A stretch of 64,000 nucleotides of DNA. Source: Dacryopinax spathularia. Taxonomy: Eukaryota; Basidiomycota; Dacrymycetes; Dacrymycetales; Dacrymycetaceae. Positions within the stretch are counted from its first letter, which is position 1, and each line of letters opens with the position of its first letter. A program made the translations under genes and the position numbers. Under the pieces are notes generated by a model. That model searched no databases, was not told the DNA's origin, and worked only from the letters and a program-made list of their open reading frames with translations. The stretch lies in contig JBBPFI010000013.1 of NCBI GenBank assembly GCA_037974965.1, forward strand, positions 620,001 to 684,000, written 5' to 3'. Of this stretch, positions 1-64,000 are shown in pieces.

Positions 1-3000
1 CCAGCGTACAATCTTCTGTTACCTGTCACCCTTATCCCTGGCGTCATCCGTTCGGGCTAGTCACTCATTTCTCGGTGAATATATGGGTCTCACATTCTTC
101 TGCTGGCCAGCTGGCTCCTGGCTTTTTCAGGGATCAGGCCTGGGCCGGCACGTATCTTCTCAGAAGCCGGCTCCCTTTGCAGCTTCGCGTTCTTTAGGCC
201 GTCGTTCCTCGGCATGACTGCACATCCTTCGAGAAAAATGTTGTTTCGTCGTCGTTCGGGGCCTATAAGCACACGTAACGATAATAACCATGAGCGTGCC
301 GAGTCCGTGCCGCCGGTCTCAGCAGAATGAGGTTGCTCCCTTGATTGTAGGGACCGGCCCTGCGTCCAACTCTGTGTATTCGAGAGCGATAGGGACACAA
401 CTCCTTATTACAGTACGTCTGCGGCCAGCTTATGGAGTTCTAAGTTGTATGTGCTAGAACACAAGCCAAACCGTGATGTTGAACGTTCCTTCAAGAGTCC
501 CCCATCATTGAGCGGGAGCAATCACCAGAAGCCCAAAGCATGCCAACTTGCCGGATCACAACTACCATATTCGTTAGGGAGCCGCCTCTCAGCCTTGCCA
601 GATCATTCGGAACGTCCACTCACCTTCGAATATATCAGCAGCACGACGACGCGCATCAAGTTCGCACTTCGAGCCTCAGCGGATCCCTATGAGTTGGACC
701 GGTCTGGCCCATCAACAAATGAGGGATCATCATCTTCGCAGAACAGGCCAGAAGCAAGCAGTGGCATCGTCTTGGATCTTCGGAAAAAACCACGCCCGGC
801 CGACAAGGGCAAAATGGCTGAAATCTAGAGATCCTGAGATCCGCCGACGCAGGGAAGGAAGATATTCGTCGTGTCACACTGGCACTCGTATCCCCACGGC
901 AGGCCTCGAGGCAGATAACCACTTTCTGTCGATTTCTCGGGATGATGGAACGTGGAAGTGGTCGATCGCGGTTTATGGATTTCTCCTTAGGTCCGAGGAG
1001 GAGACGAGTGACTGATGTGGTCACAAGCCGCAGTACCACAGTCTGGGTCGCAGCTTACACACTGCGGTGCGCGTACCTCTCTTGTACCCGCTGATCGGGC
1101 CGGAGGGAACACGTTTCTCCCAACAATAACCCGGCACCGTCCGTATTGTATTCTGCGCCTGTTTTCCAAAGCTCACTCCTCTTTAGCGTACAGATGACCA
1201 GGGCTTCGGTTCCACCGGGAGCACCATCACGCGTACAGTGTCTGCCCGCAACTCGATCGAATTTAGCAGCAGTGGCACTCCCGGGAGAAGCACTACGAAC
1301 CTTCGTGGAATGCACCGCGGGCGACTAACCGTGAGCGATCCGAGTTCTCGAGCTCTGCCGGGCGAACGTGACAAGAACCGCCCAAGGCGGTAGCGTGTCT
1401 CATTACGGCACGATTTCGCAAACTGCCGTAGACGAATATATGCCACTTCCGTTTTCGGACTGAGCACAGCAACGCAAAAGGGCGAAAACCGCAGTCGTCT
1501 TATCGTGCTCGGCGCTTCCGAAAAAGGCTCGGGATCGCGGTTTAGCGCATCCAGAGCGTTGGGATATGTCTCCCCGTCCCTGATATGTACAGTGCTTTCG
1601 GTAGCAAAGCGCGGTGACCACAAAAGTCTGGTCTTGGAGCTGCTTATCCAGACACAATCAATGCAGGCTACGCGTGCAATCACAGCGACAGAGACTGGCG
1701 CCTCATGTCCCGCAGGCCGGGATAGAGCTTGGACCGTACGTCTCGCTGACAGCTCCGGCAGAGGACACAGAGCGACGCGTCGCATTCCTTCAATGCATCC
1801 CACGTGTCCAGACGTCGCGATCAGAGTTGCCAAGCGCCCCCATGCAAAAACAGCGTCTATATCTCACCAAGTCTATCGACTAAGTCCGAGCCAGAGCTTA
1901 ACGCGTTGCACGAAGCCGGCGGGAGGAGCGGAACAATCAAGGTTTCGAGAGCTTGCAGCGCGTCCAGTATCAGTTATCGCGCGTCGTCATGTCGCGACGC
2001 GTCCGCACATGACTCCGGAGAAGATCGAAATGAAGCTAAGACAGCCCCTTGCCTCAGCAGCGGATCTGGCGCGGTCACTATTACAGTCTCAATTTGTGCG
2101 ACCGGAGGCCGTCCTGTATGCATGATTATTCTCAGGCGTCGTTGCGCCGCAGCGAGCCAAGGACCGACCACCTCGGAGCCGTCGAGCTGCGCGACGACTG
2201 GGAAAAGCAGGGGACAATATCGTGCCCAGTAGTGTAGCACGAACGCACCTCGTCTCACATCTCCACCAGCGAGCACATGCTACCGTTCGCAGGCTCGCAC
2301 TATCATGTTACCACTTCGCACCCCGTACGAGGACGGCCGTACGTGAAATCTACATTAACATAAGGCCGTACGCAACGGAGGATGGATCGTGCCCCGTCTC
2401 GAATCCCGCCTAACAACTCAACCCCATTATTATGTACAGCAGTGCACAATAATAAAAGGGCCATATCGTCCTGTCGCGGATAGCGCACTGCGCACCAACA
2501 TCCGGTCAACCCCCCGGTTTCCCGAGCCCTACGGCGTCCGATAACGACGGCCTGCCTGACTCTGCTGTATCTGTACCCTCGATGTAACTGACGAAGTAGT
2601 GTCCGGCTCCGTCGGAGGCGTACCTGTCGCCGCAACCCCACCGTCAACGTCTATACAGTTCTCCTTAGGCCAGGACTGTATGGATATACAGCCTGGTTCG
2701 CGACGCAGACCAGCTGAGTACGGGGTTTATTGTGTTTGAGCCCGACGGCAACCAGCCCAATATTGCATTCATTGAGAGCGGAGAGTGGAGGGCGCTAGCG
2801 CGTCGATCGGATCGTTTTGCCGTGGTCGGGGAAATAGGCCATCATCCAGAGCAAGTCGACAATACAATACCAACAGCAACCCGAAGCGTGCCGAGCCCAT
2901 CCGAGTCGGGCTAAGTATAACGCATCAGACCACCGCCCTCGCCGACCTGAGTGACAAGCCGACAAGCCCTCCGAGCCCAGTAGTTGCACAGCAGCGCTAG

Positions 3001-3270
3001 CGCAAGAGGAAGAGGAAGACAGAGAGGAAGATTAAAGGGTTTGTCTCACCTCCCCCGAGCGTATCATGCACCGGGATTTAACGACTAGGTGCTGCGTGAC
3101 CGCTGCTGACTCGAGGTAATCTGACCAACTACTAAGTAGTGGGAGAAGACGAGCAATATTGGGTTCAGATAAACATGCAAGCCGTCTTTCAACTGATTGT
3201 TTGTCCAAGTCAAACAAAAACCGGTTGATCCGCTCGTGACCAACAGGCCGTGCCAGGCGAGCCTCGCCGC

Positions 3271-3309
3271 GATCGAGATCAAGATCAGGATCAAGGATCA
3301 GGATCAGGA
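3271..3309. repeat. Degenerate GATCAG/GATCAA hexamer repeat
   Basis: About six imperfect copies of a six-base unit (GATCAG, GATCAA, GATCGA) lie head to tail. This is an ordinary simple-sequence tract with no gene around it. Confidence 0.8.
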
Positions 3310-3853
3310 CCCCTGCAATCGCCGCGCAAGCGCGTCTCTAAGCCCGCACGCGGGCGTCCAGGCCCTCGAAGGCGCGGAGGGTCGGGGGCGCGGAGGGGCG
3401 CGGGACTATTTGCGTTAAGGTTGTTAGGAAGCAACTGAAGGGGGAGATCGGCGATGGACCAATCGCGTGCGTTTGTTTCCTTTGGCGCGGTCTGGGCTGG
3501 ATGAGATGGGGATGTCCGGGGACGAGCTGGGGGGACGGGGGGGGAAGAATGTTGTTTCTTTTTGGCTCTAACAGCGGGAAGTGTACATCGATGGCGAGGA
3601 GGCGTTCTACCCCTACTATAGTAGTAGTGTGTCTTCCGATCGTTCTCGCCACGCGAGCTTGCTACAGACGCGGTGGTCTCACGGTACGAAGGCGTCCTGC
3701 GTGAGTCAGCCTTCAGCCTTCTGACTTCTGGAGCTGAGACGGAAAGCTTGTTTTGTTTTGTTTTTTGGCGGCGCGGTTGGTTTAAGCACTGACTAACGGG
3801 GCTTGGTACTGTCAGTCAAGCGGTACTGTACGAACAAACACGGCTCGTTAATA

Positions 3854-3877
3854 CTCAAACCTCAAACCTCAAACCTC
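3854..3877. repeat. CTCAAAC heptamer, three perfect copies
   Basis: Three exact tandem copies of CTCAAAC are followed by CTC. It is a short microsatellite in non-coding sequence. Confidence 0.85.
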
Positions 3878-5053
3878 GGAGAAGGCCCAAGATCAGCAGC
3901 GCGCAGTGGCAGGAATCGACGAGACTTGTTGGTGCATCCATACAGTATATGACTTGCGTGCGATCTACAGTACACGGCTTCGTAGAACATATGCCATGTC
4001 CGACGATGCTTCGGATGCTTGGAGTCAAGCTTGGAGAGGTGGGCCGTACGTGGGACTTGGGTCCCGCGCTGGCCCGGGCTGTTGCGGGTGTATGTACGAG
4101 CTAGTCAATCAACGCGTACGCAGTTGCATGTTGTGTTATGTGTTAGTAGTACAGTACTGCCCCGTTAGCGCGGTTGCGTGGTTATGCTGACAGGCAAGAC
4201 GGAGGAGACCCAGGTCCGGGGGCGAGGGGCGAGACTGGGGTGCATCGCGGGCCTGACTCTAGCGCGCGCGGGGGGGGGAGGGGACCAAACAAGCGCATCC
4301 GAATTATCCGGGGTCCGGTCGCTCAGGACTTCAGGCTTGTTGCGGGTCAGAGGGTTTGGGTTACGGGGTCGCAGTACTGGGTGGCAGGGGCCAGACGCGC
4401 CTCTTCCCGATTTTTGCTCATTCCGGTTGCCGAGGGCGCAGGGGACGGTCCAGGTCCATCCAGGCTTGGGGCCGCTGCGCCAGCCAGCCTCTGCGCGTGT
4501 TCTGCGGTTCTGCGTGCCTCGCGGGAAAATTGGGAGGCTGTTTTTGGTGGGCGGTGTGGCATGGCGTGGAGGAGGGGGAAAGTCTGAGGATGGTGCGCCG
4601 CGTGGGGACAAGGAAGGTTGTGGGTCAGCGGGCGCTACGGGGCAAAGGGTTGAGAGGGGGGGAAGAGGGAGGGGAGGGGGGAGCGTGACTAGGAAGAAGC
4701 GTTCGGGTGGGCGTACCGGGGCGTAGGCAGGACGGCGAAGAGGGTGGAAAAAGGTGGGATGGGAGTCGCCGCGTCCTTTTCGCCTTTTTGCTTCTTCCCT
4801 CTCCTCGCCCACCCCCTTCCCCTCCCGAGCGCTATATTGGGCACACGCACCCAAACCTCGCCCGTCTTCGCCCCCTTCTCTCCTTCTTCTCCCCTTCCCG
4901 GTATCGCACACCTTCCTCTTCCAACGGTTTATCCCCGCCCACTTCCAATCCCACATCGCCCCGCCCCGCGTCGCCCCCCCGTTTACTCGTGAACGTCGTC
5001 ATCACACCATCACACCCATCGCCTCATACTCGCACCGAATACTCCATTAACTG

Positions 5054-5106
5054 CTTACTACTTACTACTTACTCCTTACTCCTTACTCCTGCTTCCTGCT
5101 TCCTCG
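5054..5106. repeat. Pyrimidine-rich CTTACTA/CTTACTC/CTTCCTG repeat
   Basis: A run of related seven-base units, (CTTACTA)2-3 then (CTTACTC)2-3 then (CTTCCTG)2, sits inside the pyrimidine-rich stretch ahead of the gene at 5,636. It is likely part of that gene's promoter or leader. It is polymorphism-prone and has no coding meaning. Confidence 0.7.
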
Positions 5107-5635
5107 CCCAAGCACAGCCCATCACAATCACCCGCCATCGCCCATCGCATCATCGCATCATCACGTACCCATCTCCCCAATCAGCCAGCTCGCTCGCTCG
5201 CCCACTGACCAGCGCTCGCCCGCTCCCCATCAGGCAACCACACAATAATCAGAGGACAACGCTCGCTCGGCCATCCGCATCCCGCCGCCTTCACCCGTAT
5301 TCTCACTCCGCGCCCGCGCCCCCGTACATTCCCGCTCCTCGCACATTCCTTCCTCGGCACATCACAGCGCGTAAGTAGTCTAGAGCTAAAGACGCGGCGT
5401 GGCACTGCTCGAGAAGGACATATAAACGCCGCATTTCTACTGGCATTCGAGGGCGTGAATACCTCTTCTCCCCTCTCGAACTCAAAGCTACTAGCCTCCT
5501 TCAAACCCCCGCTTGAGCACCCCGCCTCTGTGCGCGCTCTGCTACTCCCCCTCAAGTGAGCAAGCAAACCAAGTTTAGTGAGTCCCTCCCTCCTCCCCCA
5601 CCCCCCCGACTAGGGCTGACGCGTCGAGAGCAGAC

Positions 5636-5980
5636 ATGAACATGCCCCCCACAGCCGAGTTCCTCCGCCAGCTCGACGCGCCCACAATACCCTTCTCCTC
5701 CTCCCCCTCCGCACGCGGGTCATCCAACAAGATCCTCTACACCGACCCCTCCGGCCGTTTCCGGTTCTACTTTGCCGGCCTGAAAGGCTCGGGCCAGACG
5801 AGCTTTCTGCATTATGCGATTGATGACCTTGAGCCTGCGGGCGGGGGGAGGCCGATGACGTATTCTGTTTATGTGCGGCTGAGGAGCGGGACGAGGCCGG
5901 ATGATGAGAGGGTTAGGACGGCCGTGGTGAGGGCGTTCAAGGAGCTCGGGAATCTGTTTACGGTGGATATTGACGTATGA
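5636..5980 (+). CDS. Small uncharacterised protein, 114 aa
   Basis: This is a single-exon frame from ATG 5,636 to a stop at 5,978-5,980. The N-terminal 35 residues are Ser/Pro-rich and likely disordered. Residues about 38-114 look like a compact alpha/beta fold: FRFYFAGLKG, then SFLHYAIDD, then a strand MTYSVYVRLRSG, then an amphipathic helix RVRTAVVRAFKELG, ending FTVDIDV. No signal peptide or membrane segment is seen. Support comes from the Kozak-like context, a clean pyrimidine-rich leader upstream and a composition like folded protein. I do not recognise the family and assign no function. A spliced 5' leader is possible because GTAAGT occurs at 5,370. Confidence 0.62.
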   Translation: MNMPPTAEFLRQLDAPTIPFSSSPSARGSSNKILYTDPSGRFRFYFAGLKGSGQTSFLHYAIDDLEPAGGGRPMTYSVYVRLRSGTRPDDERVRTAVVRAFKELGNLFTVDIDV

Positions 5981-8900
5981 GTGGGGGTGGAGGTCCCAGC
6001 GGACCCGGAGCGGCGAGGTGGGATGAGGGAGGGCGAGGTCGGAGGGGGAGGAGGGAGGGAGGGTTGCCCAAGCCGGACAAGGGGCAGGAACGTGCGCCGC
6101 ATGACAGGAGGGAAGCGCCCGGCCTGAACTGCAGGGAGGAACGAGGCAAACGATGAAGAGGAGGAAGACGGGAGAGAGAAGGAAGAGGAACCGACAAAGC
6201 GGGCGCTACCCATCTGCCATGGCCGGCCGCACCGCACGCGCACGAACGAGCACACGAGCACCATCAAAGCACGTAACAGCATTGCACGTACGCATCACAC
6301 GAGTCTATCAGTACAGTACACTACGCTATCGACCCGCCTGTCCCCCCTACCCGAACCCCACCCCAACCTCAAACTCCCACGCCCTCGCCTAACCCCTGTC
6401 CGTCTGTCCGTCCATCCCTTCAGGCCTCGACCCAGCCGGGCGGGGTCGGACTCCTCATCCTCGTTCCGGTTCCTGAACACCCACCCACGCACCCGCTTGA
6501 CCTCCTATCTCTCTCTCTGTGTTCCTTGAGCCGAGCTGAACACCTACCCGCTCTTTGACCCGTGTCTCTTTTCCTCCTCTGGACGTGCATATTATCCATC
6601 CTCCTATCCTCTTTCATTTCCAACTCTGCTTTTCGGTTTATTGTCGTTCGTCGAATGTCACCAAGGCAGCAAGCTGCATACCCCCCTTTCCCTCTTCCCG
6701 TCTTCCCCTCTCCCGTGTTCGTTCCCAAGCCCACTGCACACAGTTAGTTAGACTGGGCAACCCAACCCTCGTTCGCTGGTCGTGCGTTCCCCTACTTTTT
6801 TTCCTTTCCCTTTTTCCCTCGGCAAAGGCACACATCATCCTTAAATTACTGTACAATTACTCTCTGCCCAATAGTACTACTGAATACTGATTTCCCATTT
6901 CCACTTCTCGTCTCTGATGCACACGCGATTTTGCTCTACGTACCCTACCTTAGCCTTTCATTTTGTTTGGTTTCACCCGTTTTTTCCCCTTCCTCTCCCC
7001 TATAAGCTCTGTGATACGTACAAAGAGCCAGAATGAATCAGATGGTCTTAATGCTTCCCGCTTCCTGTTTCTCGCTCCTGGTTCGCATATCCTACCTGTC
7101 CTTGAATCCCCTCGGACGGATAATGAGCGACGGGCGCCACACGCTCTTTGACCCGATGATGACAATGATGTCCCGCACCGCAAATCCAACCTCTGATGCT
7201 CCGGTCGTTTGGTCGATGCTTCTGCCGAGCTGGGTGGGGGTGAAGGGAACAAGAAGCCGATTCTTATTCGTCATTATTATCCACCCCATCAGCAAGCAAG
7301 CAAGCAAGGCGCGTCGTTATCTGGCCCATCGGCGCGTCTTGCCTCGTGTTCCATTCCATACTTCCACACTTCCGCGCCTCTATACGAATGTACAGCGGCA
7401 GGTTCACACTCAGCCCGGGGGAGGGGTACCGCCAGCAGAGGCAGCCGAGCCAGGCCGCGTCACACGACCTTGCCGCGCCGTATTATCCTGTACGGTACAC
7501 TTGAAGATTCGGGCGTGCGTGTATTCCGGGATGTACGCGTGTTGGACGGTGTTGGGATCGACTTCCTGCCCGCCGCGCAGGTCTGGGCTTGGAACTCCGA
7601 CCCCGTGTACCGTTCTCCCGGGCTCGCGTTCCCACCGTCGTCCGGCCCTGGCCGAGCACGCGGCTCCGTTGATCATCGACGGGCGGACCGGCTGGCGAAT
7701 GATGTTCGTAGATGTGAGATGTAGGGTGCAAGATGCTCGATCGTCGTGCTTGGCCTGTGAGTCGACGTCCAGGTTTGGGGCTGGCGATCGAGGGTCGCGG
7801 TCCAAGTCGTACAATCCAATGTTGGGCGGTGCTCCCCTAGGGGTCATTCGGAAGCTCGCCGGCCGCGGAAGATGTAGTCTGCGCCAAGGGATTGACAATA
7901 CAGTCATTCGTCCCCTAGGGTGAGTTGTTAGCGGCTGGCAATAGGTGGCCAGACTGCCAAGCATCGAGTGTTGGCGTTCACAAGCTCAGAGATCCGCCGC
8001 ACTCGGTGAGCTGATACAAGGCTCGGCCGGACTTCGGGAACCGCGCCGGTGCCCGTGTTGAATGAACTGGGGAGAATGATTCGCTCGGCATATCTTCGAA
8101 AGGGTCGACCAGTTTATTGAGTGACTGAGTGATGAACACCCTTGCCGTTCGATGTGTTCGGCTGAGGTGGGGCGGTGTTGATGGCCGGTCCAGTTCCATA
8201 CTTAGTGAATCATCCATGAAAGGGAAGCATATCCCAATAATGCGAATGAGCTGTAGGACCGGGTTTGCGGAGCGCGGCAGACGCAGGAGAATCGAGTATG
8301 GTGCGTGTGAAAATTCATCGCCATTGCCAGACGCCGAAAGGCGCAGCGGGGCCTAGAGCCTGGGAAGAAGTCTGATTAGATGCCCGATGTGTGTGCATAT
8401 TCAGGGGCAATCAACGACCCAGAGCTCCGGACAAGTCATGCGATCCGCGCCGAGAATAGCCAGCGCGGACGGTGGGCTGGATAGGCAATGCAGCGCTAGG
8501 TCTGTGGTGGCAGGCGTTGGCGGCCGCTGGTGAGAAGCATTGCTGAGGGAATTTTTCTGACAGCTCCACAAGGGATCCCGGCATATCACAGAACTATCAC
8601 AGATACGCTTCAGGTCGCAAGAACTTCGCTGTTTTCCAATGTGAAACGAGAAGCGAGATTGGTGGTTGTCCGTGACCAAACAATCGCTGCGGAGACAAAT
8701 GGGCGCGAGCTCGCGCTTCTTCTTTCGTGCGCGTCCTTCGCGGCACCTTCGTAATGCACCGACGTCAACCTTGGCTGGCTGCTTTCAGCATTCGTCACTC
8801 TGGCAACTCCATCAGCGCAGCGAGTAGAGCGCGGTATGAGGGCGAACAGATCCACAACGACGTGCAAATATGGGTGATCCAACGTCACGAGGCGGTGGGA

Positions 8901-10116
8901 GCAGCCGATCCAGACCCTGCAGGGCTTTTCTCCAGGCTCGCTCCACGGCCGGCATCTTGCGAAATATAGGTCGATATTTCCTCTTCGGAACCGGCCGGTC
9001 GTACCGATGATCTCAAAAGGACCGTAGGGGGATGGTATCGTGATAACACGGGGCGGCCCAGTGACCCAGGGCCGAGCGGCCTCCGATCGCCGTTCTTCTG
9101 ACTTCTGTGGGTGGGGCACATATATTCTGCCGGATGTCTGAAACGAGCAATTGCGCTTGCCAACTTGAGATACTGCGCACGTCCTCTTTCTTCGTCAAGA
9201 CACTGCACAGCGGCTGTGTTCGCGCACCGATCCAACCAGTACCGAATAGCTTCGACCGAGATACGTCACAATTAGCTGATAGTCGAAACAAACGGAGAAT
9301 TCTCGTCGGAGTCTGAATATCTTCCTATCGATCGAGACGGCGATAAGGAGCCGTCGCCGATAGAGCACGTTTGGAGCACCAACACAATGAGAGCTTCCTT
9401 TCTTGAAGTGCTTTGTCTGTTTGTCCGACATTGGTCCAAGAAATTGGTCGACTGAGGGTGGTTGGAAGTGGTTGGAACAAGTACAACATAGCCCGGTTGA
9501 TTGGACCGCTGTGCCTTTCAGGAATCGACGGTGAGAGTTGGGGGCCGGTGTTCATGCCCTTGATCGCGGGTGAATAAGCAGACACATGCCGTCCTGCTGG
9601 CAGGGTTGTCACCCGTGCACGATATGCTGATCACGCCATTGATGAAAGCGCGGTCAGCCAGAAGTTGTCCGCACAATGCGCCAAGTCCCTGTCCGTTTCG
9701 CCGCATTCCAGCCTTCTAATGATCCTCGGACTGCGGACGGGCGTATCCGTTGATCTTGAGACCGTGCCACAGCCGGAGAAGCATAAGATCCGGTGCCCGC
9801 AATTTATTCAGGGCGAGTGTGACCAGCCGAAGTACAGTTAGGAGAACCACCGTCAAAGGTGGCCGGGCTTCTTGAGCGATTAGGAGATCGCTTCTTTTGT
9901 GGGGAGTCCAATTGAATAGGCTTGCAGCCTCCTCGTGGGGCATAGTAGGACGGTCGAGAATCGCCCAGCTTGCGGGGTGGACGGCGGGGCGTCGTGCTTC
10001 TGCCAGCGGATCGCTTCCTCGCCGAACTTGGAACCACAGAGGTTCAACAAATTGCGGAAACCATGTTCTTCCAGGTTGAGCACGGCGAATTCTCAGCATG
10101 CACAGGCACGCCAAGG
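5981..10116. other. Gene-poor interval, no supported gene
   Basis: Many overlapping frames exist on both strands (for example 7,033-7,923 plus, 8,610-9,119 minus and 9,716-10,222 minus). None shows a recognisable domain or spliceable partner exons. The first 900 bases are the likely 3' region of the small gene and are unusually pyrimidine-rich near 6,340-6,990. The rest looks like old unconstrained sequence. No inverted ends, reverse transcriptase or transposase motif was found. Confidence 0.55.
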
Positions 10117-11163
10117 CTAGCAAACTTGCTGCTTCGGGCATAGATTCAAGCCCAGCCGTTCGACAGGAATCGTATAATCGAGCTGTATGCGCAGGATTTC
10201 GATGCAGGACGGGAGGTTGCACTTCCCGCTATTGGCATGGAAGAAGGCTGCACCGAATCGCATAGCTTGTTCGAGCTCCGCGATGAACGTGCGTGTGATA
10301 CGAATCGTAGAGGGGAGATTGGCCAAGAAAGCCTTCCAAAAGCGGTCTTCGATGTGCGACGCGTTCGGATATTGCTTGTATCCTTCGCCCGCGAGAAGAC
10401 TGGGCAGGTCGCACAGGATCCACTGGAGGAAACAGAGGTCGAAGCCGAGAGGTACTTCGAGCAACTCGGCTTCCCAGTCGACCAAACCCGTAACCCTTCC
10501 GTGTTCGTCCACGAAGATGTTCGTAAAGTGCAGATCGCCATTGCTGATGGCCGCGGGAAGACAGTCGAACACCTGGAGAGTGTCCAACAACTCTCGGAAA
10601 TCGTCCAGATAAGGCGCGAGGAGAAGATCTGTCGACTTGGCTGCCTTCTCCAGGTTGGTGCGTACCGTGCGCTTGAAGGCGGATGGTGCGGACTTGCCGG
10701 GTACACAGCACTTGCCCAGCAAAGTTCCGAGACCCTCCGCGGTGAGAGGTAGACAGTTGATGTACTCGTCCTTGCAGCTGAACTCGGATAGCGACATGCC
10801 AGGGATACGCGACATCTCGTACGCTAACAGAGACCCCTTGCCATATTCCGGCAAGGTATACTCCGTGAGCAGACGCGCTTTTGGAACGAGGTCGCCGAGC
10901 AATCCCCGGGCAGTCTCGAGCACAGAAGTGTTCAGAGGTCGATCAGGCTTGCGCAACTGGAGGATCACTTCTGATACTGTGTTCACCCCGGTGAAGCTGA
11001 CCAAGTACGTCGTGCTGCTGTACCCTTGGACGGCGCATTCCGCGAGCCCCGTCAGGTACTGCGCCTTGTCCGGATACGCAGTCCGCACAATGTCGACGGC
11101 TTCGTAGAAAAAGTGACCGAGCATCGTCTTGGCCGTCGAGCAGACGTTGGTCGTCTCTCGCAA
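10117..11163 (-). CDS. APH-fold small-molecule kinase (aminoglycoside phosphotransferase-like)
   Basis: This protein of about 335-348 residues has the aminoglycoside/choline kinase fold. The C-lobe carries a catalytic-loop motif ISNGDLHFTNIF (Brenner motif, usually HGDLHxxN, so the first His is Asn here) followed by GLVDWEAE, the metal-binding DxE/D segment. The family phosphorylates hydroxyls of small molecules. In agaricomycetes it is a large, mostly uncharacterised group often annotated as antibiotic phosphotransferase, but the substrate cannot be read from sequence. The stop is at 10,117. The 5' end is uncertain: the open frame begins at a TTG at 11,163, an in-frame ATG lies at 11,124, and a TAG just upstream could be a splice acceptor of an unseen first exon. 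The glycine-rich loop and the conserved Lys of the N-lobe are not obvious, which fits a missing first exon. Confidence 0.75.
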   Translation of the reverse strand: MRETTNVCSTAKTMLGHFFYEAVDIVRTAYPDKAQYLTGLAECAVQGYSSTTYLVSFTGVNTVSEVILQLRKPDRPLNTSVLETARGLLGDLVPKARLLTEYTLPEYGKGSLLAYEMSRIPGMSLSEFSCKDEYINCLPLTAEGLGTLLGKCCVPGKSAPSAFKRTVRTNLEKAAKSTDLLLAPYLDDFRELLDTLQVFDCLPAAISNGDLHFTNIFVDEHGRVTGLVDWEAELLEVPLGFDLCFLQWILCDLPSLLAGEGYKQYPNASHIEDRFWKAFLANLPSTIRITRTFIAELEQAMRFGAAFFHANSGKCNLPSCIEILRIQLDYTIPVERLGLNLCPKQQVC

Positions 11164-11751
11164 GCCGTTGACATTGAGCTACGAGGCCTTCATAACTCGC
11201 CAAGACCGAGCGAAGCAAGAATCGCCTTCCTGAATTGGAGGCTCAAAGAGATCGTGTGACGACAAGTCCGCGTGATTCTCGATGGGTCGCGAGGCTGGTC
11301 TGCGTTCCTGGTAACATAGGATCCGCCAATCAGCCGGCGTAAATCCGACCAGTAACATTCCGATCTCTATTACAAAAGGTTTTCCAACCACGAAAGAGAC
11401 GATTGAGAGACAATGACGATAGTGTCGAAATCCATGCTGTTGTGATGTCGACTAACGATGCCGGAAGCTCGGTGGCTGATGCCGAGAGTGCCACCCATCC
11501 ATATCACCCATCAAAAAGTGCGTTGCAGCCAGTCAAGTCTGCATCTCTACAACACCCAGAACGACTCTCTGCTCGCGGACGACGAAGAAGACCAAGAATC
11601 TTCCACACTTGCACTGCCGTCCATCCTCCCGGGTCGTCTTCTGATCACGTCCGTGTGAACTCCGGTAGAATGATGCGCTGTCATCATCACCCACTTCAAT
11701 CGATAACGATGCGCCATTATTTGCCATTGTTCATCATTCACGACGGAGGGC
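11164..11751. other. Region between kinase and coiled-coil gene
   Basis: It may hold a missing 5' exon of the minus-strand kinase. A minus-strand frame at 11,179-11,391, with an internal ATG beginning MLLVGFTPADW, runs up to the TAG just before the kinase frame. It also holds the promoter of the plus-strand gene at 11,752. No other structure was seen. Confidence 0.4.
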
Positions 11752-12308
11752 ATGGCTGATACTGGTGGCCGGAGCAAGCGAAAACGCAGCCCGATGAGCT
11801 CAAATGCCTCGCCCTCGGACTCGCCAACGATCAAAGCTAAGCGGCAGCGACCTGCTCCTGCTCCTGCACGATACGACCCAGTACGCTCAGCGCATCTCAA
11901 TGCGCTCGAGTCGCCACCGCTGTCGCCGCCTACGTTCCTATCACAAAGCGTGCTCGACCAGTTAGTTCGGTCGGAACCGCTTGCCCAGCGACCGTCGCAT
12001 CGCGAACAATGGCTCGTTGCCCGTGCTAACAAGGAGTATGCGAACGGGGAGAGGGAGGTCATGCGTGCTGAGCTGGAGATGTTGAAGGCTGAAGAACGGA
12101 GGTTGATGGAGGAGAAAGAGGAACTTCTGGATGAGCTGTTGAGAAGGGAGCTCGGGTGAGCGAAATGCGCTCCGCTGATCGTCTGGTGGCTGATGATGGG
12201 CAATATAGTGAGAAGGCGGATGCTTTGATCAGAGAACCAACGTTACCAACGAACGAAAGCGCTCTGCCTTGGTCGACGGAAGATATGGACAGGGATTACA
12301 GTGTATGA
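11752..12308 (+). CDS. Small coiled-coil protein with basic N-terminus, 167 aa
   Basis: There are two exons, 11,752-12,155 and 12,209-12,308, separated by a 53-nt GTGAGC...TATAG intron; splicing closes the phase exactly. Residues 1-60 are basic and Ser/Pro-rich (GGRSKRKRSPMSS, then KAKRQRPAP), resembling nuclear localisation signals. Residues about 80-135 form a charged helix (REVMRAELEMLKAEERRLMEEKEELLDELLRRE) typical of a coiled coil. The tail ends DMDRDYSV. A nuclear, dimerising adaptor is a reasonable inference, but I do not recognise the family. It converges on the DHX35 gene, whose stop lies 268 bp away. Confidence 0.7.
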
Positions 12309-12576
12309 GGCTTGCGCAACCGCCGCGTAGGCGCCGAGGTGAGGAGGGAGGCAAGCGGGCTTGGGGCCAGTCAGCACGCTGACTAGCTACAAGCGTGCTA
12401 TAAATTTGCTATAGCCTACTGTACATTGCTCTACTGTACATCAGGATCTCCAACTGCCATGTTCCAAAGATTCATAGGATGTTCTTGCCACCTCATGCCA
12501 TCGTCGCTGGTGATGACCCTCCGCAAGGAGCGTGCCTGGCCATCCTCAGACGTGGGCTACCAACGTAAAGTTTGGA

Positions 12577-15254
12577 TTATCGCTGCCGTTTGTCCACCAA
12601 TGTATACCCATACTCCAACAGCCTGATCTCACATCAGTTCTGCTGCACACGAACGAGTGGGAAGTGACATACCAATCCGGATCGATCTCCGTCAATATCC
12701 GAATACTATCCCCCATCAGCATCTTCCAAACCCACACAAAGCCGAAAGGTACTCACTTCGTCGTCCTCGTCTCCTCCACCTCATGATACACCACCCACCC
12801 GCTCGCCGGCCTCCTCGTAAACAACACCGAACTGGGATGACACTGCAGCACCGTATCCTGTCTCACGCCTCTCCACGTCCCGTCAGGCATGATCCGCGCT
12901 GCGTTGCGCCAGTACCCTGCGACAAGACATTTTCGGAGACGGGTGTGGTCGCCTTCGCATGAGACGAGAGGGATACGCCAGCGGAGGAAGTATTTCTTGA
13001 GTTGGGAACGGATGGACATGGCTCGTGAGAGAGCGCGGAAGTTGAGAGCGTGAGCGCGGCAGAAGGAGGAGGAGGAGCGGCCTTGTTTGGTGAAGGCGTT
13101 GTACGCTGCAGCGGAAATCAGTCTCCTGGACCGCACCTCACAAGCAGTCAATGCACATACCATTCAGCAAAGTCAGATGATCCTGCCCAACCAAAGTCAG
13201 CATATATGCGCCACAAATCGACGCGAAGTACTTACCCCCTCCTGAGCAGTAAACTTCCTCCTCTCAAGCTCCGCAAGCGCACCAGCCTGTCCATCAGGAA
13301 TGACAAACACGTCCTGCACCCCGTCTTCATCAGCAACTCCTCGTCATTGCAGATACGGAAGGGCATACCTGAACAGACGTAACAGCAGCGATAGTAAGCA
13401 TCTCCTCGCCGCACTTGAACTCGCCGGAAGCCAACAACTACACCATATAAGATCAGCATCACTCCCCCAGGTGAGAGAAAAGGCGGGTGAAATAGACTCA
13501 CGCATTTCGCCATCCTCAAATCCAACGCCATCTCCCCCATCCTCTCCCCTTCCTGTGTCATCCTACCCTCACTATCCACGGCACCGCAAGCGATGAGCCA
13601 CTCCAGTGCTCTAACGAGATTTTCAGCCGGCGGGGGAGTAGGCCACTCGAATTTGTTCAGGTTGTCGATCCCCAGTGCCTTCAACTGGAGAACAGGCAAG
13701 CTGAGGTCGGTTCGGATCAGTTCGGGCGGAGTGGTCCTTTGGAGCGAGCTGAACGAGTCTTCCGTATATAGTCTATAACAGACCCCTCTCGTCGTCCGCC
13801 CAGCCCGACCAGCGCGCTGCGTCGCACTTGCTCTGCTCACTGGTGTGGTAACAAGCCGCGAGATCCCACTAGCAGCATCGTACGACCTTAGCTTGACGAA
13901 CCCGCTGTCGACTACGAATCGGATACCGTCGATCGTTATTGACGCTTCGGCGATGTTGGTGCTTATTACTACTTTCCGGGAGGTTGGGAGTGAGGGGTCG
14001 AATATCCGTTGTTGGTCTTCGTATGGTAGGCCGGCATGGAGCGGGAGGAGCTTGAGTTCCATCGCCGTTTTGGGCATTCTGCTCAGAATGTCAGTCTATT
14101 CAAGGGATGAGAGGAGAAAGTGACGCACGTGGGTATCCACTCAGCAAGCATGTCAACACACCGGTCAATCTCCTCCCTCCCCGTCAAGAACACCAGCACG
14201 TCCCCCTGCCCCTCTCTCACATGAAGCCGCTTGACGGTTTCGGCCGCTTCGCGCACGTAGTCGCTCGCCGGCTCTTGCAGGTATGCGACGTCGACGGGGT
14301 ACATTCGTCCTTCGAGGGAGACGATGACTGCTTCGTCTGGATTCGAAGTCTCGCTTGGGACGGAGGATGGGGTGGAGGTGAAGTAGTCATAGAAGTACTG
14401 TGCGTCGAGGGTTGCGGAGGAGATGATGAGTCGGAGGGAAGGGCGTTTTCGGCGGATTCTGGCGAATATCAGCATATACTCTGGATTCTGTGGGTGCACG
14501 AGCCTACTTCTTCAGAACACCTAACAGCAGATCGGTATATGCGCTCCGTTCGTGTGCTTCATCGATCTACGTCCACGTCAGCCTGCCTATAGGGTAGAAG
14601 AGAACAATGCGCGCACCATGATAACCGAATATTTGCTCAACAGCGGATCTCGCATACACTCGCGAAACAACATCCCATCCGTCATATACCGAATCCTCGT
14701 CCTCTCCGGATCCGACAGATCCTCAAACCTGATCGTATACCCCACCTCGTCCCCAAGCACAGTCCCAACCTCCTCAGCAACACGCTGAGCAACGCTCGTC
14801 GCGCTTATCCGTCTTGGCTGCGTACATGCTATTACCCGTCCTCCGCCCGCCCAGCCAGCCTCGAGCAGGTATTGAGGGAGTTGAGTGGTCTTCCCGCACC
14901 CGGTTTGGCCGACTACGACGAGCACGCCATATCGCTCGACGCACCACAGGAGCTTGCGCCGGTGCTGATAGATCGGCAGGCGCTCGCGCTGCGCTTGTAT
15001 ACCGAGGCTGGCGAATTTCTGGGAAGAGGAGACGAGCGGGCCCGGGTCCGCGGCAGTAGCGCGGTCTAGCGTGCTGCCTGTGTTTCGGCATGGTCAGGAG
15101 TCGAGAATGTGCATGATGTTGCCAGAGGAGAAATGACAATGGATTGACAATGAGACAATGAGACCGGACAGTGGTTAGCGCGCGGGTATCATGCCGGAAA
15201 TGGGGACGCACCAGGCCCTGTCGTGCCTGGCTTCCAGAACACGGGTGTCGGCAT
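12577..15254 (-). CDS. DHX35: DEAH-box RNA helicase, DHX35 orthologue
   Basis: This is an ATP-dependent RNA helicase associated with spliceosomal C-complex preparations in animals. Eleven exons close in phase to give 688 residues, against about 703 in human: 15212-15254, 14617-15077, 14508-14566, 14129-14458, 13502-14078, 13369-13437, 13236-13313, 13161-13182, 12757-13105, 12673-12705 and 12577-12622. Motif I GQTGCGKT is at residues 71-78, then Ia TQPRR, II DEAH at 170-173, [17 protein letters not shown], and [10 protein letters not shown]. The HA2 and OB-fold regions follow. The N-terminus has [10 protein letters not shown], matching the family signature FWRPGTEGPG, which fixes the start at 15,254. 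The last exon gives [16 protein letters not shown], like the family C-terminal WLLE. Two exons are very short (22 and 33 nt). No key motif is damaged. Confidence 0.95.
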
Positions 15255-15736
15255 TAGGACTATAGCGTCAGGCTCGCAATATACAGCGCTAGGCGCCTCC
15301 TTCACTAGGATTGCACGGTGCTCCTACAGTGGTATTGGAGCGCGACGATGGGTGTAGCAATGAATCGGAAGTGAGTGGGAGTGCGGAGCCGGGGCACCAC
15401 AAAAGACGCGCCGGTCAAAGGATGACGATGTTTGCCGATATGACCGAGGAGGAAGAGCCACGGAGGTGCGGTGGTTTGATGTTGATAGAGCCCGTTGTTG
15501 CTGACAGACACAAGATAGCCGCCTTGCTGTGATATTGCGCAGAGCGAGACCGGGGTTCGTTGTTGTTACAGCTCCAAAATAGAGTGACGGCCGATAATAA
15601 CCCACTTACGGTCAGAGGCGCAATAATGCCCCTTCAACGATCAAGTGGCGCTGCGTGAATTGTTGGCGCGTGAAAGAGAGCGTTGCGAGCGGAAGCATCG
15701 GACATCAGCCGGTCGGCAAGGGGCCCACCAAAAGCG
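15255..15736. other. DHX35 upstream region
   Basis: This is the promoter and leader of the minus-strand helicase. No supported reading frame was seen. It ends at the left 10-bp target duplication of the transposon, 15,727-15,736. Confidence 0.6.
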
Positions 15737-15825
15737 GAGAAAATTGCTATATTGACCCCTCTGCGGAGGCGTTGTTGCTACAATGACCCCGGAGGCGGAT
15801 TTTGCTATTCTGACCCCTAGGGTCC
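15737..15825 (+). repeat. Left terminal inverted repeat, 89 bp
   Basis: It pairs with 16,231-16,319 at 87 of 89 positions. It contains three copies of TTGCTANNNTGACCCC starting at 15,744, 15,775 and 15,802 (spacing 31 and 27 bp), with GGAGGCG-type linkers between them. Confidence 0.93.
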
Positions 15826-16230
15826 TCCTAGTTAAGTATGTTAATTTGTATTATTTGCGCTGTTATTAGCAAAAAGAGCAGTTTGAGCCAAGAACTTCAG
15901 ATAAGCGCCAAAGAATAAAAGAGCAAAAAATACGCAAATGAGTTGAGATGTGGAGGAGGCTCTCTGAGGTGCACTTCCAGGATTAGTGGCCATGTAAGGT
16001 CATCAAAAGCTTCTGAGTAAAACGCAAATTTAATATCAAACACTTATTGTAAGTGTGGTGTTAGAGCCCTTATTCACGTATCTTTCCCCTTCTAAAGATT
16101 CACTCCCTCTCTGGAATTACTGCTGAATTTACTGGTGCGTTTACATGTAAATTTCAGGAAGCGATCCTTACAATTCTATTTTATTTGCGCTAATGGAGGT
16201 TGTAATTACGACTTAACACGGCTAATGTCC

Positions 16231-16319
16231 GGACCCTAGGGGTCAGAATAGCAAAATCCGCCTCCGGGGTCATTGTAGCAACAACGCCTCCGCAGAGGGG
16301 TCAGTAAAGCAATTTTCTC
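16231..16319 (-). repeat. Right terminal inverted repeat, 89 bp
   Basis: This is the reverse complement of the left end. The two differences from the left repeat both fall in the outermost TTGCTANNNTGACCCC unit, which reads TTGCTTTACTGACCCC here. Confidence 0.93.
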
Positions 16320-17271
16320 ACCAAAAGCGACTCAGCCACAGAAGCCTGCCCTTCATTCCATACCATCGGACACCCGCGTGCTCACTTTTTGGTAGGGGCC
16401 AATAGGGTCGCGTTCTGGGCCTTCTGGGGAATGTCTGCTCCCAAGTCCACACGGGCATGGCAGAGATAATTCAGCGCATTCAATGCGATGACAACTTCAG
16501 GGTGTAGACAGGGATGATATCCTTCGTATGAATGAAATACAGCATCGCCACAACGGGTAGGTTGCTAGTGAGGAATGTGTGCAATGCCCGAGGTGAAGAG
16601 CGACGTATGTAGATATTCTCGGGAGATATGCGGAGGGCGGCGCTTCGGGAACAGACGAGTGTGGGAAATGTGAGAAATTGCGGGACTGTGGCAGCAAGGT
16701 TCGGCGCGGGAGCGGGGGTCGGATCGCACGAGTTCTGTGTGCCAAAGATTCGGTATAGAAGAGGAGAAGCGAAGAAGCTTTTGCCCGGTCGAGACAGGAA
16801 TTTTCCCTTTTCACTTTCTCACAAAGTTCGTGCTTCTTCCCGTGGTCGCTGACAACGTCCTTTTCCCCGCCTTCTTTCTCTGTCCACACGCTGAGGTTTC
16901 TTCCTCCGAAGAAGGGGATTGTTTGATCAGGAAAACGAGGGACCGACGCCACGTACCGAGGATCTGGTACGGATCGTCGCCTCATCTCGTCACCGCTCAT
17001 CCGTCCCTCTTTTACCACTCCTCCACATCTCCCCCGTTCTCCTCCCTCGCTCCCTTCCCCTTCTCCCCCGCCCCCGCTCTCCGTCCTGTCGTGCATACCA
17101 GGCCTGTCACCGTTCTCGGACAGAGCCCGCCCCCGCACACCGAATAGATCGCCCACTCCAACCCGATCAGGCACAGGCAACCTGCGCATCCTCAGCACAG
17201 ACACCAACATCCGGCCCGCGGGTCCACTCCCGCACCAGCACTGGACGCTCGCCCTCGCAGGCCCACCTCCA
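16320..17271. other. Upstream region of the double-BTB gene
   Basis: It begins with the right target duplication of the transposon. Long frames on the minus strand (16,497-17,447) and plus strand overlap one another and the BTB 5' end, have no recognisable domain and look like shadows of GC-rich DNA. About 16,990-17,160 is pyrimidine-rich, as expected for the BTB promoter or leader. Confidence 0.5.
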
Positions 17272-19146
17272 ATGGGATCATCAACTGAGGACTTGCACTC
17301 GCCCGTGCATGCCGTGCACGGGCTCGCAATCAACGATGCTTCGAGTGTGGCCACTACCCGGCCGGGAAGCAGGCTCGACGTCGTCGCTGAGGAATTCCCG
17401 CTCCCACCGCCGCTATTCGGCACTGCTGCAGAGGATGCGGACGTCATCCTTCGCTCGAAGGACGGTGTAGACCTCTACGCACACGGGATCATGCTCAAGC
17501 GCGCGTCGCCCGTGTTCGCGAGCAGCCTGAGCGAGCTAGTTTCAGAAGTCCCTGTGTTGAATATCGACGCGGACGGGCGGACGATCGACACCCTCCTCCA
17601 ATACATCTACCCCGATTGCCGACCAGAGCTCGGCGGCGACTTCGATGCCTTCCTCGCCGTCCTCCAGCTGGCGGTCGTCTACCAGGTCGGCCATGTCATG
17701 CAGATGCTCCGGCAGATGCTCGTCACGCCCGACTTCCTCCAGCAGTACCCAATCCGAATCTATGCCGCGGCCACGCGATGGAGGTTCAACGAAGAAGCCG
17801 AGATCGCCGCTGAGGCTACTGGCAAACTCGACCTAGCCCAAGTAGGAGAGAAGGAAGTGGGCAACATCAGCGCAACCGACCTGGTCAAGCTCATGGCCCG
17901 CCACAGGAGGAGGAAGGGCGATATCCTCGAGGCGCTCAAGGGGTGGAAGAACGCCTTGTGCAAGACGTGCCAGGGCATGCCGGGCGATAGCTGGAGCATG
18001 CGGTACTACGTTCGGGCGGTGGATGAGATCAAGAAGCGTCCGGCGACGGACGTGATCTTCAGCGAGGAGTTCATCAACCAGGAGACGAATAAGAGCATAT
18101 GCCCGGAATGCGACAACTACTTCACGCTGAGTACAAGGTTGAGGGAGCTCAAGCAGGCGGCGACGCATAGTATGAGGAGGCATTCGCCTTGTGCGCACTC
18201 TTTCACATTGTACATGCGGCATATACTGACTCTTCCTCCAGCGTACTCCCGCAAGTCTGTTCAGAGCACCGCATCGACTATTTCTCCTATGACGCCTATT
18301 CCATCCACCCCTCAATTCGACAACATCTTCTCCGAAGGCGACTGCATCCTCCGCTCGATCGACTCGCAAGACATCCGCGTCTACCGACGAATCCTTATCG
18401 AAGCGTCGACATTCTGGAAGCACCTCTTCTCCCTCCCGCAATCCCAGCCCGATGTCGACCCATCCGACCCAGAGAGCGCTGTCCCGATCGTCGACTGCAC
18501 GGAGCGCGGGCGCACACTCAAGCTCCTCCTGCAGCTTATCTACCCTGTTCCCAAACCTCAGTTCCGCACTTTCGCCCAGATTGAGCCGGTGCTCGAAGCG
18601 GCTCACAAATTCGAGATGGATGCTGCGCTCCAGCATCTCGCCGGTATCCTTCGCGAGCCTCATTTCATCCAGCTCGACCCCGTGCGCGTATACGCCCTCG
18701 CATGCAGGTACGAGCTGCCCGACCTCGCGCGACTCGCATCGAGCTACACGCTCCGGTCCGACCTCGAACAAACGGCGGAAGAGTCCGTCTTCGGCCTCTC
18801 CGCAGTCTCCTTCCTCCGCCTGCTCCAATTCCGCGACACGCGCGCCGCCCAAATAGCCGCCATCCTGACCGAACGCTCCCCGCCCTCCCCATGCGAACAA
18901 TGCAAGATCGCCTGGGCGTCCAACTGGCTCCGCCTCGCCCTCGAAGAAGTCCGCCGCCGACCGGTCTCGGACGCTATTTTCTCTCTGAGCTTCGTGACGA
19001 AGAGCTTTGATGTTGAGCAGGTCAGGCGGAGCTTCGACAGGATCGGGTATCATCAGTGCAACAATATCTTCAATATTGCGGACCATGATTGGCTGCAGGA
19101 GCTGAAGAAGAAGATCGATCAACTGCCGGAGTCGCTCGATCCTTGA
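17272..19146 (+). CDS. Double BTB/POZ domain protein, about 607-624 aa
   Basis: The protein contains two BTB/POZ modules in a row. The first starts near residue 55 (EDADVILRSKDGVDLYAHGIML, then FASSLSEL). The second starts near residue 350 (EGDCILRSIDSQDIRVYRRILI, then FWKHLFSLP). Each is followed by a helical region ending with a paired-Cys CKTCQG or CEQCK element and a repeated tail (RYYVRAVDEIKKRP...VIFSEEF versus LRLALEEVRRRP...IFSLSF), so the protein is an internal duplication. BTB domains dimerise or recruit Cullin-3. In mushrooms this family is expanded and mostly uncharacterised. An intron at 18,191-18,241 (51 nt, GTGCGC, ACTGAC branch, TCCAG) is probable although it keeps the frame open; removing it gives 607 residues. 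Confidence 0.88.
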   Translation: MGSSTEDLHSPVHAVHGLAINDASSVATTRPGSRLDVVAEEFPLPPPLFGTAAEDADVILRSKDGVDLYAHGIMLKRASPVFASSLSELVSEVPVLNIDADGRTIDTLLQYIYPDCRPELGGDFDAFLAVLQLAVVYQVGHVMQMLRQMLVTPDFLQQYPIRIYAAATRWRFNEEAEIAAEATGKLDLAQVGEKEVGNISATDLVKLMARHRRRKGDILEALKGWKNALCKTCQGMPGDSWSMRYYVRAVDEIKKRPATDVIFSEEFINQETNKSICPECDNYFTLSTRLRELKQAATHSMRRHSPCAHSFTLYMRHILTLPPAYSRKSVQSTASTISPMTPIPSTPQFDNIFSEGDCILRSIDSQDIRVYRRILIEASTFWKHLFSLPQSQPDVDPSDPESAVPIVDCTERGRTLKLLLQLIYPVPKPQFRTFAQIEPVLEAAHKFEMDAALQHLAGILREPHFIQLDPVRVYALACRYELPDLARLASSYTLRSDLEQTAEESVFGLSAVSFLRLLQFRDTRAAQIAAILTERSPPSPCEQCKIAWASNWLRLALEEVRRRPVSDAIFSLSFVTKSFDVEQVRRSFDRIGYHQCNNIFNIADHDWLQELKKKIDQLPESLDP

Positions 19147-20074
19147 AGGCCGCGCCACCCCTCCTCAAACCACCCTACAAGTTTCTCCGCATACATTGGA
19201 ACAACACCAAAAATTCAGCATTCAGGATGAAACAATCATCTCAATCTGATCATCTTCGATTCCTTCCCTCTCTCTGCAACCCCATCGGTTTCTTCTTTCA
19301 GTCTCTCAGTTCCTCCTTGGGATCTCCGGTCGCTCGCTTCTTCTCTCTTCTCGTTCTCGTTCTCATTCGGCTAAAATATGTTCTGTCCGCTTCCAGTATA
19401 TGCTCCCCTACTCGGCGCCCATCCACTCGTTTCGTTTTCTTTTCTGCTGTCTCATACATTACTCCCCACGCTGTTTCCCTATCCTATCCCTACCCCATGC
19501 GGTACAAAACTACATTTGCCTACACTTGCTTACTGCGCCGGTCGTTCACGTTGGAAATCTTGGTTGGGCGGATGATCTTGCTTGGTTGCTTGCGGTTGGT
19601 TGTGTATAGTTGTGAAACCCCTTGGTCCTCTTTGTGTAGGCTAGACAAGGAATGTGATGCAATCCAAGAGACTGGGTGTGAAGCGTTGGGTGGAAGTCGG
19701 CTTCTGGAAGCGTGGATTTGGCCATTGTTCGCTGCTTCATGCAAAAAGTCCGCTTCTTGCTTCTCGATGCTTCATCCAACCAGTCCACGGAAGCCGCAGA
19801 ACGACTTCTGTCGAGGAAACCAAAAGCGCTTCCTAACTGTTGCTTCTCCTGGTGAACAAGGAAGCCGTGGATGCACGTGCCTCCGAAGTTGGCAGAAGAG
19901 AGCGCTCATCCCAACGCGCGTCATCGGTCCCCGCCGGAGGGCCCTAACCCACACCTTCCTTCCCCAGCCAAAGACTCCAACCAGCAACTAAGTTGCTGCG
20001 CTCGCACTCCCCTCTGGCAACAGCCCGCAAATGCCTAGCTTTCTATCGGATATAATACTCTTATAGCAGCAAGA
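19147..20074. other. Intergenic region, BTB 3' end to TTC7 promoter
   Basis: Only overlapping chance frames on both strands are present, the longest being 19,089-19,991 plus without a domain. The first few hundred bases are T/C-rich, consistent with a 3' UTR. Confidence 0.5.
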
Positions 20075-23000
20075 ATGGCAAACCCAAAAGCGGCCCATTA
20101 TGAGCAGCAGCTGTTGGCTGCGATGTGCCGCGGCGCGTGGGCGGATTTGGAGCCGGGCAAGTCGCCTAAGGCGGTTTGGCTCACTTGGAATGAGTTGATT
20201 AGGAAGTATAAGAAACATAATCCCGACTCAGGTGCGTCTTTCAGGTTATCAGATTGTGGAGAGTATGTGTATTGAAATCCGTGTAGGACTGGCGACTGTT
20301 GCCATGCAAACGCAAACCTTGGCTCTGCTAATCGCGAGGCATCACCCGGACCCGCCAGAAGAAGCTCTGCAGAGCATGCCCTCCAGCATCGGAAAAGTCC
20401 AACTCGATCTGGACGGCGACCTCGAAGGCGTACAAGGCGGGCTCGAAGTCGGGTCAGAATGCAAGCTAGAGCCCGGGAGCAAGAGCGAGACAGACGGGAA
20501 CGTTGAAGAGCTCCGCGGGATGCAGGAGAAGGCTCAGGCGTCCGATTCGATCAAGATGGTCGAACTGTATTATGCTTATGCGCGAGGAGAGCTGGATCGG
20601 TGTCTGGAGCTGGTTGGGAGCGTTAACCTAGACAGTGCTCCGCCCGAACGAACACAGACACGAACTTCTGCTGGGAGCAGAGCGCATAACGTCAAGCTTT
20701 CTCTGACCGAGCGGATCGAGAGTATCACCCATTCCGGAAGTGTGCAAAGCGCTTCGCCAGCTGGGTCGATTCTTTCGCGGAAGACCATTGTGGATCCGAA
20801 ACGAGCCTGGTGGACTATCGAGCGCGTGAGGACACGCTGCCTGGAAGGGATGGCCTGTGAGGAAGTGAAGAACGTACCTGCCGCGTTGCGGGCGTACGAA
20901 GCAGGAACCGGACTGTTGGAGGATTTGGGATTTAGGAAACCCGAAAATTCGGCTCAGAAGAATGAGGCATTTTCACAATATCGGGAGCTCTGGAGATGGG
21001 CAGAACGGCTCTTATGGAGAGCGTCGTTGGTCTCTGCACGTATAAGGTGAGTAATCGAACCCTGGACGTATCACATATGCCTGATATCTTGCAGCTCAAT
21101 GCCGCACGCCCTTCAAATTCTCCGGTCGTATCATCTCTGCAGCCAATGGTGGGCCGCGGCCTTCCGCCCCTTCCACCGCTCCAAAGCCTACTCCCTCTAC
21201 ATCCGCGCCCTCTGCTTCGCCTCCCCGTTGGATCCCGAAACGAACGCCATTCGACCAACCGCGACAATCTCACTCGCTGCCTGGACTCAGGAGGCCAAAG
21301 ACGCTCTCCATGAGTATAGAAATATCTTGCAGGCTACTACTGTCTTCCCTAGAGCAGGGCAGGTGAATACGCGGGTGGTGGATTTTGCTGATCTGTGCAT
21401 GGCTGTGTGGGAGAAAGGAGGGGAGAGCGAGGATGAGGCGCCCTGGGTCATCGATGTAATTATTCTGTCCCAGTCATCTCAAGTGCCAAACTCACGTGCA
21501 TATAGCTCATGTGGTGGGGAACAACCCTTACGTTCCACTCCCATCGGATTCTTCGGCATCTGACGAGACTCCTCGTCTCAGTTGGCGAGATCGACGAAGC
21601 AAAACGCGTCTTCCGGCTTTACGTCCAGCTGGTGACCAAAGCCCGCGAAACCTCAGCAGGCGACGTATCCCTCCAACTCAAGCGTCGACCAACAGAAGAA
21701 GCCGCTGCTCCGCCCTCAGAAATCGCGCAGGACGAGGGCGAACTGGACCAACTAGGGGCGGGCAAAGACGCGGACGGAGATAGGACATTCGTTTCTGCCC
21801 TTGTCTTCGGCATTAGGATGTTGAGCAGGTGGGCGGAGACGGTGGAGGATGGGAAGGAGGCGTGGAAGATGGCCGAGCTTGGGGACTCGATTCTCAGCGC
21901 ATCGGACGGCAGGAGAGACCAAGGGCTGCAAGCGAGGTTGAAGACTGCGTCTGGGATAGTGAAGAGGACACAGGCAGCCATCGGTAGGACTTGCACCTTG
22001 GATCCATGCCAGCATGTTTGACCGCATGAGCAGAGATGGAGCCGGAAACTCGGCCAAAGCACCAATCCGCCGCCCAGGAACTTCTCACAACCTCACTGAA
22101 GCTCGACTCCACCGCCGACACACTGTACCACCTCGCCCATCTTCAAGCCGAATTACGTGATATCAACTCCGCCGTACTCACAGCTAAGCAAGCAGTCGAA
22201 AGAGACCCACGAGAAGTGCGAGCATGGCATCTTCTCGCCCTTCTCCTCACTGCGCAAGGGGACTATAATGGCGCTCTTGCTGTTATCAAGCTGGGCTTGG
22301 AAGAAGTTGCAGCGCAGCAAGAAATCGAGCTTGCCAAAGAGACCGCTCTGAACCCATCTCTCCCGCAAGTCGAGGGTGTCTCGTCAAGAGACTTTGCGGG
22401 CAGCGGATCAAAACGGAATTCGGCTACTGTCAGTGGACTGCCCGAATCAAGCGGTACTCCAATGGTCGCAGCATCCCCCGAACAGGCGCTTCTGGATTCA
22501 GATTCTATCCCACTGGGATACACGCTGCTGAAACCTGTGGCGAGCAGGAGACCTTCAAGAACTGAGCGATTCGAAGCTGCCCTCCAGCTGTTGATCACCC
22601 GGAACGCGATCGTGGAGCTGCTGGAAGGACCGGAAAGTGCAAACGCAAACTGGGTGGACATCTTCGCTTTCTTCTCGGAACAGTGTCCGATCCCTATGGA
22701 CCGCACGCAATCACGGAGACACTCATTCGGTATGCCCATGCTTCTCGCATTTAAGGGCACCTCTAACCTCTCTGCAGATACTGTGCCTACCCCGTTACCG
22801 CCACCTGAACCTGTCCGACCAGTAGAAACGCTGTCAACGGTGCAGGAAGTCTCAGCAATGCAAGTCCCGCAGGTTGTAACACACGAGCCTTCCGAACCAC
22901 CTCCGGAACATTCGAACGGCAACACGCCTCGACAATCCAGCGAGCAAGGCAAATTCTTGCAGCCCAGGCCTCCCGGGTTCAAAGGCCAGCAGCGTATACG

Positions 23001-23923
23001 GTCTGGTGGCAGAGATGAGAAGCGGGTCAACTTGGACGAACTGCGCATGAAGTCCCAGAAACTGCTGCAAGGAGGGCAAAAGCAGCTGCAGACACTGTCG
23101 AGGAAAATCATCCACCGGGATGCGCAAGGTCACCGAATACCGCGATCAAGATCAGTACCAGGTATGTCTGTCACTGCAAAGTAGGAGTAAATAGTTAACT
23201 CTGTCCCAGATTTCAACAAGCCACCACCGTCCGCTTCTGTATACCAAGCATCATCCATCCACTCACGAGTGAGACGGTATCCTTCTCCTGGCTCCATGCG
23301 AGGATCAATGCGCGGCGGCTTGTCTCCGGCAAGGCTCGAACCGCCGTCGCCGTCCATCGTCGCCTCCGAGCCGTCAGGCCATACCGGTCGAACGCAGCAC
23401 GAGACAAGGATCTTGTCCGACCTGTGGTTGATGTCGGCTGCCACGTTCCGCAGGATGGGACAGATCGAGCAGGCGCACGGTGCGATCCAAGAAGCCGAGG
23501 TTATTGACCCTGAAAACCCCAACGTGTGGGTACAGGTACGTTCCTCTCGCCAAAGGTTTTATAGCACATCACGAACCGACGACTGTATAGCTTGGCCTTT
23601 ACTTCGCCGCATTGGACAATCGCCGACTAGCGATCGAGTCTTTCCACAAGGCGCTCGTGATCGACCCAGACCACGTCCCCGCCTCCGTTCATCTGGCACA
23701 GCAGTACCTGCAAAACGACGCCGCCGATCTCGCCTCCGGCCTGTTGATGGCCATCACCCAAGGTTCAGGCTGGGACGTCGCCGAAGCATGGTACTTCCTT
23801 GCTAAGGCGTGCGAGAAGCTCAATCGCAGGGAGAGGGAGCGCGAGTGCCTCGTGTATGCGCTCAGACTCGAGGAGAGCAAGCCGATTCGTCCACTTGGCA
23901 AGGCCGTGCCGCGCAGTCTCTGA
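20075..23923 (+). CDS. YPP1: TTC7/YPP1-type TPR scaffold of the PI4-kinase complex
   Basis: This looks like the fungal counterpart of TTC7/Ypp1, which with Efr3 anchors the phosphatidylinositol 4-kinase Stt4 at the plasma membrane. Exons: 20075-20231, 20287-21046, 21095-21455, 21506-21983, 22034-23161, 23210-23535 and 23591-23923; every junction closes, giving 1180 residues. Inside exon 5 a GTATGC...CTAAC...CTGCAG intron at 22,730-22,777 (48 nt, frame-neutral) is very likely, giving 1164. Helical TPR units occur at the N-terminus, at residues about 450-560 (VGEIDEAKRVFRLYV) and densely at the C-terminus (AHGAIQEAEVIDPENPNVWVQ, LAIESFHKALVIDPDHVPA). The end, CLVYALRLEESKPIRPL, parallels TTC7's CFLTALELEASSPVLPF. 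A basic Ser/Pro-rich linker (about 850-970) separates the TPR blocks. Its 3' end converges on TAF11 with 104 bp between stops. Confidence 0.85.
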
Positions 23924-24027
23924 TGTTCTCGTGATGATACCCGTTATGATACTCTATGATACCGGATGCCCTAGAATACATCTAATCCTACAACACATAG
24001 TCCATACAAACCACACAGCGAGTAAGG

Positions 24028-24972
24028 CTACAGAGCCATCCGCTTCCCTCTCAAAGGTCTAGCGGCGCCCACATGCCCTTTCTCGTCCTTATACATCTGA
24101 TATGCCTGCCTCAAATGCTCTGGCGCTAAAGGTCCATGTTCCCCCCTGGCTGTTTGGACTTCGATGGCTGCAACTCTCCCCGTCAGAAATGCCCGAAAAT
24201 AGAAGAAAGAATGCATACCTCGTTCAACGATCTCACCCACAAAGACCTTGCCTACACCGGCTACCATTTGCGCGACTTGAGGCGTTACTTGTGCGCCCGT
24301 GCTCTGAATCAGCTGGGTGCAATTGTTAGCTCGTGATAGACGTACAGGGATGTTGAGGACGCACCTTGCGCACGTTACCCTTGTTCAGCGTACTTCGCCG
24401 ATACCAGTCGTACCGCGTCTGTTGCTCTTCCGAGAAATGATCCATGAGTACTCTGTTCAACAGTCAGCAGCGCTTTCAAGCATTTGTGAGATGATCCTTG
24501 GTGCTCACTTCAGGTTAGCCTTCGCCCTCGCCTGCGCTTCCTGCTGCAGCCTGAACACCTCGTCCTCCAGCCTCGTCTGCTGATCCTGCTCGTCCTCCTC
24601 CGCCTCGCCCTCTGCCTCTGCCTCTCCTTCATATTCTCCCTCATCGGCGCGTGCGATAGACGGAGCGACGGAAGAGTTTCGATCTCCCGCTGGACCGAGG
24701 GAGCTGCGCGCTCCTGCCGCCCCCGTTGTAGCTAGAGCGCGGGTGGAGGAAGCGAAGGGCGTTGCGGGTGAAGCGGTTGGCTGTCTTGATCCGCCTGTTT
24801 GAATGAACTCAGTCACAGAATCATATAGAACCAGCATGCTGTATGAGAACGTACGTTTGCCAGATGGACCGTGCGTGTCCAGAGAGAGGGAAGGGAATCC
24901 TGGCTCGGTCTTCACTCGCGACGGCGATGGGCGTGGCGGGGAGAAGGCATTTTGCGAAAAGTTGACGTCCAT
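24028..24972 (-). CDS. TAF11: TFIID subunit TAF11
   Basis: This is a histone-fold subunit of the general transcription factor TFIID that pairs with TAF13. Five exons close in phase to 241 residues: 24855-24972, 24509-24794, 24365-24452, 24219-24312 and 24028-24167. The first 125 residues are Ser/Pro- and acid-rich and poorly conserved. The TAFII28 domain follows: LMDHFSEEQQTRYDWYRRS, LIQSTGAQVTPQVAQMVAG, VGKVFVGEIVERAIEVQ, LAPEHLRQAYQMYK. These match the family's FSPEQLDRYEMYRRS and ISKVFVGEVVEEAL. The short basic tail ends RGKRMAL. Introns are 51-60 nt. It is convergent with TTC7. Confidence 0.93.
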
Positions 24973-25726
24973 TCTTTCTCTTGCACAACGCTATGATTTT
25001 GTTACCTTGGATCAAGCGGTCAACGACTGCGCAGCAGAGTATTTGGGAAATAAGCGGGACAATGGCTTGAGTGAGCCGGACGGACGCGTGAGGCCAAGTC
25101 TCTGAAGCGCGCTGGGAAGAAGCGCCCATCGGGTTTACGTAATCAACGATGAGGATCGACCTTTTCCTGTCCCCCACCAATACCAAACACCATGGACTGC
25201 AGTCTCTGTGACAAAGCAGGCTATGCTTTCCAGCCCGTGACTCAAGCCGCTCGAACGGCACAATCGCATTATCAGGCACGATGTTTGGGTCCCCGTCGTC
25301 CTGGACCGCAGCGGTTTCACCGGCGCGCTGCCTTGCGAATTCGCAACAGCCAGTGAATTCATACTGGGTATACATTGCGGACAGAAGTAAGAAAAGCGTG
25401 GACCATAATTGGCATAGAGGCTCAGTGTATGGGGATGATCGCCGAAGTTGCGAAAGGACACAGACTAGTGAGGTATGACCACTGAAGAGGACAGACAGGA
25501 GCGGAAATACGCCTTATCCCACTACGCGAAAGACGTGGTTTCGAAGCCGGTTTTCACGGCGGGATTTTCAAGCCTGATGGTGCAAGGTCGATCTGTCCGC
25601 CTGGTGCTGAGGTATATCGTCTGTCTGACACTGGATCTCATGATCAGTGCTCCGGCTCTTGACGGTAGTGAGGGAAAACCAACCAACAGACGATGATTTT
25701 GAGGGGTACAACGGTCCTTCAGCCTC
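24973..25726. other. TAF11 promoter and 3' flank of the next gene
   Basis: No supported gene. A minus-strand frame at 24,821-25,375 overlaps the TAF11 start and has no recognisable domain. Confidence 0.5.
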
Positions 25727-26068
25727 TTACTTCTCTTTTCTGGCGTACTTCGTCCATACCTGGGGTACCATGAGCGGGCGAACAACAGTTGTAGGCAGAA
25801 AACCGACTTGTGATGCGATTATCTTAAGCTCGCCGATTTGCTCGGTCACACTACACGTTCCTCCCTCTTGTGATCGTGCTTGAGGACCATCTGCATTGTC
25901 CTTCTGCTGTGGAATATACGACCTTGCCAATGCTTCATCGTCTACGATAACGTACTCCTCGTCGAGCACGTCAGTTGACGCCGAGCTTTCTGGTTCAGAA
26001 ACTTCGAGCTGCTCGGGGATAGTGGGCTGCAGTGGGTCGTTCAATTGTGCGCTTTCTTCTGGGGTCAT
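25727..26068 (-). CDS. Small acidic hypothetical protein, 113 aa
   Basis: ATG at 26,068 opens a frame of 113 residues. The first 60 residues are acidic and Ser-rich (EVSEPESSASTDVLDEEYVIVDDEA). The last 35 are more hydrophobic (IGELKIIASQVGFLPTTVVRP), ending in a basic KYARKEK. No signal peptide, membrane helix or known domain was recognised. A donor-like CAG/GTATGG near the end suggests the frame might splice on to a further exon. It diverges from the bromodomain gene, with a shared 609-bp upstream region. It could be a chance frame. Confidence 0.42.
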   Translation of the reverse strand: MTPEESAQLNDPLQPTIPEQLEVSEPESSASTDVLDEEYVIVDDEALARSYIPQQKDNADGPQARSQEGGTCSVTEQIGELKIIASQVGFLPTTVVRPLMVPQVWTKYARKEK

Positions 26069-26677
26069 GAATGCTCGTCTTGAGTGAATAAAAGAGCGCA
26101 AGTGCAAGGAGTGGAATGTGTGGTGAAGATGACACAGGGCCTGCGTTATGTACATCACCACGCTACACCCGACATCTGACTCACAGCATGCGAGACACGT
26201 GGAATGTCGCAGCGCCCAAATGCGAAACGATTCCACAGCTGCCCGGGCCGTTTCGGGGGAAGTCTTCCGCACTTGACTTCCTGATTTCGACCAGCCGGCC
26301 GACGACCGGTAGTTCCAACAATGTCTCGTTTCGCTAGGAGATACGGGGCCGATTCACATCTCCGCGGGCCAGTTGATATATACATAAGTCGCCTGCCGAG
26401 GAACACAAGTTGACAAGATGCAACCCAGACCGCCAAAAGCCGCTAGACGTTCTGCCAGGGTTATGTCATCGCTGGGCGGCCAATGCTCGTGATGTTTAAG
26501 CGCGTCGATCAGCGATCCCAGCAAAACCAGGGGGACAGCAAAACGGTAGGAAACAAGTAACGGTCGGATTCCCCCTCCTGCTCGGCTCGGAGACAATTAA
26601 TCCGAGACCCTTGACTGGCTTTGGGTGAGGTGCCGCCTTTCGCAGAGGGCTGACTCTTACCGGAAGCAAAGCCGGAC
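26069..26677. other. Divergent promoter region
   Basis: This lies between the small acidic gene (minus) and the bromodomain gene (plus). No reading frame of interest and no repeat were seen. Confidence 0.5.
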
Positions 26678-29468
26678 ATGCACACGCACGGTCCCTCCCC
26701 CAGCAGCCAGGTGCCGATGAGCAGGAGGCTCAGCCAACTGAAGCAGTCGGCCTATCCTGGGACAAGCAGTGGGACAGCAAGCAGCAGCAGCAGTGCACCG
26801 ACAACTCCAGTTTCTAACAATGCCAACCGCAAGCTTTCAATCACTATCGGTGGGGTCAATGGGCATGGTCAGACTGCCACGCCGGGCTCAGCGACGAGGG
26901 CGAGGACCAAGTCGCAGGGCCAGGCAGGCAGCCTAGAAAGCCCGGCTGGCAAGAAGGGGAGAACGCTTGAGGGTGCAATGCAGCGGCTCATCAGCCAACT
27001 GAAGAAGTGAGCGATTGTAATTGAGGGCGTCTTGGAGTTGGCTGATCCCTTGTGATGCCACTAGACGCGATAACTATGCGTTCTTCCTGCAGCCTGTGGA
27101 CGAGAAGGAGGTGCCTGGGTACAGGAACTTCATAAAGCACCCCATGGATCTAGGGACGATGAGCCAGAAGGTTGATAAAGGCTGGTATAAGTCGCTCGAT
27201 GAATTCAAGGTGTGTAACCAGCCAGCCACGCAATGGTCCGAGGTGCTTATTGGATCGTCGACACAGAATGACTTTCTCCTTGTGACGAACAATGCAAAGA
27301 CGTTCAACCCGCCCACAACCATCTTTCATACCGAAGCGGTGAAACTGGAGAAATATGGGTTAGAGGCTATCAACAAGGCTCAGCAGCGGCTCGCCCAGGC
27401 CGAGCAGGAAGCTCAGGCTTTGGCGGAAGCCCAAGCTGCTGCTATGGCTGCCCAAGCCGAATACGACATGGAACACCAAGACGATCTCATCAAGGTAGAG
27501 AGTGACGGAGAGGCTGAGGAAGCCGTTCGACAGGGATCTCTTGACCGCTTGAGCCGATCGGTATCGGCTGCCCCTACACCTGGCGGCATGTCTGCCCAAA
27601 TGCGGCTAGGCAAACGAAGAGGTGGATATCGCCCTAGAGGGGCACCAAAGAGTCTCGATGAGCTCTGGAAGATACCTGGTCCGGAGACAGGCATCGGCGC
27701 CTTTCCTTATGGGAGTGATTTGGCGGGCTTGATGCTCGAATTCGAGATTATGGGTGTGTAAATGCATTGCTCGAGGCTCAAATAATCGTGCCTAAATAAG
27801 TAATAGGTCGGAAAACGTTGACCAAGAAGGAGCGATTGAAACTGGAACGACATCCCTTACGACGCCCAATTGCTCCAGATGGAAGCATAGATTACACTGA
27901 GAGTATGTCATCTACTCCTGGTTGTGAACAAACAGTCTAACCATTTTCAAGTGGAGGATCCGTTTGCTTTCCTGTCTGTCTTCCTACCTGAGAAGTTTGG
28001 TGCCCTCGAACTAGAGGTTGTACCACCTGCTTCGACAAGCAGCGCAGCTCGTCAAAAATCCGAACCACCCTCATACCCTACTGCATACCCCTCCGTATCC
28101 GTCCCGCCAACCATCATTTCCATGAAGTCTGCCGCAGAAAATGAGTCTGTGGAGGATGACGCCGTGCATTGGTCGATACAGCGTCCAGGGATGAACAGCT
28201 ATCGCACGTACGTCGCAAGAGAGGAGGAAGAGCTCCGCAAGCAATCTGAGCGGGATGGACAAAGCAAGGAGGTCCAGGTTCGGGAACCTGCACCAATCGA
28301 CTGGGGCAGCTTCGGCACACTCCCGATGAGCTGGGCTGTAGGCGATCCTACATGGTACTCCGACGAATCCAAGCTGCATATGAAGATCCGGGAGGACATC
28401 CGCAAGGCAGCCGAGAAGCTACGATCCGGGAGTAAGAGGAAAGCACGAGATATGCAGCCCGCAAACGACCGGAAGAAGGAGCTTGAGAAGGCTGCCTTCG
28501 GCGGCGAAGCTTGGCTTCGCGATGTCGTTTACGGTGGTCCGGAAGGCATCGCTTATGTGCAAAGTGTGGCTTCATTTGTTGATAAGGCGATGAGGTATGC
28601 GAAGCAAGAACGGGAAGAACCTGCTTCCAACGAAAAGGAAGAACCCCATTCGGGCTCCGCTATCAAGCTCGAGGAGGATGTCGACATGGACGCTTCTCCT
28701 GAACGACCACTCAAGCGGAGGCGAGTGGAGACAGAGGCGGTGGACGAAAGCGTCCTACTTCCTCACTCGCTGCCAGATTATGTCTCCGACACGGTCATCG
28801 ACCCACTTACGAGTGGCTTGCACGAGATAATTGATCGCATCGGCGAGGCTATAGAAGACCCGGACCGTCCTCTTCCACGGCATCTTCCGCAACTGGGCAA
28901 GCACCTCGAGAATTCGGTCAACCTTGTCCCTGGGGCAGAACAGCGGTTAGCTGAGCTGACCAGCGTTGTTGGCGAGCAACTCGACATGGGTGCTGTCTTA
29001 CGGGCGCCGGATGAATTCTTCTTCAAGGACGAGGAGTGGACTGAACGTAGTAAGAAGGCTCCAGGGCAGGACAATGCCAGCACTTCAAGCACAACTTCCG
29101 CGGCAAATGGTGTCAACCTGCCTCCTGCACCTCCCGCCTACATCAATTATGGACTTGCCAAAGCGGCAGAAACGATGCTGCGACTATCACGGTCCGCTCC
29201 GAGCGCTAGTGCCTCCACAACTTCCACGCAGGGATCGGACGGTACCGTGGTGCAGGATGGCGTGGCTGGCGCAGAAGATGGCGAGAAGTCGAGTCAACAC
29301 GTGGCTGACAGCGACAAGGAAGATCCTGAGATGCGGAAACTCAGGCTGAACTTGTTGACGATGACCAGGCATGTTCCCCTCGCTGAGCTGGCTCCCCTCA
29401 AACCGGAGCTCATCCCGGAGCATGTGAGACATTTATTCCCAGCTAGAATTGGCGGCGAGGGCGCGTGA
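26678..29468 (+). CDS. BRD7/BRD9-like single-bromodomain protein, 857 aa
   Basis: This is a chromatin reader with one acetyl-lysine-binding bromodomain. Exons 26678-27006, 27065-27209, 27267-27753, 27807-27902 and 27952-29468 close to 857 residues. The Ser/Thr-rich head is followed by a bromodomain at about 110-200: FFLQPVDEKEVPGYRNFIKHPMDLGTM, then NDFLLVTNNAKTFNPPTTIFHTEA, with the conserved Asn in the TFN motif. An Ala/Gln coiled coil, a basic RRGGYRPRGAP patch and a long C-terminal region follow. The latter includes SWAVGDPTWYSDESKL and an acidic stretch with a KRRR signal. Domain position and bromodomain sequence best resemble BRD7/BRD9, subunits of SWI/SNF-type remodellers in animals. 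Membership of such a complex here is inference. Confidence 0.85.
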
Positions 29469-30185
29469 GCACAAGCATGTATTCTGTGACATTATAGATG
29501 ATTGTCGAAGATGCAGTAGAGCAGTGTATCAATACACAATGACCAGATGTTTTGACGCGTGATCACATTGTCTCAGACGTGACGCGTCTTGTATATGTGA
29601 TGACCTGGCTCTGTAGTGCCTTCAACCAGCAAGCAAAACAGGGATCACCACTTTGAGTCGCGAAGGATGGTCCTCTGCGTCTGCGCGCATAGGTTGAAGG
29701 CGTTTCTGGTCTGTTAACAATGAAGACTTTATCTCCTATCAGTCACCGACCGTACACTGGCATGTACGGAACGCGAGGTCGACGCGTGGACGGCATCAAT
29801 TGGAGCAAGGGAAAGACGCGCCAATAGTGGTCCGTGCAGCGCGCGAAGCGCGTCCACGTTCTGCGTCCGTCCACCTTTCTGTGCGACCCTTCCCCCCTCC
29901 GTTGTCGACTGTTCTCCACGCATCACCACCGTCTCTTTCTTTCTTGACATCCTCCCAGATTATTCAAGTACGTGCCCTTTCGTATACTGCCCTTTCGGAG
30001 ACGGGTTTGGTGCGCATATACGACGCATATATCAGCCCGACGCGTGTGTTATCGACTCTCGGCTACACCCGAGGAGAGGACAAGCCTCGTGTTGATATCA
30101 CACCCGCTTTGTTCTCTTTCCGGCACCCTTTGCCGTGCTATCCTCAATATTTTGGCGCATATACTGACGTTATCCGTTCTCTAGT
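29469..30185. other. Beta-tubulin promoter and leader
   Basis: No separate gene. The last 220 bases probably contain a 5' UTR intron, listed separately. About 29,870-29,950 is pyrimidine-rich, typical of a transcription start region in this genome. Confidence 0.55.
29968..30184 (+). other. Probable 5' UTR intron of beta-tubulin
   Basis: A donor GTACGT at 29,968, a branch-like GCATATACTGAC at 30,157-30,168 and an acceptor TTCTCTAG ending at 30,184, one base before the ATG, suggest a leader intron. A shorter version starting at a nearby GTGCGC (about 30,010) is possible. Confidence 0.42.
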
Positions 30186-31977
<1,792 letters not shown>

Positions 31978-32871
31978 ACCTGTCATATACCCGAAGGACG
32001 TGGCGAAGATCAGCGCCATACCGCTTCTCTTTCGTCCTCTGTCCTAGATGCGCTCACGTCTTCTCCTCAAACGGTTCCTACTTGGGTCAGTAGCGAGCTC
32101 CGTATGAAACGTTTCTGATAATTTACGTTCTTTCCTGTCCTTCTCGTATACAACTCTCAATTTCTATGCTTGCGGAACCGAGAACTCGATCAACCCTGCT
32201 CCCCGTCTCCTACAACACGATTTCCGCGGAGCAAGGGAAGAACGAGGAAGGCGACCGGGCTTTGAGCCATGCCGCCCGCGAACATGGGAACGTGTGATGA
32301 GAGAGTTCGCGAAGAACACGTGGTTATCTAATCCTGTGGTCTGTTGACCTCAGCTTACGTGTGGCTCCATGACTTTGATTTCCGCTGCCAGGAATGCCCT
32401 TTTGTGCTTTTCTGCAGTCCTTCGGCCCTATCTGTGGCGGCGTCTTCTGTGGGCTTTCTGCGACCCTCGACTGCGATCATGTTTGTCCGGCGCGACACTT
32501 CATCCCTTTCCGTTCCAGCTCTCATATCCGGGGCCCGCCGTTGTACCGACTTTGGCGAGCCCTCCACTCAAAGCATTTTTTCCACTTACTCTTCTTCATG
32601 GCTAATGCTCGTACCACCCTGTCGACAGATTAGGCACCCGACCTTTCTGGAAAAGCGGCTCAAATGTTGCGGGACCTGCAAATCACAAGGACGAAGGCTG
32701 TCACTAGAAGCCCGTTACAGGTCGACTCTGCTCGTTCCACCTAGGAACCAACGTTATCCCCGATAGCTACGATTTGCCCGGCCTCCTGATCAGGCTGGCC
32801 GGAATGATAAATACGTCGATCAAACTGGCTGTAGGGCTCAGGAGACTGCCCCCCCTTGATCTATAGTCCCC
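31978..32871. other. Intergenic region, tubulin to oxalate decarboxylase
   Basis: No supported gene. A 140-residue frame at 32,344-32,766 has no domain and overlaps frames in all phases. Confidence 0.5.
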
Positions 32872-34787
32872 ATGCGTTCCCTCATCTCTGCTGCTCTTTC
32901 CGCGGCCGTGTTCGCTGCAGACGGCCTCGCCGCCGCCGTGGAAAAGCGAGTGACATATGCCGAGGCTTCCGCCATCGCTGCGAGTAACATCGCGCCTGCC
33001 CTGGCTGCCGCTCCCACAGGCGCGTACGCTAGCGACGACCCCAACGACTCGTACTGGGCAACTTTCCAAGAGGAGACACCCGAACCGATCCGCTCAAGGC
33101 TGGGCCTCGGTCCACTGGGCGCCGACATCCTTGGTCCTACCAATGTCCCGATCGAGGAGCAATATGCGGATCTGTTGGCGCCACCATCTACCGATGGAGG
33201 GACCGTGTGAGTGATCCGAATGGCGGGAAATGCCATTGCTGACGGATACTTAGTTTGAATTCGAAATGGTCTTTCAGTCAGTCGAAGAACCGGTTGCAGA
33301 GCGGCGGTTGGGCTCGTCAACAGACCGGTATGTTGCCTCTTTTTTCTCATGCTCGTGGCTGACCAAACCGCAGAGACTGATATGCCCATCGCCACCACTA
33401 TGGCGGGCGTGGACATGCGGTTGACCGCTGGTTCTATCCGGTCAGTATCGGCCAGCAGATGAAGTCTATTCTTGCACCTTATCTACATTTAGTGAGCTAC
33501 ACTGGCATACCGCGGCGGAGGTGAGAATGTGCGACATACATTGGGAACTTCGCTAATTATAGTCTTCAGTGGTCATACATGCTGGCTGTTAGTATTCGCT
33601 ATCCCTCGCCACCAGTGCGGCTGATAGTAGATGCGCGCAGGGAAGCGCCCGTATCACTGCTGTCAACGCAGACGGGCAAAACTATATCCAGGACATTGTG
33701 AGCTGGTTCTTTTCCTTCCTTGCAACTTCGTTAATGACTCACGTTGCAGTATCCGGGAGATCTCTGTAAGAACGACGTGGTTTACCCCACATTGGCCCTT
33801 GCCTGATTCCATGGTCTCGGTTCATAGGGTACTTCCCCGCTGGCGTACCGCACTCCATCCAAGGCTTGAACGACACTGCCGATGGCTGTGAATTCCTGCT
33901 GGTCTTCGACAATGGCGCCTTCAGCGAAGATTCCACCTTCATGGTAACCGACTGGATTGCCCATACCCCGAAAGAAGTGCTGGCGAAGAACTTCAAGACC
34001 GACATTTCTATGTTCGATCACATCCCGGAGAATGCGCTGTACATCTTCCCGGCTCCTGTTCCGCCTTCCATCGAAGTCGACTGCGAGCTTGCCGACGGGC
34101 CGCTCGGCACCGTCCCGTCCCCTTACGCCTATCACTTATCCCAGGTTCCCGGAACCCCGCTGGAAGGCGGATCAGTCAAGGTGGTCGATAGCCGGACCTT
34201 CCCTATCTCAACGACAATCTCTGCTGCAGAGGTTACAGTTGGTCCTGGTGGACTGCGGGAGCTTCACGTGAGTCTGACATGCCATGTCCCGCAATCTAGC
34301 TGAGACAAGAGAATCAGTGGCACCCGACGGAACCGGAGTGGACCTACTTCATGTAAGTCTCCTGGATAAGAGCGAGGGGCTATCGCTCACATTATACCAG
34401 TGAGGGTGAGGCTCGCATCACCTCATTCGCTTCAACGGCCGCTGCACGCACTTTCACCTACCAGGCGGGTGACATCGCATACATCCCTCCATCTTGTAGG
34501 TCACCTTCTCTACATGAACACAGATGCTAACGCAGCTGGCAGATGGCCATTATGTCGAGAACCTGGGTAACGGCACGTTGAAGTTCCTTGAGATCTTCAA
34601 CTCCGCCTATTACCAGGATATCAGCTTGTCGCAGTGGCTCGCGCTCACTCCTCCTGAGCTCGTTTCGGTATGGGCTGCTCCATCCGTTTCTTCCCGTTCC
34701 ACTCCGCTCACGAACCGAAAGGCTCACCTGCAACTTCCCATCGAATTCGTCATGAGTCTCAACAAGACCAAAGCCGTTGTTGTGTGA
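32872..34787 (+). CDS. OXDC: Secreted bicupin oxalate decarboxylase
   Basis: The enzyme converts oxalate to formate and CO2 with Mn, normally outside the cell. Twelve exons close to 451 residues: 32872-33206, 33254-33327, 33374-33440, 33493-33520, 33570-33587, 33641-33697, 33750-33765, 33828-34267, 34318-34352, 34401-34495, 34543-34667 and 34722-34787. A signal peptide covers residues 1-22 ([20 protein letters not shown]). Cupin 1 has LHWHTAAEW near 160-169 and PHSIQG; cupin 2 has [10 protein letters not shown] near 344-353 and GHYVENLGN, the His/His/Glu/His Mn ligands in both. The lid loop reads FSEDSTF, matching the SENST loop with the catalytic Glu of bacterial OxdC. This argues for decarboxylase rather than oxidase activity. 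AATAAA-type sequence at about 34,899 may be its polyadenylation signal. Confidence 0.94.
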
Positions 34788-34970
34788 GGCAGTCGGGCTA
34801 GCTGAGGCGAAGCGGTTTCACCCGGAACAGGTTGGTACGGACATCGCGCCTCGTATAGTGTTTCACTCAACAGCGGTATGATGAATGGATCGGACATTAA
34901 TAAAAATACCAATATGCGTAAAGTCATGTGGAAGAGAGCAGCGAAAGGACAAAGATGTGCAGCGCGACTG

Positions 34971-35462
34971 TCACAAAAGTAGAGCACCGCCTATCTGGAA
35001 GTTACGGTCAGTCCAAAGCTCCCACGACATGATGCTGCAACGCACCTGCTCCAGCTCGGCATCGATAATGTCCCCGTCCTCCATCTCCATCATCTTGGGA
35101 GTCATGTCCGCTTGTAACCTGCGATCATCGTATAGGAAGCGAAGCGTGCCCTTCTTCTTGTTGAAGCGTTTCTGCGACCGCGAATGGACGGAATCAGGGC
35201 GGCTCAACTTGCATGATGAGACCGACTCACGTAGGCCGCATCGAAAAGCTTTCCAAACTGGGTTGTGGCGCTTACGGCTACCTGGCATTCTTGACCGAGA
35301 GGTTAGCGCATGCTACGGGACGAATAGTGAACAGCAGTTCGTACCCTCGCCCTGACATTGGACCTTCAACTGCAGCTTTTTCTTCTGCTGTACCTGAGAG
35401 GGCTGCTGTTCTTCCGATCGTGTCTCATCAGCCCCTTCATCGTCCTCCTCGTACGATGGCAT
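34971..35462 (-). CDS. SUMO-like modifier A (tandem pair), GG plus ALLL tail
   Basis: This is a ubiquitin-fold protein of the SUMO type, 104 residues, from four exons: 35345-35462, 35231-35277, 35046-35171 and 34971-34994. A 32-residue acidic/Gln-rich head precedes the beta-grasp: KLQLKVQCQGE, then FGKLFDAAYKRFN, then GTLRFLYDDRRLQADMTP, then MEMEDGDIIDAELEQIGG. That last segment closely follows canonical SUMO (RFLFDGRRLQ...MEDGD.ID..LEQ.GG). After the di-glycine come ALLL and a stop, so a Ulp-type protease would have to expose GG for conjugation. The central helix is divergent: the usual LMKAYCKRQG is replaced. This suggests a specialised paralogue rather than the housekeeping SUMO. It converges on the oxalate decarboxylase gene. 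All introns are canonical and phases close. Confidence 0.85.
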
Positions 35463-35743
35463 GTTTGCTGGAAGTGAGTGTGGGAATATACTGCGATATG
35501 GAGGACAATTGCGGAGTGACACCACCTTCGGCCCAAACCCACTTTTAGCACACGCGACCCTGGACGCGTCGCGTTTATGGGGTAAAAGCAGTTACGTAAT
35601 CATTCCAGTCGGGGGTCATGCTGTCCACGCTCTGGCCACAAACCACCGACATCGGCGGGAGAAGTTGCATAGACCACCATCTTTCATATTTCGGACAACA
35701 TGGAATACACTACGGGGCGAGCATAGACCTCGATTTCTCATCG

Positions 35744-36309
35744 CTAACCACCAAGCTAGCAACAATGTCAGTATCCACCAGCAAATTCAGCGCATTGCAG
35801 GACCGAACCTGCTCCAGATGCGCCTGCACCTCATCGTCGATCTCCATGTTCAAGCTCGCGGCCGTGTCATCTGCTCGGATTCTTTCTCCATCGTAAGTGA
35901 ATCGGAGCGTGCCCGGCTGAATATTGAACTTTTTCTGTTCATCCACATTAGCGATCGCTGCCTAGCTGTCAAATCTGAAACTCGGCAACCTCCACGAAAG
36001 AGAAGATCTTAGAAAACTTCAGATCGACAGGCACTTCAACCGTGGTCTCTAAGGTGCGCAAAATCAGAGGTCTGAGCTGAAGATAGCTTGAGGACGCCTA
36101 CTTTGGCCATCGAAGTTGACCACAAACTGGATCTTGCGTCGGATAGTCCGGGTGGATCCAACCTGGCCATTCCCTTGCGATGCATCTGGCCCACGATTGT
36201 TCGTCGATCCACGGTCATGTGCCGAAGCGAGGGTCGTGCGCTGCGATTGAGCTTCCTGACTGTCGGGAACCTCTTCGTTGCGAAGGCGGGAGCGGCCGGT
36301 GGAGGACAT
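35744..36309 (-). CDS. SUMO-like modifier B (tandem pair), stop directly after GG
   Basis: This is a second SUMO-like gene 281 bp upstream of A on the same strand. Exons are 36102-36309, 35990-36048, 35809-35934 and 35744-35755, giving 134 residues. The head of about 58 residues is Ser/Arg/Gln-rich. The fold then reads IQFVVNFDGQKTTVEVPVDL, FSKIFSFVEKKFN, GTLRFTYDGERIRADDT, NMEIDDEVQAHLEQLGG, and stops. The three intron positions are the same as in A, and the third exon is 126 nt in both, with 21 of 42 residues identical. The di-glycine is the natural C-terminus, so no processing protease would be needed. The first donor of intron 2 (GAG/GTTGCC) and that of intron 3 (CAG/GTTCGG) are weaker than usual. 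They are chosen because they keep alignment with A. Expression is unproven. Confidence 0.75.
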
Positions 36310-38688
36310 GGTCTGCAAGTGAAGCGAGCGGTAAGTTGATGAGGGACTTGATGGTATCGGACAAGAAGGGGGTGAAAATGGATGGCGTCGGCCATGGGAT
36401 GCATGTATGATCAGTGACTCCCCATCACTGCCATCACGGAATCAGCCTGGTCGGGAAGCTGGATCTTCCAGAAGGTACGTTGTCGGCCATTGCTGCGGAG
36501 TTAGAGCGTGCACCGCCCGTGCATTTCCGCCAGGCCGCTTTGTATATGTGCCCGCTATGCAAATAATTGCATCTAGGTACGTCAGACCGCAGAAAGCATG
36601 GCCCTCCCTCAACAGCTATCAGCTACAATACCCGTCGCGCCCGACATCCAAGAGAGGTTGGCCTGGCCTCAGCCGCTGCATTCACCCTTGGTCCAGCGTC
36701 GTCTTCGCACAGGCCATATCGACCGCGCACAGGCCAACTAAGGTTGACCACCCAGTACATTCACACGAGATTTATGCTACCTCATCTCAACAAAGCCTCT
36801 CATTGCCAGTTGCAGTTGTGCTGATGCTGTTTCAGACAAAGTTCCCTCCCGTCCTGACCCATTTCCTGCTTGGTCCGCCATAGGACTCCAAATCGTGCTT
36901 CTTGTGACTAGTAGTCAGCGTGCTTTAACAAGGTCAATGAATTAGTGTTCTGCCCGCAATGCACAGGACCACGCTGGCCGGTTTGGGTATGCTGGCTAGA
37001 CTGCAAAGAGAGCCATGGGGAACGCCGCCTGGTTAGTCATCCCTATACATGATCATTATTGCTGCATAATGGGCTGCCGGTGCAATGTTGCCGATTACAT
37101 TGCTTAGATTGGTATTCGAAAGTTCTCCACCTTACGGCTCGGTGACAACTACGAGTTACACAGGTTGTCTGAGCTCGACATCGATTTACATTTCCAACTG
37201 ATATCAGGCCGAAGACAGTATTACAAGCATTGTTAACAAGAACAGTCATATTTGTTGCCGTTCACTTGACCATCCACTCGACGATTCAGCCGATAAGAGA
37301 AGCGTGTAGTCTATGCGTAATGCACAACCCACAGGAACAAACCTATGAAAATATGCGCAATCATCCAGCATATCCCATACATAGCTAATCTGGGCAACCC
37401 TTGTCGGCCACCTGCTTCTAATCTCATCCGACTTTCAACTTGATGCAAACGGGCACGTCAGCCTACTCGGCCCAGCGACAGCGACAATTCAGGACTGTGC
37501 TCAATACAGGCCGACCCAAGTTGCAGATCGTAGAGCCTCCGCGAAGGTTGCACATGAAGAGTGAAATGACGTGCTAGATCAGGAAGATTTCAAGCCCTCC
37601 TTGTTCAAGTCTAGTGCCCCAGAACTGGGGTGCATCGACCGTGCGGAGAGCTCCAGCTCGGGCATCGGGATCGGGTCGGACCCATGCTAGCCTCACAATG
37701 TAAAGCCGGTTAAGCCAGAGATGTGGTCGGGAGCGTCCGGGACAGGAGAAGCGTGAGAAGATATGGTATTTGGATGGTCGAATTGGCGACGCGATAATAC
37801 GTAAAGACGCGTAATAGGATTCGTGCAGAGATAGATCCGCTCTCACATCTTGCCAGGGTTGGAGATGCAGCATCCGGTAGATGGTGAACCGCCGGTGACC
37901 TCTCCCCGAACCACCGTCCCGTAGATCAAACACACACTCCATAAATAGAACGCAAATTTTCAGGGACGCCTCTTGGCCCCAGACAACGAGCATCGTCGCC
38001 TCGTGGAAGCTCTTGGAAACAATAGGGTTCGCAGCTAGCAAGTCATCGTCGACCGTGTGCAGTCCCCGCAGAGAAGGGTCCACTAGTGCGAAGAGCATAT
38101 GCATGTGAAGTGATGTTGACAGCGGAATGAAGCACCGGTTATGCGCCCGCGATGGCTCTCGCTTAGGTATCGAGATCTGGTCGGGCATGGCCACACTTCA
38201 GATGCTCCGTTTCAGTCCGAAGGTGACGCGTCCTGGGACGCGTACGCTTTGGGGCATACAGTCACTGTTCCAGATGAGTACATTGCGTTTATATTGTCGC
38301 CCAGAGACCTTGAACACCGCGACTTCAACGCAAGCAGTCATTGTTCAGAAAAGCGCTGGTAGAGAGCCGTTGGTCTGGCACGAAAACAAGATCCGCAGAA
38401 AGAGCGCCCATGCGGAAGCAAATCTGGGTCAGCTTGCACCGCCACTAAGATTCTTGACTAAATGACGTAGCGCGAATGGCCTGGAATTTGCGCGAGTACC
38501 GTCCCAGCCATCCGCTCACAAACGGCGCGTCGATTGATCAGCGGCGAACACGAATCGCTACTTTCGACTCATCCACCGTACTGGCATCCATCGGTTTAGA
38601 ATCCAACCTCTTAGGCTACTTTGCTGTGGGCTAGCTTGTGGCGTCAACAAAACAAATTCTTGGAAATACTGACGACCGAGCTAATAAC
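36310..38688. other. Gene-free interval between SUMO-like B and the ZIP gene
   Basis: Nothing recognisable was found. The longest frame (37,574-38,194 minus, 206 residues) has no domain, repeats or convincing start. The sequence is of moderate GC and shows no terminal repeats. Confidence 0.5.
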
Positions 38689-40264
38689 ATGTCTGGCTCT
38701 GTTCGGTTACTCGCTGACCGGGAGTGCGCCGACGATTCTGTGGAATCGGATGTCAAGCTGCGTGTGGTCGCCCTACTCGTTATCTTGGTCGTATCATGCT
38801 TCGGTACCTTCCCTCGGCGCTGCGCAGCATGGTCATGTGGGCTGATCTCTTGTCTCGTCGATGTAGCCGCAATGTTTCCAACATTTGCCAAGCGAGTACG
38901 CTACCTGCACATCCCGCCTCTGGCCTTCTTTATGGGGAAGCACTTCGGCACAGGTACGCGCCCTCTTCCTGTCAACCTTCATGTTGTGCATGAGGGCGGT
39001 AAATGCTCGAGAGTCGGTCTGACACTGCTTTTCTAGGCGTCATTATCGCCACGGTCTTCGTGCACTTGCTTAACAAGGCTTACTCAGCGTTAAGCGACCG
39101 TTGTCTTGACGTGAAGGTCGATAGCCATCTGCCGGGCGTCCTGGTGTGCGTATATTCCCATCATTTCTGGGGTTGCATAGCCATGCTTACGGAGATCCGT
39201 TCTTGTGATACAGGATGGTCTCCTGTTTAGGCATTTTCTTGATTGAATGTAACCGGTTCTCTATGACTGGTCTCTCGGGACTGTGATTGACGAAAGACTG
39301 CCCAGATTGTGCGACTTCTTACGTGGAATACCTTGCTGCGCGGCCTTCTGTGATCGACAAATTCCTGCCGACTCCGGCGGCAGAATACCGCGACGACCCA
39401 GTTGCGGAACAGGCTCCGCCAGAAGAACTAGATGCCGTGCGGGACGGAGAGCCGCATATCGCGAATTCTGATGATCCCGAACGTGATACCCACTATTGGG
39501 ACGGATATCTGCATCAGCACCATGCGCACGGGAGAAGGGCGCTCACCCATCAAGAGAGTGCTGTGCAAGTTCTTGGAGTTGTGGTCAGTTCGATCGCTCG
39601 ACCCCCTGAAACATGGACGATATTGACACTTGCGTTCTTGCTTAGGTCTTGCAACTCGGAATTATGCTCCATTCGATCATCATTGGTCTCACTCTTGTGG
39701 TCACCTCGGGCTCACAGTTCAGTGAGTGGCTGTTGCCCCGCATTCCGTGCGGAAAATTCTAGGCTCGACCCTTGCTTACTCGTTTCTTAGCCTCCCTCTT
39801 ACTCGCGATCATATTCCACCAGCTCTTCGAAGGATTGACCTTGGGTGTTCGCTTAGCCGCCTTGCCCTTGCGGCGGAAATCCATCATTCCCTATGTCCTA
39901 GCCTTCGCTTTTGCCATAACAACGCCGATCGGTATTGCGGCCGGCTTGGTTGGCCGCACGCTCAACCCTCGCGGTACGTATGCGCAACGATATCATGGCG
40001 TACCCTTTGCCACTTTCTTATCGCTAATTCGGGGTGACCACATGGCTCATATGATGTGCTATGACTAGGTCCTACAACACTCCTGATGAGCGGGATTATG
40101 TCGGCAATCAGCGCGGGAGTGCTCATCTATTCGGGTTGCGTCGAGCTTCTCGCCGGTGATTTCCTGGAGAGCCACGGCGTGCGGGATAGTTCGTGGAAGC
40201 GGCAAGTGCTTGCACTGGCCTCGCTGTTTGCAGGAGCAGCGGCCATGACAGTCAGCGGGTGAGT
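38689..40264 (+). CDS. ZIP-family zinc/iron transporter (Zrt-like)
   Basis: This is a membrane transporter moving Zn or Fe into the cytosol. Exons 38689-38803, 38867-38953, 39037-39145, 39214-39248, 39297-39593, 39646-39721, 39791-39973 and 40069-40264 close to 365 residues. TM1 is ALLVILVVSCFGAMFPTF. TM2 follows (PPLAFFMGKHFGTGVIIATVFVHLL). A long loop with a His cluster (YLHQHHAHG) precedes TM4 HSIIIGLTLVV and TM5 FHQLFEGLTLG, which carry the metal-site HS..G and HQ..EG motifs. Three more helices follow. ZIP proteins normally end with a G-x-W-A type tail. Here the frame stops after AAMTVSG at a GTGAGT that looks like a splice donor, so a tiny last exon may be missing. One candidate acceptor at 40,521 would add only Trp-His. 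Confidence 0.88.
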
Positions 40265-42977
40265 TTCTGTTTCTTATTCTGCTTCCCCGAGGCGCGGTTG
40301 CACATCCCTTGCGGGGACAACCCGATGCCGACGGAATCCGCCGCGGCTCGGAAGTGCACCATGTGCTCTACGCTTTGTACCCTGGAATCATGGACGTGGC
40401 TGACCTCGCAACCGCGCCTTCTTTATCGGATCACCATCAATCTTGCGTGCTTTCACGACCCGCAGCTTGTGAGTCGGTTCCCTTCTCTTGGCGCATGGAT
40501 CACAGCTCATACCGCATTGGGTAGTTGGCACTGAAATATCCCGCATGCCCGTTGTACAATTTCGAAGGAGGGGTTGGTTGGAAGGTCAGAAGTTCGGACA
40601 AAAGTCAGGAGGATACACTAGTTTCATCACCGCCCGAGCGCATGGATTGCACCGCGAAGGGCCGAAAATAGGCATCAAGCAGCTTCCTTAGGACGCAATA
40701 GAGATTCCCTATGCCGTACTGCTCTTCCTCACTTTAAGGCAAGAGCAAACCATATGCGGAGTCGAAGCAGATCGTTACGCCCCCTTCTTTGTGATGAGGG
40801 AAGCTTCCGTCCTACTGAGTCTGAAGTGATCTGATGGGGACGGGCGCTTTTCTGAGGTTTGCGGAAGACCGCATGCTACGACGATGTGCGATGCGCGGTG
40901 GACGATGACCTGCGCGGGGCGCTGTGCGTTCTGTCGGCGCGGACCCCATATACTACTTCTGCCAATCGCCCAGACCCAGAGCAGCTAGCTGGTTAGACTA
41001 TTGTACAGTGCCGCAGCAACTCACAGTCCCGCTGGTGAACGACGCATTAGATCATCAATGACCGACATGTCCAACGGAGCCGAGGCGCTATGAAGCGGGA
41101 TTAACGGGCGCTTCCCGCGGAGCCCTCCGACAAAGTACATTCCAGCGGTTGACAGGTTGACGTCCAGCGGCCGTCAAGTTACTGGAAGCGTCTAGCAGGG
41201 GCCAGGGCCGAGGTGAGCGGCCGTTGATAGACTCGCAGGTCGATCCCGCTTCTCTTGGCTAGGTAGTTGTAATATGAGTTGTTGGAAGCGATGAATAGGA
41301 TATTGTCAGTCAGCAAAACAAGAAGCAGTGTTGAAGCGAACAAGTTGTCGAGCGCCCGCGGACTATGAGCAAACCCACAGCCCTGAAGGACCCAGGACGC
41401 ACAGACCGCAGCAGTGCGCTCCAGGGAGAAACGAGGACCCGGGCTCCTCCGAAAGGGTCGCGTAATCCAGCCCAATCCAGGCCCGATCCGCGGGAGCAGT
41501 CACGGAGGCAGTTAATGATGCGGGTGTTGTTGGGGCTTTCTGCGACATCTGGATCCTCCCCCTCCAGCCCAGGTTACGCTAACCTCTACGGGTAAAGAGC
41601 GTATGCTGCGCTTTCTATTGGCCGGTTGGGCCGGTTACTTCACTGGACTGCGACCCCACCGGGCACTCTATACGCCCCGATGGACTAGACTGGCCTGCTG
41701 GCTGAGACCGGAAGTGTTAGCACCGACACCAGGTGGCGGATCCTGGTTTGGGTGGTTATAGCCGACAGGAAGGTCGAGGGCTGACAGGGTCTGGGGACTG
41801 GAGTGCTTCGGGGTCTATCCTGCCAAGGCTGGCTGTTGCTGCGTTGCTTTTGGGGGTAATGAATTGGGTTACGTCGTCCTTACGGAACCGTACGTAGGCT
41901 GACTGAATGGTGTACGGTTTGGAGAAACGGACGGGTAAAGGGTCGGACGACCGCTGCGCGCTGGCGGACCGAGGGTTGTGGCAGAGTGGTCCGTGCGCTG
42001 CGGACCTGTCGGAGTCCGCGAATTCAGGCACGGTTCCGGTTGGTGGAGGGTTGTAGCATATGCTTGTGGGTTGACCGTTGGCAACGGTAGCTACAACTGG
42101 CGTCTGTCAGCGAGGGGTCGAACTCCTCGGACTGGTAGGGAAGGGAGGGCTGTGTTCACTTGTCATCGTGAGTTGTCGTGAAGCGCCGGGTCTTACGCTA
42201 TGACTCGGGTGTGCTATGCCCATCGCCCAGGCGAGGTCTGTGCACAAACCGCTGGGGAGAAAGCGCCGGACCCGTGGGCCGGGACGGGTCTAGGGTGACC
42301 GGGGTCTCAGTCAGGGGAGTGACGGAGCGGCTGTGGGTGAGACCGCCTGGTACGCATGCAACCCGCGATGAGATGAGATGGGGGGGTGGGTTTTGGTGGG
42401 TGAAGTTCCCAAAATCAAGACCATCGAAATCACGGCTCGGTCGCACCGCACGGCCGCACGCCGTCGTGGTTCGCCACCCTTCCGTTGACCCCGCTCGCGT
42501 GGGGCTCGCGCACAGAGACCGTCCGACGACTGCCCCCCATCTTCCCAAGCGAAGTGAGGCAGCGTCCGTTCGCCTGAAGTGGCCGGTTGCCTTCCTTTGG
42601 ACCTGCCTGCCTCCCTCGGCCCCAGTCTCCTCCGCTCCCGGCCGGTATATATTACCGCACGACCTAAGACAACCCTCCTGCCCCTCCTCCCCCCAAATCA
42701 ACACCCTCTCTGCTTCTCCCCCTCTCACCATCACCATCGGCCTACTTTCTGCCTTCCTCTATCGCACCACACTCGTGCTTCCTTTCGTTCGCACGACCAC
42801 ATCGATCTCCAAAAGGCTCATATCGGCCACCACCACCAACCACTCGACGCAGAGCATACAGCATACATCGACCTCACCCTCCACTACTCTATTAGTCACA
42901 CTACCCCACGCCCTATAAAGGCGCCTACATCTTCCCCAAGCCACTCTCCAGCCCTGGCCTACGTAGCATACCAGACA
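40265..42977. other. Gene-free interval and SFP1-like promoter
   Basis: No supported gene. From about 42,600 the sequence becomes pyrimidine-rich and contains TATATATT at 42,646-42,653 and CTATAAAG at 42,913-42,920, candidate promoter elements for the gene at 42,978. The 41,600-42,580 part is G-rich on the plus strand with no repeats or RNA gene that I can support. Confidence 0.5.
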
Positions 42978-44416
42978 ATGTCGTCCGCGGTCCCCATCTC
43001 CGTGCGACACAACGCAAACGATGCGTTCGCGATGGACACTCACCCCCATCACGGGGGTGACTTCTCCCAGCAACGCCAGTCGTCCTTCAAGAACACGCCG
43101 GGCTCACTCTCGCAGTGGCTCAACCTTTCCGGGTCGAACTCCTCGTTCGAGTGCGTCACTCCGCCTTCTTACCCGACCTTGGACTTCGCTGACCTTGACT
43201 CACCGTACAGCTACAACATGCTGAACAACATCTCCAAGCTTGGTACATCTGCCGAGTCCGACCGGGCAAGGTCATTCAAGGCCTTCCTGGCAGCAGAGAA
43301 CAACCCGCTTGCACGGGATGACTTCGTAAGTGTCATGTCCACCTCAGCATCCAGCATATATGCTGACTAATCACCCAGTGCCGCGATTTCACTTGCTGCG
43401 GTCTCGTCCTTTCCGACCTCCACTCCCTCCTGCAGCACTATGAGGATGTGCACGTTGTCGTGATGGAGTCGCCCGAGGTTGGTCCTCAGAACCCGAAGGG
43501 CATGGCAGCAGCAGCTTTCGATCCGAGCGAGATGGAGCTGGAGCCTGGTCCCTCACAGGGCCAGGGCCAACAGCAACAGGGCAACGTAATGCCTGCCAAC
43601 CTGCAGTCCGCCTTTGATACGTCCGTGCTGCGCACTGGGCCGCGCGGCTCTTTCCCTTCGATCCAGACTGGATCCCGCACTACCTCCCCTACTCGATCCG
43701 GTGCATCCACACCCATGAGCCAACGCTTCCCTTACGGCGGGATGGACTCACCGAACTCGCCTGCCTCCTCTATCACTCCTGCGCTTCTCTCTGCTCCGAG
43801 CACGCCGCTCTCCTCGCGGGCTGGGTCGCCTAGCTCGGGTAACTATTCTGATAGCACGACCACTATCTCCCGTCCCGCGTCTTCTCTCACGCGCAACAAA
43901 CCGTTCAAGTGCCCTACGCCAGGCTGCAATAAGCAGTATCTCCAGGCAAACGGGTTGAAGTATCACCGCCTCCACGGGCAGTGCAACTTCGCCTCCAAGG
44001 ATCCATCATTGGAAGGCCTCACTGAACAGGAGGCAGAGGAGAAGTTGCGACCATACGCATGCGCCGTCGGCGGCAACTGCGAGCGCAGGTATAAGAACAT
44101 GAATGGCCTGCGGTATCACTATCAACACTCCGGTGCGCATGGCGCAATCGGCCTGGCACTGCTTGCCTCAGGGCAGCATCACCCGCTGCCTGGGAAGAGC
44201 GGCCAGAGCCACCAAAAGAAGAAGCAGGAAGGACAAGGCCAGCAGCCGCAACAGCAGCAGCAGCAGCAAGCCCAGCAGCAATACGCTCAGGCAGCGCAGC
44301 AGGGTCAGTGGCAAACGCAGCTCACCCCGACGCAGCAGCAACAGCTTTTGTGGGAGCAAAACCCATATGCTGGCTACGCGGTTCCCGCAATGGGCGATAT
44401 CAGCATGGACCAATGA
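42978..44416 (+). CDS. SFP1: SFP1-like C2H2 zinc-finger transcription factor, 461 aa
   Basis: This is a likely counterpart of Sfp1, the TOR-linked activator of ribosome-biogenesis genes in yeast. Two exons, 42978-43325 and 43379-44416, close to 461 residues. The N-terminal 116 residues are Ser/Asn-rich. An atypical finger CRDFTCCGLVLSDLHSLLQHYEDVH lies at about 117-141, split off by the only intron. After a long Ser/Thr/Pro linker come FKCPTPGCNKQYLQANGLKYHRLHG (about 293-317) and YACAVGGNCERRYKNMNGLRYHYQH (about 342-366), the NGLxYH finger pair typical of Sfp1. A Gln-rich tail (QQQ runs) may be an activation region. Function is inferred from the fingers. Confidence 0.83.
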
Positions 44417-46908
44417 TTTGGCTCGTTCATCTTGGTTTCTTGTCTCTCACTTCTGCCTTCGGGCTTGTCTTGGCTGCTACCACTTCTGGCTGGTATACTA
44501 CTCTACCTTAATGCGCCTGCTACTCGCCACTCCACAGCTCTATTATCACGACCACCTAATAGACGCGGCCTGCGTTCCTCAGAGGATGCAGTCCCGCCAT
44601 AACGCCTTCCGCCTCTCTTTCGCTCTTTCTCACTCGTATCCGGTCTGTCGTCCTGTCGTCTCGTCTGCCCGCTCGCCTCGTACAACACCCCGCTTCAACG
44701 CGGCTAATTCTGTATCAACCACACCTGCCAGAGCAAGCCAAATCCAACCGGAACCGAAGTCGAACCGAACTACACATCTCTTCGTCTCTCTGCACATTGA
44801 GTACAGTACGGGACATATTTGTCATCATTAGCCATCTTTTCCGGTTTTGGCGGTTTTGCCCTCTCACTTCTATCTCTTTTTTCCATCTTGACGATTTCCT
44901 TCTCATCCAGTATAGCTCTATACACATACTCTGGATACATCTTCTAGAGTAGAGTGCCTCTGTTAGGGCACCAGTGGCGATTATTGATCTTTTTGGATAT
45001 ATCATCAACATGCGTGAGTGTGAGTCAGCATTGTGCGCGTGTGACCCTCGAGTCCTGATCTCCGCGGTGCTCGGCCGTTGCGTGAAAGAGCGGGCCATTG
45101 TCCTCTCTCGGACAGAGCGAACAGCGCATTGTCAGAATGTATAGAGAGAGGATTTGAGAGATTGTCGGTCAGGCCGGCGAGGTTACCCCGCCGGCACAGA
45201 AGCGCTCGTACCGACCTGTGCTCATTACAACATGACGAGATCCCCTACGGCCAACTTCATCCCGTTCTGATAGAGTGGCTGTAGGGGACGCTGGTGGCTA
45301 TCACACACTAACTACCAGAAAGAAGAACATTGCCACCAGGTACACGCCGAAAGTACCTCGCCGATCCTGCCTCGCCGATGCAACGCGCCGAGGGGCAGTG
45401 AGGGAGGAACGAAAGGGTGCGGTAATGGCGGTGCGCGGAAGCCGACAATGTTGACTGACAATGAATGATGCAAGCGTCTGTAGGGGTCCTCGCAGCAGCC
45501 TTGCCTTGGGGGAGTGAAAATTTTCCTCCCTGTTGGGCTTGGGGGAGATCCCTGACTCTGACCATGACGGTTCGCATTGTTCCGGCCGATATCCTTTGTC
45601 CGAACATCGTAGGTTGTTCGAATGCGCTGGCATGGGCGTGGGAGGTGGTGGGGAAGCTGTGCGGATTTGAAGGAATGGGTTCGTCTGGATTCCTGATTCA
45701 TGTCTTGCCTCTCTTTTTCGGGGTGTTGGACTTGGGAATGCTGATGGTGGTGAGACGAAGGGTAAACATCGGTATGAATGGTACTCGGTCGTGCAATGCT
45801 TTGGGATGTCGCTCGCTCAGCGTGCTTGACGGACTGCCATAGAGGCCTTATTAAGGATGAGAGTCGGGATGAGGATCTTCTTGTTATCTGAAGCACTGAT
45901 GGCCTTTGCGATTGTGGTTCTACCTGTTCTGCTATAGGCGGAGGGAATCAGCATGTCTCATCTGCTGATGGCTGCTGCACAACTCTGTCAGCAACGAGGC
46001 ACCTTTTTCTCGTGTTATATTCACTCACTAACTACATGGGTCTGGATGAGAGCCTATCGGCCGACACGATGGCATGTAAAATCAAAACATGGGACGAGCA
46101 CCGTTCTTCCATTTCTTGAGTCTTCCCAATTCTACTAATCAAAACGTTCTCACTGGCCGAAGCAAGATCAAGTGTGCGAAAAAGGTGTTCACGGCCATGT
46201 CACCTAAGAGATGGTGCAAAGAAGGAAATCCGGCACATTCGGACAATCGGACCGACTGGGAAGCACTTCAGGTATAGAAAAGGGAATCCCGCAGAATATC
46301 ATTGCAGTGAGATCGCCAGGCTACGTCGGTTGCGAACTCAGGATCAGAACCGTGCATCTCTCCGAGAAGACGAGAGCATCATTTGATACTGGACCATGCG
46401 GCTCCTTAGGGGATTCTATACATGCCGTAAGACGGCTCGACTACTTTTAGTCCAGTTTGTAATGGATTCCGTTGGACCACATGGACATCTGCGTAGATCG
46501 TGAAATACGTGATTGACCATTACCCGCAGCTAAATGCTGCCAATCTACAACTAAGAATATGCCCACCGAACCGAGCTATTTGGAAGATGCAAACCCATGC
46601 TACCAAGAAACGTAATGTAAAATGCCATATGGCAGAACGATGCGACCATAGAAACGAAATAAGAACGATGCAATATGAAGTAGACTAGTGCACGAAGTCA
46701 TGACGTGGCAAAAACATGTAGAGGGCGAAGGTAAGGGGTGTTAAGTGGGTCAAGGGCATTCGAACGAATATAAGGGTAAAAGGAGGTTTTGGGTGGGGAT
46801 CATGACTATACACTGGTTCATATGCGTCGTAAGAGGTCGTGTCGTCTACATTTCAAGCATTTTCTTTTCCGAACACGTCGGGTTGCCGCCCGAGAATTCT
46901 TCAGACAG
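44417..46908. other. Convergent intergenic region, no gene seen
   Basis: This lies between the SFP1-like gene and the large membrane-protein gene, which converge. Frames at 45,312-45,896 minus and 45,465-45,842 plus overlap each other and lack domains. 46,100-46,750 is relatively AT-rich. No repeats were detected. Confidence 0.5.
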
Positions 46909-49900
46909 TCATTTGCCTGTCCAAGCTCCGCGTGTTGGCAGAGGAGGGGGCGGGTCTGAGTCTGTCTCCATCATGGGTGCGGTCACGAAGGAATCATTTG
47001 CGCTGCTGCTGACAACCGGATGGTTCGACCCTGCGGAGATTGTGTCACCGGATGGTTGGGGTCGAAGCTGGGCAGAAGGCGGTGAACGGATAGGTATCGG
47101 GGCGGGAACAGTAGAAGCTAGCGAGCCGGGTGGCAAAGACCGCCGAATAGTCAAGTTCGGTGACCCCTGCTCGGCACTCGCCTGTCGTCTGGAAGCTGGC
47201 ATAATGGTCGGCCTTGTGGATGCAGAACTTCGAACAGACCTCGGGGCATCCTCAGCCTCGAGCTGGGACGTCCAATCCGATTGCCTGCCGAATGTACGGT
47301 CCACGATCGGTTCCTCATCGTCCTCACTCGGTGACTCGCCCGAATCTTGCGGGCTGCTGTGGGCGCTCTGCGCTTGCGAGCGTGCGTCGGAGTAGTAGGA
47401 CACCTCGGCTTCGGACGCTCGGTGCTGCCTGTTCGGGAGCCCGCTCGAACTGGATTGCAGCTCAGGCTCTGCCCTTGAGCGTTCCGAGGCCGAGTTGGAT
47501 GCCGATGAAGCTGACCCTGCGAGACTCCGCCGCGAACGAATCAAGCGACCGACGGTGGTTGCTCGACTTGGTCCACCTATACTGTCTCGCTCTTCAGGAC
47601 TGACCTCCTCCTCGTCACCTTCTGCACCGGTGTCATGTTCTTGACCTTCTTGCTCCCGCATTAGCTCAGGTTCGGGCTCTGTCTCTATCGCATTTGCAAC
47701 AATGGGCCTGCCAACAAAGACGCCTGCGACGGAGGTAGGAGAGCTTTCACCGGAGCTGGCCGGCGCAGCTTGACGCTTCGACGATTGGCTGGGAGGATGA
47801 TGCGCTTGCGGTAACGGCGCCAGATGAGGCAAGGACGGATTGAAGCGGGTTGCGAGCATGGGTACTCCAGGGTCGGAGAGCGCTTGCGAACCAGTGGAGT
47901 CGGTGTATGCATGTCCCATGCTAACCGGTGAGATGGTCGCTCCCGAGACACTTTGCGAGTTCCCACGAGAGTGGCCGTGCGAGCGAGGTGACATGCCCGG
48001 AGGAGCAGCCGAGCCGCTCGCGGCTGACTGCGTCCGACTCCCGGGTCTGAACCGCTCGAACGCACTCTGTCCTGGCTGGAGAGGCTGCCCGAGGGAAGAC
48101 ATGCTCGCAGAGCGTCCTTCCTCGGGCGGGTAGCTCCTGCGCTCCCCCGCGCCTTCGTCCTCCGGCTCTTCGGACTTTGCGCGTGTGTCGCTCGCACCAG
48201 GATTGGCAACTTCGATAGGAACAAGTACGCCTTGAGACCCCGCGATCGCTTCCCTTTCGCGTTTCCTCTGCTCGTCACGACTCATCTCCCGCTCGTGCTC
48301 CTCCGTGCTCGCTCTTGGCTTCTGAGCACGCGGCGCGGTCCCCAAAAGCGCCTGAGCAAGCGCGTCATCCTCATCCGGGTCCACCCAATCAGACAAGATC
48401 TGCTGCACACGCGCAGCAAGCTCCGTCTCGCCCAAGTCAACAGCGAGGCTCTGCCTGCTAGGAGCCTGAACGAGTTTCCCCTGGCGCGGTCTTCCTCTCG
48501 AAGGAAGATTCCGCATCTCCTGCCTCGTCTGCGAGTGGAAGAACGGTCCACTCGCCAGAGCAGGACTGACATGCGTGCCCGTATGTCCACCCGAGCTGGG
48601 TCCAGATCCAGATCCGGTCCCATTCCCAGGCTCGGCAAAGGCCGTCCCGCCTAACAGCGCTTGAGGGCTCTGCACAGCAGACGCGGTAGCGGTGGTCGTA
48701 CCGGGAACGCTGCTAGGCGGAGGCGCAAGTGGCACAGCGAGGAAGTTTTGCATGATCCTGCTCATCTCCGAGCTCCTTTTCTCGCGCTCGACGACCTCCG
48801 GCTCGGGGCTGGGGTCTTCCAGACTCATGCGCGGCCCTTCTCTCCTGCGCGCTTCTTCTACTCCGCCTGGAGGGGCAGGCCCAGCCGTCCCGTTAGCAGA
48901 AGCAGAAGCGGCTGAGAAGCGTCTTCCATATCGATCGGCGAGACAGAACTCCCATGCCTCGCGCACTCTTTCCCTCGTTCGTTCTCTCCAGCCCCAGGCG
49001 AGTGCATCTAGCTCTCGCTCGCCGGCCCAGGCATAAGCGGCAAGAGCGTCCTTCTCCGTCCCCGCACCTGAGAAATACCTCGATTCTTCCCACCTGTTCC
49101 TCGGTCCACAGAGCCCAGCGCACGCCAAGCCTGATAAAATCCATAGCCCGAGCCAGGAAAGGAGGAGCACAAGCGTGCGCCAGGCCGTCCACCCCGCGTT
49201 GATAGCCAGTACGCACTTAGCGTACGTCGTCAACCCCCCAGCTGGGTCGAAGAACAGCCCATCTTTTGCGTCCTCCACCCCTGTAGGTCCAAACACCGGC
49301 CCCCCACGGGGAGGGAGCCAGAACGCCAACAACAGCGCCAGTGCCAGCGCCGCTCGGGGAAGGAGAGTCGCAACTGTCCACCCGTTTTGGGCGTAGAGGT
49401 AACACTGTTCTGCCAACCCGTCCCTCCACCCCCCCGGTGCGCGAGGAGAGCGGGACCTCCATGCCGACCTCCGAACCTGGTTCAGGAAGGAGAAATGCGC
49501 AAAGGAGAACATTGCCACGAACGTCGACGCGGGCCTTGAGAGGTAGATGGGCGTTATAGGCGGGCGGGAAACGCGCCAGCGACGATAGAACGAATAGAGG
49601 ACTTCGTACACCAGAAAAACGACGACGAGCTGGAGGAAGACGCAGAGCGCGTATGCGGCCGTTGCGAGTGCCCAGGGCTTGCCGTCCCCCGGCACACCGG
49701 GGGCGGGCGGGGCGGGGAACCGGGCGCAGAGGACGAGGATGTAGAGCGCGTTGATGTCGAGGTAGACTTGCAGGGGGAGGTGGTAGAATGCGAAGAGGGG
49801 GAGGAGGCGGTAGTGCAGTTTTGCGGTCCAGGTCGGGTCGAGGAGGAGAGAAGGGCGGAATAGGGGGTGCTTGTAAGTGGGTATGGGGCGGGGCTGGAGG

Positions 49901-51495
49901 AGGGCGGTGCTGCCTTCCGTACTGGCAGAACCGGAGGGAGAAGGGGGCTGTAAGTAGCCGGGTTGGGAGCCAGAGCTGGAATACCGATGGCCGAAGTGAG
50001 CCGCGGAAGAACGACCAGTCCGATACTCCTGCGCCGTTTGACGGCCAAAACTCCCCTGCTGCCCAGCAGTGGCGGAAGTGCGCTGAGACCCCCGCCTCGG
50101 ATCCGTAAGAGCCGGATGAACAGCCGAATCGAACGAGATCCCTCTTTGCCGTTCTTGCGACGTCCTAGCGGCAGGTGGAGGTACAGGAGCGCGCACGACA
50201 ACCCTTCTCGGCGTAGCCTGCCTCTCGTCCTGGCTTGCCCGTCTTTCGCGTCCTTCTTCTCCCTGAACTTGCGCCAGCGCGGGGGCTTTGCCTTTCCCCC
50301 CCAAAGCCGGACCCGAAGAGGACGGTTGGAGATGAGAAGGGGGAGGGGGCATAACAGTATCACTCGTCCCGCTCGCCCAACTAAAACTAGCCAGCGCCGT
50401 CGGCCCCCTCGCGTACCCCGCCCCAGGCGGAAGCTTCATCATCCATCCCCCCTCCCCCATCCTCGCTGGCTTGGGGTTGGGGGGAGGAGGACGCTGGGTG
50501 GCGGAAGACCGTTTACTGTTCCCCGCACCCTGCTGAGTCGAAGCGAGGGACTGGGGGTATGCTTGCGGTTGAGGGTGCGGTGGGAGGAGGTCGGCAGCTC
50601 GTGGGTCTTCGGAGGGTGATGCTGATGCTGCGAGGGAAGGGGCGAATGAGTCTGAGCCGGAATAGGCGTGTCCGTTTCTCCGAGCCGGTCCCTGCGAGTG
50701 CGAGCCGCCAGACTGAGAATGGGAAGAACGAGATGAAGGTCCCGGAGCGGGGAGGATCTCGGCCGGAGCCTGGAGGACGCTCTCCACCGTGGCGCTCGCC
50801 GTTCCGCTCGCCCAGCCCTCAGGCAAGGGACCGGCCGGGCGCTGTGGTAGCCAGCTGGGGTACGCACTGGCGGCGCTCGATCTTGTACCCGTACCTCCGG
50901 AACCACCCTCAGCCGTATCGGCGTAATACGAGTATGTCTGCACGGGACCCAAGTCCCAGCCGTTTGACTGGGATTGGGATTCGAGTTGACCGAGTTGACC
51001 GAGTTGACCGAGTTGCGGGCGGGGTTGTTCGTGCGAAGGACGAGAGGAAGAAGGGTAGGAAGCGCTCGTATTCCTCGAATGCGCTTGCGAGCTCTCATAC
51101 CCAGGTCCAGCTCCATATCCATACCCGTGATATGGATAGGCGTATGGGTATCCCGTCCCCGCTCCTCCTGCCGCAGCAGCAGCAGCCGCAGAAGGCGCAT
51201 ACGACTCACTCGTGTTCCTCGACCGACCCTCCTCATCCCCCCCTCCGCCTGCTCGTCCTCTTCCTGCTCTTCCTGCGCTCGAGTTGGGCACGGAAGAGTA
51301 AATCGTGGAGGGGGGCGTTATACCCAGGCCTAGGCTCAGGCTCAGGTTCAGGCCAGGTGGGAGGTCCAGCTCTGCTGAGGCGGCTTGGAGTGCTCGGGTG
51401 CGCGGGGTGAGGGGTGTTTGAGGGGGTGTGTGGGAGGGCGAGGGGTGGGTTCGGGTGGGGCTGGGGAGGAGGGGGGGTGGGGGTTGGGAGGGCAT
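46909..51495 (-). CDS. Very large intronless multi-pass membrane protein, 1528 aa
   Basis: This is a single uninterrupted exon. Residues 1-560 are low-complexity (Pro, Ser, Gly, Ala, Gln) and surely disordered. A hydrophobic core at about 565-800 holds at least four membrane helices: LLPLFAFYHLPLQVYLDINALYILVLC, then YALCVFLQLVVVFLVYEVLYSFY, then AALALALLLAFWL, then LVLLLSWLGLWILSGLACAGLCG. The last ~700 residues are again disordered, acidic and Ser-rich, with stretches such as RVQQILSDWVDPDEDDALAQALL that look like a short conserved helix. I do not recognise the family. It resembles the fungal proteins given uninformative labels such as proteophosphoglycan. A role at a membrane with long cytosolic tails is inference. 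Confidence 0.85.
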   Translation of the reverse strand: MPSQPPPPLLPSPTRTHPSPSHTPPQTPLTPRTRALQAASAELDLPPGLNLSLSLGLGITPPSTIYSSVPNSSAGRAGRGRAGGGGDEEGRSRNTSESYAPSAAAAAAAGGAGTGYPYAYPYHGYGYGAGPGYESSQAHSRNTSASYPSSSRPSHEQPRPQLGQLGQLGQLESQSQSNGWDLGPVQTYSYYADTAEGGSGGTGTRSSAASAYPSWLPQRPAGPLPEGWASGTASATVESVLQAPAEILPAPGPSSRSSHSQSGGSHSQGPARRNGHAYSGSDSFAPSLAASASPSEDPRAADLLPPHPQPQAYPQSLASTQQGAGNSKRSSATQRPPPPNPKPARMGEGGWMMKLPPGAGYARGPTALASFSWASGTSDTVMPPPPSHLQPSSSGPALGGKGKAPALAQVQGEEGRERRASQDERQATPRRVVVRAPVPPPAARTSQERQRGISFDSAVHPALTDPRRGSQRTSATAGQQGSFGRQTAQEYRTGRSSAAHFGHRYSSSGSQPGYLQPPSPSGSASTEGSTALLQPRPIPTYKHPLFRPSLLLDPTWTAKLHYRLLPLFAFYHLPLQVYLDINALYILVLCARFPAPPAPGVPGDGKPWALATAAYALCVFLQLVVVFLVYEVLYSFYRRWRVSRPPITPIYLSRPASTFVAMFSFAHFSFLNQVRRSAWRSRSPRAPGGWRDGLAEQCYLYAQNGWTVATLLPRAALALALLLAFWLPPRGGPVFGPTGVEDAKDGLFFDPAGGLTTYAKCVLAINAGWTAWRTLVLLLSWLGLWILSGLACAGLCGPRNRWEESRYFSGAGTEKDALAAYAWAGERELDALAWGWRERTRERVREAWEFCLADRYGRRFSAASASANGTAGPAPPGGVEEARRREGPRMSLEDPSPEPEVVEREKRSSEMSRIMQNFLAVPLAPPPSSVPGTTTATASAVQSPQALLGGTAFAEPGNGTGSGSGPSSGGHTGTHVSPALASGPFFHSQTRQEMRNLPSRGRPRQGKLVQAPSRQSLAVDLGETELAARVQQILSDWVDPDEDDALAQALLGTAPRAQKPRASTEEHEREMSRDEQRKREREAIAGSQGVLVPIEVANPGASDTRAKSEEPEDEGAGERRSYPPEEGRSASMSSLGQPLQPGQSAFERFRPGSRTQSAASGSAAPPGMSPRSHGHSRGNSQSVSGATISPVSMGHAYTDSTGSQALSDPGVPMLATRFNPSLPHLAPLPQAHHPPSQSSKRQAAPASSGESSPTSVAGVFVGRPIVANAIETEPEPELMREQEGQEHDTGAEGDEEEVSPEERDSIGGPSRATTVGRLIRSRRSLAGSASSASNSASERSRAEPELQSSSSGLPNRQHRASEAEVSYYSDARSQAQSAHSSPQDSGESPSEDDEEPIVDRTFGRQSDWTSQLEAEDAPRSVRSSASTRPTIMPASRRQASAEQGSPNLTIRRSLPPGSLASTVPAPIPIRSPPSAQLRPQPSGDTISAGSNHPVVSSSANDSFVTAPMMETDSDPPPPLPTRGAWTGK
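50982..51017. repeat. Nine-base tandem repeat in the membrane-protein gene
   Basis: Four tandem copies of CGAGTTGAC (the last diverged) encode LGQ repeats on the minus strand. The tract lies inside the disordered head of the large membrane protein and keeps the frame. Confidence 0.85.
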
Positions 51496-53643
51496 GGGTG
51501 GTTTGGGTTGGGTTTGGGTTTGAGAGGTTGGGTTCGGTGGGTTTCGGTGGGGGTGGTAAGGGTAGGGGAGGCGATAGTGGGGAGGTAGATTGGTTTGGGG
51601 GGAGGCCGCTAGCGGTCTTTAGACTAGAGTGGTGCTGGTGGTTCGAGCTCTATGGTTGGAGATGGTAGGTGTGTGGTCAAGATGCAAAGAACTGGCGACG
51701 GAGTGAATATGTCTTGGGAGCGGAGAACGTGTATCGAGGTCGACCGGAGGGCAGGAGTGCCGCTAGTCGAAGGGAAGGAGTGGAGGAGGAAGAGGGGAAG
51801 CTGGTGGTGGTGGTGACGACGAGGATAACGCCAACCACAGTCAACAGTCCCTCGCCTATATCGTTTCGCTTCGCTTCACTCTCCACGTCTCCTCGAACTT
51901 GATCTCGATCCTAATCACTTCTCTCACGCCCTAATCTCCCGGTCCGCTTCTCTTCCCTCTTCTCCCTTCTCTAGCACGTCACAGCTTAAGCTCGTCCGCT
52001 CAATCCGCTCCTCTCCCGCGTGCAACTCAACAGCCTCAACAGACTCCCAGCGCGGCAAGCAGAACGAGCAAGGAAACAAGCTCGACCTGCTCTCTTCCAC
52101 CACCAAAGCGCACCCCAACCAGGCCGTTCCCTCGCCGCAATCGTCTGGCAAAAGCCGCGAGGCTCGTCAACGGCTGATGGCTTTCAGAAGCACCGGCACC
52201 CGCACGAGCCGTGCAAGGAATTGACGCAACTGTGCCTGATGTCCGAGTCGGTGCTGGCTGCCTCGAGGCCTCGGGGTTGGCTAGACTCTCGGGCCGTGGG
52301 AGCTGAGCTGGATGTGGTCCGACTGGGGTAAGGCTGAACGCCTCGTGTGTGCCTCGTGTACGGCTTCTATAAGCGGTAGTAGTGATCTCGTGAATCTCCC
52401 CGTGTCCTCGTGTTCGTGTTCGTTCGTCAGAATCGTCCGCCCGTCGCCCGTAAGAGTCGTGAGCGCCGTCGGCGCCGTCAGAGTCGTTGTGTGAGTTGAA
52501 GAGTTGGCTCGGAGTGCGCTTTGGGAGAGGGCACGAGGCAGCAACGTGTTCGACCTGTTCAACCTCTTGCGGGGATGAACGCTCAACACTCTTGCACAAA
52601 AACAGGCGCGTGAGCGGGGGTATTTACCGCGTCGTCGACCGAAGATGGACGCGTTCCACGAGAAAAAAAACAAGGACGGGGGATGCCGCCGGAGAAGGTG
52701 GGAGGGAGGGGGAAGGTCGAGGAAGGTGGGGGAATCAAGAAGGAGGGGAAGCACAGCCCGGTGCGGGCACTGCAAGGGACTCTTCTGCGTCGCTGCTTGG
52801 CCGGCGGCTTTCCTTTGCTGCGTCGTGCTTGGATGTTGAAAGCGTACGAGTACGAGTGTAGGGTGGAATGCAGAGAAGAGTATAGTGGGAAGGATGGAAC
52901 GGCCTGCCGCTGTAGCTCGCCCCAGTACTCCAAGAGAACGGAGTCCAGAAAGCCCAGAAGGACCAGAACGCACGTAGAGAAAGATGTTGATCGGCCTCCC
53001 CAGTCCAGTCCATCGGGCGGGTTATTCCTGGCTGTTCGCGCTCAGGGTCTCTTCTCTTGTGACGCGTTCCCTGTCCTCTGTTCTCTCTGCTGCGCCTCCC
53101 AAAGAAGTGGGATGGAATGTCGCGTAGAGTTGATGGGCAAGCCACCCGCTGCGCTGGTGTTGGCGCGCTCGGCGGCAGAGTAGGGGAGCTCGGCATGCTC
53201 ATGTTCCTCTTTGCTGGTGCTGGATCGGAGTTCGGCTTTCCGCTTGCTTGCATTGGAGTGGGCTGGGGGTACGTTATGTTTACGCTGCATGTTGCAACGC
53301 GTGCTAAGATGAGAAGTAAATCTGGACATGGCGGGTTCTCAGAGGTTAGATCGGAGAGCGTCGCAGCACGCAGCTCCAGTAGCTTGTGCCTTTTGCAATC
53401 CCTTATAGTCGAGATCGAAGTGTGAAGGAAACGCGTCGGATTATGAGATACAGCAGAAACTCGCCCCGGAGACGCCTTCGGTCGCCTATGTACGTCCCTT
53501 TCCTTTCCCACACATCGCTGATCCCCATCTACCTTCCGACAACCAGCAGAGCACTACGCACTCCGCAACCCCACAGCTCCCCCCTCCTCCCCTCCCCGCA
53601 GCTCCCTCCTCTCACGAGCTAGGGGGGACCCCCCACCCCGCAC
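51496..53643. other. Long upstream region of the membrane-protein gene
   Basis: No supported gene in 2.1 kb. Overlapping minus-strand frames at 52,036-53,511 have no domain. 51,850-52,020 is pyrimidine-rich and may mark transcription start for something on the plus strand. G-rich tracts at 51,400-51,600 mirror a C-rich leader of the minus-strand gene. 53,500-53,640 may hold the 3' UTR of TFIIS. Confidence 0.45.
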
Positions 53644-55311
53644 CTACGAGAACTTCCACCTATTCCCACAATTCACACAAGTCACAAACGTCGTCATCGG
53701 CTCATCCGCGCTCCTCGTCTGCGCCTGCGTATACCTCGTCTTCCGCTGCCCACAGCGGAAACACTTGAACGCGTCCGTCTCTGCGCCCGCTTCCTCCGCG
53801 CCTTTCGCTTTGAACAGGTTGACCTCTTCGAGTCGTTTCGCTTCGGCTTTGCGTTCTTCCGAGGCCATTTCCTGCGCTCGTCGAATCAGCACCATTCCTC
53901 TCTCTCCCCCACCTCTCCTCCTCATTTCCCCAAGTCCACTACTGCCCCACCGGCGCGAGCGGAGGAGGAGGAGGGAAGGAGGATGGAAGGATAAGCAAGG
54001 ACGCACCTGAACACTCATCGTACACAGCCTCCCAACGCTCAAATCCCCACTAACGACCGCCTCCCTCAGCCCCGGATTCGTCTTCTCCTTCAAGTTCAAG
54101 TACAGACTCCGAATCTTGGAGCGATAGGGGTTGCCGGAATTGCCGTTGTTTTGCGTCAGGACTTGTTTCTCGATTTGGCGGGCGCGTTGGAGGATCTGTT
54201 CGGATGCTAGCGGGGAGGGGTTAGCTGGGTTCACGCGGCCAGGGTTGCTCCGCCCGAAGAGCAGGAAAAGAGCAGGATCAAGAAGGGCGGAGGAGGGATG
54301 ATAGTGGACGAGGGGCAGAAGGGAGGACGCAGGGGCTGAGCCGGGAAAGCAAGAGGTGAAGAGGGCACAGCAGAGTATGGAGAGGTAGAAGCGAGTAGGA
54401 GCAAAGACGCACGAGCACCACTATCACTCGCCAACGCATCATACAGCATCTCAATACACTTCTTCCGCGTCTCGTCCCCCATATCATCAATCACGATCCT
54501 GTCCGTCAGATGCGTCCTGACCGCGCTCGGCGAGAGCGGCGTGTGCGGGCCGGCGGAGGGGGGAGGGGGGGACTTGGAATTGCTTGCTGCTGCTGCTGAG
54601 GCTGAGGGGGTGCTGGTGTTGGTTGAGAGGGTCGGCTTGGCTGCGTGTTCGTCAGCTCCAGCTCGTCTATAGCTGCCACACGGCAGGAGGGAAAGTTGGG
54701 AGGTAGGGTGAGGGAGAGGGCAGAGGGCAGAGGGGAGAGGGGAGAGGGAAGAGGGAGGAGGGAGGAGAGACGTACATGGCACAGGCTTCTTAGCGCTCCC
54801 TCCTGCGGAGGGCGACCCACCAGCCTTCTTCTGCCCCTCGACCTCGGCTTTCCATTTCCTCACTACTTCTTTAGCGGCCTCCGCGACCCCGGGGTCGGCG
54901 TGTTGTCGCAGCTTGCCGACTGCTAGGCCGGCTTTCGTTTCCTACACCACGCCGAAAAGGTCAGCAAGAGTACACTAAGCCCAGGGAAGGAGTGGAAGAA
55001 GGGGATAGAGGAGAAGGCAGCATATATGCGCCAAGAAAGAAGAAGAAGCCACATATATGCGGCTCCAAAGGAGAAGGAGAAAGACGAGGGACGCACCTTC
55101 AACAACTCCTCATTAACACCATGATTCTTCAACCTCAACAACAATCCCACAGTATCCTGTCCCAAACAAAACCCAAGAACGGATGAGCATACCCCTCCCT
55201 CTATCAACACAACGCGCAAGTAGTATGAAAGAGACGCACGGAATGCCTAGGACCTCTGGACGACTCGAGCAGGTCTTTCACGAGTCGCTTGAATTCTGCT
55301 TTGTCGCCCAT
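53644..55311 (-). CDS. DST1: Transcription elongation factor TFIIS
   Basis: TFIIS stimulates RNA cleavage by stalled RNA polymerase II. Exons: 55240-55311, 55097-55156, 54413-54941 (or split), 54007-54206 and 53644-53871. Read this way the protein is 362 residues. A GTACGT donor at 54,775 suggests a further frame-neutral intron of about 110 nt in the linker, giving about 325, near the usual 300. The LW domain (GDKAEFKRLVKDLL, LLLRLKNHGVNEELLK, ETKAGLAVGKLRQH) is followed by a Ser/Ala/Pro linker, domain II (IVIDDMGDETRKKCIEMLYDALA, AYRSKIRSLYLNLKEKTNPGL-type) and the C-terminal zinc ribbon CFRCGQRKT...QTRSADEPMTTF...CVNCGNRWKFS. The catalytic Asp-Glu in RSADEP and four zinc Cys are present. 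It is divergent from the EOS1-like gene. Confidence 0.92.
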
Positions 55312-55958
55312 TCTTGTGGCGTGCCGTGCGTGCCCTTTCCGGACAGGCGGAAGGCCGGAGGTGTGGAGAATGCGGATGGGTCGGGGTCGGGGTTGGTGGA
55401 TGCACGAAGTTTGGGGGGGACGTACGTGTCCCTTCTTCCTGCTCTGCTCACGGTCTAAGAACTTTCGCTCTCAATCTATCGGTCTTTACACACAGCGTAG
55501 AAAAGAAGAAGGATAGTCTTACCTAGCTCGTGTGACTTCTATTATCGCAATCTCCTCAAGCTACAGCTCTACTCTAGCTATGATAGCGTACGTAGCTCTG
55601 AGCGCTTAAGCTGAGTGAACGAATCGCTATCGAGCCCACCGGCCAAGCTTTGAAGCTCTACGAAGTGTGGCGCAGGACTTTGAGCGGAAGTATAGCGGGA
55701 GCAATAGAGGACCCTGGGCTGAACGTGTAGTGTTTGCGGGGATGACGTTGAGCGTGAGGGAGCGAAAGGGCGGTTGCCGGGGCTATTCATTACACTCGTA
55801 CCACGGGGTGCGCTACAACCGGAGTCGGACTCTGTGCACGAGAAGGAGCGAAGGCTGTCAGTTGATCACCGGTACTGGGACAAAAGGGAATACCTGCGGC
55901 TGCTATATTATTCTTCAAGGCGGACAACGTGACCTCGCCGCAGTACGACGGTGCAAGG
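55312..55958. other. Divergent promoter between TFIIS and the EOS1-like gene
   Basis: No supported gene. A TGA in the downstream gene's frame at about 55,865 and the lack of any ATG between it and 55,959 fix the start of the plus-strand gene. Confidence 0.5.
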
Positions 55959-57999
55959 ATGGGCGACATGGCCTGCGTGCCTGTCTTGGGCGTCCCCGCA
56001 TACCTCACTCAGCGGTCGCCGCCGTCATCCCCGCTCGAGTCGCCGTCTTGGCCAACAGATCCGCTCTTCCTCCTACGCGGTTCATATCCAGACTCCGACG
56101 AATGTAGCTCGCCGTCTTCCTCTTCTGGCTCTTCCTGCTCCTCGTCGCCCCGCTACAGACGGCATCGCTCCCTTTCGATCGGCGACGCATATGCTCCTCC
56201 GGCCTATATGGACCCACCTCCCACAGCATCACCAACAGCAGGAGCAGGCCCATCCTCCTCCTCCTCAACATCCCGACCCCCGCCGCCCATCTCCCCCAAA
56301 GCCCGCGCCTCATTCCACCCACTCACGATCTCCCCCCTTTCTTCCCCACTCGCTTCACCGCTCATCTCACCCCGGAGTGCTCTCCCAGCGCAGAATCAGC
56401 CTCATGCGCGACATCATTCCCACCCTCACCCGCACGTTCCCCACGCAGCAAGGAGGAAAACTCAGTCAGCATGGTCGTCTCGCTCCAACTCCCCTTCTCG
56501 AGCAGCGGCGGGCTATTCCGCTGCTGGTGGCGGCGGCGGTGGTGGAGCCGGAGGAGCCGGAGGGGCCAGTAGGAGAGCAGCAGAAGGAGAAGGGTTCGGC
56601 AATAGGCCGAGGAGTAAATCACACGCCAGCTTGAGCTACTACTTCGCTTCCTCCCCCACCGGCTCCGGTTCCTACGCAAGCCCATCTCCAGGCAGTCAGG
56701 GACAAGGGCAAGGGCAGGGGTACGGATTCCCCCGCCCGCCTACTCAGCCTGAGCCGGAGGACGATGAATATGAAGAGGACGAAGGCGAAGAAACAGCCCG
56801 AGAAGAACCACGCGACTCGCTCCTTTTTTCCGGCCGGGCCTCTGCCAGCTCTGCCAGCTCGGGTAGCTCGAGTAGCTCGCCGCTGGCGGGTTTCCCAAGG
56901 GTAAGGAGTATGACCGACATGCCCACCCTTGCGTCCTTTCCCCCCAGCTTGGTACAGCCTCCGGCTTATACGCCTTCGCCCGTGGGGGGCGCTTTTGGGG
57001 GGATCATGAATGGGAACGGGGATGGGCCGGGCTTGGGGGGCAGCACGGCTGTTGGCGGGGGGAGGAGGGAGGAGCTGGAGTTGAGGTTGCTTAACCGTGG
57101 CAGAGGGGGGAGGAGGATCAAGCCTATCCGGAGCGACACCGAGACCGAGACGGAGCCCGTACGTCCCTTCCCCAACCTTCCCCCAACCTTCCCCTCTCGG
57201 ACCGCTGATCATTCGTCATCCCTAATGTGGACAGCTACCAACCGCCCGAATCCCCCCGCCCAAAACGGACAAACCCCCGCTCGCGCGCCGTCTTGTGCCG
57301 CTATTCATGTTCTTCTGCCGAGGACTCTCGATCGTGCCCGCTGTACTGGGGACGGCGTGGCATTTGTATTTGGCATATAAGCTGCCTTGGAGGTGGGGGC
57401 CGTTTTCCTGGGGCTGTGTGCCAGAGGGAGAGGAAGTGAGGGGGATGGGAGGGATGGATCATGCGATTGTTTGTCTTTGGGTGCGTCTCCTACCATACCA
57501 CCACATCAGGAAAATAGTGGCTGATAAAGACTGTATGTGCTTCTGGTGGTGGTGGCAGAGCATCGCCACGGGCGTATGGTGCTACCTCCTCGCCTCCGGC
57601 CTGCTCCGCCGCTGGCTAACCTACTACACCCTCTTCCCCACCCTCATCCGCCAGCTCTCACTGCAAGCGATCTGCTGGTCCTCCACCCACCTAACCCTGC
57701 GCACCTTCGGCCCCTCCCGGCCCCTAACCGCCTGGGTCCTCATAGGCACCACAACCAGCATATCCCACAGCGTCCAGATCTGGGTCACGAGCAATATTCG
57801 CCTGGCGAGCAAGGACGAGAGGGAGAGTAAGCGCTGGTTTGCGGTCGGGATGGGGCTGGATTATTGGCTCGGGAAGAGGAAGATTGACTGGGGGAAAGTC
57901 GTGAGGCAGAGTGGGGTGCCGTTGTTTGTGTTGTATTTCGTCACGGGGTGGACTGTTTTGCTGGATAGGGAGTTGGAGGGGAGGGGGAGGGGGGCGTGA
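55959..57999 (+). CDS. EOS1: EOS1-like membrane protein with long disordered N-terminus, 628 aa
   Basis: The C-terminal part resembles Eos1, an endoplasmic-reticulum membrane protein affecting N-glycosylation and oxidative-stress tolerance in yeast. Exons 55959-57158, 57235-57480 and 57559-57999 close to 628 residues. Residues 1-400 are Ser/Pro/Gly-rich with a DDEYEEDEGEE acidic patch and basic SRSNSPSR runs. Residues about 415-620 carry the conserved region: LARRLVPLFMFFCRGLSIVPAVLGTAWHLYLAYK, IATGVWCYLLASGLLRRWLTYYTL, LIRQLSLQAICWSSTHLTL, and a last helix VPLFVLYFVTGWTVLL. That makes about four membrane helices. The second intron (78 nt) is frame-neutral, and the family alignment across LW/SIATG supports removal. 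The family assignment is from memory of the pattern and is not certain. Confidence 0.68.
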
Positions 58000-58506
58000 G
58001 GCTCGTCTGGCTGCGGATTTCTCCACTTGAGGATAGCGAAATACCACGATCAGCAACCGGAGAGGGCATGGGGAGATTATTCGGTCATAACGAAAACGAA
58101 AGGAAACGACCCGACGAACTAATGAACGAACGCAAAACCAAGCAAGAAAAACGAAAGGTTGAAGGACCATAATGAAGACCTAACCTTGATCTACCTTTTT
58201 GGGCGTTATATCACGAGACTATCAATGTACGAGTAGCATAGTTACACATCTTGAATATCACAATTTTTTGGATTTATTTTCTATCTCTCCAAGCATGGTT
58301 CGGATGGAAGGTTCGATACATGCCGAGCTGGTTACTGCTGTTTCTTTCGGCTTCTGTGGCAAGAGAAACACGAACGATCAGAATCCCGGCCAAATAAGGC
58401 AAGCGTCCCTGAAGAGCGCTCAACATTTTGGTCCCGGCGCTCTCAAGCTCCCAGGCTCACTCGCAACTCACCACCACCACACCACCACCACCTCGGATAT
58501 ACCACG
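58000..58506. other. Intergenic region upstream of Prp46
   Basis: This is the 3' flank of the EOS1-like gene and the Prp46 promoter. No frame of interest. A (CCA/CAC)n stretch at about 58,464-58,492 is the only simple repeat. Confidence 0.5.
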
Positions 58507-60077
58507 ATGGCCACAACAGCAGAAGGCCAACTCCCGCCCCTCTCGGGCTTACTGGCATCATCATCAAAACGAACCGCAGCCATCTTCGCGTCCTCGTCTC
58601 TCCCTGCATTGTCGGACGATGTTAGGTCCGTCCCCCTGCCTCCCTGTCCTCTTCATGCAAGGCGAGAACGCTGACGTGTGTTGGATCTGTGTAGCTCAAG
58701 GTCGAAGCTGGCAGTGAAGATCTCAAGCGAGTACGAAGCCGTCCGCGAGCTGCCTATAGGCCTTAGGCAGCAACAAGGTCCCCAAGCGCCCAAACAGCGC
58801 AAAGCGATCGAGGGCCCACCACCCGAAACCACTCGTCTGATCGAAGCTGCCGCCGGGTCCACAGCACCCCAATCCACACTCACCCTCGCCCCTACGTCCA
58901 ACCAGACTCCTTTGCACCGCGCGCTCTCGCTACGAAAACAGCAGAGAGAGGTCAAGCCTGACTACCACCCGCAATGGCGCCTCTCGCGTGTCATCTCCGG
59001 CCACTTAGGCTGGGTAAGAAGCGTCGCCGTCGAGCCCGGCAACAAATGGTTCGCCACCGGTGCGGGTGATCGGGTAATCAAGATCTGGGACTTGGCAAGT
59101 GGAGAACTGAAGATCTCGCTCACGGGCCATATTTCTACTGTTAGGGGGTTGGCGGTGTCGCCGAGACATCCGTATCTGTTTTCGTGTGGGGAGGATAAGA
59201 TGGTCAAGTGCTGGGATCTGGAGGCGAATAAGGTTATTAGGCACTATCATGGGCATTTGTCGGGTATATATGCGCTTGCGTGCGTCTTTCTCCTTCCCTT
59301 CCTCTCCTCACTACCTCTTCTGAAGCTTAACTGATCGGCGAGGACAGACTGCACCCGACGCTGGATATATTGGTCACGAGTGGAAGGGACTCGTCTGCGC
59401 GGATATGGGATATGCGCACGAAGGCGCAGATACATGTCCTTTCTGGGCATACGTCGACTGTTGGGGCGCTGTTGACTGCTCCGGTTGACCCGCAGGTCAT
59501 CACCGGCTCGATGGACTCCACCATTCGGTAAGTTCTCTCGTTACTGGTACATGTCCACATTCTGAGCATACACGTAGGCTATGGGACATCACCGCCGGGA
59601 AAACGATGATGACCCTAACGCACCACAAAAAGTCCGTCCGCGCACTCGCGCTCTCCCCCTCCGAATTCTCCTTCGTATCCGGCTCCGCCGGCGGGAACAA
59701 CATCAAGAAATTCAAGCTGCCCGGCGGCGAGCTCGTGCACACGTGCAAGGGACACGAAGCGATCATCAACTGCATGTCTGTGAACGCCGACGGGGTCCAG
59801 TTCTCGGGGGGCGATAATGGGAGCCTGACGTTCTGGGACTATAAGACCGGCATGCCGTTCCAGCATTTGGACGATATCCCCCAGCCGGGGAGTCTGGACG
59901 CGGAGGCGGGCGTGTTTTGCTCGACGTTTGATATGACGGGGACGAGGCTTATTACGGGCGGGGCGGATAAGACTATCAAGGTGCGTTCTCGCTTTTACTC
60001 CTCTTTTGTAATCTCCGTCTTGAGTGCATTGCTGACTGGATTGGCACGTGTAGATCTATGCGGAGAGGACGCAATGA
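58507..60077 (+). CDS. prp46: Prp46/PLRG1, WD40 splicing factor of the Prp19 complex
   Basis: This WD40 propeller protein belongs to the Prp19-associated (NTC) complex of active spliceosomes. Exons 58507-58625, 58695-59279, 59348-59527, 59578-59980 and 60054-60077 close to 436 residues. The short head ([11 protein letters not shown], then [16 protein letters not shown]) is family-like. Seven WD repeats start at about 138: [78 protein letters not shown], and so on to [13 protein letters not shown], a near-verbatim match to PLRG1. The protein stops six residues after the final strand, without the approximately 20-residue basic tail of orthologues. A shifted frame just downstream reads [11 protein letters not shown], reminiscent of that tail. 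Confidence 0.94.
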
Positions 60078-60522
60078 ACGAGGGAGTCATCCTGATCCGC
60101 CGGATATAGTGTGGCGCATTGTATACCTTAGTAGAACAGTGTATGATATTATCCCGCGATGTACCCGCAGCTCGCTAGATCGGGAACATCTCTCGCTTGT
60201 CACTCGCAATCCTCCTTACAGCGTGATCCAGTACCCCGGTGCAGTTAGAGCGCTCCCCACTCCGGCGCAGCCAGGAAAGTTGTGCATCACAGCCCCGTAA
60301 GGTAACCGACGTCAGTGCCACCAGGGACCTCCATCATCCCATCATCCCATCATTCCATTCCGCCTCCCTTCCTCCTCTTCCCCACCTCACTTCTTCCCCA
60401 CATCCCTGCTTCTCCCCACCAGCTCGCAGCTCGCTGTCCATCCCCCCACTCTCTCACCACTCCCACCTCACTAGCAAGGATAAGGTACAGGAGAAGGAGC
60501 AGAGAAAAGAGAAAGAGCAACA
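60078..60522. other. Intergenic region with CATCATCC repeat
   Basis: This is the Prp46 3' flank and promoter of the Q-rich gene. A short (CATCATCC)-type tandem tract lies at 60,331-60,356, within a pyrimidine-rich stretch reaching to about 60,470. Nothing else was seen. Confidence 0.55.
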
Positions 60523-61188
60523 ATGTCCTCCCTATCCAACAACCCCTTCGCCCCCCCAAACACGACCTACGTCCACCCAGAAGTGCAAGCAGCAGCATAC
60601 CAATACCCCGATATCTCCTCCATCCCCTCCTCCACCGGTAACGCCTACACCAACCAGGCTCAAGCTCAATACCAGCCAGCGGGATATCAACAACAGCAGT
60701 TCTCGGGCCAGCAGCAACAGTTCCTACCTCAGGGAACTGGCGGGACTGCGGGGTATTATGCCCCGCAACAGCAAGTAGGAGGCCAGCAGCAGCAGGGGTA
60801 TGCACCACAGGCGGGACAGCAGTGGGGTTATGCGTCGACCTCGGGGCTTACGGGCGTCCCGACTGGTCAGCAAGCTCTGTCAGCACAGGGGAGTGGGCTG
60901 TACGCCCAGCAGCAGCAGCAGTATGGCATGCAACAGCAGCCGCAGCAGCAACTACAGCAAAATTATGCAATGGGAGGGGCGGATATGAGTGGGATGGGAG
61001 GGATGCGGATGCAGATGGGGATGGGGATGGGGTATGGAGGCTACCAGCAGCAGCAGCAGCAAGGGGGGTATCAGAATGGGTATGCCTATCCTGCTCAATC
61101 CGGCATCGGAGGAGGAGGGGGAGGGGGAGGAGGAGGGGCGAGGGCACCTCCGCCTGCTCTGGCTGCTTTTGATCCGCTTGCTCAGCCC

Positions 61189-61223
<35 letters not shown>

Positions 61224-62138
61224 ACATCAACAGCAGGGCTACCACCAATCCCAGCCCCAGCTTCAACAACCCCAGCCTCAGCAGCCCGAACCAGTCAAGA
61301 TGCAGCCCGGCCTCACCCCGACCATATCAAACTACGGCGCCCCCGACTCGAAATACAACGAGCACCCTCGGCAGCTTGTCCTGCGCACCAAACGGCAGCT
61401 GGAGGCGTGGGACGAGGGCGCGTGGGGGAAGCTGATCGAGTGCGTTGAGGCGCTTCGAGAGGCCTGGCAGGCGAGGAGGGCGTATCTTGATCAGTTGCCG
61501 AAACAGTGGCCGGGGATACATATTGATGTCCCGGCGAAGATTAAGGAGGCTAGTGATCATATTGGTGCGCTATTTTCCTTCTCCTGTCCCTGCTCTGCTC
61601 CGGGATGGGATGGGATGGGATGAGATGGGACGGGAGTACTGATGCTCGAGCAGAGGATATAACGGCCGTCCGCTGGCAGCTCGCGGAGATCAAGAACAGC
61701 TACAGACACTCACACGATACCGTCTCGCGCAACCGCGTAAAAGAACAACTCAACGCCGGTCTCAACCGGCTCCCAGACTGGCCCGAACGAACGGACGAGC
61801 TCCGCAATTCCCTGCCTGAACTCCTAGCAGCCCAACGCATCCCAGTAAACGCACTTTCTCCACCTCCGCCTGTCCCCTCGCCGCTGGGAGCACTGCAGCC
61901 ACAAACCCAGCAGCAGCAGCAGTATATCCCCCAGCAGGGGTACGCCATGCAGCAGATGCAGCTGCCGCAGCAGCAGACACAGCAGGGGCCGCAGATGTGG
62001 ACGCCGCAGGGTCAGCTCACGGTGGAGCAGTATCAGCAGCTTAACCTCCAGCAACAGCAGCAGATGATGATGAATATGGGGCAACAGTATGGGATGCAGG
62101 CTGCGCCTACGGGGATGCAGGGGTATGGATGGCGATAG
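60523..62138 (+). CDS. Gln-rich protein with a conserved helical core, 508 aa
   Basis: Two exons, 60523-61564 and 61654-62138, close to 508 residues. Residues 1-260 are Gln/Gly/Tyr-rich, prion-like, with QQQQ runs and an M/G repeat (GMGGMRMQMGMGMGYGG). Residues about 275-430 look like a folded all-helical unit spanning the intron: YNEHPRQLVLRTKRQLEAW, GKLIECVEALREAWQARRAYLDQL, IEDITAVRWQLAEIKNSYRHSH, RVKEQLNAGLNRLPDW. The tail is again Gln-rich (QQQQQMMMNMGQQYG). It could be a condensate-forming RNA or transcription cofactor, but I do not recognise the family. Intron 1 (89 nt) holds the GGGAT repeat listed separately. Confidence 0.82.
61186..61243. repeat. CAG/CAA polyglutamine tract
   Basis: Mixed CAG and CAA codons encode about 16 glutamines interrupted by one His. 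Mixed codons limit slippage, so the tract is probably selected as protein sequence. Confidence 0.85.
61602..61630. repeat. GGGAT pentamer repeat inside an intron
   Basis: Four perfect GGGAT copies followed by GAGAT and GGGA lie within the intron at 61,565-61,653 of the Q-rich gene. The G-runs might influence splicing or form a quadruplex; this is unproven. Confidence 0.85.
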
Positions 62139-62542
62139 CCCCTCGCTCCCGGGCCAACCTTTCTCTTACAAGTCCGGAATGATCTCTTTTCCTCGCTAGT
62201 TATTTGTGATGCTCCGAGGTCTCTCTGTCAAAGTGTTGTACACGATACCATCATACGTCCCCCTGAAGGTTCTAAATGAGGTTGTAACGAATATATCCTG
62301 TGCACTTGCCTGTCCGTCCGTGCGAAAGCCGTCGTCGGAGATAGTTACGATAAATGACGCTCGAGGCGTCGGCGTAATGTCCTCCTCGGACCGAGGCCGA
62401 CCGGGCGGGGGGTACTCCCATCATCCGGCTGACTGACACGCAGCCGCATTACGACCATCACTGCCTGCTTCATGTGCACTTCGTCCTCTTGATATACAGC
62501 GCAAGACTCGTGGGAGGAGATACTTGAGAGAGATAGAGAAGG
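62139..62542. other. Intergenic region before the F-box gene
   Basis: No gene or repeat was seen in this 404-bp gap. Confidence 0.5.
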
Positions 62543-64000
62543 ATGGACGACTCTCCACTACGAAGGATCGCTATCTCCGCCCTCCTCTGCGAGCGACCGG
62601 AGCCCCCAACGGGGAGCAACCCGTTCCTCTCCACGTCAGACGCGCCCACACTAGATGAGGTGCGCCAAAAACCACCTATACAAGACCACAGAACCATACT
62701 GACCCCATTGAAGAACATGGCTTTCCGTGCTGGCCCATCCCGTATCCCCATACCTGCTCTCCGACACTCGCCCATGCCTGACCTACGCTCGGAGCGGGAC
62801 AACCTCCTAGCCGACGCTATCGAGCTGGCCGACACGCTCACCAGCATGCTAGAGCAAATCGAACCGCGTCGCTCGATATTCAGTTCCTCTGCGCACGGCC
62901 TGAAGCCGGGCAGCGCAGCGCACGCGACGTACACGCTCGAGTCCAAGTTACACCGCCGGCTGCAGAGGATAAACGAGAGAAGGAACGATGCGCTCGCGCC
63001 TATGTCCCGGCTGCCGGACGACGTCCTCCGGTATATCTTCAGCGTGCCCTCTGTCGAAGGATGGCCCAAATGGGGCCAGTTCTCCGTGCTTGTCTCGCAT
63101 GTCTGTAGGCGGTGGAGAGCGGTTGCGCTGGATACGCCGTGCATGTGGGCGTCTGTGCGGTATGCGAGCAGGCTGAGCGACCCGTTCTCGTCGATGTGGG
63201 ACGAGCTTAATCTTGTCCCCCCTATCACAACGGGCTCGCCTGCGAGGGACTTGACCCACCCGTTCTGGGATCATAGAGGGCATGATGCGACGATGCATAA
63301 GGACGCTACGTTCCTGCAACGATCAAGATCCGCAAGACTCGATATGGAGCTCAACATATTCGAGTACCCCGACCTAGAAGCAGCACCCGTCGAGACATAC
63401 CTCCGCCGGCACCGGGACAGAGCCGCAGACGTCTCTCTCAGCGTGGCCAAGTACTCCACCGGTTCCCTAAAGAAAGTCATGAACCGCCTAGTAGAAGAAG
63501 GCGCAAAACTTCAGCTCCGGAAACTGCGTATCTCCTCCCGGCCCCTGTTGGCCCAGATATTCGACACGAGCATGACCGACTTATTCTCGTACGACATGCC
63601 CAAGCTGGACGAGGTCTTCCTGTCGAACATGCCTCTCCCGGCAAGCTTCGAGCCGAACTACAAGCTTCTCGGGGCGTGCAGGAAGCTCACGCTGCACGCT
63701 TCGCAAGAATCGGGTTTCTCGGGCGATAAGATGCTCGTCCTCCTGGCGGGATGTCCGGAGCTGGTCGAGTTCCGGCTTGTGCTCGATAGGCCTATCGTCG
63801 ATTCTTCGCAGGCGGCGCAGCCGAGAGAACGACTGATCTTGCCCAAAGTAAGATACTATAGTGCCTGTACCGCAAGATGGGGCGCAGATATCGCCTTCCT
63901 GCTCCTGCGCATGCCGAATGTCACCCATCTGGAAGTGCAAAGGGATATAATCAACACCAACGTCGAGCGGGAAGACTACGTCGGCTACCTCAAGGGCTTC
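62543..64000 (+). CDS. F-box protein, partial (runs off the right edge)
   Basis: ATG 62,543 opens an intronless frame that is still open at the window end, 486 codons. An N-terminal helix (SERDNLLADAIELADTLTSMLEQIEPRR) precedes the F-box at about 152-195: MSRLPDDVLRYIFSVPS, then VSHVCRRWRAVALDTPCMW. Downstream are leucine-rich, LRR-like segments such as KLQLRKLRISS, LLGACRKLTLHAS and MPNVTHLEVQRD. This is the standard architecture of the large agaricomycete F-box/LRR family, which links substrates to SCF ubiquitin ligases through Skp1. The substrate is unknown. Confidence 0.88.
   Translation, partial: MDDSPLRRIAISALLCERPEPPTGSNPFLSTSDAPTLDEVRQKPPIQDHRTILTPLKNMAFRAGPSRIPIPALRHSPMPDLRSERDNLLADAIELADTLTSMLEQIEPRRSIFSSSAHGLKPGSAAHATYTLESKLHRRLQRINERRNDALAPMSRLPDDVLRYIFSVPSVEGWPKWGQFSVLVSHVCRRWRAVALDTPCMWASVRYASRLSDPFSSMWDELNLVPPITTGSPARDLTHPFWDHRGHDATMHKDATFLQRSRSARLDMELNIFEYPDLEAAPVETYLRRHRDRAADVSLSVAKYSTGSLKKVMNRLVEEGAKLQLRKLRISSRPLLAQIFDTSMTDLFSYDMPKLDEVFLSNMPLPASFEPNYKLLGACRKLTLHASQESGFSGDKMLVLLAGCPELVEFRLVLDRPIVDSSQAAQPRERLILPKVRYYSACTARWGADIAFLLLRMPNVTHLEVQRDIINTNVEREDYVGYLKGF

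Follow-up and report, generated by a model that had tools for sequence, protein, structure and literature searches.

In yeast, SUMO is encoded by a single gene (PMC5319795), and one SUMO protein is reported from Magnaporthe oryzae (PMC6638150). SUMO paralogs have been ascribed jointly to humans, yeast and Arabidopsis (PMC4327156), a statement that conflicts with the single yeast gene. The sheet face of SUMO carries the contacts with E1, E2 and the proteases, and the SIM groove lies opposite; this groove has been termed the key hallmark of SUMO, and its charged prongs are Lys39 and Lys46 of SUMO1 (PMC12751080). Mutagenesis of yeast Smt3 gave lethal alleles on the SIM surface (F37/I39A, T43D, R47E and R55A) and conditional alleles at K38 (K38E) and K40 (K40E/K40Q) (PMC5319795). 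In plants, the diglycine is conserved in SUMO5 homologues, and in vitro attachment of AtSUMO5 proceeds at a reduced rate (PMC6680281).

The window analyzed here, a 64,000 nt stretch of Dacryopinax spathularia DNA, contains two adjacent SUMO-like genes, A and B (Table 1). A reading made from the sequence alone had described them as a minus-strand pair ending in EQIGG (A) and EQLGG (B), and its coordinates proved exact. The splice phases after exons 1 to 3 are 1,0,0 in both genes. All six introns are GT-AG, are 51–59 nt long and contain a CTRAY motif that starts 16–26 nt before the 3′ end. The three intron positions that had been described as common to A and B are indeed shared, with exons 2 and 3 equal in length, and the identity noted for exon 3 was reproduced (21 of 42 amino acids; 74 of 126 nucleotides). 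Exon 1 of B lies within a stop-to-stop frame (36064–36441) that has no earlier ATG. Intron 2 of B can also be read as 28 nt, with an in-frame exon 3 of 153 nt. This version was rejected for one of 55 nt, which matches the other intron sizes and yields a CTAAT motif.

Table 1. The three SUMO genes and the exons of the tandem pair. Positions refer to the window, except those with a contig prefix.
Feature	Position	Strand	Length	Content
Gene A	34971-35462	minus	108 aa	stop codon ends at 34971
A exon 1	35345..35462	minus	118 nt	ATG at 35462; acidic N-tail, start of beta1
A exon 2	35231..35289	minus	59 nt	beta2 and first part of helix; most SIM-contact positions
A exon 3	35046..35171	minus	126 nt	end of helix to ...LEQ; Rad60-SLD match C13:655058-655153
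A exon 4	34971..34994	minus	24 nt	IGG, then ALLL and stop (cleavable tail)
Gene B	35744-36309	minus	134 aa	ATG starts at 36309
B exon 1	36102..36309	minus	208 nt	N-terminal arm without lysine, then start of beta1
B exon 2	35990..36048	minus	59 nt	beta2 and first part of helix; most SIM-contact positions
B exon 3	35809..35934	minus	126 nt	end of helix to ...LEQ; Rad60-SLD match C13:655821-655934
B exon 4	35744..35755	minus	12 nt	LGG and stop; diglycine without tail
Gene C	C13:530254-530744	minus		canonical SUMO; same contig and strand as A and B, 124 kb from the pair

On the plus strand, a frame of the cupin family (window 33770–34300 and nearby) that resembles oxalate decarboxylase by eye runs toward the 3′ end of A. 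Other frames in the neighborhood match the tubulin (30759–31817), bromodomain (27021–27758), TPR (22030–23181), BTB (16927–19143), TFIIS (53647–54420), F-box-like (62537–64000, just below the cut-off) and APH (10120–11178) families. Among the 20 open frames of the window that were scanned, none matches a SUMO-pathway family.

Both proteins match Pfam Rad60-SLD above its curated cut-off (A, E = 2e-12; B, E = 4.6e-10). The broader ubiquitin Pfam family also exceeds its cut-off for both, with weaker E-values. The best PDB match of A is yeast Smt3 (1.3e-16); for B, a chain carrying SUMO2 twice ranks first (2.6e-9), ahead of a single SUMO (1.8e-7) and Smt3 (2.1e-7). Identification of A or B as a ubiquitin, Nedd8 or Rad60 gene was rejected on these Pfam and PDB searches, in which SUMO-type matches were best, and on the EQxGG ends of both proteins. 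On these matches, A and B are SUMO-family proteins. Behind the diglycine, a precursor tail is present in A and absent in B, and with no residues after GG, B is expected to need no maturation. A should require Ulp processing of its ALLL tail, and B should be encoded already mature. A precursor tail is common in the SUMO family but dispensable: in yeast, deletion of the Smt3 tail had no observed consequence (PMC5319795).

The N-terminal arm of B had been described as a basic, Ser-rich extension of about 58 residues. Its length is 58 amino acids, with nine R, no K, six D/E and nine S; the arm is only mildly basic, so that part of the description was not quite accurate. No lysine precedes the domain in A (26 residues) or in B (56 residues), and the junction of tail and domain reads KKK in A and RRK in B. 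For comparison, one lysine occurs among the 22 N-tail residues of C and three among the first 20 of Smt3. As there is no lysine before the domain, chain formation through the N-tail appears less likely for A and B.

We searched the genome (29.2 Mb, 24 contigs) with Rad60-SLD, scoring 24 of 24 first-look candidates, and obtained 20 stretches. Ten of these form tandem rows on contigs C7 and C12 and were taken as polyubiquitin from the row pattern alone. The other ten include, by translation, A, B and the canonical SUMO gene C (two stretches), together with genes named by reading their translations: two ubiquitin-fusion-like genes and Dsk2-, Rad23-, SF3A1- and Rad60-like genes. The Rad60-like gene (C2:2576112-2576318) is, by this reading, separate from the pair. 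Protein queries with A, B and C found the same three SUMO loci, and C alone also reached the Rad60-like locus (E = 0.002). No SUMO genes beyond A, B and C were found in this genome by profile and protein searches, the six-frame exon search being one that may overlook very divergent or finely split copies. The three loci share a single contig and strand (C13:530254-530744 and C13:654971-656309). The sequence-only reading had judged that neither A nor B looks like the housekeeping SUMO, had asked for a separate canonical gene and had named, as a refuting result, a phylogeny in which one copy is the genome's sole SUMO. Gene C is that canonical gene, and it rules out A or B as the sole SUMO. With C elsewhere on the same contig, the pair constitutes extra genes. 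Pattern matches in records described as viral (101) and prokaryotic (31) contained no confirmed relatives. An NCBIfam search gave nothing useful, and a scan for bacterial-type promoters is uninformative for eukaryotic DNA.

A and B are identical at 32 of 78 domain residues, far beyond a codon-shuffled control (mean 5, maximum 13 in 1000). Identity to Smt3 is 35/78 for A, 24/78 for B and 36/79 for C (aligned columns), and identity to C is 32/79 for A and 26/79 for B. Over 78 codons, dN is 0.64 and dS is 1.20 between A and B, with dS near saturation and the ratio therefore rough. Among the six SUMOs compared, nine residues occur only in A and B and not in C, Smt3, SUMO1 or SUMO2 (in Smt3 numbering, H23K, N25Q, F37V, L45F, M49F, Q56F, G57N, D61G and R93L). 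The 14 other SUMO pairs share between zero and eight exclusive residues, the eight being those of SUMO1 and SUMO2. In a seven-sequence tree, A and B are joined with moderate ultrafast bootstrap support (81) and the branch of B is long; the other nodes are weak (37, 52 and 54). The splice phases of C (0,2,1) are at other positions than those of A and B. In combination, the intron positions common to A and B and absent from C, the nine exclusive residues and the joining node support the earlier proposal of a local duplication followed by strong divergence. Judged by these shared features, A and B descend from one altered ancestor.

The same comparison bears on whether one or both copies are relics, that is, unexpressed or decaying duplicates. 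The long branch of B would fit such decay, as would the drift of core and loop positions described below, and there is a precedent in Verticillium dahliae, in which two SUMO homologs are reported with a transcript at one locus only (PMC10415295). Against this, both frames are open over four exons, all six introns keep GT-AG ends and the branch-like motif, the diglycine is intact in A and B, the identity between them exceeds anything in the shuffled control, and dN is lower than a dS that is itself close to saturation. We consider relics unlikely.

To compare contact surfaces, we used the contact residues tabulated in a mutagenesis study of Smt3 (PMC5319795, Table 1) and an alignment that is ungapped across the domain; an insertion that MAFFT placed in beta1 of B was rejected in favor of it. 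Among 29 E1/E2/Ulp contacts, the number similar to Smt3 is 18 in A and 19 in B, compared with 19 in C, 20 in SUMO1 and 15 in SUMO2. Among 11 SIM/E3 contacts it is 6 in A and 5 in B, compared with 11 in C and 10 in both SUMO1 and SUMO2. Among the 16 core residues it is 11 in A, 10 in B, 15 in C and 14 in both SUMO1 and SUMO2. Four of the 11 SIM contacts are also core positions; at the seven outside the core, similarity to Smt3 is retained at 4 in A, 3 in B, 7 in C and 6 in both SUMO1 and SUMO2.

A within-protein test of SIM against enzyme contacts, by similarity to Smt3, did not reach significance (A, p = 0.27; B, p = 0.055), and the controls in this test point the opposite way (0.91–0.998). 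Measured relative to C, SIM contacts have lost more similarity than enzyme contacts have (permutation p = 0.0009 for A and 0.0001 for B; 0.00004 for both genes together), and relative to C, SUMO1 and SUMO2 the values are 0.0023 and 0.0002, in a permutation of positions that disregards the closeness of SIM residues to each other. A block-shift test that keeps the spacing of the mask gave a weaker result (rank 3 of 77 for A and 1 of 77 for B). In leave-one-out controls, p was 0.046 for SUMO1, 0.77 for SUMO2 and 0.79 for C; given the SUMO1 value, p values near 0.05 mean little here.

Within residues 34–56, the change at SIM positions is −0.56 in A and −0.87 in B, and at non-SIM positions −0.09 and −0.25. 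The loop at residues 57–62 is changed too (−0.29 and −0.56), and residues 63–98 are not (+0.13 and +0.02). Since core residues and this loop have also drifted, part of the change may be general divergence. It had been claimed that the central helix is replaced in both proteins. This was overstated; the helix is not lost, as it aligns without gaps at the same length, but it has been rewritten. From the distribution of the changes, this seems to be mainly a rewrite of the SIM surface, superimposed on a general drift that affects the front half of each protein.

The SIM contacts F37, K38 and K40 are changed in both genes, and T43 and A51 also in B. The counterparts of Smt3 K38 and K40 are alanine and serine in A and glutamate and proline in B. 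Thus, the equivalent of SUMO1 Lys39 (Smt3 K40) is lost in A and B; that of Lys46 (Smt3 R47) is lysine in both, as it is in C, SUMO1 and SUMO2. Other groove positions are also kept, with L or I at Smt3 L48 and R or K at R55. This partial retention would fit A, B or both being ordinary extra copies that supply SUMO by dosage or at particular stages, with nothing special about their readers. Two further observations agree with such copies: A is as similar to Smt3 as C is, and the fold tolerates change, human SUMO1 replacing Smt3 under normal growth (PMC5319795). The SIM surface, where the lethal yeast alleles lie, is nevertheless where A and B have changed most compared with C, and we regard ordinary extra copies as highly unlikely.

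A few enzyme contacts are changed as well: A has E at H92, and B has Q at E90 and V at K27. H92E, as seen in A, and K38E and E90Q, as seen in B, are conditional substitutions in yeast (PMC5319795). The changes at the E1/E2 contacts H92, E90 and K27, the divergence of both proteins from C and the long additional N-terminal arm of B would suit SUMO-like regulators that are not conjugated, and that instead bind Ubc9, Ulp or other proteins non-covalently and modulate conjugation. Yet both retain GG, EQ and an enzyme face at the level of C, for which a protein that does not become conjugated would have less need, and A retains a cleavable tail. Given these retained features, a role as non-conjugated regulators seems rather unlikely.

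We looked for the SUMO-pathway enzymes in the same genome. A yeast Ubc9 query found ten stretches, two of which, at C4:770k, are 59 and 61% identical and were read as Ubc9; the other eight are 33–47% identical, although the lowest E-value of all is that of a stretch on C10 with 38% identity. PF00179 has 22 stretches. Of the seven C48 peptidase stretches, those at C1:2842k and C5:844k were read as Ulp1 and Ulp2, and one at C22:18k is weak. Aos1 was placed by reading at C5:845.7-847.0k. ThiF has 13 stretches, none singled out as Uba2, and the five zf-MIZ (E3 ligase) matches are all sub-threshold. The Aos1-like gene (minus strand) adjoins the Ulp2-like gene (plus strand) at C5:844090-847000, so that two SUMO-pathway genes lie side by side.

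The C48 match at C3:1199565 was rejected as a host SUMO protease, as the same strand has a KDZ transposase match at a distance of about 2 kb; this protease is probably transposon-borne. The matches across C3:1199565-1202503 (C48, Ulp1-like, and KDZ) suggest a transposon with its own SUMO-type protease. KDZ transposase matches are abundant in the genome (52 stretches on many contigs, several with internal stops). Together with the short introns and their CTRAY motifs, this abundance points to a fungal and probably a basidiomycete genome. A link between the A/B pair and transposon-borne SUMO proteases was considered and dropped, the protease-contact face being among the conserved parts of the pair.

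A separate modification system, as the sequence-only reading had suggested, gained no support: there is one close Ubc9 match and, by reading, one Ulp1, one Ulp2 and one Aos1. With this set, A and B probably share the ordinary SUMO enzymes. Our best explanation, held with middling confidence, is that A and B are functional tandem SUMO paralogues beside an ordinary SUMO, served by the ordinary enzymes and poorly read by SIM proteins. The non-significant within-protein test and the drift of the core lower our confidence in it. We infer that both genes are expressed and conjugated, that they bind SIMs weakly and that they have a biological role of the following kind. A and B would be activated by the ordinary E1 (Aos1/Uba2) and Ubc9 and removed by the ordinary Ulp proteases, which is most likely because their enzyme-contact surface is retained to about the same degree as that of ordinary SUMO. 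The groove between strand and helix that reads SIM motifs has been rewritten in part, so poor binding by ordinary SIM readers and by SIM-dependent E3 ligases is expected. As alternative or dampening marks, the two proteins would occupy SUMO sites and recruit either different readers or none of the usual ones.

A bolder form of this explanation, possible but doubtful, is a second, SIM-blind SUMO code, in which A and B are attached in the ordinary way and escape both SIM readers and SIM-dependent ubiquitin ligases, with a supply of B that is independent of Ulp1. If true, SUMO sites could carry marks that bypass the usual read-out or have dedicated readers. A fungus in which a canonical SUMO is accompanied by two copies with a conserved attachment face and an altered reading face would offer separation of function by nature. 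In a simple organism, SUMO functions that depend on SIM readers could then be told apart from those for which attachment suffices.

The residue pattern of A and B appears unusual, as seen in the one genome examined. Among the matches listed from the open-access literature, mostly titles and openings of abstracts, we found no fungal tandem SUMO pair. V. dahliae is likewise a fungus with more than one SUMO homolog; there, the second is one extra locus apart from VdSUMO, no transcript was detected from it, and the available portion of the report describes no tandem pair (PMC10415295). Arabidopsis SUMO3 and SUMO5 and the grass SUMO-like genes are likewise extra copies, partly tandem duplicates (PMC6680281); these diverged copies are plant genes, and no relation to the A/B pair is implied. 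Rad60, Esc2 and NIP45 have the Pfam Rad60-SLD match in common with the pair, whereas A and B each consist of one domain and have a diglycine end. Smt3 shares with the pair the SUMO domain, the EQIGG end (identical in A, EQLGG in B) and many enzyme-contact residues; it differs in the lysines of its N-tail, which A and B lack, and in its precursor tail, which B lacks. The canonical gene C belongs to the same family and shares the contig and strand of A and B. It differs from them in its splice phases and in its SIM contacts, which are Smt3-like at all 11 of 11 positions.
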